64,000 nt of DNA from Erysipelatoclostridium sp. An173 (GTDB taxonomy: Bacteria > Bacillota_I > Bacilli_A > Erysipelotrichales > Coprobacillaceae): contig NZ_NFKR01000004.1 of NCBI RefSeq assembly GCF_002160495.1, forward strand, positions 1 to 64,000, read 5' to 3'. Numbering within the stretch: the first letter of the stretch is position 1; each line of letters begins with the position of its first letter. The translations under genes and the position numbers were made by a program. The notes under the pieces were generated by a model. The model was not told the origin of the DNA and ran no database searches. It saw only the letters and a list, made by a program, of their open reading frames with translations. Of the stretch, positions 1-64,000 are shown in pieces.

Positions 1-131
1 TATAGATTGATTTCATGGGGAAATTAATCAAAATATATAAAAACCAAGGTAGAATGAGGTTTTAAGTTAATTTATATATAAAATAAACTAACTATTTTTG
101 ACACTACCTGAAAAACAAGGAGGAATAGAAA

Positions 132-506
132 ATGAAAAATGTAGTAAAAACAAATAAAGCTCCAGGAGCAATTGGACCATATAGTCAAGGAATTAATGTT
201 GGTGATTTATATTTCTTTTCAGGACAAATCCCATTAAATCCAGAAACTAATGAAATGCCAGAAGGAATCGAAGCACAAGCGCATCAGGCATTAAAGAATG
301 TTAAAGGCTTATTAGAAAGTCAAGGATTGGATTTTTCTAATGTTATAAAAACAACAGTATTTTTAGATAACATGGAAGATTTTAATACGGTAAATGAAAT
401 TTATGCAACATATTTTGTAGAGCCATTTCCAGCAAGAAGTGCTGTTGAGGTAGGAAAATTACCAAAGGGTGCTTTAATTGAAGTTGAAGTAATTGCTTGT
501 AAATAA
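132..506 (+). CDS. ridA: RidA family enamine/imine deaminase
   Basis: RidA (YjgF/YER057c/UK114) proteins hydrolyse reactive enamine/imine intermediates such as 2-aminoacrylate released by PLP enzymes; they act as cytosolic trimers. The 124-residue length is the family norm. The N-terminal GPYSQG segment (residues 15-20), the FSGQIP stretch and the C-terminal PARSAVEVGKLPKGALIEVE signature with the substrate-binding Arg are all present. A GGAGG precedes the ATG by about 7 bases. The gene stands alone and ends in its own terminator. Function is assigned from family signature only. Confidence 0.93.
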   Translation: MKNVVKTNKAPGAIGPYSQGINVGDLYFFSGQIPLNPETNEMPEGIEAQAHQALKNVKGLLESQGLDFSNVIKTTVFLDNMEDFNTVNEIYATYFVEPFPARSAVEVGKLPKGALIEVEVIACK

Positions 507-507
507 T

Positions 508-539
508 AAAGATAGAATTTTGTAATTCTATCTTTTTTT
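508..539 (+). terminator. Rho-independent terminator after ridA
   Basis: A 12-base stem (AAAGATAGAATT with AATTCTATCTTT) is followed by a T run. It lies between convergent ridA and the repressor gene and may serve both strands. Confidence 0.85.
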
Positions 540-1131
540 AAAAATAATTTTTTACAAAAATGACTTTACCAATAACTTTAACCGGTAAATCATTAGCTTC
601 TTTTAAAGTATAATGAACATCATTTATTGATGGATTACAGGCTATCAAAGTAATTCCAGTATCATCTTGATAATATTTTTTAATTGTTACTTGATCACCA
701 ATTTGAATAACAGCGATATCGTTATTTTTAACTGTATCTTGACTTTTTACATATATTAAACTACCATCAACAATTCCAGCATCTTTCATAGAATCACCAG
801 TTACTTTTAAAAAATAGTCACCTAAATGATATTCTTCTAAAGTGATTCTTTCCTCACCGAGATAGTTATTATCCAAAAATAAATCATATCCGCCTTTAGC
901 TATCCCTAAAATCGGTTTTTTTAAAGTGATTGCAGTTCCGTTCAATAGCGAACCAACATCAAATTCTAAAACCTCTGACATTTTATCAATTGTTTCTTGT
1001 TGTAATGATTTAACAGAGCCGTTTAACCAGCGGCCAACGGTAGTATGAGTTACGCCAAATTCTTTAGCGATTTGTTGATTTGTTAAATGATAACGAGATT
1101 TATACTCTTTAATAAATTGTTTTAACTCCAT
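538..1131 (-). CDS. LexA/cI-type self-cleaving repressor (HTH + S24 peptidase)
   Basis: The 197-residue protein has an XRE-type helix-turn-helix (about residues 5-55) and a C-terminal S24 peptidase domain. Ser114 sits in the GDSM motif and Lys151 in VTIKKYY, matching the LexA/UmuD Ser-Lys dyad. The scissile region reads IAKGGYD, so the bond would be Gly80-Gly81 rather than the usual Ala-Gly. The ATG at 1131 is chosen because GAGGTG lies just upstream; a 24-residue upstream extension has no ribosome binding site. It diverges from a Y-family polymerase, which suggests that it represses that gene and is inactivated by RecA after DNA damage. It differs from canonical LexA in having an XRE-type HTH, so it is probably an HdiR-like local repressor. 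Confidence 0.9.
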   Translation of the reverse strand: MELKQFIKEYKSRYHLTNQQIAKEFGVTHTTVGRWLNGSVKSLQQETIDKMSEVLEFDVGSLLNGTAITLKKPILGIAKGGYDLFLDNNYLGEERITLEEYHLGDYFLKVTGDSMKDAGIVDGSLIYVKSQDTVKNNDIAVIQIGDQVTIKKYYQDDTGITLIACNPSINDVHYTLKEANDLPVKVIGKVIFVKNYF

Positions 1132-1208
1132 CGTTGTCACCTCAATTAAAATTATACCTGAAGATAAATGGAAAATAAAGGATTTCAATTCAATAAGTAG
1201 CACACAAT

Positions 1209-1231
1209 TGCATAATTTATTTGAATATGCA
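1209..1231. promoter_or_regulatory. Candidate operator between repressor and polymerase
   Basis: An inverted repeat TGCATA-N11-TATGCA overlaps the -35 element of the polymerase promoter. Its position suits binding by the divergent repressor; assignment is inference. Confidence 0.35.
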
Positions 1232-1249
1232 CATTTTGGATACTATAAT
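1221..1249 (+). promoter_or_regulatory. Promoter of the Y-family polymerase gene
   Basis: TTGAAT (1221-1226), a 17-base spacer and a perfect TATAAT (1244-1249). The start codon follows at 1268, giving a very short leader. Confidence 0.7.
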
Positions 1250-1267
1250 GGCATTGAGGTGATTGGA

Positions 1268-2524
1268 TTGAAACGGGTATATTTGTGCATTGATTTAAAA
1301 ACTTTTTTTGCTTCTGTTGAATGTGTTGAACGAAATTTAGATCCCTTTAAAGTAAATTTAGCAGTTGCAGATAAAGAGCGTGGTAAAGGGGCTTTGTGTC
1401 TAGCAATATCACCAAAACTAAAAGCGCTGGGAATAAAAAATCGTTGTCGTTTATTTGAAATTCCATCTTATCTTGATCTAATAATTGCAAAACCACGGAT
1501 GAAATTATATATGCAATATGCAGCTAATATTTATGAAATTTATTTAAAATATGTCTGCGATGATGATATTCATGTTTATTCTATTGATGAAGCATTTTTG
1601 GATATTAGCACTTATTTTAAATTATATCGTAAAACGCCATTACAAATGGCTAGAATGATTATTGATGATATTTTTGAAACTACTGGTATTACAGCAACCG
1701 CTGGCATTGGCAGTAATTTATATTTAAGTAAAGTAGCATTAGATATTAGTGCCAAACATAATCCTAGTAATATTGGTATTTTAAATGAACATCTTTATAA
1801 GCAGACTCTTTGGCATCATCAGCCAATCACTGATTTTTGGCATGTTGGTAGGGGAATCGCTAAACGATTAGCTAAATATCAAATTTTTGATATGGCAGGC
1901 GTTGCTTTTTGTGATGAAAAGATCTTATATCAAGAATTTGGAGTTAATGCCAAATATTTAATCGATCATGCCTGGGGTAAAGAACCAACAACGATTGCCC
2001 AAATAAAAAAATATCAGCCAGAAAATAATTCGATTTCACACTCGCAGGTTCTATTTGAAGATTATAGTTATGAAGATGCATTATTAGCGATGAAAGAAAT
2101 GGTTGAGTTAAAAGTGCTTGATTTAGTAGAGCAGCATTTAGTAACTAGACATATTGCCTTATATGTTGGTTATAGTAATAAAAAAATTAAAGCAACTGGT
2201 GGTTCGTTAAAAATAGGGGTTTGTACTAATTCTTATCGAATTTTATTATCGGAGTTTATAACATTATATAAACGAACAACACATTTAAACTGTCCAATTA
2301 GAAGGTTAGGAATTAGTTTTGGAGGTGTAATTGATGAAAAATATGAAGCTTATGATTTATTTACTGATTATCAAGAAATTGAAAAGGAACGTAAGTTACA
2401 AGAAGCATTAATTAATATTAAAGGACGCTATGGGAAAAATGCTGTTTTTAAAGGGATGGATTTATTAGAAAAGGCGACTACTTTAAAGCGTAATAAATTA
2501 ATTGGAGGTCATAATGGTGAATAA
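1268..2524 (+). CDS. Y-family DNA polymerase (UmuC/UvrX-like)
   Basis: Translesion DNA polymerase of the ImpB/MucB/SamB (UmuC-type) family, 418 residues. Seen: the N-terminal catalytic segment VYLCIDLKTFFASVE with Asp9, and the SIDE motif (Asp107, Glu108) that completes the metal site. The next part carries helix-hairpin-helix and little-finger-like sequence. The TTG at 1268 is preferred because GAGGTG lies 7 bases upstream and the polymerase fold begins at once; the upstream extension would start before the promoter. It is followed with an 11-base overlap by a YolD-like gene, the usual companion of UvrX-type polymerases in Bacillota. The divergent S24 repressor implies DNA-damage-inducible expression. 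Confidence 0.92.
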   Translation: MKRVYLCIDLKTFFASVECVERNLDPFKVNLAVADKERGKGALCLAISPKLKALGIKNRCRLFEIPSYLDLIIAKPRMKLYMQYAANIYEIYLKYVCDDDIHVYSIDEAFLDISTYFKLYRKTPLQMARMIIDDIFETTGITATAGIGSNLYLSKVALDISAKHNPSNIGILNEHLYKQTLWHHQPITDFWHVGRGIAKRLAKYQIFDMAGVAFCDEKILYQEFGVNAKYLIDHAWGKEPTTIAQIKKYQPENNSISHSQVLFEDYSYEDALLAMKEMVELKVLDLVEQHLVTRHIALYVGYSNKKIKATGGSLKIGVCTNSYRILLSEFITLYKRTTHLNCPIRRLGISFGGVIDEKYEAYDLFTDYQEIEKERKLQEALINIKGRYGKNAVFKGMDLLEKATTLKRNKLIGGHNGE

Positions 2525-2828
2525 TCTAGAAAAACGAGCGCGCTTATTTCTTTCTTTTGATTCATTAAAAGGGTTTAAAGATTATTTAAAGGCTAAACAA
2601 AAAATAACTGTTGATCCAGTTGAGCTAGCCCCTGATGCTTTAGATGAACTAAATTGGAAAATTAAACAGGTACAGCCGGGTATGATGATTACGGTTGTTT
2701 ATTATAATCAAGGTGAATATGTTTTACGCACAGGTTTAGTTAGTAAAATTGATTTTGAATGTAAAAGATTAACAATAGTTAATCAAGAAATTAATTTTAA
2801 TCAGATCATTAAAATTAGTGATTTATAA
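2514..2828 (+). CDS. YolD-like protein
   Basis: A 104-residue protein resembling the YolD-like family (PF08863), small proteins found downstream of UvrX/UmuC-type polymerases in Bacillota and suspected to play a UmuD-like accessory role. The N-terminal KRARLFLSFDSLKGF segment and the beta-rich C-terminal half (YVLRTGLVSKID and onward) fit. GGAGGT precedes the ATG at 2514, inside the end of the polymerase gene (11-base overlap), so translation is probably coupled. Family membership is judged from context and overall pattern, not from a catalytic motif. Confidence 0.75.
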   Translation: MVNNLEKRARLFLSFDSLKGFKDYLKAKQKITVDPVELAPDALDELNWKIKQVQPGMMITVVYYNQGEYVLRTGLVSKIDFECKRLTIVNQEINFNQIIKISDL

Positions 2829-2867
2829 AAAAAATCCCACCAATAATTATATTGGTAGGATTTTTTT
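2829..2867. terminator. Bidirectional terminator between yolD-like gene and uppP
   Basis: Inverted repeat AATCCCACCAAT / ATTGGTAGGATT (one mismatch) flanked by A and T runs, between convergent genes. Confidence 0.85.
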
Positions 2868-3705
2868 ATAGGAATAAAACACATATGATTCCAACAAATA
2901 AACAATATACTGAAAAAATATGTAATTTTCTATTACTTAAAAATTTAAATAATAATTTTAAAGAGAAATATGTAACAACTCCACTAACAATAAATGCAAT
3001 TAAATATGGTAACCAAAGTGTACTTAATGCAGTTGAACGAAAAAAGTCACCTAGTTTTAAAATAATTGCTCCAATACTTACAGGCATAAACATGAAAAAG
3101 GAAAAATCTCGAGCGGCTTTTTGTGTTAAACCACCTAACATACCACCAGTTAAAGTAGCACCACTACGGGAAATACCAGGAAGCAGGGCCAATAATTGAA
3201 AAAAGCCCAGTCTTAAAGCGTCAAAAAGATTTATCTTACGAGCAGTCCTTTTGCCATGATAGCCAAATTTATGAATTAAAAGCAGAAAGATTGCAGTGAC
3301 TAAAAGACAACAGCCGACTAATTTTGGGGCAGAAAAAGCAGCCTCAATTTTATCATTAAGGAAAAAACCACCAATAGCAGCTGGGATTGTTGCAACAATT
3401 AGTAATACACAATATCTAAATTCGTTTTCATAATAGTTCCTTTTTCTTGAATCAAAAATATAGCTAAAAAACGCGATGAATAATCCGATTATTTGTTGAC
3501 GATAATAATACATGATTGCAAGTAAAGAGCCAGTATTAACGATGACTTCAAAAGTAATATCGTTTATTGGCACCATTAATCCTAGTTTTTTAAAAATACT
3601 TTGAAAAATAACTAAGTGACCACTACTAGAAATAGGGATAGGTTCACTAAACCCTTGAATAGCTCCGAGGATACTATAAACAATGATATTTTTAATTAAT
3701 TCCAT
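2866..3705 (-). CDS. uppP: Undecaprenyl-diphosphatase (BacA/UppP)
   Basis: Integral-membrane enzyme that dephosphorylates undecaprenyl pyrophosphate to regenerate the lipid carrier for peptidoglycan and wall polymers; extra copies give bacitracin tolerance. The 279-residue length is typical. Seen: the first signature (GFSEPIPISSSGH, residues 18-30) with the catalytic Glu and the Ser-rich stretch, and the second signature PGISRSGAT (residues 176-184) with Arg180. About eight hydrophobic segments are visible. The first motif is slightly divergent: the family usually has LTEFLPVSS where this protein has FSEPIPISS. The gene is monocistronic with a shared downstream terminator. Confidence 0.93.
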   Translation of the reverse strand: MELIKNIIVYSILGAIQGFSEPIPISSSGHLVIFQSIFKKLGLMVPINDITFEVIVNTGSLLAIMYYYRQQIIGLFIAFFSYIFDSRKRNYYENEFRYCVLLIVATIPAAIGGFFLNDKIEAAFSAPKLVGCCLLVTAIFLLLIHKFGYHGKRTARKINLFDALRLGFFQLLALLPGISRSGATLTGGMLGGLTQKAARDFSFFMFMPVSIGAIILKLGDFFRSTALSTLWLPYLIAFIVSGVVTYFSLKLLFKFLSNRKLHIFSVYCLFVGIICVLFL

Positions 3706-3800
3706 CTTTTCACCTCGCGATTATTATAACTTAATTGAAAATAAAAAGATAGGAAAACATGATTTAACAAAATTAACATATATTTATATGGGAGGAAACT

Positions 3801-4379
3801 ATGAAAGATATTATTGTAAATTGGGTTAAAGAAGATGAAGAACTTTTAGAACCATATGAATGGGATGAAGATGATGATTTAGAAATCATCTCGCGGCTAA
3901 AAGGTTATTTAGTTGATCAAGATACATTACATGATTTTATTTATGGTTGTATTAATTTATATGAAAAAAAATATTTTAATCGAATCTTTATAGTCGGTGA
4001 TGGTAAATATAGTGTTGTTGTTGAAATTAATTCTAATGGTAAACTATCATATCGTTCTTTAACGATGATGAAACAGCGTAATTTAATTAATGACTATTTA
4101 AAAAAACAGCCACTTACTAAATTTAATTATCATATGTATGATGAAGGCTTGCTTAAAGAATATGGCTTAACGCGCAATGAACGTATCAAAAAACAGTATG
4201 TTGAACATATGATAGATAAAATATACGTGGAAGATTATGACCGGTTTTTAAAAATTTGCAGTCAATTAGAAATTAATGATGAAAAAAGTATTGGTAAATA
4301 TTTACATTTAAAAAAGAAATTAGAGATAGGCTATTCATTTATCCATGAGTTACTTTATAACCAGTTAGTAAAGAAATAG
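3801..4379 (+). CDS. Hypothetical protein
   Basis: I do not recognise this 192-residue protein. It is cytosolic in appearance (no membrane segment or signal peptide), with an acidic N-terminus (EDEELLEPYEWDEDDDLEI) and a basic, helix-rich C-terminal half. GGGAGG precedes the ATG by 7 bases and codon use matches its neighbours, so it looks like a real gene. It lies between divergent uppP and the ABC operon, which has its own promoter, so it is likely transcribed alone. The YtxC sporulation family crossed my mind because of the region's gene content, but I see no convincing match. Confidence 0.75.
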   Translation: MKDIIVNWVKEDEELLEPYEWDEDDDLEIISRLKGYLVDQDTLHDFIYGCINLYEKKYFNRIFIVGDGKYSVVVEINSNGKLSYRSLTMMKQRNLINDYLKKQPLTKFNYHMYDEGLLKEYGLTRNERIKKQYVEHMIDKIYVEDYDRFLKICSQLEINDEKSIGKYLHLKKKLEIGYSFIHELLYNQLVKK

Positions 4380-4381
4380 TG

Positions 4382-4410
4382 TTGACAAGATTCATAATAC
4401 GTGTTACTGT
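4382..4410 (+). promoter_or_regulatory. Promoter of the YtrA-type ABC operon
   Basis: Perfect TTGACA (4382-4387), a 17-base spacer and TACTGT (4405-4410). The -10 lies inside the operator palindrome. Confidence 0.75.
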
Positions 4411-4430
4411 ATTAGTGTATTAATACAGTA
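4405..4430. promoter_or_regulatory. GntR/YtrA-type operator
   Basis: A perfect 10-base inverted repeat, TACTGTATTA-N6-TAATACAGTA, covers the -10 and the start of transcription and ends at the ribosome binding site of the first gene. The operon ends with a YtrA-subfamily GntR gene, and operators of this subfamily resemble GTAT...ATAC palindromes. Autorepression is the natural reading. Confidence 0.75.
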
Positions 4431-4441
4431 GGAGGTTAGTT

Positions 4442-5140
4442 ATGAGTGAATTGTTGAAAATTGACAACGTTACCAAAAAATATGGGCGTTTTAAAGCATT
4501 GGACAATGTGACTTTAACATTACAGTCAGGTAAAATTGTTGGTTTATTAGGTCCTAATGGTTCAGGAAAAACAACGTTGATTAAAATCATTAATGGTCTA
4601 TTAAAAGATTATCAAGGTAATATTTTAGTAGATGGTAATCCAATTGGGGTGGAATCTAGAAAAATTATTTCTTATTTGCCGGATGAAAATTATTTTCAAG
4701 ATTGGATGTATATTAAAGATGTATTAAATATTTTTAGTGATTTATATCAGGATTTCCAAAAAGATAATTGTCTAGAATTGATGAAACGTTTTAATTTAGA
4801 ACCAAATATGAAAATTAAATCTTTATCTAAAGGGATGAAAGAAAAGTTTCAATTATGTTTAGTAATGTCTAGAAAAGCTAAATTATATATTTTAGATGAA
4901 CCGATTGCTGGAGTTGACCCAGCGGCACGTGAAGTGATTTTAGATGTTATTTTAAATAATTATGATGAAGATGCTTTGGTTTTGATTTCAACACATTTGA
5001 TCAGTGATTTAGAAACAATTTTTGATGAAGTAGTATTTTTAAAGGAAGGAAAAGTTGTCTTACATCAAGAAACTGAACAACTACGTCATGAAAGAAAACA
5101 ATCAATTGATGAAGCATTTCGGGAGGTATTTAGATGTTAA
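4442..5140 (+). CDS. ABC transporter ATP-binding protein (YtrB-like)
   Basis: A 232-residue ABC ATPase. Seen: Walker A GPNGSGKT (residues 37-44), a modified signature LSKGMKEKF in place of LSGGQ, Walker B with LYILDEPIAGVD, and the H-loop in STHLISDLE. The short length and LSKGM signature are typical of the YtrB/EcsA-like ATPases that pair with small ABC-2 type permeases. It is the first gene of an operon with the permease (7-base overlap) and a GntR regulator. In related systems such operons respond to cell-wall-active antibiotics; the substrate here cannot be read from sequence. Confidence 0.92.
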   Translation: MSELLKIDNVTKKYGRFKALDNVTLTLQSGKIVGLLGPNGSGKTTLIKIINGLLKDYQGNILVDGNPIGVESRKIISYLPDENYFQDWMYIKDVLNIFSDLYQDFQKDNCLELMKRFNLEPNMKIKSLSKGMKEKFQLCLVMSRKAKLYILDEPIAGVDPAAREVILDVILNNYDEDALVLISTHLISDLETIFDEVVFLKEGKVVLHQETEQLRHERKQSIDEAFREVFRC

Positions 5141-5838
5141 AGTTATTAAAGTATGAAATAATCGAATCATATCGCCAATATTTATTGACTTTTGTTGTTT
5201 TTTTGATGCTTTGTGCAATTACACCATTAGTTCCAGTATTTATCAGTAATATATTGTCAATTTTAGTTGCGATAGCTTTTACGGGAATATTTATTGCGAT
5301 ATTTTTAAATGTAATTATCAGTTTTAATCGTTCAATGTATAAACGACCTGGTTATTTAACTTTGACTTTACCGGTTAGAACGGAAAATTTAATTGGTGCT
5401 AAATTAATTGGTAGTTTGATTTGGGTTGTTATTAGTACATTGGTTTTATTGATTGGGATAATGATTTTAGTAATGGCTACTGGTGAAGTGTCATTATTAG
5501 AGGTTATAGAGCTTACTAGAAACAGTTTTACTTATATTGTTGATCATTTAGGTAATATTGTAATGGAATTTGTCAACGCGATGATTGCTATGGCAACAAT
5601 AATTTTATCATTTTATTTAGTTATAACATTTACAAAGACAAAATTTGTCCCTAAATATAAAACAGTATCAGGGATTGCCCTTTATTTTATTGGATGGATC
5701 TTAATCGCCAATCTTCTTATGAAGTTACCAATAGCTAGTGATGATATGTTAGTGTCAATTGCCCTTTGTATAGTTTTATCGGTTATTTTCTACATTGCAA
5801 CAGTCTATTTGATTAATCATCAAATTGAAGTAGAGTAG
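5134..5838 (+). CDS. ABC-2 type permease of the YtrA-type operon
   Basis: A 234-residue integral-membrane protein with six hydrophobic segments and the TLTLPVRTENLIGAK motif between helices 2 and 3, a common feature of bacterial ABC-2 type permeases that follow GntR/YtrA-regulated ATPases. It overlaps the ATPase gene by 7 bases (TTAAAG within the start region) and precedes the regulator by 8 bases, so the three are one transcript. It probably forms the membrane part of an exporter or a membrane-stress complex; no substrate-specific feature is visible. Confidence 0.88.
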   Translation: MLKLLKYEIIESYRQYLLTFVVFLMLCAITPLVPVFISNILSILVAIAFTGIFIAIFLNVIISFNRSMYKRPGYLTLTLPVRTENLIGAKLIGSLIWVVISTLVLLIGIMILVMATGEVSLLEVIELTRNSFTYIVDHLGNIVMEFVNAMIAMATIILSFYLVITFTKTKFVPKYKTVSGIALYFIGWILIANLLMKLPIASDDMLVSIALCIVLSVIFYIATVYLINHQIEVE

Positions 5839-5846
5839 GTGAAACA

Positions 5847-6203
5847 ATGAAGAATGAATTTGATCCTAATTTACCGATTTATCTGCAAGTAATGGAAGAA
5901 ATTAAAAAAGATATTTTTGTTGGTAAATATCATTGTGGTGATAAAATTGCTTCAGTACGTGAGCTAGCTTTAGTATATAGTGTTAATCCTAATACCATTC
6001 AAAAAGCATTAAGCGAGCTAGAAAGAACGGGAATAATCTATAGTAAACGAGCTCAGGGTCGTTATGTAAGTGAAGATAGTAATTTAATTGATGATTTAAA
6101 AAAAGAAGTTAGTGATCAAAAAATCCGGACATTTTTAAATAAAATGATGGAAATTGGTTATGATAAAAGTATGATTATTAAAATGATTGAGGAACTTGAT
6201 TAA
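5847..6203 (+). CDS. GntR-family regulator, YtrA subfamily
   Basis: A 118-residue regulator with an N-terminal winged helix of the GntR type: PIYLQVMEEIKKDI, then ASVRELALVYSVNPNTIQKALSELERTGII, then a wing GRYV. The C-terminal part is only about 45 residues, which defines the YtrA subfamily (no large ligand domain). It sits third in an ABC operon whose promoter carries a perfect 26-base palindrome, so negative autoregulation is likely. YtrA-type repressors typically respond to cell-envelope antibiotics; the inducer here is unknown. Confidence 0.92.
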   Translation: MKNEFDPNLPIYLQVMEEIKKDIFVGKYHCGDKIASVRELALVYSVNPNTIQKALSELERTGIIYSKRAQGRYVSEDSNLIDDLKKEVSDQKIRTFLNKMMEIGYDKSMIIKMIEELD

Positions 6204-6224
6204 CTGATCAAGTTCCTTATTTTC
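6191..6224 (+). terminator. Terminator of the YtrA-type operon
   Basis: GGAACTTGAT / ATCAAGTTCC 10-base stem with loop TAACTG, followed by TTATTTT. The stem starts inside the last codons of the regulator gene. Confidence 0.85.
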
Positions 6225-6297
6225 GGTATTATTATTTAAAAAGGATAGAAAAAAAATTAAATTAATGTATAATAGTAAAGGTAAGGGAGATGATATT

Positions 6298-6744
6298 ATG
6301 ATTCGCATTTACACGGCACCTAGTTGTGCATCATGTCGAAAAGTAAAGGCATGGCTGAAAGAACATAATATTCCTTATGTGGAAAAGAATATTTTTTCAA
6401 CCTTGCTTAGAGAAGTTGAATTAAGAGAATTGTTAGAGCGAAGTGAAAATGGAACAGACGATATCATTTCTAAAAGAAGTAAAATAATCAAAGAAAATGA
6501 TATTGATTTAGATAGTATGTCAATCAATGAATTGATAAAATTCATTCAAGCTAATCCATCAGTTTTAAAACGACCAATTATGATTGATGAACGACGTTTT
6601 CAAGTTGGATATAATGCTGAAGAGATTAGAGTGTTTATTCCTCGAGAATTACGTAAATTGGCAGAATGTCCAAATAGCGAATCTTGTCCGCAATTTGTTA
6701 ACAATCCAGATTCGATTAAAGAGGCTTATCGAAGTGAAAAATAG
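6298..6744 (+). CDS. spx: Spx-type transcriptional regulator (ArsC family)
   Basis: A 148-residue Spx/MgsR-like protein. Spx binds the C-terminal domain of the RNA polymerase alpha subunit and redirects transcription under thiol stress. Seen: the redox switch Cys10-x-x-Cys13 (PSCASCRKVKAWL), an RPIMIDERRFQVGYN segment near residue 90 containing the conserved Arg, and FIPRELRKL. The ATG at 6298 follows GGGAG; an 11-residue longer form has no ribosome binding site and starts at the -10 region. Length is slightly above B. subtilis Spx (131). The C-terminal tail has two extra Cys residues (ECPNSESCPQ) of unknown role. Confidence 0.9.
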   Translation: MIRIYTAPSCASCRKVKAWLKEHNIPYVEKNIFSTLLREVELRELLERSENGTDDIISKRSKIIKENDIDLDSMSINELIKFIQANPSVLKRPIMIDERRFQVGYNAEEIRVFIPRELRKLAECPNSESCPQFVNNPDSIKEAYRSEK

Positions 6745-6780
6745 CAGTGAATGTATCGTGTCATCACTGCTTTTTATTTT
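6743..6780. terminator. Terminator between spx and the CYTH gene
   Basis: AGCAGTGA / TCACTGCT stem with a 13-base loop and TTTTATTTT tail, between convergent genes. Confidence 0.75.
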
Positions 6781-7336
6781 GGATACTAGTTATTACACGG
6801 TTAATTTTACTCATACAGTTTCTAGAATAATCTAAGTGATATTGATTGATGAAATCTAAAAATGCTTGTTTACCTCTTTTATAATCAAGTACTTCATATT
6901 CTAATTCATAATCAATAATATTATTATAGACATTATAATCAACACAAATAAGACCATCTGGGGTGCTGATTTCATAACGAGTAGTTGTCAAACTATAATC
7001 GGTAATAAACATAGTGCTATTAAGATTTAAGGGTTTTAGTTTATCAAATACTTCATTAGTAACTAATTGATGATTAAGGATTTTTTCTTTTGTTTCTTTA
7101 TCAATCATTAAATTTGTTTCTAAAGTGCCTTGTTTTTGAGGTTGTTTTAAAGTTAATTCAAATTGATCGTTTTTATCGCGAATTCTTAAAGAATATCTTA
7201 GTTTAGATAATCTAGGATGTGATAAATAATGGTTTGTTTGTTTATAACAGCAATCAATTTGATGATCATTAATAATCTGATCAAATATTTCTTTAGTAAT
7301 TAAGATTTTAAATTCTATTTCTAAGTTTTCTTCCAT
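6764..7336 (-). CDS. CYTH domain protein
   Basis: A 190-residue protein of the CYTH (CyaB/thiamine triphosphatase) superfamily, resembling the YjbK group of Bacillota. These enzymes use an acidic tunnel to bind and hydrolyse triphosphate-containing substrates. Seen: the diagnostic ExExK at the N-terminus (EIEFK), alternating charged strands such as KLRYSLRIRDKNDQFELTLKQP, and the C-terminal YELEYEV strand. The ATG at 7336 is preferred because GGAGG lies 5 bases upstream. It diverges from nadK; the B. subtilis yjbK gene is also near nadK (ppnKA), which supports the call. Substrate is not determinable here. Confidence 0.85.
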   Translation of the reverse strand: MEENLEIEFKILITKEIFDQIINDHQIDCCYKQTNHYLSHPRLSKLRYSLRIRDKNDQFELTLKQPQKQGTLETNLMIDKETKEKILNHQLVTNEVFDKLKPLNLNSTMFITDYSLTTTRYEISTPDGLICVDYNVYNNIIDYELEYEVLDYKRGKQAFLDFINQYHLDYSRNCMSKINRVITSIQNKKQ

Positions 7337-7389
7337 AGTATCCTCCATTGGTATATAATATATTATAAACGCTAAGGTTGGTGAAAACA

Positions 7390-8172
7390 ATGATACAATA
7401 TGCATTAGTAACTAAACAAGATGAATTATCAAAAAAAATAGCTCAAGAAATTAAAGATGGGCTAAAAGAAATTGCAAACTATAATCAGGAAAAGCCTGAT
7501 TTAGTAATTAGTGTTGGTGGTGATGGAACGATGCTAACATCAGTCCACCAGTATTTAAATCAAGATGTGGGGTATATCGGAGTTCATACTGGGACATTAG
7601 GCTTTTATACAGATTATTTAAAAGATGAAATAGATGAATTAATTATGGCAATTAAAAATAATCAGTATAAAATCAATCATCGTAATTTATTAGAAGTAAG
7701 TGTTTATCGTCATGGAAAAAAAGATACTTATTTAGCGTTAAATGAAATGCGAATTGATTATGGCTTTGTTACGCAGGTAATTAATGTTTATATTGATGAT
7801 GAACTATTAGAAGTATTTAGGGGTAATGGTTTATGTGTTTCTACACCATCAGGATCAACTGCTTATAATAAATCTATTGGTGGGGCAGTTATTTATCCTG
7901 GAACTCCTTTAATGCAGCTAACAGAAGTAGCACCAATTCAACATAATGCTTACCGTAGTTTAGGAGCAAGTATGATTTTAGATGCCAATAGGGTTATTAA
8001 ATTAGAAAGCAATCATTTTAAATGTGTTAGTATGGGAATTGATAATCTTCATTTTGATTTTAGTGATGTTGAAAAAATAGAAATTCGTATTGCAACAAAG
8101 ACAGTTAATTTTATCGAATATCGATCAATGTCTTTTATTCAAAGAATTAGAAGGGCGTTTATTTGCGAATGA
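7390..8172 (+). CDS. nadK: NAD kinase
   Basis: Phosphorylates NAD to NADP using ATP or polyphosphate. The 260-residue protein has the GGDGT motif (residues 43-47), the second signature region with STPSGSTAYNKSIGG, and the C-terminal beta-rich domain. Start: ATG 7390 has GGTG about 6 bases upstream; TTG 7378 and GTG 7381 are in frame but lie on the ribosome binding site. It overlaps the following pseudouridine synthase gene by 4 bases (ATGA), as in many Bacillota where nadK and an RluD-like gene are coupled. Confidence 0.95.
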   Translation: MIQYALVTKQDELSKKIAQEIKDGLKEIANYNQEKPDLVISVGGDGTMLTSVHQYLNQDVGYIGVHTGTLGFYTDYLKDEIDELIMAIKNNQYKINHRNLLEVSVYRHGKKDTYLALNEMRIDYGFVTQVINVYIDDELLEVFRGNGLCVSTPSGSTAYNKSIGGAVIYPGTPLMQLTEVAPIQHNAYRSLGASMILDANRVIKLESNHFKCVSMGIDNLHFDFSDVEKIEIRIATKTVNFIEYRSMSFIQRIRRAFICE

Positions 8173-8984
8173 GATATGTAGCTTGTGAAAGTGGTATTTT
8201 ATTAAGAGAATTTTTATTTAAACAAAATCTAAGTAAAAAGGCTATTAAGGCGATAAAAACTAAAGGGGATATTTTAGTCAATGGTAGTCATCAAAGTGTT
8301 CGTTATATTTTGAATAAAGGTGATATTATTGAATTGATATGGCCATTAGAAAATAATGAATTATCTTCATATGATATAAATTTAAAAATTTATTATGAAG
8401 ATCCTTACTATTTGGTAGTTGATAAGCCTGCCGGTTTGCCAAGTATTCCGACTCGAAGATATCCAGATAAAACTCTAGCTAATGCCTTAAGTGCATATTA
8501 TCGAAAAAACAATATAAATGCTGCTATTCATTTAGTTAATCGTTTAGATAAAGATACTCAAGGACTATTATTAGTGGCTAAAGACCGTTATAGTCATTAT
8601 TTGCTTTCTAAAGATATTAAACAGATTAAACGAGTTTATCATTGCCTGGTTGATGGAAAATTAGAAGGATTTGGAACAATCGATAAAGCGATAGCTAAAG
8701 TAGAAAACAGTGTTAAACGGATTATTAGTGATACTGGTAAAAAAGCTGTCACTCACTATCAAGTAATTGAAAGTGGTAATCAACAAAGTAAAGTAAGATG
8801 TGTTTTAGAAACCGGCCGAACTCATCAAATTAGAGTTCATTTAGCTAGTTTACATCATCCACTTACTGGCGATAGTTTATATGGTTCGAATATAGATATT
8901 AAATATTATTTAGATAGTGTTGAATTATCGTTTATTCATCCTTATACTAATCAATTAATAGAGATAAAAAAAGAGGTGGTCTAA
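8169..8984 (+). CDS. RluA-family 23S rRNA/tRNA pseudouridine synthase
   Basis: A 271-residue pseudouridine synthase of the RluA/RluD family. Seen: an N-terminal S4-like region (residues 15-65, KAIKAIKTKGDILVNG), the catalytic motif NRLDKDTQG with the active-site Asp, and GRTHQIRVHLASLHHPL toward the C-terminus. It starts with the ATG that overlaps the nadK stop. The first catalytic residue before RLD is Asn (VNRLD) instead of the common His (HRLD). A paralogue lies at 19160-19999; which uridines each modifies is not decidable from sequence. Confidence 0.9.
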   Translation: MRYVACESGILLREFLFKQNLSKKAIKAIKTKGDILVNGSHQSVRYILNKGDIIELIWPLENNELSSYDINLKIYYEDPYYLVVDKPAGLPSIPTRRYPDKTLANALSAYYRKNNINAAIHLVNRLDKDTQGLLLVAKDRYSHYLLSKDIKQIKRVYHCLVDGKLEGFGTIDKAIAKVENSVKRIISDTGKKAVTHYQVIESGNQQSKVRCVLETGRTHQIRVHLASLHHPLTGDSLYGSNIDIKYYLDSVELSFIHPYTNQLIEIKKEVV

Positions 8985-9014
8985 TATGATTATCATATTA
9001 ACCATCTCTTTTTA
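8966..9014. terminator. Long bidirectional terminator
   Basis: AAAAAGAGxTGGT...ACCAxCTCTTTTT with an inner AATATGAT/ATCATATT arm, flanked by A and T runs, between the convergent RluA-type gene and rodA. Confidence 0.9.
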
Positions 9015-10208
9015 ATAACGTTTTTTACCTTCAATTATTCTTGTCTGACGTTCCATATCTAAGAAAATTCCTATTGCGATCATATAAGATAATAATGAAG
9101 AACCACCATATGATAAAAACGGCAGGGTGATACCGGTTATTGGTAATAAGCCAAGAACCATACCAATATTCCAAACCTGCTGGAAGATTAAAAGACCAAG
9201 AATTCCAGCGGTCAAATATTTATCACGATTATTTTTAGCTCTAAAACCAATTCTGATAATTATTGCATCTAATGCACAAATAACTAAAATTGTAAAACCA
9301 CCACCGATAAAACCGAAACTTAAAGAAATAACAGCAAAGATAAAATCGGTCTGGGCTTCTGGTAAAGAAATAACAGCATTCTCTAAGCCATATCCCCATA
9401 GACCAGCAGTACCATATGAAAGCATCGCATTAAATAATTGATAACCTTCTTCATTATAAGTACCTTCAGGATCGATCCAGCCATAAAAACGACTTAATTT
9501 ATGACCGCCACCAATGATACTTGCAAAAACATCATGCTGGTAAACGAAAAGATAAACCATGATTATAATTATAACTAAAGCAATGATACCACCAATAATA
9601 AACCATCCCGCTCTTATTCCCGACATAAAGAGAATAAAAACAATTGATGAAAGCATGATCATAGCTACTCCAGAGTCATTTTGAAGATAAACTAGAATAC
9701 AGGGTGGTAAAGAAATTGCTAAGATCTTACCAATTAAAATCAAATCGTTATGAAAGTCATGAACTAAATAACGATTATTGTGTTTATCAATAGTATCAGC
9801 CATAACCACAACCATAATAATTTTCATGAATTCTGATGGCTGTAAGTCAAAGCCTGGTAATGTGTACCATGATGTGGCCCCGTTGTTATTTTTGGCTAAG
9901 GGTATAATCGAAATACCAAAATGAGTAATTAAGAAATGTTCAACAGCTAATCCTACTAACAAGACCATTAAAATACCATATATAATCCACATAGAAGAAT
10001 AGATCCGGTCATTTGATACTTTATAAACAATAGCTATTACAACAAAAGATATAGCATAAAATACTAACTGCCTAATCCAATATGTACTTGGATTCCCAAC
10101 GGTAATTAAAGGAGTAGCACTTTTGATTCCTAAACAGCTAATAAAGCATAGTAATAAAATAACAATCAATAAAGGTTTACAGATTACGGATTTTTCTTTT
10201 TCTTCCAC
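9012..10208 (-). CDS. rodA: FtsW/RodA/SpoVE-family peptidoglycan polymerase, RodA-like
   Basis: SEDS-family glycosyltransferase that polymerises lipid II, working with a class B penicillin-binding protein. The 398-residue protein shows about ten hydrophobic segments and the SEDS signatures: LQPSEFMKI after helix 4 (catalytic region), NxxGL-like loops, and PITGITLPFLSYGGSSLL near the C-terminus. The GTG at 10208 is chosen because AAGGAGGG lies 5 bases upstream; a longer ATG form has no ribosome binding site. RodA (elongation) rather than FtsW (division) or SpoVE (sporulation) is favoured by the isolated position and general sequence, with moderate certainty. Confidence 0.88.
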   Translation of the reverse strand: MEEKEKSVICKPLLIVILLLCFISCLGIKSATPLITVGNPSTYWIRQLVFYAISFVVIAIVYKVSNDRIYSSMWIIYGILMVLLVGLAVEHFLITHFGISIIPLAKNNNGATSWYTLPGFDLQPSEFMKIIMVVVMADTIDKHNNRYLVHDFHNDLILIGKILAISLPPCILVYLQNDSGVAMIMLSSIVFILFMSGIRAGWFIIGGIIALVIIIIMVYLFVYQHDVFASIIGGGHKLSRFYGWIDPEGTYNEEGYQLFNAMLSYGTAGLWGYGLENAVISLPEAQTDFIFAVISLSFGFIGGGFTILVICALDAIIIRIGFRAKNNRDKYLTAGILGLLIFQQVWNIGMVLGLLPITGITLPFLSYGGSSLLSYMIAIGIFLDMERQTRIIEGKKRY

Positions 10209-10294
10209 AAAATCCCTCCTTATAAAAAAGATAGTTTTTTTATTCATGGTATAGTATACTATAATTAAGCAATAATTAATAGGGGGTTATTTTA

Positions 10295-10636
10295 ATGAAT
10301 TATTTACCATATATTTTAATTGCAATTATAGTTATTGTTATTTTAGCTTATATTTTTATAAAATCAATGAAAAATAAAGGTCCAAAGCAAGTAACATCAG
10401 CTGATATTCCTGTTGATGTTAATAAAATTATTGAAGCAGTTGGTGGTAAGTCTAATATCAAAGAAACTACAGCTACTTCTTCTAAAGTTACTTTCTTTGT
10501 AAATGACGATAATTTAGTTGATAATGAAAAGCTTAAGGCTTTAGGAGCTTCGGGAATTGTTCAAACAACTAATAAGGTTACAGCGATATTAGGAAAGTAT
10601 TCTAAGGAAATATCTCGGGTAATTAATGATCAATAA
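10295..10636 (+). CDS. Membrane-anchored PTS EIIB-like domain protein lacking the catalytic Cys
   Basis: A 113-residue protein with one N-terminal membrane helix (residues 4-22), a short basic linker (KSMKNKGPK) and a C-terminal domain (residues 40-110) that reads like the glucose-family PTS EIIB domain: GGKSNIKE, then KLKALGASGIVQ, then KVTAILGKY. In true EIIB the segment after GGKxNI contains the phosphorylated Cys followed by TRLR. Here that position is Thr61 and the TRLR is SKVT, so it cannot accept phosphate at Cys. GGGGG precedes the ATG. It is probably a non-catalytic binding or regulatory domain held at the membrane; the actual role is unknown. Confidence 0.75.
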   Translation: MNYLPYILIAIIVIVILAYIFIKSMKNKGPKQVTSADIPVDVNKIIEAVGGKSNIKETTATSSKVTFFVNDDNLVDNEKLKALGASGIVQTTNKVTAILGKYSKEISRVINDQ

Positions 10637-10662
10637 GCAGATAATTAATCTGCTTATTTTAT
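10633..10662 (+). terminator. Terminator after the EIIB-like gene
   Basis: ATAAGCAGAT / ATCTGCTTAT stem with loop AATTA and TTTATT tail, 15 bases before the next ATG. Confidence 0.75.
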
Positions 10663-10677
10663 TAAAGGAGCAAATTT

Positions 10678-12921
10678 ATGGATATAAAAGATCGGATGAT
10701 AAATTATGAACCGTTGTTTAATCAATGGTTGTTTGATGAACTATTAGAAATCCATGATCAAGAAGCATTAATTAAGGTAAAGCCGCAAGGAATAGAAACT
10801 GAAAAAGAAGCATATATCAAAGTAATTACGATTTACAATCAAAATGATAATTTAGAAGAATTAGAACAGCGCATGGCGCAGATTAAAACGGGATTGGGAC
10901 TTGATAATATTAACCAGACTGAATTTCTTGATTATGAACAATATTTAATTGAAAACAATCAAGGAATGATAATTGGAATGGATTTATGTTTGTTATTAGA
11001 AAATGATGATTATCAAATAACTGATATAGATAAATTAAATGGGCATTTATTATATGAAGAGGGATTGAAATTATTTGATCGCCGTCAATATCAACAAGCT
11101 TTAAAGTATTTTCAAAAAGGTGAAGAACTAGAAAACAGTGATTGTATTTGTATAATAGGATATCTATATGAACGTGGTTTAGCATTAAAACAGGATTATT
11201 TTCAAGCGCGCAAATATTATCAGCGTTCTAGTAATTTAGGAAATGTTGTTGCTAGCTGTAATTTAGCTTATTTATATGAACATGGATTAGGTGGTATCAA
11301 GGATTATCAAAAAGCTTTTGAATTGTATCGATACGGAGCAAAAGCTGGTTTTGCAAGAGCTATTTGTAATTTAGGATATTGTTATGAATATGGTCATGGA
11401 ACTCAAGCGGATATGGATAAAGCAGTTGAATGTTATATTGAAGCAGCACAACTAGGGTATAGTGAAGCACTGTTTTGTCTAGGAACCTGTTTAGAGTTTG
11501 GTGAAGGAATGGAGCAGGATTACTATCGTGCCTTTAAATGTTATGAAGAAGCAGCCAATCAGGGTCATGAACGTTCAGCCCATCGTTTAGGATACTGTTA
11601 TGAAACTGGTCAGGGAACGACTCAAGATTATGTTAAGGCGTTTTATTGGTATCAACATGCTTGTCAAGCTAATTATGCCCCAGCCTTTGTTTCTTTAGCT
11701 TATTGTTATGAAAATGGTTTAGGAACTGAAGTTGATTTAAAACAGGCAAGAAACAATTATTTAAAGGCGGCAAGATTAGGTTATGTACGCGGCCAATTCT
11801 GGTTAGGGTATTTTTATGAAGGGCATCCTGAAATCAAAAATGCCAGCTATCGAAGTACTTATTGGTATCGTCAGGCTTGTAAACAAGGTGATGTTCAGGC
11901 AATGGTAGCTTTAGGATATTGCTATGAAAGTGGTACTGGAGTAAAACAGAATCACAATAAAGCTGTTGCTTTGTATCAAGAAGCAGCTGATTTACAGTAT
12001 GCGCCGGCACAATGCAATTTAGCGTATTGTTATGAAGCTGGAATTGGAGTTGAGGTTGATTTAAAGCAGGCTATTAAATATTATCGTTTGGCTGCAAAAA
12101 TAAATTATCCTCGTGCTTTGTTTAATTTAGCTTATTTGTACGACCATGGTGAAGGGGTAGAAAAAGATCATCAAAAAGCTTTTGAGTTGTATTTACAAAC
12201 GGCTAATGATGATTATGCGCCAGGATTGTTTCAAGTAGGGTTAGCTTATGAAATTGGTCGAGGAGTAGAAGAAAATATTGATAAAGCCATGGATTATTAT
12301 CAAAGAGCAGCTAAGTTAAATCATACTGGGGCATTATATGCTTTAGGATTGATTTATGAAGAAAACTCTGATTACCATGACGATCATCGAGCGATTGAAT
12401 ATTATCAAAAAGGGGCTAAGTTAAATGATGCTCGTTCAATGTATCGACTAGCCTTATATTTAGATGAAGGTGAGTTTATCGAACGTGATTATCAACAGGC
12501 TTATAGCTATTTACAAAAAGCTGCTAAAAGTAACTATGGACCAGCCCAAAATATGTTAGGTGTTTATTTAGAAGATGGGCTGGGTTGTAAAAAAGATGCT
12601 AATTTAGCGTTTAATATGTATTTATCAGCAGCTAATAGTGATTATTATGCACCGGCAATATTTAATTTAGGACGTTGTTATTTTTATGGGATTGCTACAA
12701 CTGTTGATAAACAAACTGCTTTTGAAATGTTTTTTAAAGCGGCTAACCTGGATTATCCAGAAGCTAATTTTATGTTAGGATATATGTATAGCTATGGTGA
12801 TGGGATAGCTAAAGATATGGTTAAAGCTAAAGAATATTTGAAAAAAGCTGCTAACTCAGGGCTTAAAGAAGCTAGTGAAGAACTAGAAAAAATATATCAA
12901 AAAACTAAAGGAGATGAATGA
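10678..12921 (+). CDS. Sel1-repeat (TPR-like) protein
   Basis: A 747-residue cytosolic protein. After an N-terminal domain of about 120 residues that I do not recognise, about 16 consecutive Sel1-like repeats of 35-37 residues fill the rest (pattern A-x-x-x-LGYCYE-x-G-x-G-x-x-x-D-x-x-KA-x-x-x-Y-x-x-AA). Sel1 repeats form helical solenoids that scaffold protein complexes. There is no signal peptide or membrane segment, unlike secreted Sel1 proteins of some pathogens. AAAGGAG precedes the ATG. It overlaps the upstream end of the aminopeptidase ribosome binding region, so the two are probably co-transcribed. Partner proteins are unknown. Confidence 0.92.
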   Translation: MDIKDRMINYEPLFNQWLFDELLEIHDQEALIKVKPQGIETEKEAYIKVITIYNQNDNLEELEQRMAQIKTGLGLDNINQTEFLDYEQYLIENNQGMIIGMDLCLLLENDDYQITDIDKLNGHLLYEEGLKLFDRRQYQQALKYFQKGEELENSDCICIIGYLYERGLALKQDYFQARKYYQRSSNLGNVVASCNLAYLYEHGLGGIKDYQKAFELYRYGAKAGFARAICNLGYCYEYGHGTQADMDKAVECYIEAAQLGYSEALFCLGTCLEFGEGMEQDYYRAFKCYEEAANQGHERSAHRLGYCYETGQGTTQDYVKAFYWYQHACQANYAPAFVSLAYCYENGLGTEVDLKQARNNYLKAARLGYVRGQFWLGYFYEGHPEIKNASYRSTYWYRQACKQGDVQAMVALGYCYESGTGVKQNHNKAVALYQEAADLQYAPAQCNLAYCYEAGIGVEVDLKQAIKYYRLAAKINYPRALFNLAYLYDHGEGVEKDHQKAFELYLQTANDDYAPGLFQVGLAYEIGRGVEENIDKAMDYYQRAAKLNHTGALYALGLIYEENSDYHDDHRAIEYYQKGAKLNDARSMYRLALYLDEGEFIERDYQQAYSYLQKAAKSNYGPAQNMLGVYLEDGLGCKKDANLAFNMYLSAANSDYYAPAIFNLGRCYFYGIATTVDKQTAFEMFFKAANLDYPEANFMLGYMYSYGDGIAKDMVKAKEYLKKAANSGLKEASEELEKIYQKTKGDE

Positions 12922-12925
12922 TAAG

Positions 12926-14158
12926 ATGTCATTTAATGAAAATTTATTAAAATATGCTAGGTTGATTGTTAAAGCTGGTGTTAATGTTCAAAAAGGTCAA
13001 ATCGTAGTAATCGATGCTCCTGTTGAAAATGCTAAGCTTGCAAGAATGATTGCAAAAGAAGCTTATCTTGCTGGGGCAAGTGAAGTGGTAGTTAAATATA
13101 ATGATGAAGTGGTATCAAAGTATAAATATGAATATGAAGATATCGATAATTTTGGTAAAGTACCAGAATGGTTTGTACATTTTAGAAATGATTATGCTAA
13201 AAAGAATGCTGCAATTATAAGTATTCAAAGCAATGATCCTGAAGGTTTAAAAGGAATTGATCCTAAAAAGATCTCATTGTGGTCTCGTTCTGTGGCAATG
13301 GCTTGTAAGCCATTTTACGATGGGATGGATTTAGGAATAAATCCTTGGTGTATTGCAGCAGCAAGTTCAATAAAATGGGCTAATAAAGTCTATCCAGATA
13401 TGTCAGATAAAGAAGCGGTAGAAGCTTTATGGCAGGCTATTTTTAAAGCTTGTAAAGTTACATGTGATGATCCAATTGATGCGTGGCAACAACATCGTTA
13501 TAGTTTTGAAAAACGCGTTAATTATTTAAATGATTTAAATTTAAAAACATTGACATATACTAATTCACTTGGAACTAACTTAACAGTTACTTTAAATGAT
13601 GATTATTTATTTGCCGGTGGTGGAAGTTATAATAATGATGGAGTTTATTATTTTGCTAATATTCCAACTGAAGAAATATTTACTAGTCCATATCGAAATG
13701 GTACTAATGGGGTAGTATATAGTTCGATGCCGCTTAATTATAATGGTAATTTAATTGATAAATTTAAAATAGAGTTTAAAGATGGAAAAATTGTCGATTT
13801 TGATTGTGAAGTTGGAAAAGATGTATTAAATGAAATCATAAATATTGATGAAGGTAGTCATTATTTAGGAGAAATTGCTTTAGTTCCTTATGATTCAGCA
13901 ATATCTAATATGAAAACACTTTTCTATAATACTTTATATGATGAAAATGCTGCTTGTCATTTAGCAATTGGAAAAGGTTTTGGTGAATGTATAAAAGATG
14001 GTTTGAAATTAAGCAAAGAGCAGTTACTTGAAAAAGGAATAAATGATTCTTTAACACATGTTGATTTTATGATTGGTACCAGTGATTTAAATATTACAGG
14101 AACTACTAAAGATGGTAAAGAGGTCTTAATTTTTAAAGACGGTAATTTTGCATTTTAA
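12926..14158 (+). CDS. Aminopeptidase, M29 family (AmpS/PepS-like)
   Basis: A 410-residue thermophilic-type metallo-aminopeptidase that removes N-terminal residues from peptides using two Co/Zn ions. The N-terminal NLLKYARLIVKAGVNVQKGQ is the usual family start. Candidate metal ligands are visible in EGSHYLGEIALVP (Glu), ENAACHLAIG (His) and THVDFMIG (His, Asp). The ATG at 12926 is chosen since AAAGGAGATGA lies at suitable distance; the in-frame ATG at 12914 touches the ribosome binding site. It follows the Sel1 gene with nearly no gap and ends in its own terminator. Confidence 0.93.
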   Translation: MSFNENLLKYARLIVKAGVNVQKGQIVVIDAPVENAKLARMIAKEAYLAGASEVVVKYNDEVVSKYKYEYEDIDNFGKVPEWFVHFRNDYAKKNAAIISIQSNDPEGLKGIDPKKISLWSRSVAMACKPFYDGMDLGINPWCIAAASSIKWANKVYPDMSDKEAVEALWQAIFKACKVTCDDPIDAWQQHRYSFEKRVNYLNDLNLKTLTYTNSLGTNLTVTLNDDYLFAGGGSYNNDGVYYFANIPTEEIFTSPYRNGTNGVVYSSMPLNYNGNLIDKFKIEFKDGKIVDFDCEVGKDVLNEIINIDEGSHYLGEIALVPYDSAISNMKTLFYNTLYDENAACHLAIGKGFGECIKDGLKLSKEQLLEKGINDSLTHVDFMIGTSDLNITGTTKDGKEVLIFKDGNFAF

Positions 14159-14180
14159 ATATAATTAAATAACTACTTTG

Positions 14181-14212
14181 ACCATCACTTCAAAAAGAAG
14201 TGGTGGTTTTTA
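14181..14212 (+). terminator. Terminator after the aminopeptidase gene
   Basis: ACCATCACTTC / GAAGTGGTGGT stem (one G-T pair), loop AAAAA, followed by TTTT. Confidence 0.85.
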
Positions 14213-14244
14213 ATATTATGATTTGTAAACGGGGTAAAATCCGG

Positions 14245-14273
14245 TTGACAAATCTAGTTTTAATCGATATTAT
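14245..14273 (+). promoter_or_regulatory. Promoter of prfC
   Basis: Perfect TTGACA (14245-14250), a 17-base spacer and TATTAT (14268-14273). It leaves a leader of about 85 bases before the prfC start; I see no known RNA element in that leader. Confidence 0.75.
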
Positions 14274-14363
14274 TTATTTTTGCAAGGAGATATAAAGATG
14301 TGATATTAAAAGACTATAAATAAGATAGATTGAGTTTGATAAATAATACAAGGAGAATATTGA

Positions 14364-15950
14364 ATGAGTGATATAAAAACAGAAGTTGAAAAAAGAAGAA
14401 CATTTGCCATCATCTCGCATCCAGATGCTGGTAAAACAACATTAACAGAAAAGTTTTTGTTATATGGTGGTGCTATCCAACAGGCTGGTAGCGTTAAAGG
14501 GAAGAAAAATAGTAAACATGCTACAAGTGACTGGATGGAAATTGAAAAACAAAGAGGAATTTCGGTTACTTCTTCCGTTTTACAATTTAATTATAATGGT
14601 TTTTGCATTAATATTCTTGATACTCCAGGCCATCAAGATTTTTCCGAAGATACTTATCGAACATTAATGGCTGCTGATTGTGCAGTAATGGTTATTGATG
14701 CAAGTAAAGGGGTCGAAGATCAAACTCGTAAATTATTTAAAGTTTGTACAATGCGACACATCCCAATTTTTACATTTATAAACAAAATGGATCGTGAGGC
14801 TTTAGATCCATATCAATTAATGGAAGAAATCGAACAGGAATTAGGAATCGACACTTGTCCAGTTAACTGGCCAATTGGTTGTGGTAAAGAATTTAAAGGG
14901 GTTTATGAACGTCATGCTAAAGAAGTAATTCGTTTTATCCCAGTTGATGGTGGACGTAAAGAAGTTGATACTAAAGTAATGCATTATGATGATCCAGAAT
15001 TAATTAATGAACTTGATGAAGAGTTATATAATAAATTACAAGAAGATGTTGAATTATTAGATATGGCTGGTAATGAATTTGATTTAGAAAAGGTTCGTAA
15101 AGGGCAATTATCACCAGTTTGCTTTGGTTCAGCTTTAACTAATTTTGGAATTGAACCATTTTTAAAACATTTCTTGGAAATGACAACTTCACCATTACCT
15201 AGAAGTACTGGAGAAAAAATGATTGATCCATTTAGTGAGGATTTTAGTGCTTTTGTTTTTAAGATCCAGGCTAATATGAATAAAGCACATCGTGATAGAA
15301 TGGCCTTTTTTAGAATCTGTTCTGGTAAATTTACTAAGGGAATGGAAGTTTATCATTATCAAGGTAAAAGAAAAATTAAGTTAAATCAATCTAAACAATT
15401 AATGGCTGATGAACGTCAGGAAGTTGAAGAGGCATATGCTGGAGATATTATCGGTGTTTTTGATCCTGGTATTTTCTCAATTGGTGATACAATTACTACT
15501 GGTAAAGAAAAATTTGCTTTTGAAGGAATACCAACTTTTGCACCTGAGCATTTTTCTTTGATTCGTAATAAAGATACAATGAAAAGAAAACAGTTTGTTA
15601 AAGGTGTAGAACAGATTGCTAAAGAAGGGGCAATTCAGATTTTTACCGAACTTGGCGGTGGAATGGAAGAAATAATTGTTGGTGTTGTTGGGGTACTTCA
15701 ATTTGAAGTATTAGAACATCGTTTAAAAACTGAATATAATGTTGAAATCATTAAAGAACCATTACCTTATCAATATATCCGCTGGGTAAAAACAGATAAA
15801 GATTTAAAATCATTGAATTTATCTAGCGATACTAAAAAAGTACAGGATTTAAAGGGACAGCATTTATTATTATTTACTAATGATTGGTCTGTACGCTGGG
15901 CTACTGAAAAGAATCCTGACTTAGAATTATTAGAATTTAGTAAGAATTAA
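14364..15950 (+). CDS. prfC: Peptide chain release factor 3
   Basis: Translational GTPase that recycles RF1/RF2 from the ribosome. The 528 residues match the RF3 norm. Seen: P-loop AIISHPDAGKTTLTEKFL with G1 residues, the switch region with RGISVTSSVLQF, DTPGHQDFSEDTYRTL (G3) and NKMDRE (G4). RF3 rather than EF-G is shown by the length and the C-terminal half with VGVVGVLQFEVLEHRLKTEY. A ribosome binding site AAGGAG precedes the ATG. It is monocistronic. Confidence 0.97.
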   Translation: MSDIKTEVEKRRTFAIISHPDAGKTTLTEKFLLYGGAIQQAGSVKGKKNSKHATSDWMEIEKQRGISVTSSVLQFNYNGFCINILDTPGHQDFSEDTYRTLMAADCAVMVIDASKGVEDQTRKLFKVCTMRHIPIFTFINKMDREALDPYQLMEEIEQELGIDTCPVNWPIGCGKEFKGVYERHAKEVIRFIPVDGGRKEVDTKVMHYDDPELINELDEELYNKLQEDVELLDMAGNEFDLEKVRKGQLSPVCFGSALTNFGIEPFLKHFLEMTTSPLPRSTGEKMIDPFSEDFSAFVFKIQANMNKAHRDRMAFFRICSGKFTKGMEVYHYQGKRKIKLNQSKQLMADERQEVEEAYAGDIIGVFDPGIFSIGDTITTGKEKFAFEGIPTFAPEHFSLIRNKDTMKRKQFVKGVEQIAKEGAIQIFTELGGGMEEIIVGVVGVLQFEVLEHRLKTEYNVEIIKEPLPYQYIRWVKTDKDLKSLNLSSDTKKVQDLKGQHLLLFTNDWSVRWATEKNPDLELLEFSKN

Positions 15951-15980
15951 ACCCTTGATTTTCAAGGGTTTAATTTATGT
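15950..15980 (+). terminator. Terminator after prfC
   Basis: AACCCTTGA / TCAAGGGTT stem with a 3-base loop; the tail TAATTTATGT is T-rich but not a clean run. Confidence 0.6.
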
Positions 15981-15994
15981 TAATAAGTAAATTA

Positions 15995-16025
15995 TTGGGC
16001 GAAACAATTAATAACATGCTATAAT
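15995..16025 (+). promoter_or_regulatory. Possible promoter of the small gene at 16048
   Basis: TATAAT (16020-16025) with a weak TTGGGC 19 bases upstream. Transcription would start near 16032, after the upstream in-frame ATG at 16030, which argues against that ATG as the start. Confidence 0.45.
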
Positions 16026-16047
16026 TACGATGAAAGGGGTGATAACT

Positions 16048-16290
16048 ATTGCAAATATAGGAAAACGTCGCTTGTGTCGTTGTATTAAAACAATGAATAT
16101 TGTCATCGGTAAGCAACAGCGCGATTTATTTACTAAAGGTGAAGTTTATGATTGTGTTATCCGTGATAGTGGTCACCTGCAAATCAATTATAAAATTTAT
16201 GGTAAAGAGTTTGATTTATCATGTACTAAAGAAGAGTTTGAAGAAAGTTTCGTACTAATAAATAAAAAAACTGGAGTAAGAAAAAAATAG
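16048..16290 (+). CDS. Small hypothetical protein with apparent ATT start
   Basis: An 80-residue basic protein (IANIGKRRLCRCIKTMNIV at its start) of unknown function. It has a short beta-rich look (VYDCVIRDSGHLQINYKIYG) that might suit nucleic-acid binding, but no family is recognised. The frame is open from an ATG at 16030, yet a strong ribosome binding site AAAGGGGTGAT (16033-16043) lies downstream of that ATG and points to the ATT at 16048, eight bases after the GGGG. The out-of-frame TTG at 16049 stops after three codons. An ATT start is rare outside infC. It is followed 10 bases later by a GNAT gene, probably on the same transcript. Confidence 0.65.
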   Translation: MANIGKRRLCRCIKTMNIVIGKQQRDLFTKGEVYDCVIRDSGHLQINYKIYGKEFDLSCTKEEFEESFVLINKKTGVRKK

Positions 16291-16300
16291 GAGTAGTACA

Positions 16301-16822
16301 ATGAAATATGAATTATTGAAGTTAGAGGAATTTGATCGATTTTATCAAATATTATCAAATAATTTCCCTACTAAAGAAATTAAAGAGTATAATTATATGA
16401 AAGATACATTCCATGCTGGGCTTTATCAGGTACTAACATTAAAAGATAATGATCAAATTGTTGGAATTATGTCATTTTATCAACATGATGATTTTAGATT
16501 TATTGATTATTTTGCAATAGATGGTTCTTTAAAGGGAAAAGGTATGGGTAGCAAGATGTTGCAATATTTTATTAATTTAGATGATAAAATGGTTATTTTA
16601 GAAGTTGAACATCCTGAAGATGAACAAAGTAAACGGAGAATTGCTTTTTATCAACGCAATGGTTTATATTTAAATAATCAGTTTGAATATTTTGTACCGC
16701 CAGTAAGAAATTTAAAACATCGTTTGTATTTTCATTTAATGTCTTCTAAACGAAAAATAAATAATATAGAGTTTGAAAAATATTATCCTCAAATCTTAAA
16801 AATGGTTTATGGAATAGAATAA
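16301..16822 (+). CDS. GNAT-family N-acetyltransferase
   Basis: A 173-residue acetyl-CoA-dependent acetyltransferase. The acetyl-CoA binding motif A is visible as KGKGMGSKMLQYF (residues 79-91), preceded by the strand FRFIDYFAID and followed by EVEHPEDEQSKRRIAFYQRNGLY, which fits motif B with the usual FYxRxGF-like end. The ribosome binding site GGAG lies 8 bases before the ATG. It follows the small ATT-start gene and precedes an extended promoter for the P-type ATPase gene. The acceptor substrate is unknown. Confidence 0.85.
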   Translation: MKYELLKLEEFDRFYQILSNNFPTKEIKEYNYMKDTFHAGLYQVLTLKDNDQIVGIMSFYQHDDFRFIDYFAIDGSLKGKGMGSKMLQYFINLDDKMVILEVEHPEDEQSKRRIAFYQRNGLYLNNQFEYFVPPVRNLKHRLYFHLMSSKRKINNIEFEKYYPQILKMVYGIE

Positions 16823-16823
16823 T

Positions 16824-16852
16824 TTGGCAAATCTATGTGGATATGCTAAAAT
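16824..16852 (+). promoter_or_regulatory. Promoter of the P-type ATPase-like gene
   Basis: TTGGCA (16824-16829), 17-base spacer and TAAAAT (16847-16852) with an extended TG two bases before the -10. Confidence 0.7.
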
Positions 16853-16879
16853 TAAGTGAAAATCAGAAAGGAGATTATA

Positions 16880-18829
16880 ATGGCTAGTAATTTCTATATC
16901 GATAATATTAACGATAGTGACAAGTTAAATGAAATTACTCTTTTGTTAAACGGGATGGAAGAAGTATCCCGTATCAAAGTAGGGAAAACGGGTATTTCAT
17001 TTTATTGTGAAGAACCAGAAAATGTCCAGCAGCTATTAAAAAATGCCGGGGAGGATTTGGTCTTAAAAGAAGAAGTTAATTCTAGAAAAAGAGAATTCGT
17101 TCCTACAGAAAAAAAAGTAGAACATATTTTTATGTTTACTAATTTAGAAAGCGAAGAAGATGCTAAACAAATTAAAGAAGTAATTTCACGTTATTCGGCT
17201 TATGAAAACGTAAGTCTTGATTTTGCAAATAAGTTATTAAAAGTAACTACAAGTGATAAAAAAGTACTTGTAAGATTAAATCGTTTGGTTGATAAAGTTA
17301 ATCCCGCAATTGATGTTGAACTTTGGAAAAAACCTTTTAGATCACAAGATTTATTTCAAGAAAAATATTTAAAAGCAATGATTAGAATTGCTATTTTAGT
17401 AGTTGCTTTATCATTAGGGATTGTAACAAGAGAGGATCCTAATATCATAACTAGACTAGGATGGTTAGTAACCTGGTTAGTCGTAAGTGAAAAAACACTA
17501 ATACAAGCATATAAAGATATAAAAGTTAAACAATTTATTAGTGAAAATATTACTATTACTGTAGCATGTTTATTTGGAATTATTTATGGTGCTTATGTAG
17601 AAACGATTTTTGTGGCAATTGTTTATCAATTAGGAGAACGTTTATTATTAAAATTATTAGGATATTCAATTGATAAAGTTGATGATGCTATTAACCCAGT
17701 CACTTTAGGAAGACGAGAAATTGGTGAAAACGATTATGAGATGGTTTCGCTAGAAGATGTTGATATTGGTGATATTTTAGTAGTTTTACCTGGAGAAACA
17801 ATTCCTTTAGGAGGAGTAATTGAATCGGGAACAAGTGAGCTTGATGTTTTTGCTATCAACGGAAGTGAAGTTTTAGAGGAAGTTAAACCTGGAGTTGAAG
17901 TTCAAAGTGGTAGTGTTAATGTTAAAGACACTTTGAGAATTAAAATATTGTATACATATGAACGTAGTGCGATGAATAAGATCTTAGAAATCGCGATGAT
18001 GGCACCAGCTGGAACTTCAAAAACGCATCGAATTGTAGAATTGGTTAGTAAGGTTGATTCAATATTATTTGTTGTTATTGGTATCTTGTGTGCAGTATTT
18101 ATACCGTTATTAGATTGGGAAAATAATTTTAGATTTATGTATGCTGGGATTATCTTTTTAACAATTTCAGGAACATTTGCTTATAAACAAGCTTCTTCAT
18201 TTGCGGTTCTAACTGGGGTTGCTAAAGCATTTTCTGAAAACATTATTATAAAAGAAAATAGTGGTTTGGATGCTTTGAATTCTTGTCGAACTATTATTTA
18301 TGATCGTTTTGATGGTGTTGAGGTTAGTGAAGAAGAAATGGATTTATTTGCTAAGCTTTCAAAATTAAATCGAGATTTAATTATTTTTAATGATGGTCCC
18401 GTTGATCTTGAAGATGATCAATATCGAATTTACAATAATTTATCTGTTGAAGAAAAATTAGAGATAATGGATAAGGCAAGTATTGCTGGTCCAGTTGCTT
18501 ATATTGGTGATAACTCAAAAGATATTGCTTTATTGCAAAAATCATATGTTGGAATTAGTCGTGGTGGAATTAAAGATAAAAAAGTTATTGATAATAGTGA
18601 TATTATGTTAATGAATTCGGATTTAAATACTGTTATTGAAACATTTATGATTTCTAGAAAACAAAAAGCGATTACTTTAGAAAATATCTTCTTTGGTTTA
18701 TTTGTTGAATTAGTATTAATGGTTGTGGCAATGGTTAATGTTTTACCATGGTGGTTAGCATTAGTTGTAAATCTATTAATTTCTGTACTATTATTATTTA
18801 ACACTCATAGAATTTTTAATATGAAATAA
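16880..18829 (+). CDS. Degenerate P1B-type ATPase homologue (probable pseudoenzyme)
   Basis: A 649-residue membrane protein with heavy-metal P-type ATPase layout: two HMA-like domains (about 1-60 and 78-145, neither with CxxC), paired helices, an actuator domain, a helix pair and a haloacid-dehalogenase-like end. Every catalytic motif is altered. The TGE loop reads INGSEV (residues 327-332), the CPC helix reads SGTFAYK (430-436), and DKTGT reads DRFDG from Asp475. Only about 68 residues separate Asp475 from GDNSKD (543-548, normally GDGxND), so most of the nucleotide-binding domain is missing. The frame is unbroken, with a good promoter and AAAGGAG, suggesting selection for a non-pumping role. 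The next gene encodes a YbjQ-family protein. Confidence 0.85.
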   Translation: MASNFYIDNINDSDKLNEITLLLNGMEEVSRIKVGKTGISFYCEEPENVQQLLKNAGEDLVLKEEVNSRKREFVPTEKKVEHIFMFTNLESEEDAKQIKEVISRYSAYENVSLDFANKLLKVTTSDKKVLVRLNRLVDKVNPAIDVELWKKPFRSQDLFQEKYLKAMIRIAILVVALSLGIVTREDPNIITRLGWLVTWLVVSEKTLIQAYKDIKVKQFISENITITVACLFGIIYGAYVETIFVAIVYQLGERLLLKLLGYSIDKVDDAINPVTLGRREIGENDYEMVSLEDVDIGDILVVLPGETIPLGGVIESGTSELDVFAINGSEVLEEVKPGVEVQSGSVNVKDTLRIKILYTYERSAMNKILEIAMMAPAGTSKTHRIVELVSKVDSILFVVIGILCAVFIPLLDWENNFRFMYAGIIFLTISGTFAYKQASSFAVLTGVAKAFSENIIIKENSGLDALNSCRTIIYDRFDGVEVSEEEMDLFAKLSKLNRDLIIFNDGPVDLEDDQYRIYNNLSVEEKLEIMDKASIAGPVAYIGDNSKDIALLQKSYVGISRGGIKDKKVIDNSDIMLMNSDLNTVIETFMISRKQKAITLENIFFGLFVELVLMVVAMVNVLPWWLALVVNLLISVLLLFNTHRIFNMK

Positions 18830-18864
18830 ATATCTAGCCATTATTAGTATGGAGGTAATATAAA

Positions 18865-19167
18865 ATGGATATGATTGAAATGAGTACAATGGATTATATT
18901 CCTGGTTATAAAATAACTAAGAATTTAGGTATTGTTTTTGGTAGTAAGATTCTAAATCAGGCTTTAGAAAGCGATGATAATATTGATATTGAACAATTAT
19001 TAGATGCAAAACGTCAAGATGCAATGGCTTTAACAGTAGAACAAGCTATGCGTCGTCATGCTAGTGCGATTATTAATGTTCGTTTTACAACTACTAATTT
19101 AGGGCATAATATGATTGAATGCCAGGTTTCAGGAATGGCAGTAAAGGCTGAAAAGATTGATGAATAA
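18865..19167 (+). CDS. YbjQ/UPF0145 family protein
   Basis: A 100-residue protein of the YbjQ (UPF0145, putative heavy-metal-binding) family. Family features seen: the start IPGYKITKNLGIVFG, the central block with an Ala/Arg-rich helix (AKRQDAMALTVEQAMRRHA), and AIINVRFTTTNLG toward the end. Members form ring-shaped pentamers; their function is not settled. GGAGG lies 8 bases before the ATG. It follows the degenerate P-type ATPase by 35 bases and overlaps the next pseudouridine synthase gene by 8 bases, so the three form one transcription unit. Confidence 0.88.
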   Translation: MDMIEMSTMDYIPGYKITKNLGIVFGSKILNQALESDDNIDIEQLLDAKRQDAMALTVEQAMRRHASAIINVRFTTTNLGHNMIECQVSGMAVKAEKIDE

Positions 19168-19999
19168 CTTAATGGTAAAAAAAGAAAGTATTTTATTTGA
19201 TTTTTTATTAAATTATTATAATAAAAAGAAAGTAAAGACGTTATTAAAATATAAACAGGTTCAAGTAAATAAGCAGATAATAACGCAGTTTGATTATTTA
19301 TTAAAACCTGGTGATGTAGTAACGGTAACAAAAAATAATCAAGATTTAAAATTTGAAATAATTTATGAAGATAATCAATTGATCGTTATCAATAAACCAG
19401 CTGGGTTATTGAGTATGTCTGGTGGTTTTGAAAAAGAAAAAACAGCCTATCATATAGTTAGTGATTATTTAAAAAGTAAGAACAAAAAAGCTCGTGTTTT
19501 TATCGTACATCGTTTAGATCGCGAAACTTCTGGGGTTTTGATGTTTGCTAAAAATGAAACAATAAAAAATAAACTGCAAAACAATTGGAATAAACTTGTT
19601 TATAAACGCGGTTATTTAGCTATTGTTGAAGGACATTTACAAAAAAAGCAAGGTACTATTAAAAATTATTTGCAAGAAAGCAAAACACAACATGTTTATA
19701 TTGCTAAACAAGGGAAATTAGCGATAACTAATTATCAAGTATTAAAAGAAACTAAAAACAATAGCTTAGTAGAAGTTTATCTAGATACGGGGCGTAAAAA
19801 TCAAATTAGAGTTCATATGCAATCGCTTGGTCATAGTATTGTTGGTGATAAAAAATATGGAGCCACTACTAATCCGCTAAAAAGAATGGGATTGCATGCA
19901 CACGTTTTTGCTTTTAGACATCCAGATACTAATCAAAAGATGGAATTTAAAGCACCTATTCCTGATGAATTTAACCAATTATTTAGCTCTGTCAAGTAG
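19160..19999 (+). CDS. RluA-family pseudouridine synthase (second copy)
   Basis: A 279-residue enzyme that isomerises uridine to pseudouridine in rRNA or tRNA. Seen: an N-terminal S4-like region (VKTLLKYKQVQVNKQ), DNQLIVINKPAGLLSM, the catalytic HRLDRETSG motif with Asp, and GRKNQIRVHMQSLGH. The start is the ATG overlapping the previous stop (ATGAATAA), which suits translational coupling; an alternative ATG at 19172 lacks a ribosome binding site. The paralogue at 8169-8984 has a less canonical motif (NRLD). The target position is not readable from sequence. Confidence 0.9.
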   Translation: MNNLMVKKESILFDFLLNYYNKKKVKTLLKYKQVQVNKQIITQFDYLLKPGDVVTVTKNNQDLKFEIIYEDNQLIVINKPAGLLSMSGGFEKEKTAYHIVSDYLKSKNKKARVFIVHRLDRETSGVLMFAKNETIKNKLQNNWNKLVYKRGYLAIVEGHLQKKQGTIKNYLQESKTQHVYIAKQGKLAITNYQVLKETKNNSLVEVYLDTGRKNQIRVHMQSLGHSIVGDKKYGATTNPLKRMGLHAHVFAFRHPDTNQKMEFKAPIPDEFNQLFSSVK

Positions 20000-20012
20000 A
20001 CAGGGCTTTTAT
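19986..20012 (+). terminator. Terminator after the second RluA-type gene
   Basis: GCTCTGTC / GACAGGGC stem with loop AAGTA and TTTTAT tail; the stem includes the stop codon. Confidence 0.75.
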
Positions 20013-20054
20013 CATAATTTATTAAATGTTTCATATAATAAATATGGTGATATA

Positions 20055-20150
20055 ATGTTTGCATGGCTAGTGATAATTATTCTTTTCTTCTATGAAGGAA
20101 TTGAATATATAAATTCTCTTGATAAGTCAAAAGGTCATAATCAAAAGTGA
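20055..20150 (+). CDS. Possible 31-residue membrane peptide
   Basis: A short frame beginning MFAWLVIIILFFYEG and ending in a charged tail (SLDKSKGHNQK) encodes one membrane helix. A TATAAT (20034-20039) and a weak GGTGAT lie upstream, and a terminator follows at once. The terminator of the preceding gene means it would need its own promoter. Such small hydrophobic peptides are common, but coding status here is uncertain. Confidence 0.3.
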   Translation: MFAWLVIIILFFYEGIEYINSLDKSKGHNQK

Positions 20151-20158
20151 TTATGACC
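20133..20158. terminator. Terminator between the small frame and the PfkB kinase gene
   Basis: GGTCATAATC / GATTATGACC 10-base stem, loop AAAAGT, with T-rich flanks on both strands. Confidence 0.75.
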
Positions 20159-20182
20159 AATTATTATATTTAGCTATTTAAA

Positions 20183-21103
20183 TTATATTATTTTTTCTAC
20201 CGTTAATTGTTTTTCAACTTCTTTAATTAAATCTAACTGTGCTAGATCTTCACTAAAAGCAGTTGCACCACCACAAGCACTGCCTAATTTTAAGGCTTCT
20301 TTATAATCATGATTTTTTAAATATCCAGCAACAAAACCGGCAACCATACTATCACCACTACCAACACTATTGATTAATTTTCCTTTAGCACTAGGACAAT
20401 AATAAACTTCTTTATTTTCATCAACTAATAAAGCTCCGTCTTTTCCAAGAGAAACAAGAACATTGATAGCCCCTTGTTCTTGTAGTTTTTTAGCATATTT
20501 AATAATATCTTCACGACTATTAATTGTAACCTGATACAATTCTTCTAATTCACGCTGGTTAGGTTTAATTAAAAAAGGATGGTATGGCAATACTTTTTTC
20601 AATAAATCATTAGTTGCATCAACAACAATAGCAACATCTTTATTCTTTAATAGTTTCATTATTTGTTCATAGGTATCATTAGGCATGGAACTAGGAATAC
20701 TACCAGCAAGAATCAAAATATCACCATTTTCTAATTTTTCTAATTTTTTAAATAGTTCAGTAATTTTATCTTTAGGAATATCAGGACCACTGCCATTAAT
20801 TTCGGTTTCTACTTGACTTTTTAATTTGACGTTAATTCTTGACATCCCATTATCAAGTGTACATAAATCACAGTTAAAACCCCGTTTTAATAGTTGTTTT
20901 TGAATTTCTTGACCTGTAAAACCAGCAATGAAACCTAAGGCGGTTGTTGGTAAATTTAAACGCCATAATATTGTTGAAACATTAAACCCTTTTCCACCAG
21001 GATAGATTTCTTCTTTAAAAGAACGATTAGTCTCGCCATCTTCAAAGTTGTTTACATACATTAAATAATCTAGAGATGGGTTAAATGTAATTGTATAAAT
21101 CAT
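20183..21103 (-). CDS. PfkB-family sugar-phosphate kinase (1-phosphofructokinase type)
   Basis: A 306-residue ribokinase-fold enzyme. Seen: the first PfkB signature GGKGFNVSTILWRLN (residues 36-50), the second signature with NSVGSGDSMVAGFVAGY where Asp is the catalytic base, and the early segment TFNPSLDYLMYV that is typical of 1-phosphofructokinase/tagatose-6-phosphate kinase. It probably phosphorylates fructose 1-phosphate or tagatose 6-phosphate. Unlike usual fruK it is not in an operon with a DeoR regulator or fructose PTS, so the substrate remains open. A GGAGG ribosome binding site lies upstream of the start on the minus strand. Confidence 0.88.
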   Translation of the reverse strand: MIYTITFNPSLDYLMYVNNFEDGETNRSFKEEIYPGGKGFNVSTILWRLNLPTTALGFIAGFTGQEIQKQLLKRGFNCDLCTLDNGMSRINVKLKSQVETEINGSGPDIPKDKITELFKKLEKLENGDILILAGSIPSSMPNDTYEQIMKLLKNKDVAIVVDATNDLLKKVLPYHPFLIKPNQRELEELYQVTINSREDIIKYAKKLQEQGAINVLVSLGKDGALLVDENKEVYYCPSAKGKLINSVGSGDSMVAGFVAGYLKNHDYKEALKLGSACGGATAFSEDLAQLDLIKEVEKQLTVEKII

Positions 21104-21260
21104 TTTTTATTACCTCCATATTTTAAATTAACATTGTAATAATTATATCACTAATATTACTAAAATAGATTAAAAAGCGTTTAGTAGTTTATGATGATTT
21201 AAATTTATTGCATAAAATAAAAATACTTAAATATAATATTGTAAATAGTTTAAAAAAATA

Positions 21261-21289
21261 TTGACTTTGATACAATAAGATGGTAATAT
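21261..21289 (+). promoter_or_regulatory. Promoter of infC-rpmI-rplT
   Basis: TTGACT (21261-21266), a 17-base spacer and TAATAT (21284-21289). Transcription would start near 21296. The 157 bases between the PfkB kinase gene and this promoter contain nothing else I recognise. Confidence 0.7.
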
Positions 21290-21295
21290 ACAACA

Positions 21296-21460
21296 GTAAA
21301 TGAAAAGTAGTGGAAAGAAGAAGTGCCTGCTTCTCGCCCGATTGATTAAGTCGATGGGCAAATGTCACTAAGATATAGTTATCTTAATGTCAGTGTGTGG
21401 GTACTTAGTGTGCTCACTTTTTATTTAAACTACAAACTGCACAAGATGGAGGTGGCTTTT
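21296..21460 (+). promoter_or_regulatory. L20-type attenuator leader
   Basis: About 165 bases of leader precede infC. A terminator-like hairpin (21397-21404 with 21410-21417, 8 pairs including two G-U) is followed by a T-rich tail (21418-21426). The upstream CACTAAG (21366-21372) is a perfect complement of CTTAGTG (21404-21410), which forms part of that hairpin, so the two structures exclude each other. In Bacillota the infC-rpmI-rplT leader is bound by ribosomal protein L20, which promotes termination; the arrangement here fits. Confidence 0.75.
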
Positions 21461-22000
21461 ATTAGCAGATTTGATAACAGAAAACCAAAACAACCAGATG
21501 AGTTAGTAAATGAAAAAATCCGTTTTAAAGAAGTATTGGTAATTGATCAAAATGGTGAACGTTTAGGAGTTAAAAGTCGTAATCAAGCAATCGATTTAGC
21601 TTATAACGAAGGTCTTGATTTAGTGTGTGTTGCTCCAAATGCAAAACCACCAGTATGTAGAGTTATGGATTTTGGAAAATATCGTTTTGAACAGCAAAAG
21701 AAAGCTAAAGAAATGAAACGTAATTCTAAAGTTGTTGCTTTAAAAGAAACTCAATTGTCAGTGACAATTGATGTACATGATAAAAATGTTAAATTAAAAA
21801 GAACATTGAAATGGTTAGAAGAAGGAAATAAAGTTAAAATTGCAATTAGATTTAGAGGACGTCAATTGGCTCATACGGAACTTGGTAAAAAAGTTATTGA
21901 TGACTTTGTAGCTGAATGCGAGGAAGTAGGGCAAATTGAAAAGCCTGCAAAGCTTGAGGGTAGAACCTTAACTGCAATAATTGCACCAAAGAAAAAATAA
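21461..22000 (+). CDS. infC: Translation initiation factor IF-3
   Basis: IF3 binds the 30S subunit and enforces correct start-codon selection. The protein begins [20 protein letters not shown] and has the family segments [20 protein letters not shown] and [19 protein letters not shown]. The ATT at 21461 is the likely start: GGAGG (21448-21452) lies exactly 8 bases upstream, and 179 residues is the normal size. In-frame ATGs upstream overlap the ribosome binding site or the attenuator. An AUU start is established for infC in E. coli and Geobacillus and allows IF3 to repress its own translation. Confidence 0.93.
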
Positions 22001-22017
22001 TTCAGGAGGAATATATT

Positions 22018-22212
22018 ATGCCAAAAATGAAATCACACAGTGGTCTTAAAAAACGTTTAAAAAGAACAGGTAGCGGTAAATTGAAACGTAGTCATGCTTA
22101 CACTTCACATTTATCACACAATAAAACTCATAAACAAAAGAAACATTTGGCTAAATCAGGATTAGTTAGTGCTTCAGATTATAAGAGAATTAAATCAAGA
22201 TTACCAAAATAA
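22018..22212 (+). CDS. rpmI: 50S ribosomal protein L35
   Basis: A 64-residue basic protein of the large ribosomal subunit. The start [20 protein letters not shown] is the family signature, as is the His/Lys-rich middle ([11 protein letters not shown]). AGGAGG precedes the ATG. It is the second gene of the infC-rpmI-rplT operon, 17 bases after infC, and is controlled by the same L20-type leader. Confidence 0.97.
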
Positions 22213-22234
22213 TTGATGTAGGAGGAATGAATAA

Positions 22235-22594
22235 ATGGCAAGAGTAAAAGGTGGATATACTACTAGACATAGAAGAAAAAAAGTATTAAAATTAGCCAAA
22301 GGATACTATGGTTCTAAACATAGATTATATAGAACAGCAAATGAACAAGTAATGCATTCATTAGCTTATTCATATCGTGATAGAAGACAAGTTAAAAGAG
22401 ATATGAGAAAATTATGGATTGCACGTATTAATGCTGCTGCTAGATTAAATGATATCTCATATTCTAAATTAATGCATGGTTTAAAATTAGCTAATGTTGA
22501 AATCAACCGTAAAATGTTATCTGAAATTGCAATTAGCGATCCAAAAGGATTCACTGCAATCGTAGATACAGCTAAAAAAGCTTTAGCTAAATAA
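22235..22594 (+). CDS. rplT: 50S ribosomal protein L20
   Basis: A 119-residue, strongly basic protein that binds 23S rRNA early in 50S assembly and, in Bacillota, also the leader of its own operon. Seen: the N-terminal [21 protein letters not shown], the segment [15 protein letters not shown] and the C-terminal domain with [18 protein letters not shown], the part that recognises leader RNA in related systems. AGGAGG lies 9 bases before the ATG. It is the last gene of its operon and is followed by a strong terminator. Confidence 0.98.
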
Positions 22595-22608
22595 TTTAAT
22601 CGATTATT

Positions 22609-22633
22609 AAAAGTTCCGTTAGGAACTTTTTTT
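22609..22633 (+). terminator. Terminator of the infC operon
   Basis: AAAAGTTCC / GGAACTTTT stem, loop GTTA, with a run of seven T. Confidence 0.9.
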
Positions 22634-22686
22634 GTGCTTAAATTTAAAATTTAACGAGGTTATTTGTAAAAAGGGATTTTTAATTG

Positions 22687-22695
22687 TGTTATAAT
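22687..22695 (+). promoter_or_regulatory. Extended -10 promoter of the SRPBCC gene
   Basis: TG-T-TATAAT extended -10; no good -35 is seen at standard spacing. Confidence 0.5.
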
Positions 22696-22714
22696 TGGAC
22701 TATGGAGGTGCTTG

Positions 22715-23110
22715 ATGATGAAAAGGATCGATATGCAGGTTGATTTTAAAAGTGATGTGGAAAAAGTATTTAACGCTGTTAGTAATATTGAAGATTGCTC
22801 ATGGCGAAGTGATTTATCACGGGTAGAAAAAGTAGATGATAATAAGTTTATTGAATATGATCGAAAAAATAGAGCAACTAAAATCTTGATTACTGATTGT
22901 CGTCAAAATATTCAATTTGAATATGATGTTCAAACTAATAATTATTTAGGACATTGGAGTGGTCAATTTGCACCATTACCAGATGGTGGCTGTCGTTTGT
23001 TTTTGGTGTTTTATTTTGAACCTAATTCTGTATTAGGTAAATTTGTGCGTGTAGATCGTTTTGAAGAACGTTATATAGAAGATTTAAAAAAAGAGTTGCA
23101 AGAAAGTTAA
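22715..23110 (+). CDS. SRPBCC-fold (START/polyketide cyclase-like) protein
   Basis: A 131-residue protein with the look of the SRPBCC superfamily, which forms a deep hydrophobic cavity: N-terminal KRIDMQVDFKSDVEKVFNAV with the first strand and helix, SWRSDLSRVE and then alternating strands (FIEYDRKN, GHWSGQFAPL, CRLFLVFYF) and a long C-terminal helix (RFEERYIEDLKKELQ). GGAGG precedes the ATG at 22715 by 6 bases; ATG 22718 is equally possible. It is monocistronic with its own terminator. The ligand is unknown. Confidence 0.75.
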   Translation: MMKRIDMQVDFKSDVEKVFNAVSNIEDCSWRSDLSRVEKVDDNKFIEYDRKNRATKILITDCRQNIQFEYDVQTNNYLGHWSGQFAPLPDGGCRLFLVFYFEPNSVLGKFVRVDRFEERYIEDLKKELQES

Positions 23111-23127
23111 TATAATAGTAAGTAATT

Positions 23128-23180
23128 AGAAATTTTTAAATTTGTTGATTATATCAATGATTTATAAATTTCTTTTTTTT
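23128..23180 (+). terminator. Terminator after the SRPBCC gene
   Basis: AGAAATTT-T-TAAAT pairs with ATTTA-TA-AATTTCT across an AT-rich loop and is followed by eight T. Confidence 0.65.
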
Positions 23181-23237
23181 AACAAATAATAGTAATAAAT
23201 CTATGTTTTTTTACTACAAATTATCATAATTATTAAA

Positions 23238-23266
23238 TTGACTAAATATGAAAGCGCTATTATACT
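23238..23266 (+). promoter_or_regulatory. Promoter of the permease-ATPase-permease locus
   Basis: TTGACT (23238-23243), a 17-base spacer and TATACT (23261-23266). A cre-like sequence lies in the spacer. Confidence 0.75.
23249..23262. promoter_or_regulatory. Candidate cre (CcpA) site
   Basis: TGAAAGCGCTATTA matches the consensus TGWAANCGNTNWCA at all but one position and sits between -35 and -10. Repression by CcpA in the presence of sugar is inferred. Confidence 0.45.
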
Positions 23267-23296
23267 AGTATTTATACTGTCAAATGGAGGTGTAAA

Positions 23297-24587
23297 ATGG
23301 GGAATTTTAAATTTGCAATGAAAATGCTTGTCAAAGAATATAAAAACAGCTTATTTTATTGTTTAACACTAGTTTTTGCAATAGCAGTATGTTTTATTTT
23401 CTTTAATATAATAAATAATGATTTATTAAAAGATCCAGGAACAGTTTCAGGTGGCGTCTCTTGGCAACAAGTAAAAGTTCCATTTTCAACATCCTTATCA
23501 TTTATGATTATCTGTTTTTGTTGCTTTATGATCTTTTTTGCTAATAATTTCTTTATTTCAAGAAAAACTAATGAAATTGCAATTATGTCGCTTTCTGGTA
23601 ATAGTTCAATCGCATCAACATTATATCTGATATATCAGACTTTTACATTATTAATCATAGCTACGCCATTAGGGATTGGAATTGGCGTTTTAGTAGCACC
23701 ATTATCCAATTATTGGATGTATCAGTATTTAAATGTTGAAGCTTCAATATATCAAATATCTATCAATACATATATTGAAACAATTGTCGTAGTGGCTATT
23801 GTTTTATTAACGTTATCAGTCTTTGCAAGTGGTTATATTTATCGCAATGATATTGCTTATTTATTAAAACAGGAAAAAGCGATGGATTATAATTCATCAG
23901 GAAGTAGTAAAATTGCTCCGATTTTTAATGTAGTTTTGTATATATTAGGGATTGTAATGATTTTTTATGGCTGAACATTCTTCTATGAATTATGTTGCAC
24001 CAATAGTTGTTGGGATTGCTGGAATGGTTAGATTGATTAAATCTTTTTTACCTGAATTTATAAAGACATTTAAAGATAAATATTTGTTAGAAAAAAGATA
24101 TGCTTTAATTTATTTTTCTAACTTGGCTTATTCAATTAGAAGATCAGTTTTGTTGTTTTCTTTAATAGCTGGATCGGTTACTGGGATGGTTGTTATTATT
24201 GCTACTTACTATAATTCACCACGGGAATATATTACCGCAATAATTGGCTATATAGTAATTGTTGTTTTATTGATTACAAGTATTGTTTATAAATATTGTA
24301 TGGAAGCCCAGACAAGAGCTAATTTGTTTTATAATCTTTGGAAAATCGGTTATACCAGAAGTGAATTAATTAAAATAGTTAATCGGGAAGTGTTTTATTT
24401 TTATCTATTATTGCTAGTAGTTCCAATGATCTACATTGTTATTATTATAGGACGGTTTATATATTATGGTCAGATGACAATGATGTTTTCATGTGTTTTG
24501 GTGCTGATTTATGTAATATCAGTGATCATTTCAGGTTTTCTTACTAGATATAATTATCGTAAGCTGGTAATAAAAGGAGGAAAGTAG
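23297..24587 (+). pseudogene. ABC permease, frameshifted at a T6 run
   Basis: Two overlapping frames (23297-23974, 225 residues; 23967-24587, 206 residues) together resemble the single 420-residue permease at 25359-26621 of the same locus. The first frame ends YILGIVMIFYG and the second starts MAEHSSMNYVAP; the intact paralogue runs on through this point (YILAFIVPLIIFPWL, then KHIIPEIIERFQERY matching KSFLPEFIKTFKDKY). Removing one T from the TTTTTT at about 23961-23966 joins them as MIFMAEHSS. It is either a true pseudogene, a phase-variable gene or a sequence error. Translation of the second half from the overlapping ATG is possible but would be unusual. Confidence 0.75.
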
Positions 24588-24588
24588 A

Positions 24589-25359
24589 GTGGAAAAAAAT
24601 AAAATTTTGATTGCTAAAAATGTAACAAAAATCTATGGGGTTGGAACTAAAAATCCCTATACGGCTTTAAAAGATGTATCGTTAGAAATGGAAGAAGGCG
24701 AATTTATTTGTGTAATGGGTCCTTCTGGTGCTGGAAAGTCTACTTTTATCAATAATTTATCGACAATCGATTTACCTACTAAAGGATTTGTTTATATTAA
24801 TGGTAAGGAAGTTAGACAAATGAGCGAAAGAGAGATAGGACGATTTCGTTATGAAAATTTAGGCTTTATTTTTCAGGAATTTAATCTATTAGATTCATTA
24901 ACTATTTTTGAAAATATTGCTGTTCCTTTAACACTAGCTGGAAAGAAGAAAAAGGATATCCAAGAATCAGTAAATCAAATTGCTAAAAAACTAGGTGTTG
25001 AAATGATTTTAAATAAATATCCTAGTGAATGTTCAGGTGGTCAGCGTCAAAGAGCAGCAATCTGTAGAGCTTTAGTAACTAAGCCAAAATTAATCGTAGC
25101 TGATGAACCAACTGGTAATTTAGATAGTAAGAACTCTCACGAATTATTATCGTTATTTAGAGATTTAAATGTAAATAGTGGTGTTTCAATATTGATGGTT
25201 ACTCATGATCCTAAAATAGCTTCTTATTCATCTAAGTTATTATATATAAAAGATGGTGTAATTGATGAAACGATTGAACGGCAAAATATGAGTCAAAAAG
25301 AATATTTTTATAAGATAGTCGATATTAACTCTACTGAATCGCAGGCTTTATTTGACTAA
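24589..25359 (+). CDS. ABC transporter ATP-binding protein (BceA/LolD-like)
   Basis: A 256-residue ATPase of the BceA/MacB type. Seen: Walker A GPSGAGKST, Q-loop FIFQEFNLLDSLT, signature CSGGQRQRAAICRALV and Walker B LIVADEPTGNLD. GTG is the start because AAAGGAGG lies 9 bases upstream, and no ATG is nearby. It lies between two related permeases; their total size equals a large exporter-type FtsX-like permease split into two subunits. Such transporters typically sense or extrude peptide antibiotics. No two-component system is adjacent in this window. Confidence 0.93.
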   Translation: MEKNKILIAKNVTKIYGVGTKNPYTALKDVSLEMEEGEFICVMGPSGAGKSTFINNLSTIDLPTKGFVYINGKEVRQMSEREIGRFRYENLGFIFQEFNLLDSLTIFENIAVPLTLAGKKKKDIQESVNQIAKKLGVEMILNKYPSECSGGQRQRAAICRALVTKPKLIVADEPTGNLDSKNSHELLSLFRDLNVNSGVSILMVTHDPKIASYSSKLLYIKDGVIDETIERQNMSQKEYFYKIVDINSTESQALFD

Positions 25360-26621
25360 TGGGATTATTTAAATTAGCACTTCAATCGTTAAAAAGTGAC
25401 TTATTAAAGACCATATTTTATTTTTTATCGTTTTTGTTGACGACAGTTTTTATCTTTTTGTTTTTTAATTTAGCGATGAATCCTGCTGCTGGTATCAATC
25501 TCGGTGGTCGTGATAAAACAATTGTAACTCCAATTGCTGTTTTTGTTATTTTGATTGCTATGATTTGTGTTTTTATGGCTAATGATTTCTATGTTTTAGC
25601 TAAAAGCAAAGATATATCGATCGTATTGATGTCAGGTGCTTCGGTTTATAAAGTAGGTATGTATTTATTGTTGCAAAGTTTGATTGTTATGTTTTTTGCA
25701 ATTTTGCTTGGTTTATTACTAGGATATTTATTAGTACCGGTTTTAAATAGAATTTTCTTTATTACATTTAATTATTCAGGAGATTTTTATTATGTAAGTG
25801 ATCGTGCTTATGTGGCAACTACAATTATTTTGTTATTTGAAGTTGGCTGGTGTACTTATCTAAACATGGGTTATTGTTATCGAACTAGTATTAATAAATT
25901 GATCAATGATAGTGTTAAAATTGAAACTTTTGGTTTTAAATTAAGGAAACCTTCTAATTTGTTTTATATACTAGCTTTTATTGTACCTTTAATAATCTTT
26001 CCCTGGTTAAAAAGTGTTGAAGATTATTTGCTTTTATCAATAGTAGCAATGATTGGTTTATATGGGGTTATTAAACATATTATTCCAGAAATTATTGAAC
26101 GCTTTCAAGAAAGATATGGTATTGAAAATCAATACTTATTAATTGTATTTGGAAATGTTAAGTATGATTTACAACGAGTACGAATGCTCGTATTATTGGT
26201 GATGATGTCAGCACTGGTTTTGATGTGTAGTATTCTATATACTTTAAATACACCGCTTATTAGTACGATTGTTTTGTTTTCTTATTTAAGTGTAATGATT
26301 TTATTGGCATTAACATCATTATTTAAATTAGGGATGGAGTTAAAGGGACGGAAAAAGTCGTTTGCTAATCTATATTATCTTGGTTATAGTTTAAAGGATT
26401 TAAAAAAGATAATCAATTTAGAAATGATTATCTTTTATGGGATGATAATTTTAATACCATTAGTTTATCAAATTGTAATTATTATTAGATTATATAGTCT
26501 TGGATTAATTAATTTTTATTTAATAGCTTTAATGTTGATAATTTCAATCATACCGATGTTATTTTGTATGGTGGCTTGTATCATTATGTATCATCATATT
26601 TTACCAAAAAGTATTATTTGA
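25359..26621 (+). CDS. ABC transporter permease (FtsX/BceB-like half)
   Basis: A 420-residue integral-membrane protein with about eight hydrophobic segments in two groups of four, separated by a central region (residues 170-195). It starts on the A of the ATPase stop codon (one-base overlap), so translation is coupled. It is a full-length paralogue of the frameshifted permease at 23297-24587, and the two would form a heterodimer around the ATPase. There is no large extracellular domain like that of BceB. It ends in a terminator shared with the convergent phosphoesterase. Confidence 0.85.
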   Translation: MGLFKLALQSLKSDLLKTIFYFLSFLLTTVFIFLFFNLAMNPAAGINLGGRDKTIVTPIAVFVILIAMICVFMANDFYVLAKSKDISIVLMSGASVYKVGMYLLLQSLIVMFFAILLGLLLGYLLVPVLNRIFFITFNYSGDFYYVSDRAYVATTIILLFEVGWCTYLNMGYCYRTSINKLINDSVKIETFGFKLRKPSNLFYILAFIVPLIIFPWLKSVEDYLLLSIVAMIGLYGVIKHIIPEIIERFQERYGIENQYLLIVFGNVKYDLQRVRMLVLLVMMSALVLMCSILYTLNTPLISTIVLFSYLSVMILLALTSLFKLGMELKGRKKSFANLYYLGYSLKDLKKIINLEMIIFYGMIILIPLVYQIVIIIRLYSLGLINFYLIALMLIISIIPMLFCMVACIIMYHHILPKSII

Positions 26622-27156
26622 ACCATTTTTTAAAGAATGGTTCTTTTTTTCTTTTGTTAGATTGATTTGGGTTAAAAGGGTTACATGGTTCTAGTGTTTT
26701 TACTTGATAAAAAGTTGCCTTTTTTTCTTTAGTATCAAATATACAATATGTAGGAAAACGATACTGACCTCGAGGGTATGAAACACTGCCAGGATTAATA
26801 ATTATTGTACCGTCAATTTCATCGTAATATGGTCGATGAGTATGACCATAACAGATAACATCAGCTTTTTTTTCTTTTGCGCTTTGATATAAATAATCCA
26901 TATTATAATCAACATCATAAAGATGACCATGGGTAACGAAGAATTTTAAATTATCAAAAGAAGGGCAGATTTCATTTGGAATATTACCATAATCATTATT
27001 GCCGCGAACAAGATAAAAATTATTTAGTGGCAAATTATCATAACCGATGAAAATATCACCGCAGTGAATATAATAATCAACGGGATTAGCTTTTAATAAT
27101 TTTAGTAAATCTGATTTAGACATTGCATGGGAATCAGATAGAATCATTATTTTCAT
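26614..27156 (-). CDS. YfcE/MJ0936-type metallophosphoesterase
   Basis: A 180-residue calcineurin-like phosphoesterase. The metal-binding motifs appear in order: DSHA (Asp8, His10), GDIF (Asp33), GNND (Asn, residues 52-55), THGH and GHTHRP (residues 104-109). Members hydrolyse phosphodiesters, with broad activity in vitro. The C-terminal tail is rich in Lys (NKRKKEPFFKKWFK), a little longer than in the usual 160-170 residue members. The gene has an AGGAGG start and no partner. The physiological substrate is not known. Confidence 0.9.
   Translation of the reverse strand: MKIMILSDSHAMSKSDLLKLLKANPVDYYIHCGDIFIGYDNLPLNNFYLVRGNNDYGNIPNEICPSFDNLKFFVTHGHLYDVDYNMDYLYQSAKEKKADVICYGHTHRPYYDEIDGTIIINPGSVSYPRGQYRFPTYCIFDTKEKKATFYQVKTLEPCNPFNPNQSNKRKKEPFFKKWFK
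26620..26650 (+). terminator. Terminator of the ABC locus
   Basis: GAACCATT / AATGGTTC stem with an 8-base loop, then seven T. Confidence 0.8.
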
Positions 27157-27375
27157 TGAAATACCTCCTGAATAAATTCTAACACGAAAAGTTAAAAAAA
27201 TCTGCTTATCATGGATAAAAGTTAATGATTTTTGATTCTAAAATAATATTTTTTTTACTTTTATTTGATTAAAAAATAAAGTCGTTTCTTGATGAAAAAG
27301 GGGATTGGAGGTTTAAAATGGCAATTATTTCATGATATAATATTATATATGATAGAAAAGAAAGGTTGTGAGGTG

Positions 27376-28080
27376 ATGAATTGCTTTATAACGTTTGAAG
27401 ATGTAAAAAAGATATATAAAGTAGGTGATGTTGAGATTCCGGCATCAAACGGTGTTAATTTCGAAGTTGAAAAAGGCGAGTTCGTTGTAATCGTTGGACC
27501 CTCAGGAGCCGGAAAGACTACAATTTTAAATCTTTTAGGCGGAATGGATAAAGCAACAAGTGGTAAAATAATTGTTGATGGTCAAGATATTGCTAAATAT
27601 AATGAAAAGCAATTAACACAATATCGTCGAGATGATATTGGTTTTGTTTTTCAATTTTATAATTTAGTACAAAATTTAACTGCATTAGAAAATGTTGAAT
27701 TAGCTTCACAAATATCAAAAAATCCTTTAGATGTAAAAATGGTTTTAGAGCGAGTTGGATTAAAAGATCGAATGAATAACTTTCCAGCTCAATTATCTGG
27801 TGGTGAACAACAAAGAGTGGCGATTGCAAGAGCGATAGCTAAAAATCCTAAACTGCTTTTATGTGATGAACCAACTGGTGCTTTGGATTATCAAACTGGT
27901 AAGTCCATTTTAGGATTATTAAGAGAGATGTGTGATAAGTATTCTATGACAGTTGTTGTTATTACTCATAATAGTGCTTTAGCTCCAATGGCAGATCGGG
28001 TCATTAGACTAAAAAATGGTCGTGTTGATTCAATGAAGATGAATGAAACACCTAAATCAATAGCTGAAATCGAGTGGTAA
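27376..28080 (+). CDS. ABC transporter ATP-binding protein (MacB/LolD-like)
   Basis: A 234-residue ATPase: Walker [10 protein letters not shown], signature [16 protein letters not shown], Walker [14 protein letters not shown]-loop VITHN. It pairs with the 1074-residue permease that follows after one base. ATG 27376 is chosen because a TATAAT at 27336-27341 implies a transcript start after the upstream in-frame ATGs; AAAGG and GAGGTG lie just ahead. Members of this type couple ATP hydrolysis to mechanical movement of FtsX-like permeases (export of peptides or lipids, or activation of wall hydrolases) rather than classic uptake. Confidence 0.92.
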
Positions 28081-28081
28081 A

Positions 28082-31000
28082 ATGAAGAAAAAAGCTTATG
28101 TAAAAAATCAAATTCGAACTATCTTTAATACTAAAGCACGTTTTCTTTCAATTTTTTGTATTGTATTTTTAGGGGCTGCATTTTTTGCTGGATTACGGCA
28201 TACGCCATTGATCATGGAACAATCAATGAATGATTATTTGAAAGAATATCATTTTAATGATTTGAATTATGTGGCAACTTTGGGATTTACTGAAGAAGAT
28301 CTTAAATTAGTCAAAAAAATTGATGAAGTTGAAAATGTTGAATCTGGTAATCGGTTTGATGCTTTAGTTGAGTTTGATGAAAATGTTAAAGGAGCTACTG
28401 TATATACTAATGAAACTTTTGATAATCAAGTAAATAAGGTGGAGTTGGTTAGTGGTAAATTACCAAAAGATGATGATGAATGTCTTATTGATAATAGTTT
28501 TGCAAGTCAAAATGGAATTAAGGTCGGTGACCAGATTACTTTAACTAATGACAATGCCACTAAAAAATTTACTGTCACTGGTTTGATTAACGATACCCGT
28601 TATTTAAGTTCAGTTGAGCGTGGTACTAATACTCTTGGTGATGGTACTAATGAAGCTTATTTTCAAATTTTATCAAAGGGTAATGAAGGTTTAGATTTAC
28701 CGCAAGAACTTTATGATTTACGTGAGCAAACAGTATTTAATGAGTTAAGAATAACGTTAAAAAATGAAAATAATTATAATTATTTCAGTGATGAATATTT
28801 AGAATATGTTGATGATGTTAATTCTAAAATTGAAAAGATTTTAAATAAACAGATTGACTCGTTAAATGAAGATCTTGTAAATGATGCTAAAGAACAATTA
28901 GCTAAAGGTGAAGCTGATTATAATGATGGTTTAAATCAATATCAAGATGGTTTAAGTGCTTATAATGATGGTGTCGTACAATATGAAGACGGTATGCAGC
29001 AGTATCAAGATGGTTTGGCTGCATATAACAGTGGTTATCGACAATATCAAGATGGTTTAAATGCATATAACAGTGGTTTAGCTCAATATGAAGCGGGATA
29101 TCAGGATTATTTAGCTGGTAAAAGTGAATATGATGCTGGATTAGCGAGTTATAATCAACAGTTAAGTCAGTATGAGACTTATAAAAGTCAATATGAACAG
29201 CTAGCACCATATTATGATGAGTTAGTTAAACAATATCAAGATGCAATAGCAGCTGGAGTTCCTGAAGATCAATTAACAGGATTAAAAGCTAAAATTACTC
29301 AAATTGAACAATTAGCATATGCTGTAAGTCAATATGAAGCTAGTTTACCAGCAGCTAAACAGGTTTTAGATCAATCGGCTGTCGAATTAGAATCAGCCCG
29401 TGTTACTTTAGAAAACACAAAAGCAACTCTTGATAGTTCTAAGGCAACATTAGATGCTACTGGTTCTACTTTAGCTGCTTCAAAAGAAAAACTTGATAGT
29501 AGTAAAGTCACTTTAGATGATACTAAAGCATTACTTGATCAAACTAAAATAGACTTAGATAATGCCCAAATAGAATTGCAGCAAGCACAAGTAGAATTAG
29601 AAGATGCTAAAAAAGCTATTGACGATATTCCTAGCGGTGAACTAATTAGTTTAACTCGTGAAGAAAATGCAGGAATTATTAGTTTTAGTTCTGCAAGTGA
29701 TTCAATTGCCGCAATTGCTGCAATATTTCCACTGATATTCTTTTTAGTAGCTGCCCTTGTTAGTATGACAACAATGACAAGAATGGTTGAAGAACAAAGA
29801 GTTCAAAGTGGTACTTTTAGAGCATTAGGTTATCATCGCCGTGATATTATTAAACAATATATCATTTACGGCTTTTTGGCGACTTTTGTTGCTAGTATAA
29901 TTGGTATTATTGCAGGAGTTTATTTCTTCCCTGCTATTATCTATTATTTATACCGAAAAGTTTTGTTTAGTGTTGGAGCTGATATTAGTATTCTTTTTGA
30001 TGCTTTTATTTGTATTCAAACATTTATAATATCGGTAGCAATTATATTATTAGTTACTTATTTAGTTGCTCGTCGTGAAGTTAGCGAAATGCCTGCTAGC
30101 TTACTTAGACCTAAGGCACCAAAAACAGGTAAACGAATCGTACTTGAAAGAATAACGTTTATCTGGAAACGATTATCTTTTAATCAAAAAGTTACTATGC
30201 GTAATATTTTTAGATATAAAAAGCGTTTCTTTATGTCAATTGTTGGTATTGCTGGGTGTACAGCATTAATTGTAACGGGATTTGGTATTCGTAATTCTGT
30301 TTCAACACTAGCAGATAAACAATATGGCGAAATTTATACTTATGATGGATTAGTAGTTTTTAATAATCAATTGACTAATGAACAGTTAGAAAACGAAATT
30401 AAGGATTTTGAAGATCTTGATGAAATTAAGGATACAAGCAGTTTTTACCGTCAAACAATTACTATTCATGGTGATAAAGACCACTATGGAACTTTAGAAG
30501 TATTTGATAACAATAAAGAATTAAGCAAATTTGTCAATCTTGAGGACTATCATAGTCATGAAAAAATAACACTGGATAATCAAGGTGTAGTAATTTCTGC
30601 CAAATTATCAGAATTATTAGATGTAAATGTCGGTGATAAAATTAAAATCACAATAGATGAAAAAGATTATGAAGTAAAGGTTACTGGATTAATGACGTTA
30701 TACTTCCAGCACCAGTTATATATGAGTGAGGAGTTTTATCAAGAACTTACTGGTAATGAAGCAATATCTAATTATGCTTACTTTGATATCGGTGATGAAT
30801 CAATGGAAGCTAAGATTGATGATTATTGTAAAAATGATGATAATATTTCTTCAGTTAACTATACTGATGGTATATCGCAAAGCTTTAGAGATCAAATGGT
30901 TAGTATCGATAGTGTGGTAGTTATTCTTATTGTTTGTGCAGGAGCTTTAGCGTTTATTGTTTTATATAATTTAACTAATATAAATATTCAAGAGCGTAAA

Positions 31001-31306
31001 AGTGAGATTGCAACAATTAAAGTATTAGGTTTTTATCCACGTGAAGTCTATGATTATGTCTTTAGAGAAAATACGATTCTTTCAATAATCGGTTCTATTC
31101 TAGGATTAGGATTAGGGAAAGTTTTACACTTATTTATTATCTATACAGTTGAAGTTGAAATTGCAATGTTTATTAGAAGTGTCAATTTAATGAGTTATGT
31201 TCTTGCTGTGATTTTTACGTTATTATTTACTTATTTGATTGATTTTGGAATGCGTAGAGTGTTACGTAAAATTGATATGGTAGAATCGCTAAAAAGTATT
31301 GAATAG
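28082..31306 (+). CDS. Large FtsX/MacB-like ABC permease with coiled-coil repeat domain
   Basis: A 1074-residue permease. Helix 1 near residues 20-40 is followed by an extracellular MacB-like domain with a long helical insert (about residues 275-520), then three helices (about 535-665), a second extracellular region (about 725-935) and three terminal helices. The insert starts with tandem 7-residue units of the type Y-x-DGLxx (about 278-375) and continues with 7-residue units such as TLDSSKA and TLDATGS, as expected for a coiled coil. Two FtsX-type cores are thus present. It follows the ATPase gene directly. Similar long-insert permeases occur in gut Bacillota; their substrate is not known to me. 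Confidence 0.88.
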   Translation: MKKKAYVKNQIRTIFNTKARFLSIFCIVFLGAAFFAGLRHTPLIMEQSMNDYLKEYHFNDLNYVATLGFTEEDLKLVKKIDEVENVESGNRFDALVEFDENVKGATVYTNETFDNQVNKVELVSGKLPKDDDECLIDNSFASQNGIKVGDQITLTNDNATKKFTVTGLINDTRYLSSVERGTNTLGDGTNEAYFQILSKGNEGLDLPQELYDLREQTVFNELRITLKNENNYNYFSDEYLEYVDDVNSKIEKILNKQIDSLNEDLVNDAKEQLAKGEADYNDGLNQYQDGLSAYNDGVVQYEDGMQQYQDGLAAYNSGYRQYQDGLNAYNSGLAQYEAGYQDYLAGKSEYDAGLASYNQQLSQYETYKSQYEQLAPYYDELVKQYQDAIAAGVPEDQLTGLKAKITQIEQLAYAVSQYEASLPAAKQVLDQSAVELESARVTLENTKATLDSSKATLDATGSTLAASKEKLDSSKVTLDDTKALLDQTKIDLDNAQIELQQAQVELEDAKKAIDDIPSGELISLTREENAGIISFSSASDSIAAIAAIFPLIFFLVAALVSMTTMTRMVEEQRVQSGTFRALGYHRRDIIKQYIIYGFLATFVASIIGIIAGVYFFPAIIYYLYRKVLFSVGADISILFDAFICIQTFIISVAIILLVTYLVARREVSEMPASLLRPKAPKTGKRIVLERITFIWKRLSFNQKVTMRNIFRYKKRFFMSIVGIAGCTALIVTGFGIRNSVSTLADKQYGEIYTYDGLVVFNNQLTNEQLENEIKDFEDLDEIKDTSSFYRQTITIHGDKDHYGTLEVFDNNKELSKFVNLEDYHSHEKITLDNQGVVISAKLSELLDVNVGDKIKITIDEKDYEVKVTGLMTLYFQHQLYMSEEFYQELTGNEAISNYAYFDIGDESMEAKIDDYCKNDDNISSVNYTDGISQSFRDQMVSIDSVVVILIVCAGALAFIVLYNLTNINIQERKSEIATIKVLGFYPREVYDYVFRENTILSIIGSILGLGLGKVLHLFIIYTVEVEIAMFIRSVNLMSYVLAVIFTLLFTYLIDFGMRRVLRKIDMVESLKSIE
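28911..29200 (+). repeat. In-frame tandem repeats encoding Y-x-DG heptads
   Basis: Degenerate 21-base units coding for Y(N/Q)(D/S)G-type heptads. The best-conserved stretch (about 29005-29085) has a near-identical 42-base duplication (TATCAAGATGGTTT...GCATATAACAGTGGTT twice). The period keeps the reading frame. Confidence 0.8.
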
Positions 31307-31533
31307 GCACTAAAATTGATAAATTTTATTTATGAATATGCAAATTTTAGTTTAGGACTTAAGAAAATATTAAGGATTTCTTAAAAAATCTTAAAAAAAT
31401 TCATTTTCTTTAACTTAAGCTATCATGGGGGTTATAGACGATTGGAAGGAATGTAAGAAGCTTTCAGGGGTGGATTTTTCCTTTGAAAAATATTATAATA
31501 GTCCTTGGATATGTTATTGAAAGGAGGTAACGA
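31307..31533 (+). promoter_or_regulatory. Upstream region and leader of the NlpC/P60 hydrolase gene
   Basis: The region holds an imperfect repeat ACTAAAATT/AATTTTAGT (about 31311-31352), which may end the preceding operon. Two direct repeats TCTTAAAAAA follow (31379-31388, 31389-31398), then a possible -10 TATCAT (31421-31426) with a poor -35. A leader of about 100 bases contains GGGG runs and a small hairpin ATTTTTC/GAAAAAT (31474-31491). The direct repeats beside a weak -35 look like a response-regulator activation site. I cannot assign a known riboswitch. Confidence 0.45.
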
Positions 31534-32997
31534 ATGGAAAGAGATATAAAAGAAGGCGTGAAAAGAGTGATGGATGAATACATCACAAATCGCAAGGCTA
31601 TGTTTATTCCGATTGCAGCTGTTGCTAGTTTTATGTTAGTAGGTTATGCTGCAACTGACAAAGAAAAACCAGAAATTATTTCAAATCAAATTGATTTAGT
31701 TTATGGTGAAGAATTTGATGCCGATAGTATTGATATTAGCGACAACAAAGATAGTCGTGAAGATATTTTAGTATCAGTTGAGACTGCATCATTAAATGAG
31801 AAACAAATTGGTAGTTATGATGTGGAGGTAACAGCAACTGATGCTGGATCTAATGTTGCAACAAAGACAGTAACTGTTAATGTTGTCGACAACGAAGCAC
31901 CTAAAATTGAAACTTTAGGTTCTAGTCAAGGGTACATTATTGAAGTGCCAATTAATGGAAGTGCTGATTTAGCAAGTTATGTTAAAGCAAGTGATAATGT
32001 AGATGGTGATGTTACACCATTTATCAAAAGTAGTGAAACTTTAAACACTACAGTTAAAGGACAACAAGATATTACTTTAACAGTTGATGATACTTCAGGT
32101 AACACAACTGAAGAAACTTATACTTTCGTTGTAAGTGATTTAGAAGCACCAGTAGTTAATTTTACTCAAGGTGCTAATGTAACTGTTGATTATGGTAGTG
32201 TATTTGATATTAATGCTTATGTAAATGTAACTGATAACGTTGATGGTGTTATGGCACCAGTTGTTGAAGGTTCTGTTGATACATTAAAATTAGATGAGAC
32301 TCAACCATTAAAAATTAGTGCAACAGATAGTTCTGGAAATCCTACTGAAGCAACTTTAAATGTTGTTGTAAAAGATATTTCTGCTCCAGTTATCACTTTA
32401 AATAAAAGTGAAATTACAGTTAATACTGGAGAATCAGTTGATTTTAGCAGTTATTTAGCTTCTGCGGTTGATAACAAGGATGGTGATGTTCGTGCAAACG
32501 TTCAAATCGATGCTCCTAGTACATCTAAAGCAGGAACTAAGACAGCTACATATACTGTAACTGATGCTGCTGGTAATACTGGAACTGCAAGCTTAACAGT
32601 TAAAGTTAATAAAAGAGCTTCAGGTGGTGGAAGTTATGCCGGATCAGCTCCAAGTAATAGTTATGGAAATACCGTGCTTTCTGCAGCTTATTCAAGATTA
32701 GGATGCCCATATAAATGGGGTGCTGCTGGACCAAATGCTTTTGACTGCTCTGGATTTGTACAATGGTGTTATGCTCGTGCCGGAGTATCATTGCCACACT
32801 CATCTTCAGCACAAAAGAATGCTGGTACACAAATTAGTGTTTCTGCAGCACAACCAGGAGATATCTTATGGAAATCTGGTCACGTAGGAATCTACATTGG
32901 TAATGGAAAATACATCCATGCACCTCAAACTGGTGATGTAGTTAAAATTTCATCAGTATCTGGTTCAGGGTTTGTATGTGCGGTTAGAGTAAAATAA
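31534..32997 (+). CDS. Exported NlpC/P60 peptidoglycan hydrolase with Ig-like repeats
   Basis: A 487-residue surface protein. An N-terminal signal or anchor helix (residues 21-40) is followed by four Ig-like DUF5011-type domains of about 80 residues (about 43-119, 121-202, 203-282, 283-360), each with D-xx-GN or DN-x-DGD turns, a short Gly/Ser linker (361-378) and a C-terminal NlpC/P60 domain (379-487). The catalytic triad is visible: Cys405 in FDCSGF, His450 in GHVGIYI, His462 in YIHAP. It probably cuts the stem peptide (D-Glu to the diamino acid). AAAGGAGG precedes the ATG. No LPxTG or choline-binding motif is present, so it may stay tethered by the uncleaved helix. Confidence 0.93.
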   Translation: MERDIKEGVKRVMDEYITNRKAMFIPIAAVASFMLVGYAATDKEKPEIISNQIDLVYGEEFDADSIDISDNKDSREDILVSVETASLNEKQIGSYDVEVTATDAGSNVATKTVTVNVVDNEAPKIETLGSSQGYIIEVPINGSADLASYVKASDNVDGDVTPFIKSSETLNTTVKGQQDITLTVDDTSGNTTEETYTFVVSDLEAPVVNFTQGANVTVDYGSVFDINAYVNVTDNVDGVMAPVVEGSVDTLKLDETQPLKISATDSSGNPTEATLNVVVKDISAPVITLNKSEITVNTGESVDFSSYLASAVDNKDGDVRANVQIDAPSTSKAGTKTATYTVTDAAGNTGTASLTVKVNKRASGGGSYAGSAPSNSYGNTVLSAAYSRLGCPYKWGAAGPNAFDCSGFVQWCYARAGVSLPHSSSAQKNAGTQISVSAAQPGDILWKSGHVGIYIGNGKYIHAPQTGDVVKISSVSGSGFVCAVRVK

Positions 32998-33007
32998 GAA
33001 TAACAAT

Positions 33008-33040
33008 AAAGATTACGAATTTTGTTCGTAATCTTTTTTT
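33008..33040 (+). terminator. Terminator after the NlpC/P60 gene
   Basis: AAAGATTACGAA / TTCGTAATCTTT stem with a 5-base loop, then T run. Confidence 0.9.
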
Positions 33041-33171
33041 GTGTTTTCTTTAGATTCAGTATATAATTATATAAAAAGAACTAAGATAAAATTGATTGTA
33101 TTTAATATTATAATAATTAAAAATACAAATATATTCTTAGAATATTAGTGATAGAAAGATAAGGTGGATTT

Positions 33172-34647
33172 ATGTTTGTAGCAACAAGTAGACAAATGAA
33201 AGCCTATGACCAGGCACTATTAAATGAAGGGTATAAAATAGAAGAATTAGTGGATAAAGCAAGTGATGTTATTTTACCGCATTGTTTAAAATATTCACAT
33301 ATCATTATTGTATGTGGTCCCGGAAATAACGGGGCTGATGGAATAAGTTTAGGAATAAAGCTTCATATTCGAGCTCGTGAAGTAAAATTATATTGTTTTG
33401 GTAATCCTGATAAGTTTTCTGATGCCAATAATTATTACGTACAACAGGCTCAGGAAATGGAAGTGCCAATCGTATTTATGGCTCAAGAAGATATGGGATT
33501 GTTTAAAAGTGATTTACAAAAAGCTGATTTGATTGTTGATGCGATGTTTGGCTTTGGTTTAAATAGTCCAGTTAGGGGACTAGCAAAAAATTTAATAGAT
33601 GAGATCAATACTTTAGTTGATACTGATGTTATTGCTATTGATATTCCTACAGGTTTAAACCCGGATAATGGTATTCCTTATGGTAGTGTTATTCAAGCTA
33701 CTAAAACAGTTACTTTAACTGCTATTAAGCAAGCTTTTTTAAATGAAGAATGTCACCAATATACAGGTGAAATTGCAATTGAATTATTGCGAGTTAAGGA
33801 TTTAAGAAAGGATCAAAAACTAGCTAGATTGGTAAGTCCAGCTTGGGTTAAACGTCATTTAAAACAACGTGACTATTATGGGTATAAAGGAGTTTATGGT
33901 AAGGTGTTACATATAACTGGATGTAATCATTATCGCGGTGCTGCTTTGATGGCCGCTAAAGCTTCGGTATATACGGGAAGTGGTATTGTTTGTGTTAATT
34001 CAACTGAAAAAGTAATTGATGGATTAACTGTATTCGTTCCTGAAAGTACTTCGATGTTACGAAACGATAAATTAGATCATGAGATGTTTGATGATTATAA
34101 TGCTATTTTGATTGGTTCTGGTTTAGGATTAAATGAACAAAGTGAACAATATGTAATAGACGTTTTAACTTATGCAACTTGTCCAGTAATAATTGATGGC
34201 GATGGTTTAACAATACTTGCAAGACATCTAGAATTGTTGAAAGAAACAAAGGCTAAAGTTATTTTAACGCCACATGCTGGGGAATTTAAACGTTTATGTA
34301 ATTATGATGATGAATTAGATATGATTGAAAAAGCAACTCAATTTGCTTTAGAATATCAAGTTGTTGTAGTGTTAAAAGGACCAAATACTTTAATTACAAA
34401 TGGAACTAATATTTATCGTAATATTACTGCTAATAAAGCAATGGCAACTGCTGGTATGGGTGATGTTTTAGCGGGAATAATTACAAGTTTTGCTGGTCAA
34501 GGGTATGATGTAAAAGATGCGGCTATTTTAGGTACTTATATCCATGGTGCTTGTGGTGATATTTTAGGTGATGATGTTTATACAGTTATTCCTAGTGAGA
34601 TGATTAAATTAATTCCTAAAGTAATGATGGATGTAATCAATGAATAA
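33172..34647 (+). CDS. nnr: Bifunctional NAD(P)H-hydrate epimerase / ADP-dependent dehydratase
   Basis: Repairs hydrated NADH/NADPH. The N-terminal half (residues 1-210) is the epimerase (YjeF-N) with CGPGNNGADGISLG and the DAMFGFGL segment. The C-terminal half (about 225-491) is the ADP-dependent dehydratase with the ribokinase-like fold: GSGLGLNE, LTPHAGEFKRL (residues 363-373), and the terminal NKAMATAGMGDVLAGII motif with the catalytic Asp. The 491-residue size is typical of the fused form. It stands alone and has a bidirectional terminator downstream. Confidence 0.94.
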   Translation: MFVATSRQMKAYDQALLNEGYKIEELVDKASDVILPHCLKYSHIIIVCGPGNNGADGISLGIKLHIRAREVKLYCFGNPDKFSDANNYYVQQAQEMEVPIVFMAQEDMGLFKSDLQKADLIVDAMFGFGLNSPVRGLAKNLIDEINTLVDTDVIAIDIPTGLNPDNGIPYGSVIQATKTVTLTAIKQAFLNEECHQYTGEIAIELLRVKDLRKDQKLARLVSPAWVKRHLKQRDYYGYKGVYGKVLHITGCNHYRGAALMAAKASVYTGSGIVCVNSTEKVIDGLTVFVPESTSMLRNDKLDHEMFDDYNAILIGSGLGLNEQSEQYVIDVLTYATCPVIIDGDGLTILARHLELLKETKAKVILTPHAGEFKRLCNYDDELDMIEKATQFALEYQVVVVLKGPNTLITNGTNIYRNITANKAMATAGMGDVLAGIITSFAGQGYDVKDAAILGTYIHGACGDILGDDVYTVIPSEMIKLIPKVMMDVINE

Positions 34648-34680
34648 AAAGAATTCTTGTTATTCAAGAATTCTTTTTAT
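34645..34680. terminator. Bidirectional terminator between nnr and the laccase-domain gene
   Basis: AAAAAGAATTCTTG / CAAGAATTCTTTTT stem with loop TTATT; symmetric A and T runs. Confidence 0.9.
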
Positions 34681-35409
34681 TATTGTAATATTGCGCCCAC
34701 TATCTTTATTTTTACGATAACTATAAAATAAATCATCGTTTTCTACTGTACAATATGGAGAAACAGTGATATTGTTTTCCAATAGTCCCAAATTTAATAG
34801 CATTTGTTTATTTAAGCCTTTATTATCAAGCTGATAATGAAGTTCGTCGGTTTGGTAATAGAAAGGACTAGTATCAAAGTCCATCTGTTTAACTAAATCA
34901 ATAACATTATCCATGACTTCTAAACAATCCTGGCAAATGCAAGGACCAATATATGCTAACATTGTTTTTGGATCACAATTTTCATGTTCAATTAAATGCT
35001 TAGTAACTTTAGAAACAATTTGTTTAGTTGTTCCTAGCCATCCTGAATGAATAGCGGCAATTATTTTTGTTTTAGGACAATAAAGTAATACTGGCGTGCA
35101 GTCAGCGTGAAATGATAATAAATATAAATTGGCATCTTTAGTATAAAGAGCATCAGTATCTTTAAAAGCTGTTTCATGTTCATACATTCCTTTACCACCA
35201 TCAGTGGTAGTAACTTCTTTAAAATTGGCAGAATGTACTTGCCGTGGCGCTACCATGTGATCTAAGTCAGTATTTAAAATTTCAGCTAAATGTTGACGAT
35301 TTTTTAATATTAATTCTTTATCATCGTTATTAAAAGACATATCGCCCAATTCTTTTGTAACAGTATAGGCTTCAATTGCTTGATTAGTATTCCATTTAAT
35401 TAATTTCAT
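34660..35409 (-). CDS. Laccase-domain protein (YfiH/PgeF family)
   Basis: A 249-residue protein of the DUF152/YfiH family, peptidoglycan-editing factors (PgeF) or purine-nucleoside-active enzymes. The zinc/copper-site residues are visible: QVHS (His), ADCTPVLLY (Cys), AIHSGWLGT (His) and GPCICQDCLEV near residue 175. ATG 35409 follows AGAAAGGGA; the longer upstream frame overlaps the divergent CotD-like gene and has no ribosome binding site. It is monocistronic. Members were once named polyphenol oxidase; that activity is not the accepted main role. Confidence 0.9.
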   Translation of the reverse strand: MKLIKWNTNQAIEAYTVTKELGDMSFNNDDKELILKNRQHLAEILNTDLDHMVAPRQVHSANFKEVTTTDGGKGMYEHETAFKDTDALYTKDANLYLLSFHADCTPVLLYCPKTKIIAAIHSGWLGTTKQIVSKVTKHLIEHENCDPKTMLAYIGPCICQDCLEVMDNVIDLVKQMDFDTSPFYYQTDELHYQLDNKGLNKQMLLNLGLLENNITVSPYCTVENDDLFYSYRKNKDSGRNITIIKRILE

Positions 35410-35485
35410 TTTTTTCCCTTTCTGTGTAATTTGTCTAAGTTTTTGATTTATTAAAACATATAGTATACTAAAGGAGGTGGAAGTG

Positions 35486-35830
35486 ATGTTTGGTAATTCT
35501 TGTTGCAATTGTAACTGCAACTGTAATTGTAATAATAGCTGTCGTGCAACACCAATCGTAGCTCCTAGAAAAGTTTGTACTAGATGTACAAATAAATATG
35601 TAGAACAACCAATTATTTGTCCAATTGAATGTCGTCATGTGTGCAATGTAGTATACTATCCACGCTATTATCCACGTTATGAACAAACTTTTATGACTCA
35701 GGATAATGCTAATCCATATGCAAATAATAATGGATTTATGTCAGGAAATTCTGGGTTCATGTCTGGAAACTCTAACTATATGAATAGTAGCAATAATGTA
35801 ATGAATGGAAGTTGTAATTGTGGTAATTAG
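35486..35830 (+). CDS. CotD-like spore coat protein
   Basis: A 114-residue Cys- and Asn-rich protein. It opens with alternating CNCNCNCN (residues 7-15), continues with TPIVAPRKVCTRCTNKYVEQ, RHVCNVVYYPRYYPRYEQTF and ends in Asn/Gly/Ser repeats (GFMSGNSGFMSGNSNYM) and CNCGN. The central TPIV...VxYYP pattern resembles the CotD spore-coat family. AAGGAGG precedes ATG 35486. A CATATAGTA sequence (35457-35465) resembles sporulation sigma-E/K -10 boxes but has no good -35. Presence of this gene suggests a spore-forming organism. The family call is moderate because low-complexity sequence dominates. Confidence 0.7.
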   Translation: MFGNSCCNCNCNCNCNNSCRATPIVAPRKVCTRCTNKYVEQPIICPIECRHVCNVVYYPRYYPRYEQTFMTQDNANPYANNNGFMSGNSGFMSGNSNYMNSSNNVMNGSCNCGN

Positions 35831-35835
35831 AAAAG

Positions 35836-35862
35836 ATAGATGCCTTAGGCATCTATTTTTTC
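35836..35862. terminator. Bidirectional terminator
   Basis: ATAGATGCC / GGCATCTAT stem with loop TTA, T run on + and A run on - side; between the convergent CotD-like gene and rqcH. Confidence 0.85.
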
Positions 35863-37496
35863 GTTAATTCATTAAAACATGCTTCATCAGGATCAATATA
35901 AATAGTTTTATAGCTGTCTAATAATACTTGTCCTGGTTTACTCCCATGAGGTTTTTTTAGAGTTTTTACTAAAGTATAGTTAACAGGGACACTGCTACTA
36001 TTTTTTCCTTTAGAAAGACATGCGGCCATATTACTAGCTAGACGGATCGTATATTCGTCTAAATCATTTCCTTTGACAATAACATGACTACCTGGCATAT
36101 CTTTTACATGGAACCAGGTATCATAACGATGGGCATGTTTAAATGTTAAATAGTCATTTTGTAAGTTGTTTTTTCCTACCCAGATTTCAATTCCATCTTT
36201 TGTATAATAAGTTTCAAAAGATGGATGTTTCTTTTTGCGGATAGAATTAGTTTTTGTTTTCTTTTTTAAATATCCTTGCTGTTCTAATTCTTCTTTGATT
36301 TCTAAAGCATCATAATAAGAAGCATTATTCATTAAAGTAATTAAACTATCGAAATAATTAATTTCTTTTTTAGTTAATTCAATTTGTTCATTTAAAACAT
36401 TAATTGAATTTTTTGCTTTTTGATATTTATTATAGTATTTTTGAGCATTAGCTTTAGGATCAAGCTTTTCATCTAAATCCACCATAATTTTAGTATTGTC
36501 ATAATAGTTATCTAATTCAATATGACGCATTCCTTTTTTTAAAAGATGTAAATTAGAATATAATAAATCACCAATAATTCGATATTCATCACTGTTTTTA
36601 GAATCTTCTAATGTAGCTTCCAGTTTAGCTAGTTTATTAACATTTTTTTGATATTCATTTTGAATATATTTTGTTAAGTTTGATGTTTGCTGTTTGATTC
36701 GTTCTTTTTGATCAATTAAGTTAAAATGCTGATCTAATCCTTCAAATAAAGGATAAAATACTGGCTTAACATTTAAATGAGTCAATGGAATCAAATGAAA
36801 ATATTCACGATCATCAACTTTACTAATATAAATGGTTTCACTACTGTTAAGTTCTTGCATTATATTTTTAAAATCATCCCCATTATCATGGCGATAGATG
36901 ATTTCTTTTGATAATATCGGTGACATTCCCTGATACACTTTAGTAAGATTATTATTTTCAATAAAATCACTAGTAAAAGGATTCACTTTATTACCATTCA
37001 TTGGTGGCAAACGATAGATTGCACCAGGTTGAATGAAACGTTCACTATTGATATTTGGGGTAATTCTTTTTAAACAGTCAATAATTTTATTTTCATGATT
37101 ACATAAGATTATATTTGAATGTTTACCCATGATTTCGATATAACAGTTATACTCTACATAATCGCCAAATTCATTGTATGAACCAAAGATAATATGACAA
37201 ATACGATCAAGTTCAATCTGTTTAACAGCCTTTATATAGCCACCATCTAAATGTTTACGAAAAAGCATAGTTAATGGATTAGGACTATCAGGAGTTGGGT
37301 AATTTAAGTTTGTAAGTTGAATTCTTGCATACATAGGATGACAAGATAACAATAATTTATAATTTGTTCGATTACTACGAACATTTATTAATAATTCGTA
37401 TTTAGAAATCTGGTAGATTTTATTGATTCTACCACCAGTAATTGTATTGTTTAAAGCACCGATTACCTGGTGCATCATTATTCCATCATAAGACAT
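35853..37496 (-). CDS. rqcH: NFACT protein RqcH (Rqc2 homologue, FbpA family)
   Basis: A 547-residue NFACT-family protein. RqcH binds stalled 50S-peptidyl-tRNA complexes and adds C-terminal alanine tails that mark nascent chains for degradation. Seen: the N-terminal NFACT-N segment MSYDGIMMHQVIGALN and RINKIYQISKYELL, a central coiled coil (about residues 275-395), and the NFACT-R part with KHPSFETYYTKDGIEIWVG and DTWFHVKDMPGSHVIV (about 425-480). The ATG at 37496 has GGTGAT upstream. Older names call this family fibronectin-binding protein A. It diverges from gmk. Confidence 0.93.
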   Translation of the reverse strand: MSYDGIMMHQVIGALNNTITGGRINKIYQISKYELLINVRSNRTNYKLLLSCHPMYARIQLTNLNYPTPDSPNPLTMLFRKHLDGGYIKAVKQIELDRICHIIFGSYNEFGDYVEYNCYIEIMGKHSNIILCNHENKIIDCLKRITPNINSERFIQPGAIYRLPPMNGNKVNPFTSDFIENNNLTKVYQGMSPILSKEIIYRHDNGDDFKNIMQELNSSETIYISKVDDREYFHLIPLTHLNVKPVFYPLFEGLDQHFNLIDQKERIKQQTSNLTKYIQNEYQKNVNKLAKLEATLEDSKNSDEYRIIGDLLYSNLHLLKKGMRHIELDNYYDNTKIMVDLDEKLDPKANAQKYYNKYQKAKNSINVLNEQIELTKKEINYFDSLITLMNNASYYDALEIKEELEQQGYLKKKTKTNSIRKKKHPSFETYYTKDGIEIWVGKNNLQNDYLTFKHAHRYDTWFHVKDMPGSHVIVKGNDLDEYTIRLASNMAACLSKGKNSSSVPVNYTLVKTLKKPHGSKPGQVLLDSYKTIYIDPDEACFNELTKK

Positions 37497-37609
37497 TTTT
37501 ATCACCGCAATTAGTATAACATAGATTGTAGATAAATGACACGAAAATAATTGACAATATTAGAGCGATTTTGTATGATGAACATATCATAAAAAAAGGG
37601 GTGTAAGCT

Positions 37610-38182
37610 GTGCAAAAAGGAATGCTGATTATTTTAAGTGGGCCTAGCGGTGTAGGTAAAGGAACTGTAAGAGAACAGTTATTTAAAGATGAAAGTTTAA
37701 ATCTTGCATATTCTATTTCAATGACAACTAGAAAGCCACGTCCTGGTGAAAGAGACGGGGTTGATTATTTTTTTGTCGAAGAAACTGAGTTTGAAGAAAA
37801 AATTAAAGAAGGAAAGTTATTGGAATGGGCTAAATTTGTTGGTAATTATTATGGAACACCTAAGGATTATGTAGAACAACTATTAGCTCAAGGAAAAAAT
37901 GTTGTTTTAGAAATTGAGGTTCAAGGGGCCCTTCAGGTAATGGAAAAGTGTCCTGATGCAACTACTATTTTTATAGTACCACCTAGCTTTGAAGAATTAG
38001 AAAGAAGAATTCGCGGTCGGCGAACAGAAGATGAGGCTATTGTTCAAGAACGTTTAGCTAAAGCGCGTAAAGAAATTGCAACTAAAGATGAATATAAGTA
38101 TGTAGTTGAAAACGATGACGTAATGTTAGCTAAAGAACAAATTGCTACAATAATAAAAAATCATTGCACTAATCAGGATTAA
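37610..38182 (+). CDS. gmk: Guanylate kinase
   Basis: Phosphorylates GMP to GDP with ATP. The 190 residues include the P-loop [16 protein letters not shown] (residues 8-23), the GMP-binding [19 protein letters not shown] and the lid region [13 protein letters not shown] 37610 is the start because AAAGGGGTG lies 8 bases upstream; the internal ATG at 37622 has its possible ribosome binding site too close. In many Bacillota rpoZ and coaBC follow gmk; here a terminator and a patatin gene follow. Confidence 0.97.
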
Positions 38183-38198
38183 TCATCCTGATTTTTTA
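38171..38198 (+). terminator. Terminator after gmk
   Basis: AATCAGGAT / ATCCTGATT stem, loop TAATC, T-run tail. Confidence 0.85.
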
Positions 38199-38211
38199 TT
38201 TGAATTTTCTA

Positions 38212-38220
38212 TGGTATAAT
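38212..38220 (+). promoter_or_regulatory. Extended -10 promoter of the patatin gene
   Basis: TG-G-TATAAT; no clear -35. Confidence 0.5.
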
Positions 38221-38246
38221 TTGATTAATTGTTTGGAGGAATAGAG

Positions 38247-39089
38247 ATGAAAGTAGGATTAGTTTTAGAAGGTGGCGCTATGCGGGGAATGTATACCGCA
38301 GGCGTTTTAGATATTTTTTTAGATCATCAAATCCCTGTAGATGGAATTATTGGAGTTTCAGCCGGAGTGCTTTTTGGGGTTAATTATGTTTCTAAACAGC
38401 GTGGTCGGGCTTTAAGATATAATCTAAAATATGCTGGCGATAAACGTTATATGGGCATCCATTCTTTAATTACGACTGGTAATATTGTTAATAAGGATTT
38501 TGCTTATTATGAAGTTCCATTTAAACTTGATCTTTTTGATCAAGAAACTTTTGCTAGTTCTAAAACAGATTTTTATGCAACAGTAACTAATGTCGATAGT
38601 GGAAAAGCAGAATATATTAAAATTACAGATGTTTATAAACAGATGGAAGTTTTTCGGGCTACTTCAGCAATGCCATTTGTATCAAAAATTGTTTCATTAG
38701 ATAATAAAAAATATCTTGACGGGGGTATTGCAGATAGTATACCGGTAGATAAATGTCATGAGCTTGGTTATGATAAAATTATTGTTGTTTTAACTAGACC
38801 GTTAGAATACCGCAAGAAAAAAACCAATACTTTAGTTCCAAAACTTGTTTATCGTAAATATCCAAACTTTGTGGAGGCTATCAATCAACGCTATCAAAAA
38901 TATAATCAAACAGTGGCTAAAATTGCTAAGTTAGAAAAAGAAAATAAAATTTTTGTTATTAGACCTAGTCGAACAGTTCCAATCAAGCGCTTAGAAAAAG
39001 ATCCTGAACGATTACAAGAACTTTATGATTTAGGGGTTGTTGATAGTAAAAAAAGAATTGATGATTTAATTAATTATCTTAATGATTAA
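38247..39089 (+). CDS. Patatin-like phospholipase
   Basis: A 280-residue serine hydrolase with the patatin Ser-Asp dyad. Seen: the oxyanion segment LEGGAMRGMYTAGVL (residues 7-21), the nucleophile elbow GVSAG (Ser about residue 38) and the DGG motif in YLDGGIADSIP. It belongs to the YlbK/RssA-like bacterial group that hydrolyses acyl esters. ATG 38247 follows GGAGG by 7 bases. The sequence has no signal peptide. The gene stands between the gmk terminator and the yjdF leader. Confidence 0.88.
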   Translation: MKVGLVLEGGAMRGMYTAGVLDIFLDHQIPVDGIIGVSAGVLFGVNYVSKQRGRALRYNLKYAGDKRYMGIHSLITTGNIVNKDFAYYEVPFKLDLFDQETFASSKTDFYATVTNVDSGKAEYIKITDVYKQMEVFRATSAMPFVSKIVSLDNKKYLDGGIADSIPVDKCHELGYDKIIVVLTRPLEYRKKKTNTLVPKLVYRKYPNFVEAINQRYQKYNQTVAKIAKLEKENKIFVIRPSRTVPIKRLEKDPERLQELYDLGVVDSKKRIDDLINYLND

Positions 39090-39116
39090 TTGTATAAAAT
39101 GATGCTTTAATAAACT

Positions 39117-39144
39117 TTGTTTTAATGAAAAAGTTAGCTATAAT
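39117..39144 (+). promoter_or_regulatory. Promoter of yjdF
   Basis: TTGTTT (39117-39122), 16-base spacer, perfect TATAAT (39139-39144). Transcription would start near 39151, exactly at the outer stem of the leader RNA. Confidence 0.7.
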
Positions 39145-39150
39145 ATAAGT

Positions 39151-39255
39151 GCTAGAATAAAAACACATTGTGGTTGGTAGTCCACAAGCAGCTAAGCTGT
39201 CAGTAACCTGCCTCCTTAGGTTGTCCGTTTCTAGAGATAAATAATTAAGGAGGAC
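39151..39255 (+). ncRNA. yjdF riboswitch-type leader
   Basis: The leader folds on inspection into an outer stem CTAGAA/TTCTAG (39152-39157 with 39230-39235) enclosing three hairpins: TTGTGG/CCACAA, CAGC/GCTG and AACCT/AGGTT. The last loop contains CCTCCTT, and CCTCCTTA (39211-39218) is a perfect 8-base complement of the ribosome binding site TAAGGAGG (39246-39253). The next gene belongs to the YjdF family, which is known to be preceded by the yjdF RNA, a riboswitch-like element that binds azaaromatic compounds. A translational on/off switch by masking the ribosome binding site is the natural reading. Confidence 0.75.
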
Positions 39256-39260
39256 GCTTT

Positions 39261-39680
39261 ATGTCAGGTGCAGTTAGTTTAGAGTTAAATGTTTATTTTG
39301 AAGAACCTTTTTGGGTTGGAATGTTTTATTTATCAATAGATAATAAGACAAAGATTTGTCGGATTGTTTTTAAAACAGAACCAACTGATAGTGAAGTTTA
39401 TCAATTGATTTTAACTAAGTATCATAAGTTAAAATATAGTAATGGTTATAAAAACAAGGAAAAAGATAAACCTAAAAATTATAAAAGGTATCAGCGATTA
39501 ATCAAAAAGCAGAGTTCTAAATTAGAAACTGGTACAAAATCAATGCAGATATTGAAACAAGAATATTTGATCAATAAGGAATTAAAAAAGAAAGAAAAAC
39601 GAATTAATCGTCAAAAAAAACAAGAAAGATTGTATCAGCTAAAAAAACAAAAACGTAAAGCAAAACATCGGGGTCATTAA
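39261..39680 (+). CDS. yjdF: YjdF family protein (DUF2992)
   Basis: A 139-residue protein of the YjdF family. The N-terminal half has the family beta-strand block (LELNVYFEEPFWVGMFYLS, then CRIVFKTEPTDSEVYQLIL). The C-terminal half is strongly basic and helical, ending KKQKRKAKHRGH, which suggests nucleic-acid or ribosome contact. The biochemical role is unknown; the associated riboswitch class suggests a response to toxic aromatic compounds. The AAGGAGG before ATG 39261 is the sequence complementary to the leader loop. It is followed by a terminator overlapping the next gene's start region. Confidence 0.87.
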   Translation: MSGAVSLELNVYFEEPFWVGMFYLSIDNKTKICRIVFKTEPTDSEVYQLILTKYHKLKYSNGYKNKEKDKPKNYKRYQRLIKKQSSKLETGTKSMQILKQEYLINKELKKKEKRINRQKKQERLYQLKKQKRKAKHRGH

Positions 39681-39695
39681 GACCCTTAGTTTTTT
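39671..39695 (+). terminator. Terminator after yjdF
   Basis: GGGTC / GACCC stem with loop ATTAA and a tail TTAGTTTTTT. Short stem, so it may be leaky; the ribosome binding site of the YdcF gene follows directly. Confidence 0.65.
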
Positions 39696-39705
39696 GGAGG
39701 CAAAG

Positions 39706-40281
39706 ATGGTAATAATATTGATAATAGGATTATTTATAATTGTAAATGGGATTATTTTCTTTACAGTTTTTAAAAATCCTAATAAAAAGATAAAAAATAT
39801 TGTTTATGATTGTGGAATAGTTTGTGGCTTTCCCGCAAACAATGATGGCACTCCTTCAAAAATCATGCAATCAAGGATTGATGCTGGAATATGGTTATAT
39901 AAAAATAATAAGATAAAAAAATTGATATTATCTGGTGGTGCTGTAAAAAATGAATTTGTAGAAGCACAAGTAATGAAAGATTATGCTTTGAATCTGGGAG
40001 TTAAAAGTAAGGATATTATTGTAGAGACTAAGTCGCGCAGTACTTATCATAATTTAATGTATTGTAAGGATATTGTAATTGAAAATAATTTTAAGGATTG
40101 TTTAGTAATTACTAATAGCTGGCATTTACGAAAAGCTGATCATTATGCCCGAAAGTTTAAATTGAATTATAGTATGTATCAAGCTAAAAAGCCTCAGGAA
40201 TATTCAATGTTTAAAGTTTTAATGTTACATTTGTATACTAACGGCGTCATGTATAAAAACTTTTTTAAAGGGCTATCTTGA
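39706..40281 (+). CDS. YdcF/DUF218 (ElyC-SanA family) membrane protein
   Basis: A 191-residue protein with one N-terminal membrane helix (residues 1-20) and a DUF218 domain: NIVYDCGIVCGF at its start, LILSGGAVKNEFVEAQVMKDYA, then ETKSRSTYHNLMYCKDI, and LVITNSWHLRKADHYARKF. The SGG, ES-like RSTY-N and H-RA residues are the usual family landmarks. Relatives affect envelope integrity and lipid-carrier metabolism. GGAGG lies 6 bases before ATG 39706. The start of the transcript is probably the yjdF promoter with read-through. Confidence 0.87.
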   Translation: MVIILIIGLFIIVNGIIFFTVFKNPNKKIKNIVYDCGIVCGFPANNDGTPSKIMQSRIDAGIWLYKNNKIKKLILSGGAVKNEFVEAQVMKDYALNLGVKSKDIIVETKSRSTYHNLMYCKDIVIENNFKDCLVITNSWHLRKADHYARKFKLNYSMYQAKKPQEYSMFKVLMLHLYTNGVMYKNFFKGLS

Positions 40282-40318
40282 TTTTGTGCTATAATTAAGG
40301 CTAATAGGAGGTGTTTTT

Positions 40319-40837
40319 ATGAATGAAACAATTAACAATTTAGTTAATCGTCGCAGTGTGCGTAGTTATCAAAATAAACAAATTGACGAAGAAGCTTTGC
40401 AACAGATTTTACAAGCAGGTTTATATGCTCCTTCAGGAATGGGAAGACAACCAACTATCATGGTCGTAATTCAAGATGAAGCAACTATCAAAGAGGTATC
40501 TCGTTTAAATGGAGCTGTTATGAATAGTGATAGTGATCCTTTTTATGGCGCTCCAACAGTAATCGTTGTTTTAGCTGATTCAACAGTTCCTACTTACCGT
40601 GAAGATGGTAGTTTAGTTATGGGAAATTTAATGAATGCAGCCTGGGCAGTGGGAGTAGATTCTTGCTGGATCCATCGAGCTCGCGAAGTTTTTGATAGTC
40701 CCGAGGGAAAAGCTTTGCTTAAAAAATGGGGTATTGATGAAAAATATGTTGGAATCGGTAATTGTATTTTAGGTTATTGTCAAGGTGAAAAACCAGAAGC
40801 AAAACCACGAAATGAAAATCGAATTTATCGCATTTAA
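40319..40837 (+). CDS. Nitroreductase-family flavoprotein
   Basis: A 172-residue FMN-dependent oxidoreductase. N-terminal RRSVRSYQNKQID is the typical FMN-phosphate binding arm, APSGMGRQP follows at residues 37-45, and GIGNCILGYCQGEKP near the end matches the family's C-terminal FMN contact. Size and lack of extra domains fit the small nitroreductase subfamily. A ribosome binding site AGGAGG lies before ATG 40319. Natural substrates are unknown; quinones and nitroaromatics are typical in vitro. Confidence 0.92.
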   Translation: MNETINNLVNRRSVRSYQNKQIDEEALQQILQAGLYAPSGMGRQPTIMVVIQDEATIKEVSRLNGAVMNSDSDPFYGAPTVIVVLADSTVPTYREDGSLVMGNLMNAAWAVGVDSCWIHRAREVFDSPEGKALLKKWGIDEKYVGIGNCILGYCQGEKPEAKPRNENRIYRI

Positions 40838-40850
40838 AATAATGTATTAT

Positions 40851-40893
40851 AAATGTATCAATGATGAAAATTGATACATTTTGTTTTATTATT
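40851..40893 (+). terminator. Terminator after the nitroreductase gene
   Basis: AAATGTATCAAT / ATTGATACATTT stem, loop GATGAAA, followed by TTGTTTT. Confidence 0.85.
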
Positions 40894-40931
40894 TATTTGT
40901 GGTAAAATAGGAAAAAAATGAGGTGATAAAG

Positions 40932-43127
40932 TTGTATATAGTGCAAGTATTAGTTGAACATCCTACTCATGCATTGGATACTAATTTTGATTATTTATCC
41001 AAAGAAGAGTTAAAACCAGGTGTTAGAGTAGCGATAGTATTTGGTTATCAACGAATTATTGGTTATGTTACTGGATGTAAATATAGTGAAAAATCTAAGG
41101 AAGATTTAGAAGAAGAAGCTGGTTTTAAATATCGCTATATTAGTGAAGTAATTGATAAACAGCCATTATTAAATGATGAATTACAACAATTATCGATTAC
41201 TCTTGCTAAACTAACTTTATCGCCTCGAATCAGTTGTTTACAAGCGATGCTACCACCGCAATTAAAACCAAGTAGTAACAAAGCGGTAGGGATAAAATAT
41301 CAAAATGTAATTGAAGTAATTGATAAAGATGCTGTTTTAAAAACCGTAAAACAACAAGAAGCTTTGCAATTTTTAAACCAGCATCCCCATACGCTATTAA
41401 AAGATTTTCCTTATAGTAAATCAGTATTAGATAAAATGGTTGAACAAAAAGCGGTAATAATAAAAAAAGAAGAAGTATACCGTGATCCTTTTGTCGATGA
41501 TCAAAAAAACCCAATAGAATATGCTTTGACAAGCGATCAACAAAAAGTTGTAAATGGCATTATGGCAAAAATAAACGTTTATCATACGGCTTTGATTCAT
41601 GGGGTAACTGGCTCTGGAAAAACAGAAGTTTATTTACACTTATCTAAATATGTGATTCAAAATAATCGAACAGTTTTAATGTTAGTACCAGAAATTTCAT
41701 TAACACCAATGATGGTCAATGCTTTTAAACATAAATTTGGTAAAGAAGTTGCAATTATTCATTCAAGACTATCACCTGGTGAACGATATGATGAATATCG
41801 GCGTATTTTAAATCATGAAGTCAAAATAGTAGTTGGAGCACGTAGTGCTATCTTTGCACCTTTAGAAAATATTGGCTTAATTATTTTAGATGAAGAACAT
41901 GATCCTAGTTATAAACAAGAAAGTAAACCGCGCTATCAAACCGCACAGATAGCTAGGATCCGTGCTAAATATCATCACTGTCCAGTTGTTTTAGGAAGTG
42001 CAACGCCTTCACTAGAATCATATAGTCGCGCTATTAAAGGGGTATATGATTTATATGAATTACCAAAACGAATTAATCAGTTTCCATTACCAGAAATTGA
42101 ATTAATAGATATGGCTAAAGAAATGCGACAGCAGAATTATTCACTTTTTTCTAGAGCAATGCAAAAGCAGATTCAAGCTCGTTTACAAGCTAAAGAACAA
42201 ATAATTTTATTATTAAATAAGCGTGGTTATGCTTCATTTGTTCGCTGCTTAGATTGTGGCGAGGTAATTAAATGTCCGCACTGTGATGTGACCTTAACTT
42301 ATCATAAACAAGAACGGATGTTAAAATGTCATTATTGTGAATATCAAATACCAATCATGAAACATTGCCCTAATTGTAAAGGTACTAATTTAAAACATTT
42401 TGGTACAGGAACTCAAAAAGTCGAAGAACAGTTAGAAAATCTTTTTCCAGGAGTTAAAGTAATTCGTTATGATGTCGATACAACTAAAAATAAAGATGGT
42501 CATCAAAAGTTGTTACAGCAATTTGAAAACCATGAAGCTGATATTTTGCTAGGAACGCAAATGATTGCTAAGGGACTAGATTTTGAAAATGTAACCTTTG
42601 TCGGTGTTTTAAATGCTGATTTAAGTTTAAATATTCCTGATTTTCGCTCTAATGAACGAACTTATCAGTTATTAGAACAGGTTTCCGGGCGCGCCGGTCG
42701 TGGTAAAAAGAAAGGAACAGTAATGATTCAAACCTATAATCCAGATCATTTTGTTTTACAGTGTGTTAAAACGCATGATTTTAATCGCTTTTTTAATGAA
42801 GAAATGAAAATTAGGCGATTGGCCAAATATCCACCGTATGTTCATTTACTTAGTATTATAATTCAAGGTAAAAATGAACAGGCAGTGTCTAAAAACGCTA
42901 ATCAAATCAAGACTTATCTTCAAAAACAATTGCCACAGATTTTAATTCTTGGCCCGGCTAACAGTTTAATTTATCGGATGCAGGATATTTATCGTAAAAG
43001 AATTTTAATCAAATTTACAGATAGTAAAAAACTATATCCTGTACTTGAAACAATGAGTGATTTTTATAATAAACAAGGAACTAAAGTTCATGTAGTTTGT
43101 GACTTTAATCCGTATAGTCAAATATAG
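40932..43127 (+). CDS. priA: Primosomal protein N' (PriA helicase)
   Basis: Replication-restart helicase. The 731-residue protein has a 3'-DNA binding domain, Walker A HGVTGSGKTEVYL, DEEHDPSYKQ (DEAH-type box), and the zinc-binding insert of eight Cys (CLDCGEVIKCPHCD and KCHYCEYQ, then HCPNCKG). The TTG at 40932 follows AGGTGAT by about 5 bases; the in-frame GTG at 40923 lies within that ribosome binding site. It opens the housekeeping run continuing with rsmB and rlmN. Confidence 0.96.
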   Translation: MYIVQVLVEHPTHALDTNFDYLSKEELKPGVRVAIVFGYQRIIGYVTGCKYSEKSKEDLEEEAGFKYRYISEVIDKQPLLNDELQQLSITLAKLTLSPRISCLQAMLPPQLKPSSNKAVGIKYQNVIEVIDKDAVLKTVKQQEALQFLNQHPHTLLKDFPYSKSVLDKMVEQKAVIIKKEEVYRDPFVDDQKNPIEYALTSDQQKVVNGIMAKINVYHTALIHGVTGSGKTEVYLHLSKYVIQNNRTVLMLVPEISLTPMMVNAFKHKFGKEVAIIHSRLSPGERYDEYRRILNHEVKIVVGARSAIFAPLENIGLIILDEEHDPSYKQESKPRYQTAQIARIRAKYHHCPVVLGSATPSLESYSRAIKGVYDLYELPKRINQFPLPEIELIDMAKEMRQQNYSLFSRAMQKQIQARLQAKEQIILLLNKRGYASFVRCLDCGEVIKCPHCDVTLTYHKQERMLKCHYCEYQIPIMKHCPNCKGTNLKHFGTGTQKVEEQLENLFPGVKVIRYDVDTTKNKDGHQKLLQQFENHEADILLGTQMIAKGLDFENVTFVGVLNADLSLNIPDFRSNERTYQLLEQVSGRAGRGKKKGTVMIQTYNPDHFVLQCVKTHDFNRFFNEEMKIRRLAKYPPYVHLLSIIIQGKNEQAVSKNANQIKTYLQKQLPQILILGPANSLIYRMQDIYRKRILIKFTDSKKLYPVLETMSDFYNKQGTKVHVVCDFNPYSQI

Positions 43128-43139
43128 AAAGGACAAATT

Positions 43140-44393
43140 ATGGCACGAAATGCAGCATTAAAAATATTATTAAAATACGAAACAGAACAAAGTTATTTAA
43201 ATATTACTTTAAATGAATATTTAGAAAATAGTACTTTGTCAAGAAATGATAAAGACTTGACAACACGGATTGTTTATGGAACAATTCAAAACAAGCTCTA
43301 TCTTGAATACCAATTAGCACCATATATAGAGGGAAAAAAGGTGAAACAAAGAGAAAAAATCATTTTATTGATGTCTTTGTATCAACTGATATTTTTAGAT
43401 AAAATTCCTCAATATGCAGTAATTGATGAAGCGGTTAAACTAGCTAAACAAAAGAATCTTTATGCTGGTAAATTTGTTAATGCGATATTACGTAATTTTA
43501 TCCGTCATGGTAAACGCGAGGTTGTAAAAAAAGATCCATTAGAAAAATTAGCGATTGAAACTAGTCATCCATTATGGTTGGTAAAGATGCTAAATAAACA
43601 ATATGATTTTGCAACAACTCAAAAAATATGTTTTCATGATAATACACCACCAGTTAGAACGGCACGAGTTAATACATTAAAAACAACTAAAGAAAATATT
43701 CTATCTGATAAAAATTTTGTAAGTGGAAATTTAGCTAGTGATAGTGTGTTATATCGCTCTGGTAATATAGCTAGTACTAGTTATTTTAAAGAAGGATTAA
43801 TTACTATTCAAGATGAGTCAAGTCAGTTAGTAGCACCGTTATTGGCACCAGAAAGTGATGATTTAGTTTTAGATATGTGTTGTGCTCCTGGTGGTAAAAC
43901 AGCACACTTAGCAGCAATTATGAAAAATCAGGGTAAAATTATTGCTTATGATTTATTTCGACATAAAATTGATTTAGTTAAAGCTAATTTGAAACGTTTA
44001 GGTGTTAAAAATGTAGAGTTATATGAAAATGATGCAACTAAGCTAAAAAAAAGTTATGCGCCAGAAACGTTTGATAAAATTTTACTAGATGCTCCTTGTA
44101 GTGGGTTAGGAGTTTTAAAAAGAAAACCAGAAATTAGGTATCATGATTCGAAAATAATGGATTCAATCATGATAATCCAGACAAAATTATTAGACAATGC
44201 CTACTATTTATTGAAGAAAAATGGTAAAATGGTTTATAGTACATGCACTATAAATAAAAAAGAAAACGAAATGATGGTAAAAAAGTTTATTGAAAAATAT
44301 CCTGATATGAAAATTATTGAGGAAAGAACTATATTACCATATGAATTTAATAGTGATGGATTTTATATGTGTAAATTAGAAAAAGGGAATTAA
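43140..44393 (+). CDS. rsmB: 16S rRNA m5C967 methyltransferase
   Basis: SAM-dependent RNA methyltransferase of the Sun/RsmB family, 417 residues. The N-terminal part (1-130) is NusB-like (ALKILLKYETEQSYLNI, LSRNDKDLTTRIVYG). The catalytic domain has the SAM-binding DMCCAPGGKTAHLA (residues about 247-260), LDAPCSGLGVLKRKPE with the Cys that contacts the base, and STCTINKKENE with the second Cys. AGAAAGGA lies before the ATG, 12 bases after priA. Confidence 0.95.
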   Translation: MARNAALKILLKYETEQSYLNITLNEYLENSTLSRNDKDLTTRIVYGTIQNKLYLEYQLAPYIEGKKVKQREKIILLMSLYQLIFLDKIPQYAVIDEAVKLAKQKNLYAGKFVNAILRNFIRHGKREVVKKDPLEKLAIETSHPLWLVKMLNKQYDFATTQKICFHDNTPPVRTARVNTLKTTKENILSDKNFVSGNLASDSVLYRSGNIASTSYFKEGLITIQDESSQLVAPLLAPESDDLVLDMCCAPGGKTAHLAAIMKNQGKIIAYDLFRHKIDLVKANLKRLGVKNVELYENDATKLKKSYAPETFDKILLDAPCSGLGVLKRKPEIRYHDSKIMDSIMIIQTKLLDNAYYLLKKNGKMVYSTCTINKKENEMMVKKFIEKYPDMKIIEERTILPYEFNSDGFYMCKLEKGN

Positions 44394-44394
44394 A

Positions 44395-45423
44395 ATGGAA
44401 AATATTTATAATTATTCTTTAGAACAACTAACAAACTACTTTGCTTCAATTAATCAAAAGCCGTTTCGAGCTAAACAGGTGTTTAGCTGGCTTTATCAAA
44501 AAGAAGCTAGTTCTTTTGATGAAATGTCTAATTTATCAAAAGAATTAAGAGAACAGTTAAAAGAACATTTTACATTTGATATTTTAAAGATTGTTGAAAA
44601 ACAAGAATCTAAAGATGGGACGATCAAATATCTATTTGAAATGTTAGATGGCAGTTTGATTGAAACTGTATTGATGATTCATGACTATGGTAAATCATTA
44701 TGTGTTACAAGTCAGGTTGGTTGTAATATGAAGTGTAGTTTTTGTGCTAGTGGTTTACTAAGAAAACAACGTGATTTAACACCAGGTGAAATCGTAGCTC
44801 AGGTAATGAAAGTGCAGCTGGATACTAAACAGCGGATTAGCCACGTTGTTGTTATGGGAACTGGTGAGCCGTTTGATAATTATGATAATGTCATGGAGTT
44901 TGTCCGCATTATTAATCATCCTAATGGACTTGCAATCGGTGCTAGACATATTACTATTTCAACTTGTGGATTAATACCAGGAATACAAAGATATAGTGAC
45001 GAAGGCATTCAAACTAATCTAGCAATATCTTTACATGCACCTAATGATGAAATTAGAAATCAATTAATGCCGATTAATCGTCGTTATCCACTTGATGATT
45101 TACGACAGGCCATTAGTGATTATATTGATAAAACTAATCGTCGCGTTACGTTTGAATATATTTTATTAAAAGATGTTAATGATAGTCTTGTTGATGCTAG
45201 ACAGTTAGCACATTATTTAAGAGGATTAAATGCTTATGTTAATTTGATTCCTTATAATAGTGTTGATGAACATGGTTATCAGCCAAGTGATCAAGAAACG
45301 ATTGAAAAATTTAAAAGCGAGTTATTAAGATTACATATTAATGTAACTTTAAGAAAAGAACACGGTCGAGATATCGACGGTGCTTGTGGTCAGCTTAGAG
45401 CCAAAAGAGGTAGGGTTAAATAA
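44395..45423 (+). CDS. rlmN: 23S rRNA A2503 / tRNA A37 C2-methyltransferase
   Basis: Radical SAM methyltransferase of 342 residues. The 4Fe-4S cluster motif CNMKCSFCASG (residues about 107-117) and the GTGEPFDNYDN SAM-contact loop are present. The C-terminal GACGQLRAKRG contains the catalytic Cys that forms the methylated intermediate. RlmN rather than Cfr is indicated by length and chromosomal context between rsmB and prpC. It starts one base after the rsmB stop; its stop TAA overlaps the prpC start by one base. Confidence 0.96.
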   Translation: MENIYNYSLEQLTNYFASINQKPFRAKQVFSWLYQKEASSFDEMSNLSKELREQLKEHFTFDILKIVEKQESKDGTIKYLFEMLDGSLIETVLMIHDYGKSLCVTSQVGCNMKCSFCASGLLRKQRDLTPGEIVAQVMKVQLDTKQRISHVVVMGTGEPFDNYDNVMEFVRIINHPNGLAIGARHITISTCGLIPGIQRYSDEGIQTNLAISLHAPNDEIRNQLMPINRRYPLDDLRQAISDYIDKTNRRVTFEYILLKDVNDSLVDARQLAHYLRGLNAYVNLIPYNSVDEHGYQPSDQETIEKFKSELLRLHINVTLRKEHGRDIDGACGQLRAKRGRVK

Positions 45424-46160
45424 TGAATTATTATGCAAAAACGGATATTGGAAAAGTAAGAAATAAAAATCAAGATCAGGCAGCAGTTAATGCCAATATA
45501 AAAGATCAGATAATCGCTGTAGTCTGTGATGGCATGGGTGGTCATCGCTCTGGTGAAATTGCTTCACGAGTAGTGATGGATCATGTCTTAAGCTGTTTTG
45601 ATATCATTCCACCGTTTGATACACCCGAAGAGTTAAAAAAATGGCTTCAAGAAACAATCGTTGAATGTGATCAAATTGTAAAAAGAATGGCGATGCAAAA
45701 TGTTGAACATCAAGGAATGGGAACAACCATTGTTGTTGCTATTTTTATGGATAACAAACTATATGTATCACATGTAGGTGATAGTCGGGCATATATTTTA
45801 AAAGATGGTCAATTAACACAAATAACTAAAGACCACACTTTAGTTAATGAATTAGTTGATCGAGGAGCTATAACACCTGAAAGTGCTAAGCACCATGTTC
45901 AAAAGAATGTTTTAACCCAGGCTATAGGAGCCCCAACGGAATTGAAACCTTCTTTAATAGAAATGGATTTTGAAAATAGTTTATTAATGTTATGTAGTGA
46001 TGGATTATATAATTGTTTGGATAATGAAGCAATTAAAGAAATTTTGCTTAAGAATACTAAAGTAGTAGAAAAAGTGATTGAATTAATTGACCAGGCGAAT
46101 GAAAATGGTGGCCGTGACAATATTGGTGTGGCAATCATAGATAACCAGGGAGGAAGATAA
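45423..46160 (+). CDS. prpC: PP2C-type Ser/Thr protein phosphatase (PrpC/Stp)
   Basis: A 245-residue PPM/PP2C phosphatase that reverses PrkC phosphorylation. Seen: the motif-1 region KTDIGKVRNKNQDQA, VCDGMGGHRSGEIAS with metal-binding Asp, GTTIVVA, the HVGDSRAYIL segment and the C-terminal GGRDNIGVAII metal site. The gene is directly followed by prkC with one base between, as in most Bacillota. Confidence 0.96.
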   Translation: MNYYAKTDIGKVRNKNQDQAAVNANIKDQIIAVVCDGMGGHRSGEIASRVVMDHVLSCFDIIPPFDTPEELKKWLQETIVECDQIVKRMAMQNVEHQGMGTTIVVAIFMDNKLYVSHVGDSRAYILKDGQLTQITKDHTLVNELVDRGAITPESAKHHVQKNVLTQAIGAPTELKPSLIEMDFENSLLMLCSDGLYNCLDNEAIKEILLKNTKVVEKVIELIDQANENGGRDNIGVAIIDNQGGR

Positions 46161-46161
46161 A

Positions 46162-48132
46162 ATGGCAAAAATAATTGCAGAGCGTTATGAATTGTTAGAA
46201 CTTATTGGTCAAGGTGGTATGGCCGATGTTTATTTGGCTCAAGATATTATTTTAAATCGGACTATTGCAATTAAGATTTTAAGAACTAGTTTAGCTAAAG
46301 ATCCGATTTATGTGACAAGATTTCAGCGAGAAGCAAGTGCTGCCGCTGCTCTTTCTCATCGTAATATTGTAGAAATATATGATGTTGGTGAAGATGAAGA
46401 TAAATATTATATTGTTATGGAATATGTTCCTGGAACAACTTTAAAAGAATTGATTTTAAAACGCGGGGCTGTTCATTATATTGAAGCAATTGATATCATG
46501 AAACAAATTGTTAGTGGTATTGCTAAAGCTCATCAATTAGGTATTATTCATCGTGATTTAAAACCACAAAATATTTTAGTTACTGATAGCGGGGTAGCTA
46601 AGATTGCTGATTTTGGGATTGCTTCAATGCAATCATTAGCTCAAGTTACCCAAACAGATGTAATCATGGGATCGCTTCATTATCTGGCACCAGAATTAGC
46701 TCGTGGTGAAAAGGCGACAGCTCAAAGTGATGTTTATGCATTAGGAATTGTTTTTTATGAGCTTTTACGTGGTGAGGTACCATTTAATGGGGAATCGCCA
46801 GTAAATATTGCTTTAAAGCATATGCAGGAAGATTTGCCATCATTATTGGATTTCAATCCATCGATTCCGCAATCAGTAGAAAATATTGTCATTAAAGCTA
46901 CTGCAAAAAATTTGAACGATCGTTATCAAAGTGCTGCAGAGATGTTAGATGATATTAATACTTGCTTAGACCGGCCAAATGAAGAAAAGCTGGTTTTCTC
47001 ATATGATAGTGATGATGAACCAACTATTGTTGTTGATCCACGAACTGCTTTTAGTTCAAATGATACATCTGAAGTTAAAACAAGAGAAGAAAAACCAGTT
47101 GAAGAAGAGGAAAATGATAACTTCTTTAAACGATTTGTAAAAAAAATCAAAGGCTTAAGTACGCGAAGTAAAGTAATTATTGGAGCAGTGACTGCGCTAG
47201 TAATTTTAGGGATAGCATTTGTTATTTATTTAAATACTGGATCAGATGCTAATTTAATGCCGGATTTAGCTGGAAGAACAGTTGATGAAGCTAGAGAATT
47301 GCTGGATGATTATGGAGTTACTATTAGTGATAATATTGTTGAAGAATTGTCTGATGAGTATGATAAAGGCGAAATAATTGAAACTGATCCTAAAGCTGGT
47401 ACATCAATTAAAGAGGGTGATGTAATATCACTTACGGTGTCTAGTGGTAAGTATATTGTATTAGAAGATTATGTTGGAATGACGCAAAGTGAAGCGGAAA
47501 AAGCAATCGCTGATTTAAGTGATGATGTTGAAATTGAAGTTGTTATTGAAGAAGAAGTTTCATCTAGTCCTAGAGGAGAGGTAATTGATCAAGATAAGGA
47601 TAGTGGAACTAAACTGGATCCTAATGATGAATCAAATTTAACGATAACTCTTACTGTTTCTAAAGGTGACTATATTGTTGTTGGTAATTATATAGGAATG
47701 AGTCAAAGTGAAGCGGAAGCTGCTTTGAAAAAATTAGGTTTTACAGTTACAATTGAAACTGAAGAATCTGAAGAAGCTAAAGGAACTGTAATTGATCAAA
47801 GTTATAATAAAGGATATCGTCTTGATCCTGATGATGATGATCGTAATATTACTTTAACTGTTTCAAGTGGAAAAACTTATCAGGTTAGAGATGTTTTTGA
47901 TCGTAACATTAATTCTGCCAAAACAATTTTGGAAAATAATGGATTTAAAGTAAGATTGGTTGACTTATCAAATTCTACTGATCAGACTTTATTAAGTAAT
48001 TATCCATTTAGATCAGTAAATACTGTTGCTGGACAAAGTCCAGAGGCAGATACTACAGTAAATGAACAAGGAACAACAGTTACTTTATATTATTATTCAA
48101 GTCAGCCAGAATCTGCAAATGAAGAAGATTAG
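46162..48132 (+). CDS. prkC: PASTA-domain Ser/Thr protein kinase
   Basis: A 656-residue Hanks-type kinase sensing cell-wall fragments. The cytosolic kinase domain (about 8-270) has GQGGMADVYLA, the catalytic lysine in IAIKIL, HRDLKPQN and DFGIA. A juxtamembrane region (about 280-335) leads to one membrane helix (residues 339-358: VIIGAVTALVILGIAFVIYL), then four PASTA domains (about 364-430, 431-505, 506-575, 576-648). PASTA units bind muropeptides or lipid II. It is coupled with prpC and rsgA. Confidence 0.96.
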   Translation: MAKIIAERYELLELIGQGGMADVYLAQDIILNRTIAIKILRTSLAKDPIYVTRFQREASAAAALSHRNIVEIYDVGEDEDKYYIVMEYVPGTTLKELILKRGAVHYIEAIDIMKQIVSGIAKAHQLGIIHRDLKPQNILVTDSGVAKIADFGIASMQSLAQVTQTDVIMGSLHYLAPELARGEKATAQSDVYALGIVFYELLRGEVPFNGESPVNIALKHMQEDLPSLLDFNPSIPQSVENIVIKATAKNLNDRYQSAAEMLDDINTCLDRPNEEKLVFSYDSDDEPTIVVDPRTAFSSNDTSEVKTREEKPVEEEENDNFFKRFVKKIKGLSTRSKVIIGAVTALVILGIAFVIYLNTGSDANLMPDLAGRTVDEARELLDDYGVTISDNIVEELSDEYDKGEIIETDPKAGTSIKEGDVISLTVSSGKYIVLEDYVGMTQSEAEKAIADLSDDVEIEVVIEEEVSSSPRGEVIDQDKDSGTKLDPNDESNLTITLTVSKGDYIVVGNYIGMSQSEAEAALKKLGFTVTIETEESEEAKGTVIDQSYNKGYRLDPDDDDRNITLTVSSGKTYQVRDVFDRNINSAKTILENNGFKVRLVDLSNSTDQTLLSNYPFRSVNTVAGQSPEADTTVNEQGTTVTLYYYSSQPESANEED

Positions 48133-48141
48133 GAGATAATA

Positions 48142-49017
48142 ATGCCACAAGGAAGAATTATAAAAGCGTTAGCAGGATATTATTATGTAGAAGATAATCA
48201 AGAGATTATTCAATGTCGGGCTAGAGGTAAATTTCGTAAAGACGAAATTAAGCCTCTAGTTGGCGATTTTGTTGAATATCAAGTAGATGGCATTAATGAT
48301 GGCTATATAATGAAAATATTACCACGAAAAAATGCCTTAACAAGACCGTTGATTGCCAACGTTGATCAGGCCTTGATAGTTTGTTCATGTAAAGAACCAG
48401 ATTTTTCATCAGCTTTATTAGATAAGTTTTTAATGGTGATTGAACATTATAATATTAAACCAATAATTGTCTTTTCTAAGGCTGATTTGTGTGAAGATGA
48501 TTCAATTGAACAATATATAAAAGATTATCAAAAAGCTGGCTATACTGTGTATAAAACAAGTTCTAAAAATAATCATGGTATTGAAGAGATAAAAACAATT
48601 TTTAAAGATCAAGTAACCGTTTTTACCGGTCAAAGCGGGGTTGGTAAAAGCAGTTTATTAAATGCTTTAAATATTAATTTAAATTTAAAAACAAGTGATA
48701 TTTCTAAAGCGCTTGGGCGTGGTCGTCATACTACTAGACATGTTGAGTTAATTAAAATGTATGATGGATATTTAGGTGATACGCCAGGTTTTTCGTCTTT
48801 AGAATTGGAAATGACACCTCAAGAAGCTGCTGTTGCTTATCATGATTTTGCCAGTTTTAGCCAAGAATGTAAGTTTAGAGGCTGTTTACATGATAGTGAA
48901 CCAAAATGTCGGGTAAAAGAGGCAGTTGAAGAGGGTTTGATTACTAAAGAACGTTATGAACATTATTTGTTAAATTTACAAGAAGTTAAAAAGAAAGAGG
49001 AACGAAAATATGGTTAA
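48142..49017 (+). CDS. rsgA: Ribosome small-subunit-dependent GTPase A
   Basis: Circularly permuted GTPase that helps mature the 30S subunit. The 291-residue protein has an OB-fold N-terminus (about 1-70), SKADL (G4), GQSGVGKSSLLNAL (G1), TTRH (G2) and DTPG (G3), in permuted order, and the zinc-binding region with CKFRGCLHDSEPKC. GGAG precedes the ATG, 9 bases after prkC. It overlaps rpe by 8 bases. Confidence 0.96.
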   Translation: MPQGRIIKALAGYYYVEDNQEIIQCRARGKFRKDEIKPLVGDFVEYQVDGINDGYIMKILPRKNALTRPLIANVDQALIVCSCKEPDFSSALLDKFLMVIEHYNIKPIIVFSKADLCEDDSIEQYIKDYQKAGYTVYKTSSKNNHGIEEIKTIFKDQVTVFTGQSGVGKSSLLNALNINLNLKTSDISKALGRGRHTTRHVELIKMYDGYLGDTPGFSSLELEMTPQEAAVAYHDFASFSQECKFRGCLHDSEPKCRVKEAVEEGLITKERYEHYLLNLQEVKKKEERKYG

Positions 49018-49651
49018 AATAGCACCGTCATTATTATCAGCTGATTTTGGCTGTTTAAAAGATGAATTAGCAGCAATTAGTAAGGCTGATTGGCTTCATT
49101 ACGATGTAATGGATGGGCACTTTGTACCAAATATTTCATTTGGTTATAGTGTATTAAAAGATGTTAGTAAGGTTACTGATTTATATTTAGATGTTCATTT
49201 AATGATCAGTGAACCGATGAAATATGCTGGTAATTTTATTGATAGCAAGGCTTCTTCAATTACTTTCCATTATGAAGCAATCGAAGAAAATAAAATTAAT
49301 GAATTTATCAATTATTTAAAAGAACACCAGGTAGCAGCTGGAATCTCTATTAAGCCAGATACTGATATATCAGTTTTAAAACCATATTTAGATTCTTTGG
49401 ATCTTATTTTAGTGATGTCAGTTGAGCCAGGATTTGGTGGTCAAAAATTTGATGATCGCGCATTGGCTAAAATTGCCTGGCTTGCAAAGATGAAAGAAGA
49501 AATGGGTTATCATTATCTTATCGAAGTTGATGGTGGTATCAATGAAGAAACTGGTAAATTATGTAAAGATGCCGGTGTTGATGTATTAGTTGCTGGAAGT
49601 TACATTTTTGGTAGCGATAATTATCAAGAAAAGATTGATTCATTACGATGA
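49010..49651 (+). CDS. rpe: Ribulose-phosphate 3-epimerase
   Basis: Interconverts ribulose 5-phosphate and xylulose 5-phosphate. The 213-residue TIM-barrel protein has the signatures IAPSLLSADFGCL, WLHYDVMDGHFVPNIS, DVHLMI, MSVEPGFGGQKF and EVDGGI; the catalytic Asp residues lie in VMDG and VDGG. The start overlaps the rsgA stop by 8 bases with AGAGG nearby. The cluster rsgA-rpe-thiN is common in Bacillota. Confidence 0.97.
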   Translation: MVKIAPSLLSADFGCLKDELAAISKADWLHYDVMDGHFVPNISFGYSVLKDVSKVTDLYLDVHLMISEPMKYAGNFIDSKASSITFHYEAIEENKINEFINYLKEHQVAAGISIKPDTDISVLKPYLDSLDLILVMSVEPGFGGQKFDDRALAKIAWLAKMKEEMGYHYLIEVDGGINEETGKLCKDAGVDVLVAGSYIFGSDNYQEKIDSLR

Positions 49652-50247
49652 AAATTGGGATTTGTAGCGCTTTAGCTAATAATATTGATTTGTCAATTGA
49701 TTATATTGGTGTTGATCGTGGTGTTGAAGTTTTACTAGCACATAATAAAACACCAATCTATGCCATTGGTGATTTCGATTCTATTAATAATCCTGATGTT
49801 TTAAATCAAATTGAAGTTACACGGTTACCAACACGAAAAGATGTAACGGATACCCATGCTGCTGTTGAATATGCAATTGAACAAGGATATGATGAAATCG
49901 ATATTTATGGAGTTACCGGTGGAAGACTAGATCATTTTTTTAGTGCTGTTTGTTTATTGGAAAAATATGCTAATCTTAAAATTAGAATTATTGATGATCA
50001 AAATATTATTCAGCTTTTATTACCGGGAAGACATTTAGTTAATAAAGATCAATATAAATATTTTTCTTTATTTGCATTGGATAAAAGTTATTTAGATATT
50101 ACAGGAGCACATTATCCTTTAAATCACTATTTATTGTATCGCTATGACCCTTTATGTGTTTCAAATCAAGTTAAAGATGATCAGGCAGTAATTACTACTA
50201 CAGATAAAATTATTTTAGTTAAATCTAATGACATAAAACTTTTTTAA
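49648..50247 (+). CDS. thiN: Thiamine pyrophosphokinase
   Basis: Transfers pyrophosphate from ATP to thiamine. The 199-residue protein shows the family segments YIGVDRGVEVLLAHNKTP, AIGDFDSINN, RLPTRKDVTDTHAAVEYAI and GVTGGRLDHFF, which carry the acidic metal-binding residues. It overlaps rpe by 4 bases (ATGA), so it is translated in a coupled way. It is the last gene of the priA-to-thiN run and is followed by a terminator. Confidence 0.93.
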   Translation: MKIGICSALANNIDLSIDYIGVDRGVEVLLAHNKTPIYAIGDFDSINNPDVLNQIEVTRLPTRKDVTDTHAAVEYAIEQGYDEIDIYGVTGGRLDHFFSAVCLLEKYANLKIRIIDDQNIIQLLLPGRHLVNKDQYKYFSLFALDKSYLDITGAHYPLNHYLLYRYDPLCVSNQVKDDQAVITTTDKIILVKSNDIKLF

Positions 50248-50275
50248 GGATTTAGACAATTAAAAAGATTTATTT

Positions 50276-50303
50276 TCACCGGTATTTATTTCCGGTGATT
50301 TTT
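50276..50303 (+). terminator. Terminator after thiN
   Basis: TCACCGG / CCGGTGA stem, 9-base loop, five T. Confidence 0.85.
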
Positions 50304-50335
50304 AGTAATTAAAAAATGATATTTGGAGGGAACTT

Positions 50336-51207
50336 ATGAAAAAATAACTAAAATAGGGATTGGTATCTTGTTGCTTTCTTTTATAGTGTTAATAGGTTAT
50401 TTAAAAATCAATGATTATATCACTCAAAATGATCAGGAAAAAACATTAACAAGCAAAAAAGTAAAACAAGAAGATTTAAAAACTAATGAACCAGTAATAA
50501 TAGATGGCAATTGGATAAATTATTTTAATGGACTAAATGGAAGTGCTGTTATTTATGATCCTAGTGCTAATCAATATCAAATATATAATCAGGAATTAGC
50601 TCATACTCGGCAATCACCTTGTTCTACTTTTAAAATTATTTCTTCGTTAATTGGTTTAGAAAATGGAATAATAGATCCATAAAATTCTGTTCGTAAATGG
50701 AATAATGAAATATTCTGGAATGAACAATGGAACCGTGATATAGATTTTTTTAATGCTTTTCGTAATTCATGTGTCTGGTATTTTCGTCAAGTCATTGATG
50801 AAATCGGACCAGATATGATGCAAAAAGAATTAGAAAAACTTAAATATGGAAATTGCGATATTTCTGATTGGTCAGGTAAGTTAAATACTAATAATGATAA
50901 TCCGCTTTTAACAGTTTTTTGGATTGAATCATCATTGTTAATTTCTCCTAAGGAACAAGTGGAGGTAATGGAACATATTTTTGGTGATGATAGCGATTAT
51001 AGCCAAGAAACTGTTGAACAATTAAAGCAGGTGATGTTGTTATCAGAATTGAATGATGAAGATACTTTAATTTATGGGAAAACTGGAATGGGTAAGGATT
51101 ATGGTATTACTGCTGATTCGTGGTTTACCGGTTTCTGCAAGTCAGATAATAAAAAAGTTTTATTTTTTAGCACTCGGTACTTGACTGTGCTAAAAAGAAG
51201 TGTATAA
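50336..51207 (+). pseudogene. Class D (OXA-type) beta-lactamase, inactivated
   Basis: All class D motifs are readable in one frame: STFK (active Ser and Lys), SCV, YGN, WIE and KTG, with an N-terminal signal or anchor helix (IGIGILLLSFIVLIGYL). The gene is broken in three places. The natural ATG (50336, after GGAGGG) is followed by AAAAAA where seven A would keep the frame; as written it stops after three codons. A TAA at 50680-50682 interrupts the chain after IIDP. The C-terminus ends in sequence belonging to the clpB promoter and lacks the last strand and helix seen in intact enzymes. Remaining codons look little decayed, so the loss seems recent. A class D-like sensor domain is an alternative ancestor. 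Confidence 0.8.
51167..51193. promoter_or_regulatory. Upstream CIRCE-like HrcA operator
   Basis: TTAGCACTC-N9-CTGTGCTAA, two mismatches to the CIRCE consensus TTAGCACTC-N9-GAGTGCTAA. It overlaps the -35 of clpB. Confidence 0.65.
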
Positions 51208-51208
51208 T
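51181..51208 (+). promoter_or_regulatory. Promoter of clpB
   Basis: TTGACT (51181-51186), 16-base spacer, TATAAT (51203-51208). Transcription would start near 51214, inside the downstream CIRCE. Confidence 0.8.
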
Positions 51209-51212
51209 ATAG

Positions 51213-51239
51213 TTAGCACTTAGGAAAAGAGAGTGCTAA
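51213..51239. promoter_or_regulatory. CIRCE element (HrcA operator) of clpB
   Basis: TTAGCACTT-N9-GAGTGCTAA, one mismatch to consensus, at the transcription start and just before the ribosome binding site. Confidence 0.9.
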
Positions 51240-51252
51240 AGGAGTGATAGAT

Positions 51253-53820
51253 ATGAATATAGATAAGTGGACGGCAAAAATGCAAGAAGCAATTCAAAGA
51301 GCTATTACAATGGCTAGTGAAATGGGACATCAGGTTGTTGACGTTGAGCATTTCTTATTAGCACTTTTAGAAGATAGCGCTGGTATTTTGTATCGTGTAT
51401 TAACTAAAGCAAATGTTAATATTGCTGATTTACAAAATAAATTACACGCTAGATTACAAAGTAAGCCAGTGGTAAACAATGTAGATATAAATAGTATTAG
51501 AATCTCATATGATTTTAATCAATTAATTAATCTTGCCAATAAACAGATGCAGGATTTTAAAGATGAGTATTTAAGTGTTGAACACATTATTATGGCTTTA
51601 TTTGAATTAAATAGTACTTGGGTAAAAGAGTTATTAAAAGAATATAATTTAAATAAGCGTAATGTAAGAAAAATTATTGATGAAATGCGAGGTGGTAATA
51701 TGGTAAATAATCAAAATCCTGAAAATCAATACGAAGTATTAGAAAAATATGGACGTGATTTAACAAAGGATGTTGCTGAAGGCAAATTAGATCCAGTAAT
51801 TGGTCGTGATGAAGAAATTCGACGGGTAATACAAATCTTATCACGTAAGACTAAAAATAATCCGATTTTAATTGGTGAACCTGGTGTTGGTAAAACAGCA
51901 ATTGTTGAAGGATTGGCATGGCGTATTTTTAAAAATGACGTTCCTGTTTCAATTCAAAATAAGACTTTATACGAACTAGATTTAGGTTCATTGGTTGCTG
52001 GTGCTAAATATCGTGGTGAATTTGAAGAAAGATTAAAAGCTGTATTAAATGAAATCAAAAAATCTGAAGGCGATATCATCCTATTTATCGATGAAATTCA
52101 TCAATTGGTTGGTGCTGGTAAAACTGATGGGGCAATGGATGCTGCTAACTTATTAAAACCAATGTTAGCTCGTGGTGAATTGCACTGTATTGGGGCCACA
52201 ACATTAGATGAATATCGGATGTATATTGAAAAAGATGCTGCTTTGGAACGTCGTTTCCAAAAAGTTCAAGTTGATGAACCGGATAGTGATGATACTATTG
52301 CCATCTTACGTGGTTTAAAGAATTCATTTGAATCTCATCATGGGGTACAAATTACTGATAGTGCTATAATTGGGGCAGTAAATATGTCACAACGTTATAT
52401 TACTGATCGTTTTTTACCAGATAAAGCTATCGACTTAATCGATGAAGCTTGTGCTTCAATTCGAATGGAAATTGATTCTCTTCCAGAAGAACTTGATACG
52501 ATTACTCGTGAAAAGAATCGTTTGGAAATGGAACGAATTTCTATTGAAAAAGAAGATCGTAATGAAGATAATGAAAAACGTTTAAATGAAATTAAAGGAC
52601 GTATTGCTTCATTAGATGAACAAATTAATGGTTTGACTGATAAATGGCAAACTGAAAAGAAATCTTTAGATCATATCAAAGAATTAAAAGATCAAAAGGT
52701 TCGCTTGGAAAATCTAAAAGATAAATATCAAACTGAAGGTAATTTAGAAGAAGCTTCTAAAATTATGTATCAAACTTTACCTCAAATTGAAAGAGAAATT
52801 CAAAACTTTGAAGCTTCTAAAAACGAAGATGATTTATTACAAGAAAAAGTTACTGTTGATACCGTTAGTGAAGTAATTTCACGTTGGACTGGTATTCCAA
52901 TTAGTAAACTTAAAGAATCTGAACGTGATAAATTATTGAAACTTGATGATACCTTAAAAGTTCGCGTAATCGGTCAAGATGAAGCTATTACAAAAGTTAC
53001 TGATGCCATTTTAAGATCACGTGCTGGTATCAATGATGAACAACGACCAATTGGAAGTTTCTTATTCTTAGGACCAACTGGTGTAGGTAAAACTGAGGTT
53101 GCTAAATCACTTGCAGAACAGTTATTTGATACCGAAAAGAATATTGTTCGTATTGATATGTCTGAATATATGGAAAAATTCAATGTTTCTCGTTTAATTG
53201 GGGCTCCACCAGGATATGTTGGTTATGAAGAAGGAGGTCAATTAACTGAAGCGGTACGTCGTCATCCTTATTCAATTGTTTTATTAGATGAAATTGAAAA
53301 AGCTCATCCTGAAGTTTTCAATATTCTATTACAAGTATTGGATGATGGACGAATCACTGATTCTAAAGGTAATGTAGTAAGCTTTAAAAATACAATTATC
53401 ATTATGACTTCTAATATTGGATCTAATTATTTATTAGAAGGTAATAATAGTGAAACTCAGGCGGCTGTTGATAATGAATTAAAAGCGCACTTTAAACCTG
53501 AATTCTTGAATCGTATTGATGAAATCGTATACTTCAACTCATTGAGTCAAGAAGTTGTAAATAAAATTATTGATAAATTTATTAAACAATTACAAGATCG
53601 ATTAGTTGACCGTAAGATTACAATTACAGTTAGCGATCGTGCAAAAGAAATTATTAGTCAACAAGGATATGATGTTACATTTGGAGCTCGTCCATTAAAA
53701 CGTTTTATCCAATCTAATATTGAAACACTTGTAGCTCGAGAAATGATCAAAGGTGATATTAAACATGGTAGTCATGTAACTGTTGATTATGATAATAATT
53801 TCTTTATAACAGTTAACTAA
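51253..53820 (+). CDS. clpB: ATP-dependent disaggregase ClpB
   Basis: A hexameric AAA+ chaperone that rescues aggregated proteins with DnaK. The 855-residue protein has two N-terminal Clp repeats (1-145), AAA1 with GEPGVGKT and [10 protein letters not shown], a long coiled-coil middle domain (about 400-520) that separates ClpB from ClpC/ClpA, and AAA2 with [12 protein letters not shown] and [10 protein letters not shown]. It lacks the LGF-type ClpP loop as far as I can read. ATG 51253 is 8 bases after GGAG. Heat-shock control by HrcA is shown by the two CIRCE-type operators. Confidence 0.96.
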
Positions 53821-53821
53821 C

Positions 53822-53857
53822 AAAGATGAAACCAGATAGCTGGTTTCATCTTTTATT
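53822..53857 (+). terminator. Terminator after clpB
   Basis: AAAGATGAAACCA / TGGTTTCATCTTT stem, loop GATAGC, TTTATTTTG tail. Confidence 0.9.
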
Positions 53858-53921
53858 TTGTTATTTATTAACTTAACGGTTATAATAAAAATATCTACAT
53901 ATTCTAGAAAGGATGAAAATT

Positions 53922-54737
53922 GTGAAAAGGCTGGTAAAGGTCATCAAAAAATTCATTTCACCACAGAGCAATTTATTTCGTTATTCATTAAGTTTTTGTT
54001 TACTTTTAGCATTATTACCAGCATTAATCGTTATTTTAAAAGTTTTTCAAAGTGATCTATTAGATGCTAATAAACTAGCAAGTCTATTATATGGTTATGT
54101 ACCTAAAATATTATTAGAGCCATTTATTGAATATGTTTTATCTCAAGAATATACAACTTTTATTTCTTTGATTGTTTCATCGGTTTTTTCTATTTATTTA
54201 GCGAGTAATGCTTTTTACTCATTTATGTTGATTTCTATGACTGATGAAAAATTTGAAACTTATTCAATATTGATTAGAATAAAAGCAATAATGTTATTTG
54301 TATTGCTGGTTTTAGGAATAGTAGCACTAGCTTTTTTTAATTATTTAATAGGTATTAATACTACAATTGTAATGCTGGGTGGATTGTTTATAGTTTTTTA
54401 TTTTTTTTATCGATTTTTGTCTTTTGAAAAACGGCCTTTATCATATGGTTTGTTAGGTGCTGGTTTTACAAGTACTGGAATTGTTTTAATTGGAGTATTT
54501 TTCTTTTATATTGTAGATCATTATACTCGTTATTATGCTTTATATGGACCGTTAGCTAGTCTGGTTATCATGTTGATTTCTATTTATTTGATATCTAATG
54601 TTATTTATTTTGGATATTGTTTAAATCATGAATATGGAAAGTCGTATGATAATATTGAATATAAGCATTTGCGTTATTATCAATCTGGTAATAAGTTAAT
54701 TGATCAAATATTAACAAGGTTAAAAAAACGGTTTTAA
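53922..54737 (+). CDS. YihY/virulence factor BrkB-family membrane protein
   Basis: A 271-residue protein with six hydrophobic segments. The family layout is recognisable: RYSLSFCLLLALLPALIV (first helix, with the LLALLPA stretch), ASNAFYSFMLISM, and YYALYGPLASLVIMLISIYLISNVIYFGYCLNHEY toward the end, equal to the YGPLxxxVxLLxWxYLxxxxxLxG signature. The GTG at 53922 is preferred: AAAGGA lies 9 bases upstream, whereas the in-frame ATG 53913 abuts it. Older names call the family ribonuclease BN, which is wrong for these proteins. Function is unsettled, probably envelope or lipid transport. Confidence 0.85.
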   Translation: MKRLVKVIKKFISPQSNLFRYSLSFCLLLALLPALIVILKVFQSDLLDANKLASLLYGYVPKILLEPFIEYVLSQEYTTFISLIVSSVFSIYLASNAFYSFMLISMTDEKFETYSILIRIKAIMLFVLLVLGIVALAFFNYLIGINTTIVMLGGLFIVFYFFYRFLSFEKRPLSYGLLGAGFTSTGIVLIGVFFFYIVDHYTRYYALYGPLASLVIMLISIYLISNVIYFGYCLNHEYGKSYDNIEYKHLRYYQSGNKLIDQILTRLKKRF

Positions 54738-54838
54738 AATTATCTTATTTGTCTTTTTATATACAATCTAGAAAAAATAAGTTAGAATATTTTTATCTAT
54801 TTATTATTCATGATAGAATGGAAAGTGGAGGTTTAATA

Positions 54839-55579
54839 ATGCAGCGATATTTTATAAATGAAATTATTGATAATTCAATAATAATTAATTTAAATGAGGA
54901 TGATGTTCATCATTTAAAAAATGTAATGCGTAAAAATAATGGTGATCAGATTATTTGTGTTGATCTTAAAGGGAAAGTTTATCTTGGCAAGATTGTCGAT
55001 ATTAATACTGGGTCAATAGAAGTAATTGAATATCTTGATGAAAATAATGAATTGGATGTAGATGTTACTTTAATTTATGCTTTGCCAAAAGGTGATAAAT
55101 TTGAACTGGTCTTACAAAAAGCAACAGAACTAGGAGTAAAAAGAATTGTACCTTTATTATCACGACGCTGTGTTGTTAAAACAAATGAGCAGAAGTTCGC
55201 TAAAAAGATGATTCGTTATCAAAAAATATTAAAAGAAGCAAGCGAACAGTCACATCGTAATATTATTCCAGAGATTACTAATGTAATTAATTTAAAGCAG
55301 CTAGGTGATTATTTAGGGGATTATAATTTAGTCGCCTATGAAGAATTAGCAAAACAAGGTGAGCATATGGTTTTAAAAGAAACCTTGAAACAATTGCATT
55401 CTGGTGCTAAAATAACGATTATTGTCGGCTGTGAAGGTGGGTTTGATCAAGATGAAATTACCCAAATGGAGCTACTAGGAGTTAAAGCGTGTTCTTTAGG
55501 AAAACGTATTTTACGTAGCGAGACAGCACCGTTATATTTTTTAAGTGTGATTGGCTATAGCAGGGAGATAGAAAAATGA
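54839..55579 (+). CDS. rsmE: 16S rRNA m3U1498 methyltransferase
   Basis: SPOUT-class methyltransferase of 246 residues. The N-terminal PUA-like part (1-70, HHLKNVMRKNNGDQIICVD) and the knotted catalytic domain with RIVPLLSRRCVVK, KEASEQSHRNIIPEI, IIVGCEGGFDQDEI and GKRILRSETAPLYFLS are present. ATG 54839 follows GTGGAGG; the longer frame has no ribosome binding site. It starts a run of four overlapping or touching genes. Its stop overlaps the next ATG by 4 bases. Confidence 0.94.
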   Translation: MQRYFINEIIDNSIIINLNEDDVHHLKNVMRKNNGDQIICVDLKGKVYLGKIVDINTGSIEVIEYLDENNELDVDVTLIYALPKGDKFELVLQKATELGVKRIVPLLSRRCVVKTNEQKFAKKMIRYQKILKEASEQSHRNIIPEITNVINLKQLGDYLGDYNLVAYEELAKQGEHMVLKETLKQLHSGAKITIIVGCEGGFDQDEITQMELLGVKACSLGKRILRSETAPLYFLSVIGYSREIEK

Positions 55580-56349
55580 AAATTTTAAAATTACTGGAAA
55601 AAAACCGGTATGAAATAAAATTAAATAAAACCGGGTTGTATCGATTTGTTGAAGAGGGGAGCAAAGAACTTGTTGAATATGGTTTTAGCTATAAAGTTAA
55701 ATATCCACAAGATTTATTTGCTTATGAGGTTATCTTAAATGGGATTAGAAATAAACAGGTTATCGATGAATGTTATAATCAGTTTGTGGCAGTAAATTAT
55801 GATATTTTTGAATATGTCACTTATAAAGAAAGGCAAAGAATGATTAACCAGGATGAAGAAAAAGTAATTGCAAATCTACCACATTTTAAGGATAATCAAA
55901 GTAAAGAAGAAATTTATATTCCTTTTTTAGAACCATTTATAAATAAATACTATACAACAGATTATCAATTAGTCACATTAAAAAAACATAAAGAATATAT
56001 CGCAAATTATCCTCGAAATATAAAAAATATGTTTGAATTGTATGGTATTCAACCATATGATTCACATTTATCATCATTACAGTTAGTAGGAGTAGATGAT
56101 GAATATTATTATTTTTATCATTTTGATTTTAAAACAGTTTATCAATTTGATAAAAAGGGAATTGTTGTTGATGAATTCCCATTAATCGATAAATATACAA
56201 AAGAATATCCTGATTTAGAATTAATTAAAGAAGCTTTGGCTTTATTAGCTAATAGTGATGATGAAGCTAAAGTAGTTGAATTTTTACATACCAATAAATT
56301 TATTGGTGAAAAAACATATAAAAAATTATTAAAAAAGGTGAGTAAATGA
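55576..56349 (+). CDS. Hypothetical protein in the rsmE-mtaB run
   Basis: A 257-residue protein I do not recognise. It is soluble in appearance, with a beta-rich N-terminal part (NRYEIKLNKTGLYRF, GFSYKVKYPQDLFAYEV), a middle with many Tyr residues (DEYYYFYHFDF) and a helical C-terminus (VVEFLHTNKFIGEKTYKKLLKK). It overlaps rsmE upstream and mtaB downstream by 4 bases each (ATGA), so expression is tightly linked to two RNA-modifying enzymes. A role near translation is possible but is only guilt by association. Confidence 0.8.
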   Translation: MKILKLLEKNRYEIKLNKTGLYRFVEEGSKELVEYGFSYKVKYPQDLFAYEVILNGIRNKQVIDECYNQFVAVNYDIFEYVTYKERQRMINQDEEKVIANLPHFKDNQSKEEIYIPFLEPFINKYYTTDYQLVTLKKHKEYIANYPRNIKNMFELYGIQPYDSHLSSLQLVGVDDEYYYFYHFDFKTVYQFDKKGIVVDEFPLIDKYTKEYPDLELIKEALALLANSDDEAKVVEFLHTNKFIGEKTYKKLLKKVSK

Positions 56350-57635
56350 AAACAGTAGCATTCCATACATTAGGTTGTAAAGTAAATACATATGAATCAA
56401 ATGCCATGTTAAAAATATTTCAAGATGCTGGCTATCAAGAAGTTGATTTTAAAGAAGTAGCTGACGTTTATGTTATTAATACATGCACAGTTACTAATAC
56501 TGGTGATAGTAAGTCTAGACAGATGATTCGAAAAGCAATAAGAAAAAATCCAGAGGCAGTTGTTTGTGCAGTAGGATGTTATAGTCAGGTAGCCCCTGAA
56601 GATATTGAACAGATTGAAGGAATCGGTGTCGTTTTAGGAACACAATATCGAAAAGAGATTGTGGATTTAGTTGAAGAATATCAAAAAACAAACCAAAAAA
56701 TTGTTAAAGTTGATAGTGTAAAAAATCTGCGTAAATTTGAAGATTTAAATATCGATCGTTTTAAAAATACCCGTGCATTTTTAAAGATACAAGATGGCTG
56801 CAATAATTTTTGTACATATTGTATTATTCCTTATGCTCGTGGAAGAGTTCGTTCTCGTAAACCAGAAAGTGTGTTAAAGCAAGCTGAGCTTTTAGTGAGT
56901 CGTGGCTATGTTGAAATTGTATTAACAGGAATTCATACTGCTGGTTATGGGGAGGATTTAGAAAATTATAGTTTTTATGATTTATTAGTTGATTTAGTGA
57001 AAATAAAAGGTTTGAAACGTTTACGAATTTCTTCAATTGAAACTAGTCAGATTACTGATGAGATAATCGATTTAATTGGTTCAAACGATATTATTGTTGA
57101 TCATCTTCATGTCCCTTTACAATCAGGATGTGATGCTACATTAAAAAGAATGAATCGTAAATATACTACTGAACAGTATTTAGAAAAAATTAATAAGATT
57201 CGTAGTTATTTACCTAATATAGCTTTTACTACTGATGTTATTGTTGGATTCCCAGGTGAAACTGATGAAGAATTTCAAGCGACTTATGATTTTATTAAAA
57301 AAGTTAATTATAGTCAGCTCCATGTTTTTCCATATTCGCCTAGAAAAAACACACCTGCTGCTAAAATGAAAGATCAAGTAAATGATCAAGTAAAACATCA
57401 GCGAGTTGAACGATTATTAGAATTATCTAAACAGTTAAATTATGATTTTGCAATGAAACAAATTGATAAAACTTTAAAAGTTTTATTTGAAAAACGTTTA
57501 GGTGATTATTTAATCGGTCATGCTAGTGACTATCTTCAAGTAAAAGTAAAAACTAATGAAAATTTAATTGGTGAAATTGTTAATATTAAAATTGAAAAAT
57601 ATAGTGATATGTTAGAGGGGAGCATCGCCTCATGA
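56346..57635 (+). CDS. mtaB: tRNA t6A37 methylthiotransferase
   Basis: Radical SAM enzyme that converts t6A to ms2t6A at tRNA position 37. The 429 residues contain the N-terminal UPF0004 domain with cluster Cys residues (LGCKVN, INTCTV, GCYSQ), the radical SAM motif CNNFCTYCIIPYARG (residues about 153-167) and a C-terminal TRAM domain (about 365-427). MtaB rather than MiaB is supported by the HTLGCKVNTYES start and the missing MiaB features. It is coupled to its neighbours by 4-base overlaps on both sides. Confidence 0.94.
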   Translation: MKTVAFHTLGCKVNTYESNAMLKIFQDAGYQEVDFKEVADVYVINTCTVTNTGDSKSRQMIRKAIRKNPEAVVCAVGCYSQVAPEDIEQIEGIGVVLGTQYRKEIVDLVEEYQKTNQKIVKVDSVKNLRKFEDLNIDRFKNTRAFLKIQDGCNNFCTYCIIPYARGRVRSRKPESVLKQAELLVSRGYVEIVLTGIHTAGYGEDLENYSFYDLLVDLVKIKGLKRLRISSIETSQITDEIIDLIGSNDIIVDHLHVPLQSGCDATLKRMNRKYTTEQYLEKINKIRSYLPNIAFTTDVIVGFPGETDEEFQATYDFIKKVNYSQLHVFPYSPRKNTPAAKMKDQVNDQVKHQRVERLLELSKQLNYDFAMKQIDKTLKVLFEKRLGDYLIGHASDYLQVKVKTNENLIGEIVNIKIEKYSDMLEGSIAS

Positions 57636-59092
57636 AATACTTAAACGAATTGTTTGATACAGATATTGATATGAAAATATACTCAATCCATAGTGATTCC
57701 CGATATGTTAAACCGTATTCAGTATTCTTTTGTATTGAAGGATTAAGTGTTGATGGTCATCGTTATGTTGAAGATGCTATCTTTCAAGGTGCTAAAGTAA
57801 TTGTTCATTCTAAAGAACTAGACTATTATCATGATAAAATTATTTATTTTAAAGTAGCTGATACATTAGCAGAATTAAATCGTGTCTCTAATGTATTTTA
57901 TGATAATCCTAGTTCTAAGATGAGAATTATTGGTGTTACTGGAACAAGTGGAAAAACAGTTGTTGCTTCAATGATTAAAGATGCGATGTCGAAGTTTTGC
58001 AGTACCGGATACATTGGTACAATTTCTCTTGAATACAATGGTCGAAAAGAGGATTGTCCTTACACGACTCCAGAATCGTTATTTTTACAAAGAAAGCTAT
58101 TTGAAATGAATCGTGGTGGGGTAAAAGTTGTAGCGATGGAAGCTTCAAGTCATGGTTTAGCACTTGGAAGAGTTGATGGTATTAATTTTAATATTGCTGT
58201 TATGACTAATATTGGAGCTGAACACTTAGACTTTCATGGAACTAAAGAGCAATACGTTCTAGCAAAACAAAAACTATTTGAAAAAATCAAACCATCAGGA
58301 TGGGCAATTTTAAATAGTGATGATTTGAATTTTCCTCAAATCAAGGATAGCACTCAAGGGCGAATTTTAACTTATGGAATTGAAAATGAAAGTGATGTTA
58401 TGGCTAAAAATATTAAATTATTTTTAGACCATAGTGAATTCGATATTTCTTTTAAAGGCAATACATTCCATGTAAGTTCACCAGTACTGGCATTATTTAA
58501 TGTTTATAATGTTTTAGCGCTTGTCAGTGTTTTAATTGCTATTGGTTGTGATGATCAAATGATCATTGATGCAATTGAAAATGTTAAACCGATTGAAGGA
58601 AGAATGGAATTAATTGAAACTGGTCAGGATTTTACTGTAATAGTAGATTATTGTCAGCATATTGCTAATTATGAAGCGGTATTTGAATATGTTGATAGTG
58701 TCCGTCAAAATCATGGTCGTTTAATTGCCGTTTTGGGAGCTCCTGGTAAACGAAATTACAAATTGCGTAAAGAATTAGGTAAGCTCGCTAATAAATATTT
58801 AGATCACGTTATTTTAACTAGATTAGATGATCGTGGTGAAGATGTACAAACAATTTGTGAATCAATTCAAGAAGAAATTACCGATATTAGTAGTGTGATC
58901 ATTGAATCTCGTCAGGTTGCTATTGAACAGGCAGTAGAATTAGCATGTAAAGACGACATTATTCTTGTTTTAGGTAAAGGACATGAAAAGTTTATTTCTT
59001 TAGAAGTTGGTCAGGTTGATTATCCTGGTGATAAAGAAATTATCCAAGAGGCCATAAAACGAATCTATGGAGGTAGTGATGATGAAATATAA
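57632..59092 (+). CDS. Divergent MurE-like Mur ligase
   Basis: A 486-residue ATP-dependent ligase with MurE layout: N-terminal UDP-MurNAc-binding domain, central ATPase domain and C-terminal Rossmann domain. Family motifs are present but altered: GTSGKT (104-109) instead of [16 protein letters not shown] for [19 protein letters not shown] (338-346) for VDYAHTPD, and TRLDDRGED (396-404) where mDAP enzymes have DNPR. KGHE near residue 449 is kept. MurE adds the third amino acid (mDAP or L-Lys) to UDP-MurNAc-L-Ala-D-Glu. The changes mean the amino acid cannot be predicted, and a role other than canonical MurE is possible. It sits between mtaB and deoC, not in a cell-wall cluster. Confidence 0.8.
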
Positions 59093-59720
59093 TAAACTGA
59101 TAGACCATACTATTTTAAAACCAGATGCAACAAAAGAAATGGTAAAAAAAGTTATTGAAGAAGCAAAAGAATATCAATTTGCTTCAGTTTGTGTGAATCC
59201 TTATTGGGTTAGTTATTGTGCCAAAGAACTAATTGATAGTGATGTAAAAGTATGTACAGTAATTGGTTTTCCTTTAGGAGCTAATACTAGTAGAGTTAAA
59301 GCTTTTGAAACTAAAGAGGCTATTGAAAATGGTGCTGATGAAGTTGATATGGTTATTAATATTGGGGCATTAAAAGATGGTAATGATGATGTAGTTTTAA
59401 ACGATATTAAAGCTGTGGTTCAAGCGGCTAATGGTAAATGTGTTAAAGTAATTATTGAAACATGTTTACTAACTGATGAAGAAATTATAACGGCTTGTAA
59501 ACTTGCTCAAGAAGCTAATGCTGCATTTGTAAAAACATCTACTGGTTTTTCAACTGGTGGGGCTACTGTTGAAGCTGTTGCTTTAATGAAGCAAACGGTT
59601 GGCTCAAATCTTCAAGTCAAAGCTTCAGGTGGTATTAAAACTAAAGGAGATTTAAAATCAATGGTTGATGCAGGGGCTAATCGAATTGGTACTAGTAATG
59701 GAGTTGTTTTAGTAAAATAA
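59082..59720 (+). CDS. deoC: Deoxyribose-phosphate aldolase
   Basis: Cleaves 2-deoxyribose 5-phosphate to glyceraldehyde 3-phosphate and acetaldehyde. The 212-residue TIM barrel includes [13 protein letters not shown] at the start, [28 protein letters not shown] with the Schiff-base Lys and VKASGGIKT with the second Lys. The start ATG 59082 or 59079 both follow GGAGG; the gene overlaps the MurE-like gene by 11 bases. It is not linked to other nucleoside-catabolism genes here. Confidence 0.95.
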
Positions 59721-59725
59721 TTTTG

Positions 59726-59757
59726 GAAGATGATTTTTAATCATCTTTTTTTGAAAA
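59726..59757 (+). terminator. Terminator after deoC
   Basis: AAGATGATT / AATCATCTT stem, TTT loop, T run. Confidence 0.85.
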
Positions 59758-59760
59758 AAA

Positions 59761-59790
59761 GTAAAATAAAAAGGAAGTTTTACTTCCTTA
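59761..59790 (-). terminator. Terminator of the PRD gene
   Basis: On the minus strand AAGGAAG / CTTCCTT with loop TAAAA is followed by TTTATTTT. Confidence 0.7.
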
Positions 59791-59799
59791 CATATTATT

Positions 59800-60477
59800 T
59801 TAATCAATTCGATTATTAGCAACAACAAAATGTAATGCAAGAAATGCTAATTCATCATCATCAAATGATAAATTTAATTGTTGTTTAACTACTTGGTTTA
59901 AAACTTGGCTATATTCAAATTCTGTTGGATGCCGTTTAATGATTTTTTCTTTTAAAGGGTTTTTTACAGGTTCATTTTTTGATAAGCGTTCTAAAGCTGG
60001 TTCTAAATGTAAACCGATAGCAACAATTAGTTTATTGTCACTGCGATAGTCTTGCTGGTATTCTTTATATATATTTTCCATTGTTTGATTTAAAATTTGA
60101 TAAACATGATCATCTAATAAATCTAATCCTGAATTAAGTTCAAAATCCAGTTTTTGATTTTTTGATAAATACATAGATACTAACGAAACTTCAGCTTCAG
60201 GAAAACTAATACCAAATTCTTTTTCTAAACGATCACAAAGCATTTTAGCATATGGATAACTATATTGTTGTTTGTATGAAGAAATTTGACTATTGCTTAA
60301 TGGAATATAGTTATCAGATTTAATTCTAATAATTGCAATAGATAAATGAACTGCTAAATTATTAATTGAATTATCAGAAAGAGTAAAATCATAGTCATTA
60401 ATTGTGTCGTTTATGATATTGGTTATATGAGCTTTCGTTTGATTAAAAGCTTCATCAGAGTTGATTGTTAAATCCAT
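59800..60477 (-). CDS. Stand-alone dual PRD protein
   Basis: A 225-residue protein made of two PTS-regulation domains and nothing else. PRD1 (about 8-105) has NLAVHLSIAIIRI with its His; PRD2 (about 120-225) has AIGLHLEPALERL and LALHFVVANNR, each with a His. Usual PRD proteins carry an RNA-binding CAT domain (LicT/BglG) or a DNA-binding domain; here neither is present. GAGG precedes the start. It may act as a partner or decoy for another PRD regulator, phosphorylated by HPr or EIIB. It diverges from pflB with a 450-base gap. Confidence 0.82.
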   Translation of the reverse strand: MDLTINSDEAFNQTKAHITNIINDTINDYDFTLSDNSINNLAVHLSIAIIRIKSDNYIPLSNSQISSYKQQYSYPYAKMLCDRLEKEFGISFPEAEVSLVSMYLSKNQKLDFELNSGLDLLDDHVYQILNQTMENIYKEYQQDYRSDNKLIVAIGLHLEPALERLSKNEPVKNPLKEKIIKRHPTEFEYSQVLNQVVKQQLNLSFDDDELAFLALHFVVANNRID

Positions 60478-60632
60478 TATGAAACCTCCTACAACATTGA
60501 TAATACTATATAATAAAATGAAAAAAAAATCTACTATTAAATTAATTAATTTTATTAATAAAAAACAATATTATTTATTTTAAGTTTATGGCAATCGGAT
60601 AAAAAAATTCTTTTTATTAATTAAAAAAAACA

Positions 60633-60646
60633 TGTAAGCGCTTACA
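60633..60646. promoter_or_regulatory. cre site (CcpA), perfect palindrome
   Basis: TGTAAGCGCTTACA matches TGWAANCGNTNWCA at every position, about 90 bases upstream of the pflB -35. Confidence 0.85.
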
Positions 60647-60721
60647 ATTAGAGCGTTTTTTTGCTTATTAATTGCGAGTATGGATTTGTTAAAAATAATT
60701 TGTTTTTTTGGTGCAAATTAC

Positions 60722-60751
60722 TTGAATTGTAAAATCATTTTATAATATAAT
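60722..60751 (+). promoter_or_regulatory. Promoter of pflB
   Basis: TTGAAT (60722-60727), an 18-base spacer and TATAAT (60746-60751); an overlapping TATAAT lies at 60741-60746. Confidence 0.6.
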
Positions 60752-60816
60752 GCAGACGTGGATAACAAAGGGAAAATAAAAAATTTCCCCAAATATAGTG
60801 TGTGTTATTCTTAAAA

Positions 60817-60830
60817 TGTAAATGCTTACG
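60817..60830. promoter_or_regulatory. Second, imperfect cre-like site
   Basis: TGTAAATGCTTACG has two mismatches to consensus and lies in the pflB leader, a position that could block elongation. Confidence 0.5.
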
Positions 60831-60929
60831 GTAAGTAGATAATAATCTGAAATATCCCTTGCTTGAACAGAAAATTATTTTGCTTATGTAAGATTGCATT
60901 TAAAAAATTTCAAGGAGGAAAAAATTTAT

Positions 60930-63182
60930 ATGTTAAAGAAAGAACAATGGAATGGCTTTAAAGGTAGACTTTGGAAAGAAGAAATTAACGTTCGTGATTT
61001 CATCCAAAATAACTATAAACCATACTATGGTGATGAATCATTCTTAGCCGGACCTACTGAAGCAACAAATAAGTTATGGGGTAAACTTCAGGAATTACAA
61101 AAAGAAGAACGTGCTAATAACGGGGTATTAGATATGGAAACTCATGTAGTTTCTGGATTAACTGCTTATGGGCCTGGATATATTGATGAAGAACTTAAAG
61201 ATTTAGAAAAAGTTGTAGGTCTTCAAACTGACAAACCATTAAAAAGAGCATTTATGCCTTATGGTGGTATCAGAATGGCTGAACAAGCTTGTGAAACTTA
61301 TGGATATACACCAGATCCAGAATTACACAAAATTTTTACTGAATATCACAAAACACATAACCAAGGTGTATTTGATGTATACACACCAGAAATTAGATTA
61401 GCTCGTCGTAACAAAATTATTACTGGTTTACCAGATACTTATGGACGTGGACGTATCGTAGGAGATTATCGTCGTGTTGCATTATATGGTATCGATGAAT
61501 TAATCAATTTCAAACAACATGATTTAGCTATTTGTGGTAGTGGATCAATGACTGATGATATTATTCGTCGTCGTGAAGAAATCGCAGAACAAGTAAAAGC
61601 TTTACAAGGTATGAAAAAAATGGCAGAAATTTATGGATATGATATTTCTGAACCAGCAAAAAATGCTCATGAAGCTGTTCAATGGTTATATTTTGGATAT
61701 TTAGCAGCTATTAAAACTCAAAACGGTGCTGCAATGTCTGTAGGACGTATTTCTACATTCTTAGATATCTATATTGAAAGAGACTTAGCTGCAGGAGTAC
61801 TTACTGAAGAAGAAGCTCAAGAATTAATCGACCATTTCGTAATGAAATGTAGAATGGTTAAATTCGCACGTATTCCTTCATACAATCAATTATTCTCAGG
61901 TGACCCAGTATGGGCTACACTAGAAGTTGCTGGTATCGGTTGCGATGGTCGTCCAATGGTTACTAAAAACTGTTTCCGTTTCTTACACACATTAGAAAAC
62001 ATGGGACCTTCACCAGAACCAAACTTAACAGTATTATATTCTTCTAGATTACCTGAAAACTTTAAGAAATATACATCAAAAATTTCTATTGAAACAAGTT
62101 CAGTTCAATATGAAAATGACTGTGTAATGCGTCCTGTATGGGGTGACGATTATTCAATTTGCTGCTGCGTTTCTGCAACTCAAACTGGTAAAGAAATGCA
62201 ATTTTTCGGAGCTCGTGCTAACTTAGCTAAATGTTTATTATATGCTATTAACGGTGGTATTGATGAAAAAACAAAACAACAAGTAGCTCCTGAATATCGT
62301 CCAATTACTTCTGAATATTTAGATTATGATGAAGTAATGAGAGCTTATGATCAATGTATGGATTGGTTAGCTGATATTTATGTAAATACACTTAACTTAA
62401 TTCAATATATGCATGATAAATATTACTATGAAGCAGCTCAAATGGCTTTAATTGATACAGATGTAAAACGTACATTTGCAACTGGTATTGCTGGATTCTC
62501 TCATGTAGTAGACTCTTTAAGTGCAATCAAATATGCAAAAGTTAAAACAATTCGTGATGAAGATGGAATCGTTGTTGATTACGAAACTGAAGGAGATTTC
62601 CCTCGTTATGGTAACGATGATGATCGTGCAGATGATATCGCAGTATGGTTATTACAAACTTTCTTAGAAAAAATCAAAAAACATCATACTTATCGTGATT
62701 CAGAAGCAACTACTTCTATCTTAACTATTACTTCTAACGTAGTTTATGGTAAAGCAACTGGTTCATTACCTGATGGACGTAAAGCTGGTGAACCTTTATC
62801 TCCAGGTGCTAACCCATCTTATGGTGCTGAAAAATCTGGTTTATTAGCTTCATTAAACTCTGTAGCTAAATTACCATATGAATGGGCATTAGATGGTATT
62901 TCTAATACTCAAACAATCAGCCCTGATACTTTAGGACATGATCTTGAAGAACGTAAAAATACATTAGCAAGAGTATTAGATGGATACTTTGATCAAGGTG
63001 CTCATCACTTAAATGTTAACGTATTTGGAACTGAAAAATTAATTGATGCTATGGAACATCCAGAAAAAGAAGAATATGCAAACTTCACAATCCGTGTATC
63101 TGGATATGCTGTTAAGTTCATTGATTTAACTCGTGAACAACAAATGGACGTTATTTCAAGAACTTGCCATAAATCAATGTAA
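60930..63182 (+). CDS. pflB: Formate C-acetyltransferase (pyruvate formate-lyase)
   Basis: Glycyl-radical enzyme converting pyruvate and CoA to acetyl-CoA and formate in anaerobic fermentation. The 750 residues are typical. Seen: the active-site Cys cluster [10 protein letters not shown] (Cys411-413) and the glycyl-radical motif RVSGYAVKF with Gly725. AAGGAGG lies 11 bases before the ATG. Its codon use looks more restricted than in its neighbours, as expected for an abundant protein. pflA follows after a terminator, which probably lowers activase expression. The cre sites upstream link it to sugar supply. Confidence 0.98.
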
Positions 63183-63203
63183 TTTATTCAAGAATATTGA
63201 AAT

Positions 63204-63236
63204 AAAACAGCCTCTTAGTTAAAGAGGCTGTTTTGA
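63204..63236 (+). terminator. Hairpin between pflB and pflA
   Basis: AAAACAGCCTCTT / AAGAGGCTGTTTT stem with loop AGTTA. As pflA follows within 30 bases and I see no promoter, partial read-through is likely. Confidence 0.85.
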
Positions 63237-63263
63237 TAAATAATATGTGAAATGGAGAATAAT

Positions 63264-64000
63264 ATGGACAATGTAATAAAAGGACAAGTACATTCAATTG
63301 AAAGCTTTGGTTCTGTTGATGGTCCTGGAATTAGATATATTTTATTTTTATCTGGATGTCCATTACGTTGTAAATATTGCCATAATCCAGATACTTGGGC
63401 TAATGCTAAGCCAACAATGGAAATGACACCACAAGAAGCTTTAGAAAAAGCGATGAAGTATCAAAGCTATTGGGGTGAAAATGGTGGTATTACTATTAGT
63501 GGTGGAGAACCTTTATTACAAATCGATTTTTTAATTGAGTTATTTAAATTAGCTAAAAAAGAAGGAGTTAATACTTGTATAGATACTAGTGGAGGTAACT
63601 TTACACGTGAAGAACCTTTCTTTTCTAAGTTCAATGAATTAATGAAATACACTGATTTGTTATTAGTAGATATTAAACATATCAACGATCAAGAACATCG
63701 TGAATTAACAGGAAGAAGTAATGCTAATATTTTAGATATGGCTCGTTATTTATCAGATATTGAAAAACCAGTTTGGATCAGACATGTTTTAGTTCCTGGA
63801 ATAACTGATAAAGATGAGTATTTAATGGAATTAGATAAATTTATTAGTTCATTAAAAAATGTAAAAAAAGTAGAAGTATTACCATACCATACATTAGGTA
63901 CATTTAAGTGGGAAGAATTAAATATTCCTTATCAATTAGAAGGAGTTAACCCACCAAGTAGCGAACGTGTTGAAAATGCTAATAAAATTCTACATACTGA
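63264..64000 (+). CDS. pflA: Pyruvate formate-lyase activating enzyme (partial)
   Basis: Radical SAM activase that installs the glycyl radical on PflB. The frame is open to the window edge (245 codons seen; the C-terminus is missing). Seen: GSVDGPGIRYILFLSGC, the cluster motif CPLRCKYCHNPDTW (Cys-x3-Cys-x2-Cys), SGGEPLLQ, DTSGG, VDIKH and WIRHVLVPGITD. TGGAG precedes ATG 63264. Its position after pflB is the classic order. Confidence 0.96.
   Translation, partial: MDNVIKGQVHSIESFGSVDGPGIRYILFLSGCPLRCKYCHNPDTWANAKPTMEMTPQEALEKAMKYQSYWGENGGITISGGEPLLQIDFLIELFKLAKKEGVNTCIDTSGGNFTREEPFFSKFNELMKYTDLLLVDIKHINDQEHRELTGRSNANILDMARYLSDIEKPVWIRHVLVPGITDKDEYLMELDKFISSLKNVKKVEVLPYHTLGTFKWEELNIPYQLEGVNPPSSERVENANKILHT

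Follow-up and report, generated by a model that had tools for sequence, protein, structure and literature searches.

A P1B-ATPase-derived membrane protein without a nucleotide domain is conserved in Coprobacillaceae beside a four-cysteine protein

We analyzed a stretch of 64,000 nucleotides from Erysipelatoclostridium sp. An173 (contig NZ_NFKR01000004.1, positions 1 to 64,000), referred to below as the window. It contains a gene for a membrane protein derived from a P1B-type ATPase, which we call the pseudo-pump. The gene, its ribosome binding site and its neighbors are listed here.

14364..15950, + strand: prfC (peptide chain release factor 3), the syntenic upstream anchor (ORF, locus comparison)
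16030..16290, + strand: conserved partner of about 80 aa with near-invariant C16, C18, C42 and C65, of no known family (locus comparison, searches)
16301..16822, + strand: GNAT acetyltransferase between the four-Cys gene and the pseudo-pump, in some members only (domain match, locus comparison)
16867..16873, + strand: ribosome binding site AAAGGAG, ending 6 nt before the ATG of the pseudo-pump (read directly)
16880..18829, + strand: pseudo-pump, 649 aa, without nucleotide domain (ORF, Pfam/NCBIfam matches, 32 intact orthologues)
18865..19167, + strand: YbjQ-family protein (PF01906), a lineage-specific neighbor (domain match, locus comparison)

The frame of the pseudo-pump was unbroken over 649 codons, from the ATG at 16880 to the stop codon at 18827-18829, in agreement with the first-pass annotation. 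That annotation had also proposed a promoter and a ribosome binding site. The latter was read directly, but the promoter part did not stand equally well: the promoter-like sequence TTGGCA-17-TAAAAT with a TG at 16824-16852, upstream of the gene, belongs to a class of sites that was not enriched near the pseudo-pump (21 observed against 22.7 in shuffled sequence), so that a promoter here is no more than plausible. Near the locus, no Rfam element was found at the gathering threshold. The infC-rpmI-rplT operon of the window (21362-22594) was without an Rfam leader match at the same threshold. Elsewhere in the window, a gene for a Sel1-like repeat protein of 747 aa (10678-12921) overlaps the beginning of the gene that follows it (12914-14158).

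The domains and motifs of the pseudo-pump were located as follows.

16880..17059, + strand: HMA-like domain 1, aa 1-60, no CxxC (AlphaFold2 secondary structure, motif scan)
17114..17329, + strand: HMA-like domain 2, aa 79-150, no CxxC (AlphaFold2 model, weak Pfam HMA match, motif scan)
17858..17866, + strand: actuator loop NGS replacing TGE, aa 327-329 (motif comparison)
18170..18178, + strand: M4 site Gly-Thr-Phe replacing CPC, aa 431-433 (alignment to canonical Zn/Cd ATPases)
18284..18649, + strand: P (HAD) domain, aa 469-590, the most conserved domain (invariant-residue count)
18302..18316, + strand: DRFDG replacing DKTGT, aa 475-479, with D475, R476 and D478 invariant (family alignment)
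18389..18400, + strand: NDGP, aa 504-507, invariant, at the probable motif II position (TGD in pumps; equivalence inferred)
18455..18457, + strand: K526, the motif III Lys, invariant and common to pumps (alignments)
18506..18523, + strand: GDNSKD replacing GDGxND, aa 543-548, with D544, K547 and D548 invariant (alignments)
18557..18568, + strand: SRGG, aa 560-563, with invariant R561 replacing a pump Met (alignments)

Pfam E1-E2_ATPase (PF00122) matched the pseudo-pump with E=1e-19, and the same domain was found in 21 of 21 family members scanned. The NCBIfam heavy-metal ATPase models matched it at 158 bits, where the cut-off is 346 bits, and the nearest solved structures by sequence were ZntA and other P1B pumps. 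An AlphaFold2 model of the whole protein was built with 7 close sequences in the alignment and had a mean pLDDT of 48; we regard it as usable for the N-terminal domains only. Both HMA-like domains were predicted there with the secondary structure b-a-b-b-a at a pLDDT of about 70-80, while their support from sequence was weak (HMA E=0.16). Together with the motif scan, this prediction bore out an earlier description of two N-terminal HMA-like domains without CxxC. The membrane helices appeared in the expected P1B order (eight are expected) in this low-confidence model, and the hydropathy profile showed several weaker peaks besides four strong ones. P1B pumps were ranked first by Foldseek with the same model, which added little beyond the sequence matches.

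Full-length members of the family were found in 32 genomes of 11 genera, all of them Coprobacillaceae, the family of Thomasclavelia. All nine Thomasclavelia genomes carried one; identity to the window protein was 69-83% in the other eight and 33-52% in homologues from the ten further genera. Searches of 392 genomes from the phylum and 294 from the order with the same profile found no member outside Coprobacillaceae. The lowest score of a member was 805 bits, whereas canonical pumps reached 213 bits at most.

Pairwise dN/dS within Thomasclavelia was 0.03-0.22, with a median omega of 0.12 (0.08 in the P domain); the unsaturated pair at dS 0.19 gave 0.033, and most other pairs, having dS near or above 1, gave approximate values. 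The pseudo-pump family is under purifying selection. The view that this is a selected gene was therefore upheld, with 32 intact orthologues, DKTGT in none of them and low dN/dS, and decay in a single strain was rejected.

When canonical ATPases from these bacteria were included in a tree, the family came out as monophyletic, beside the Zn/Cd P1B pumps. The clade joining the two had an SH-aLRT of 99, and the stem branch of the family measured 1.69 changes per site. Besides the pseudo-pump, the window genome encodes nine P-type ATPases, among them one of the canonical Zn/Cd type (L004) with CPC, TGE and DKTGT. Divergent relatives of about 594 aa were present in two genomes (G010, L061:7008-8792; G009, L062:1933-3714). 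In the tree they joined the family, by very long branches and with unsure placement, and they have lost both YDRxD and GDxxKD. A P-type ATPase on another long branch (L102, G022:C1, near 2291140) has DKTGT, but its M4 carries YSC instead of CPC.

The motifs of the pump cycle were lost throughout the family. DKTGT was found in 0 of 32 members, being replaced by DRFDG or close variants that keep the Asp. No member had TGE, its place being taken by NGS, NGN, DGS, DGN, DGD or NTS, so that the Glu was absent in all 32; CPC in M4 and the CxxC metal-binding sites of the HMA-like domains were likewise absent from every member. The hinge GDGxND was also missing in all, and GDxxKD stood there in 32/32 with both Asps kept. 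The distance from motif I to the hinge was 66-68 residues, as opposed to 185-197 in canonical Zn/Cd ATPases; the nucleotide domain, roughly 120 residues, is missing from all 32 members. Each alteration named in the first-pass annotation (DRFDG, INGSEV, no CPC, GDNSKD and the missing nucleotide domain) was thus verified in the sequence or alignment. Its statement that the protein cannot pump in the known way also holds as far as can be read from the protein sequence, which offers neither a nucleotide domain nor the TGE Glu nor CPC. Since it has no ATP site, the pseudo-pump presumably does not pump.

The description of the protein as catalytically dead was correct in one part: the ATP-driven cycle is excluded. 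It did not fit the P domain, the most conserved of all the domains, in which no member departs from the nucleophile Asp, Lys526 or the two hinge Asps. Of the 49 residues invariant in the family, 26 lie in the P domain (hypergeometric p=1.7e-8), which also had the lowest column entropy, 0.92 against 1.29-1.89 in the other domains. Residues identical in the family and in canonical pumps include D475, K526, G543, D544, D548, D574 and the membrane residues E222 and E241. Fixed changes relative to pumps were K to R476, T to F477, N to K547 and M to R561. The new invariant set of the family consists of YDRxD (32/32 members), NDGP, GDxxKD and RGG, and both Mg-site Asps are invariant as well. NDGP was equated with the TGD loop from the order of secondary structures, the automatic alignment being unreliable around it. 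A new invariant charged set, R476, D478, K547 and R561, surrounds the old phosphorylation Asp. A role in ligand binding or catalysis is likely for this rebuilt site because of its conservation, and the residues retained suggest that the P domain probably binds, or acts on, a phosphate-like ligand. This function is not kept everywhere, because the relatives in G009 and G010 have lost even the Asp motif.

The first-pass annotation had paired the pseudo-pump with its YbjQ neighbor, and this pairing proved to be a local one. YbjQ adjoins the pseudo-pump in seven of nine Thomasclavelia genomes. It is absent in G006, and in T. cocleata (L016:7950-8320) a frame-broken remnant follows an intact pseudo-pump. 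In all other genera whose locus was examined, YbjQ was absent from beside the pseudo-pump. YbjQ was therefore rejected as a partner outside Thomasclavelia; the conserved neighbor is the four-Cys protein.

The four cysteines of this protein of about 80 aa sit in CxC, YxC and LSC. In each genus that has full-length members, its gene was found upstream of the pseudo-pump, in the same orientation in all members examined, and the divergent relative of G010 has it upstream too. It was not found with the divergent relative of G009, which directly follows prfC. Where prfC is not adjacent (g5, g7 and part of g11), the four-Cys gene stays linked to the pseudo-pump. In g7 it overlaps the pseudo-pump start, and in g13 two other genes are inserted between them. 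Among 395 genomes of the class, the only sign of the protein outside Coprobacillaceae was a single short and marginal match (E=8e-4). Profile searches of Pfam and PDB with it found no relative. Its fold was predicted to be a barrel (pLDDT 73), for which a fold search gave no significant match and weak SH3-like ones. The protein probably binds a metal or has a redox role.

Six genera lack both genes; their clean locus runs from prfC through glycerate kinase and RluA to infC, usually with a membrane protein after prfC. In most of these genera, the slot after prfC is taken by a membrane protein of about 210 aa (YWWTLLY...), located at L117:8117-8743, L118:8535-9191, L119:7945-8586, L120:9038-9673 and L121:8399-9031. 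An orphan four-Cys gene was found without a pseudo-pump in G016 (L114:10021-10251). The next ORF on the same strand there has a P-loop-like motif. Co-occurrence of the two genes gave a genus-level Fisher p of 0.001, which is not to be taken at face value since the genera without the pair may be one clade. The co-occurrence is weak evidence because it may reflect a single evolutionary event, at best one joint gain or loss, and for the same reason presence and absence count for less as evidence of a functional link.

Taken together, a new, non-pumping job for the pseudo-pump is very likely. We put at about even chances a reading in which the P domain was rebuilt, clade-wide, into a new ligand-binding or catalytic site, so that the protein would be an ATP-free membrane receptor or enzyme acting with the undescribed four-Cys protein. 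More specifically, and tentatively, the role best supported among those considered is that of an ATP-independent membrane sensor or regulator, derived from a pump, that would work with the four-Cys protein; we would place this somewhat below an even chance. Early in Coprobacillaceae, a paralogue of a Zn/Cd-exporting P1B ATPase would have lost the nucleotide domain, TGE, CPC and CxxC, and the stripped paralogue would then have been fixed in a new role. Its P domain may bind an anion, of the phosphate type or another, in a way that depends on conformation and may or may not involve Mg2+. The A domain and the membrane helices might relay the state of the P domain to the four-Cys protein, or receive a state from it. 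Speaking for this reading are the losses and new motifs common to all 32 members, the monophyly and long stem branch, the low omega, the concentration of invariant residues in the P domain and the linkage to the four-Cys gene; against it stand the low confidence of the whole-protein model, the possible single event behind the co-occurrence, the orphan four-Cys gene of G016 and the lost Asp motif in G009 and G010.

The main rival is a membrane-anchored HAD phosphatase or phosphotransferase, which we consider rather unlikely. After loss of the cap (nucleotide) domain, the open P domain would act through D475 on a phosphorylated protein or small molecule. The invariance of the motif I Asp, the motif III Lys and the motif IV GDxxxD speaks for such an activity, and the sole non-pump among the P-domain profile matches listed was phosphoserine phosphatase 1l7o, a weak match (E=0.06). 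However, the second acid of the motif I DxD is Phe, Tyr or Ile, with an acid at +3 rather than +2, the Thr/Ser of motif II appears to be Asn, and R476, K547 and R561 may fill the Mg2+/phosphate site.

In another reading, those three basic residues would be salt-bridged to the Asps of the former active site and lock the protein in one frozen pump conformation. It would then be a scaffold or subunit for a second membrane protein, for which the cell's own Zn/Cd ATPase is a candidate. New invariant basic residues do stand beside invariant acids, and the genome still has a canonical Zn/Cd ATPase, but so many invariant polar residues in one pocket exceed the apparent needs of a scaffold, and the A domain and membrane parts, the surface that would do the scaffolding, are less conserved. 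We consider this unlikely.

Passive or gated conduction of an ion by the membrane core without ATP would be consistent with Glu222 and Glu241 being kept as in pumps. It would also suit the subclade of g5, g6, g7, g12, g14, g17 and g19, which mostly keeps the M5 Lys and M6 Glu that align with K and D of Zn/Cd pumps. Yet CPC is lost in all members, no residue of M5/M6 is invariant across the family and the Lys/Glu pair is absent from the window's own subclade, which makes an ion pathway improbable. A decaying pseudogene or an assembly artefact, which the loss of many pump motifs might suggest, is hardly credible and is refuted by the homologues, with 32 intact frames in different genomes and dN/dS of 0.03-0.22.

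Kept under strong selection without DKTGT and the nucleotide domain, and most tightly constrained in the retooled phosphorylation site, the family would be a natural example of a pump converted to another use. With it, one could test whether P and A domains are able to sense or catalyse in the absence of ATP. A literature search found no paper on a pump-dead P-type ATPase family of this sort.

Compared with known systems, the pseudo-pump is closest to the Zn/Cd P1B-2 ATPases (ZntA/CadA; PDB 4umv and 7qbz; TIGR01525 and TIGR01512), its sister group. Both have the domain order of HMA-like domain, core helices, A and P, as well as Pfam E1-E2_ATPase, the phospho-acceptor Asp, the motif III Lys and the hinge Asps. 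Unlike them, it is without the nucleotide domain, DKTGT, TGE, CPC and CxxC, and it scores far below the family cut-offs. Similarity-based annotation would probably label it a heavy-metal pump, and this would mislead. With HAD phosphatases such as 1l7o, a weak match, it has in common the motif I Asp, the motif III Lys and the motif IV GDxxxD; in contrast to them, it has no second motif I Asp at +2, carries extra invariant Arg/Lys residues and is a pump-like membrane protein. The YbjQ family (PF01906) is a neighbor in Thomasclavelia only and lies outside the conserved unit. DKTGT is the mark by which almost every P-type ATPase is recognised (PMC3896382). In the survey of UniProtKB in that study, 99.77% of the sequences had the motif, and the 22 of 9,634 without an intact DKTGT had single point changes (PMC3896382). 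The pseudo-pump resembles these in being without an intact DKTGT, but differs in that a whole clade has YDRxD and has lost the nucleotide domain.
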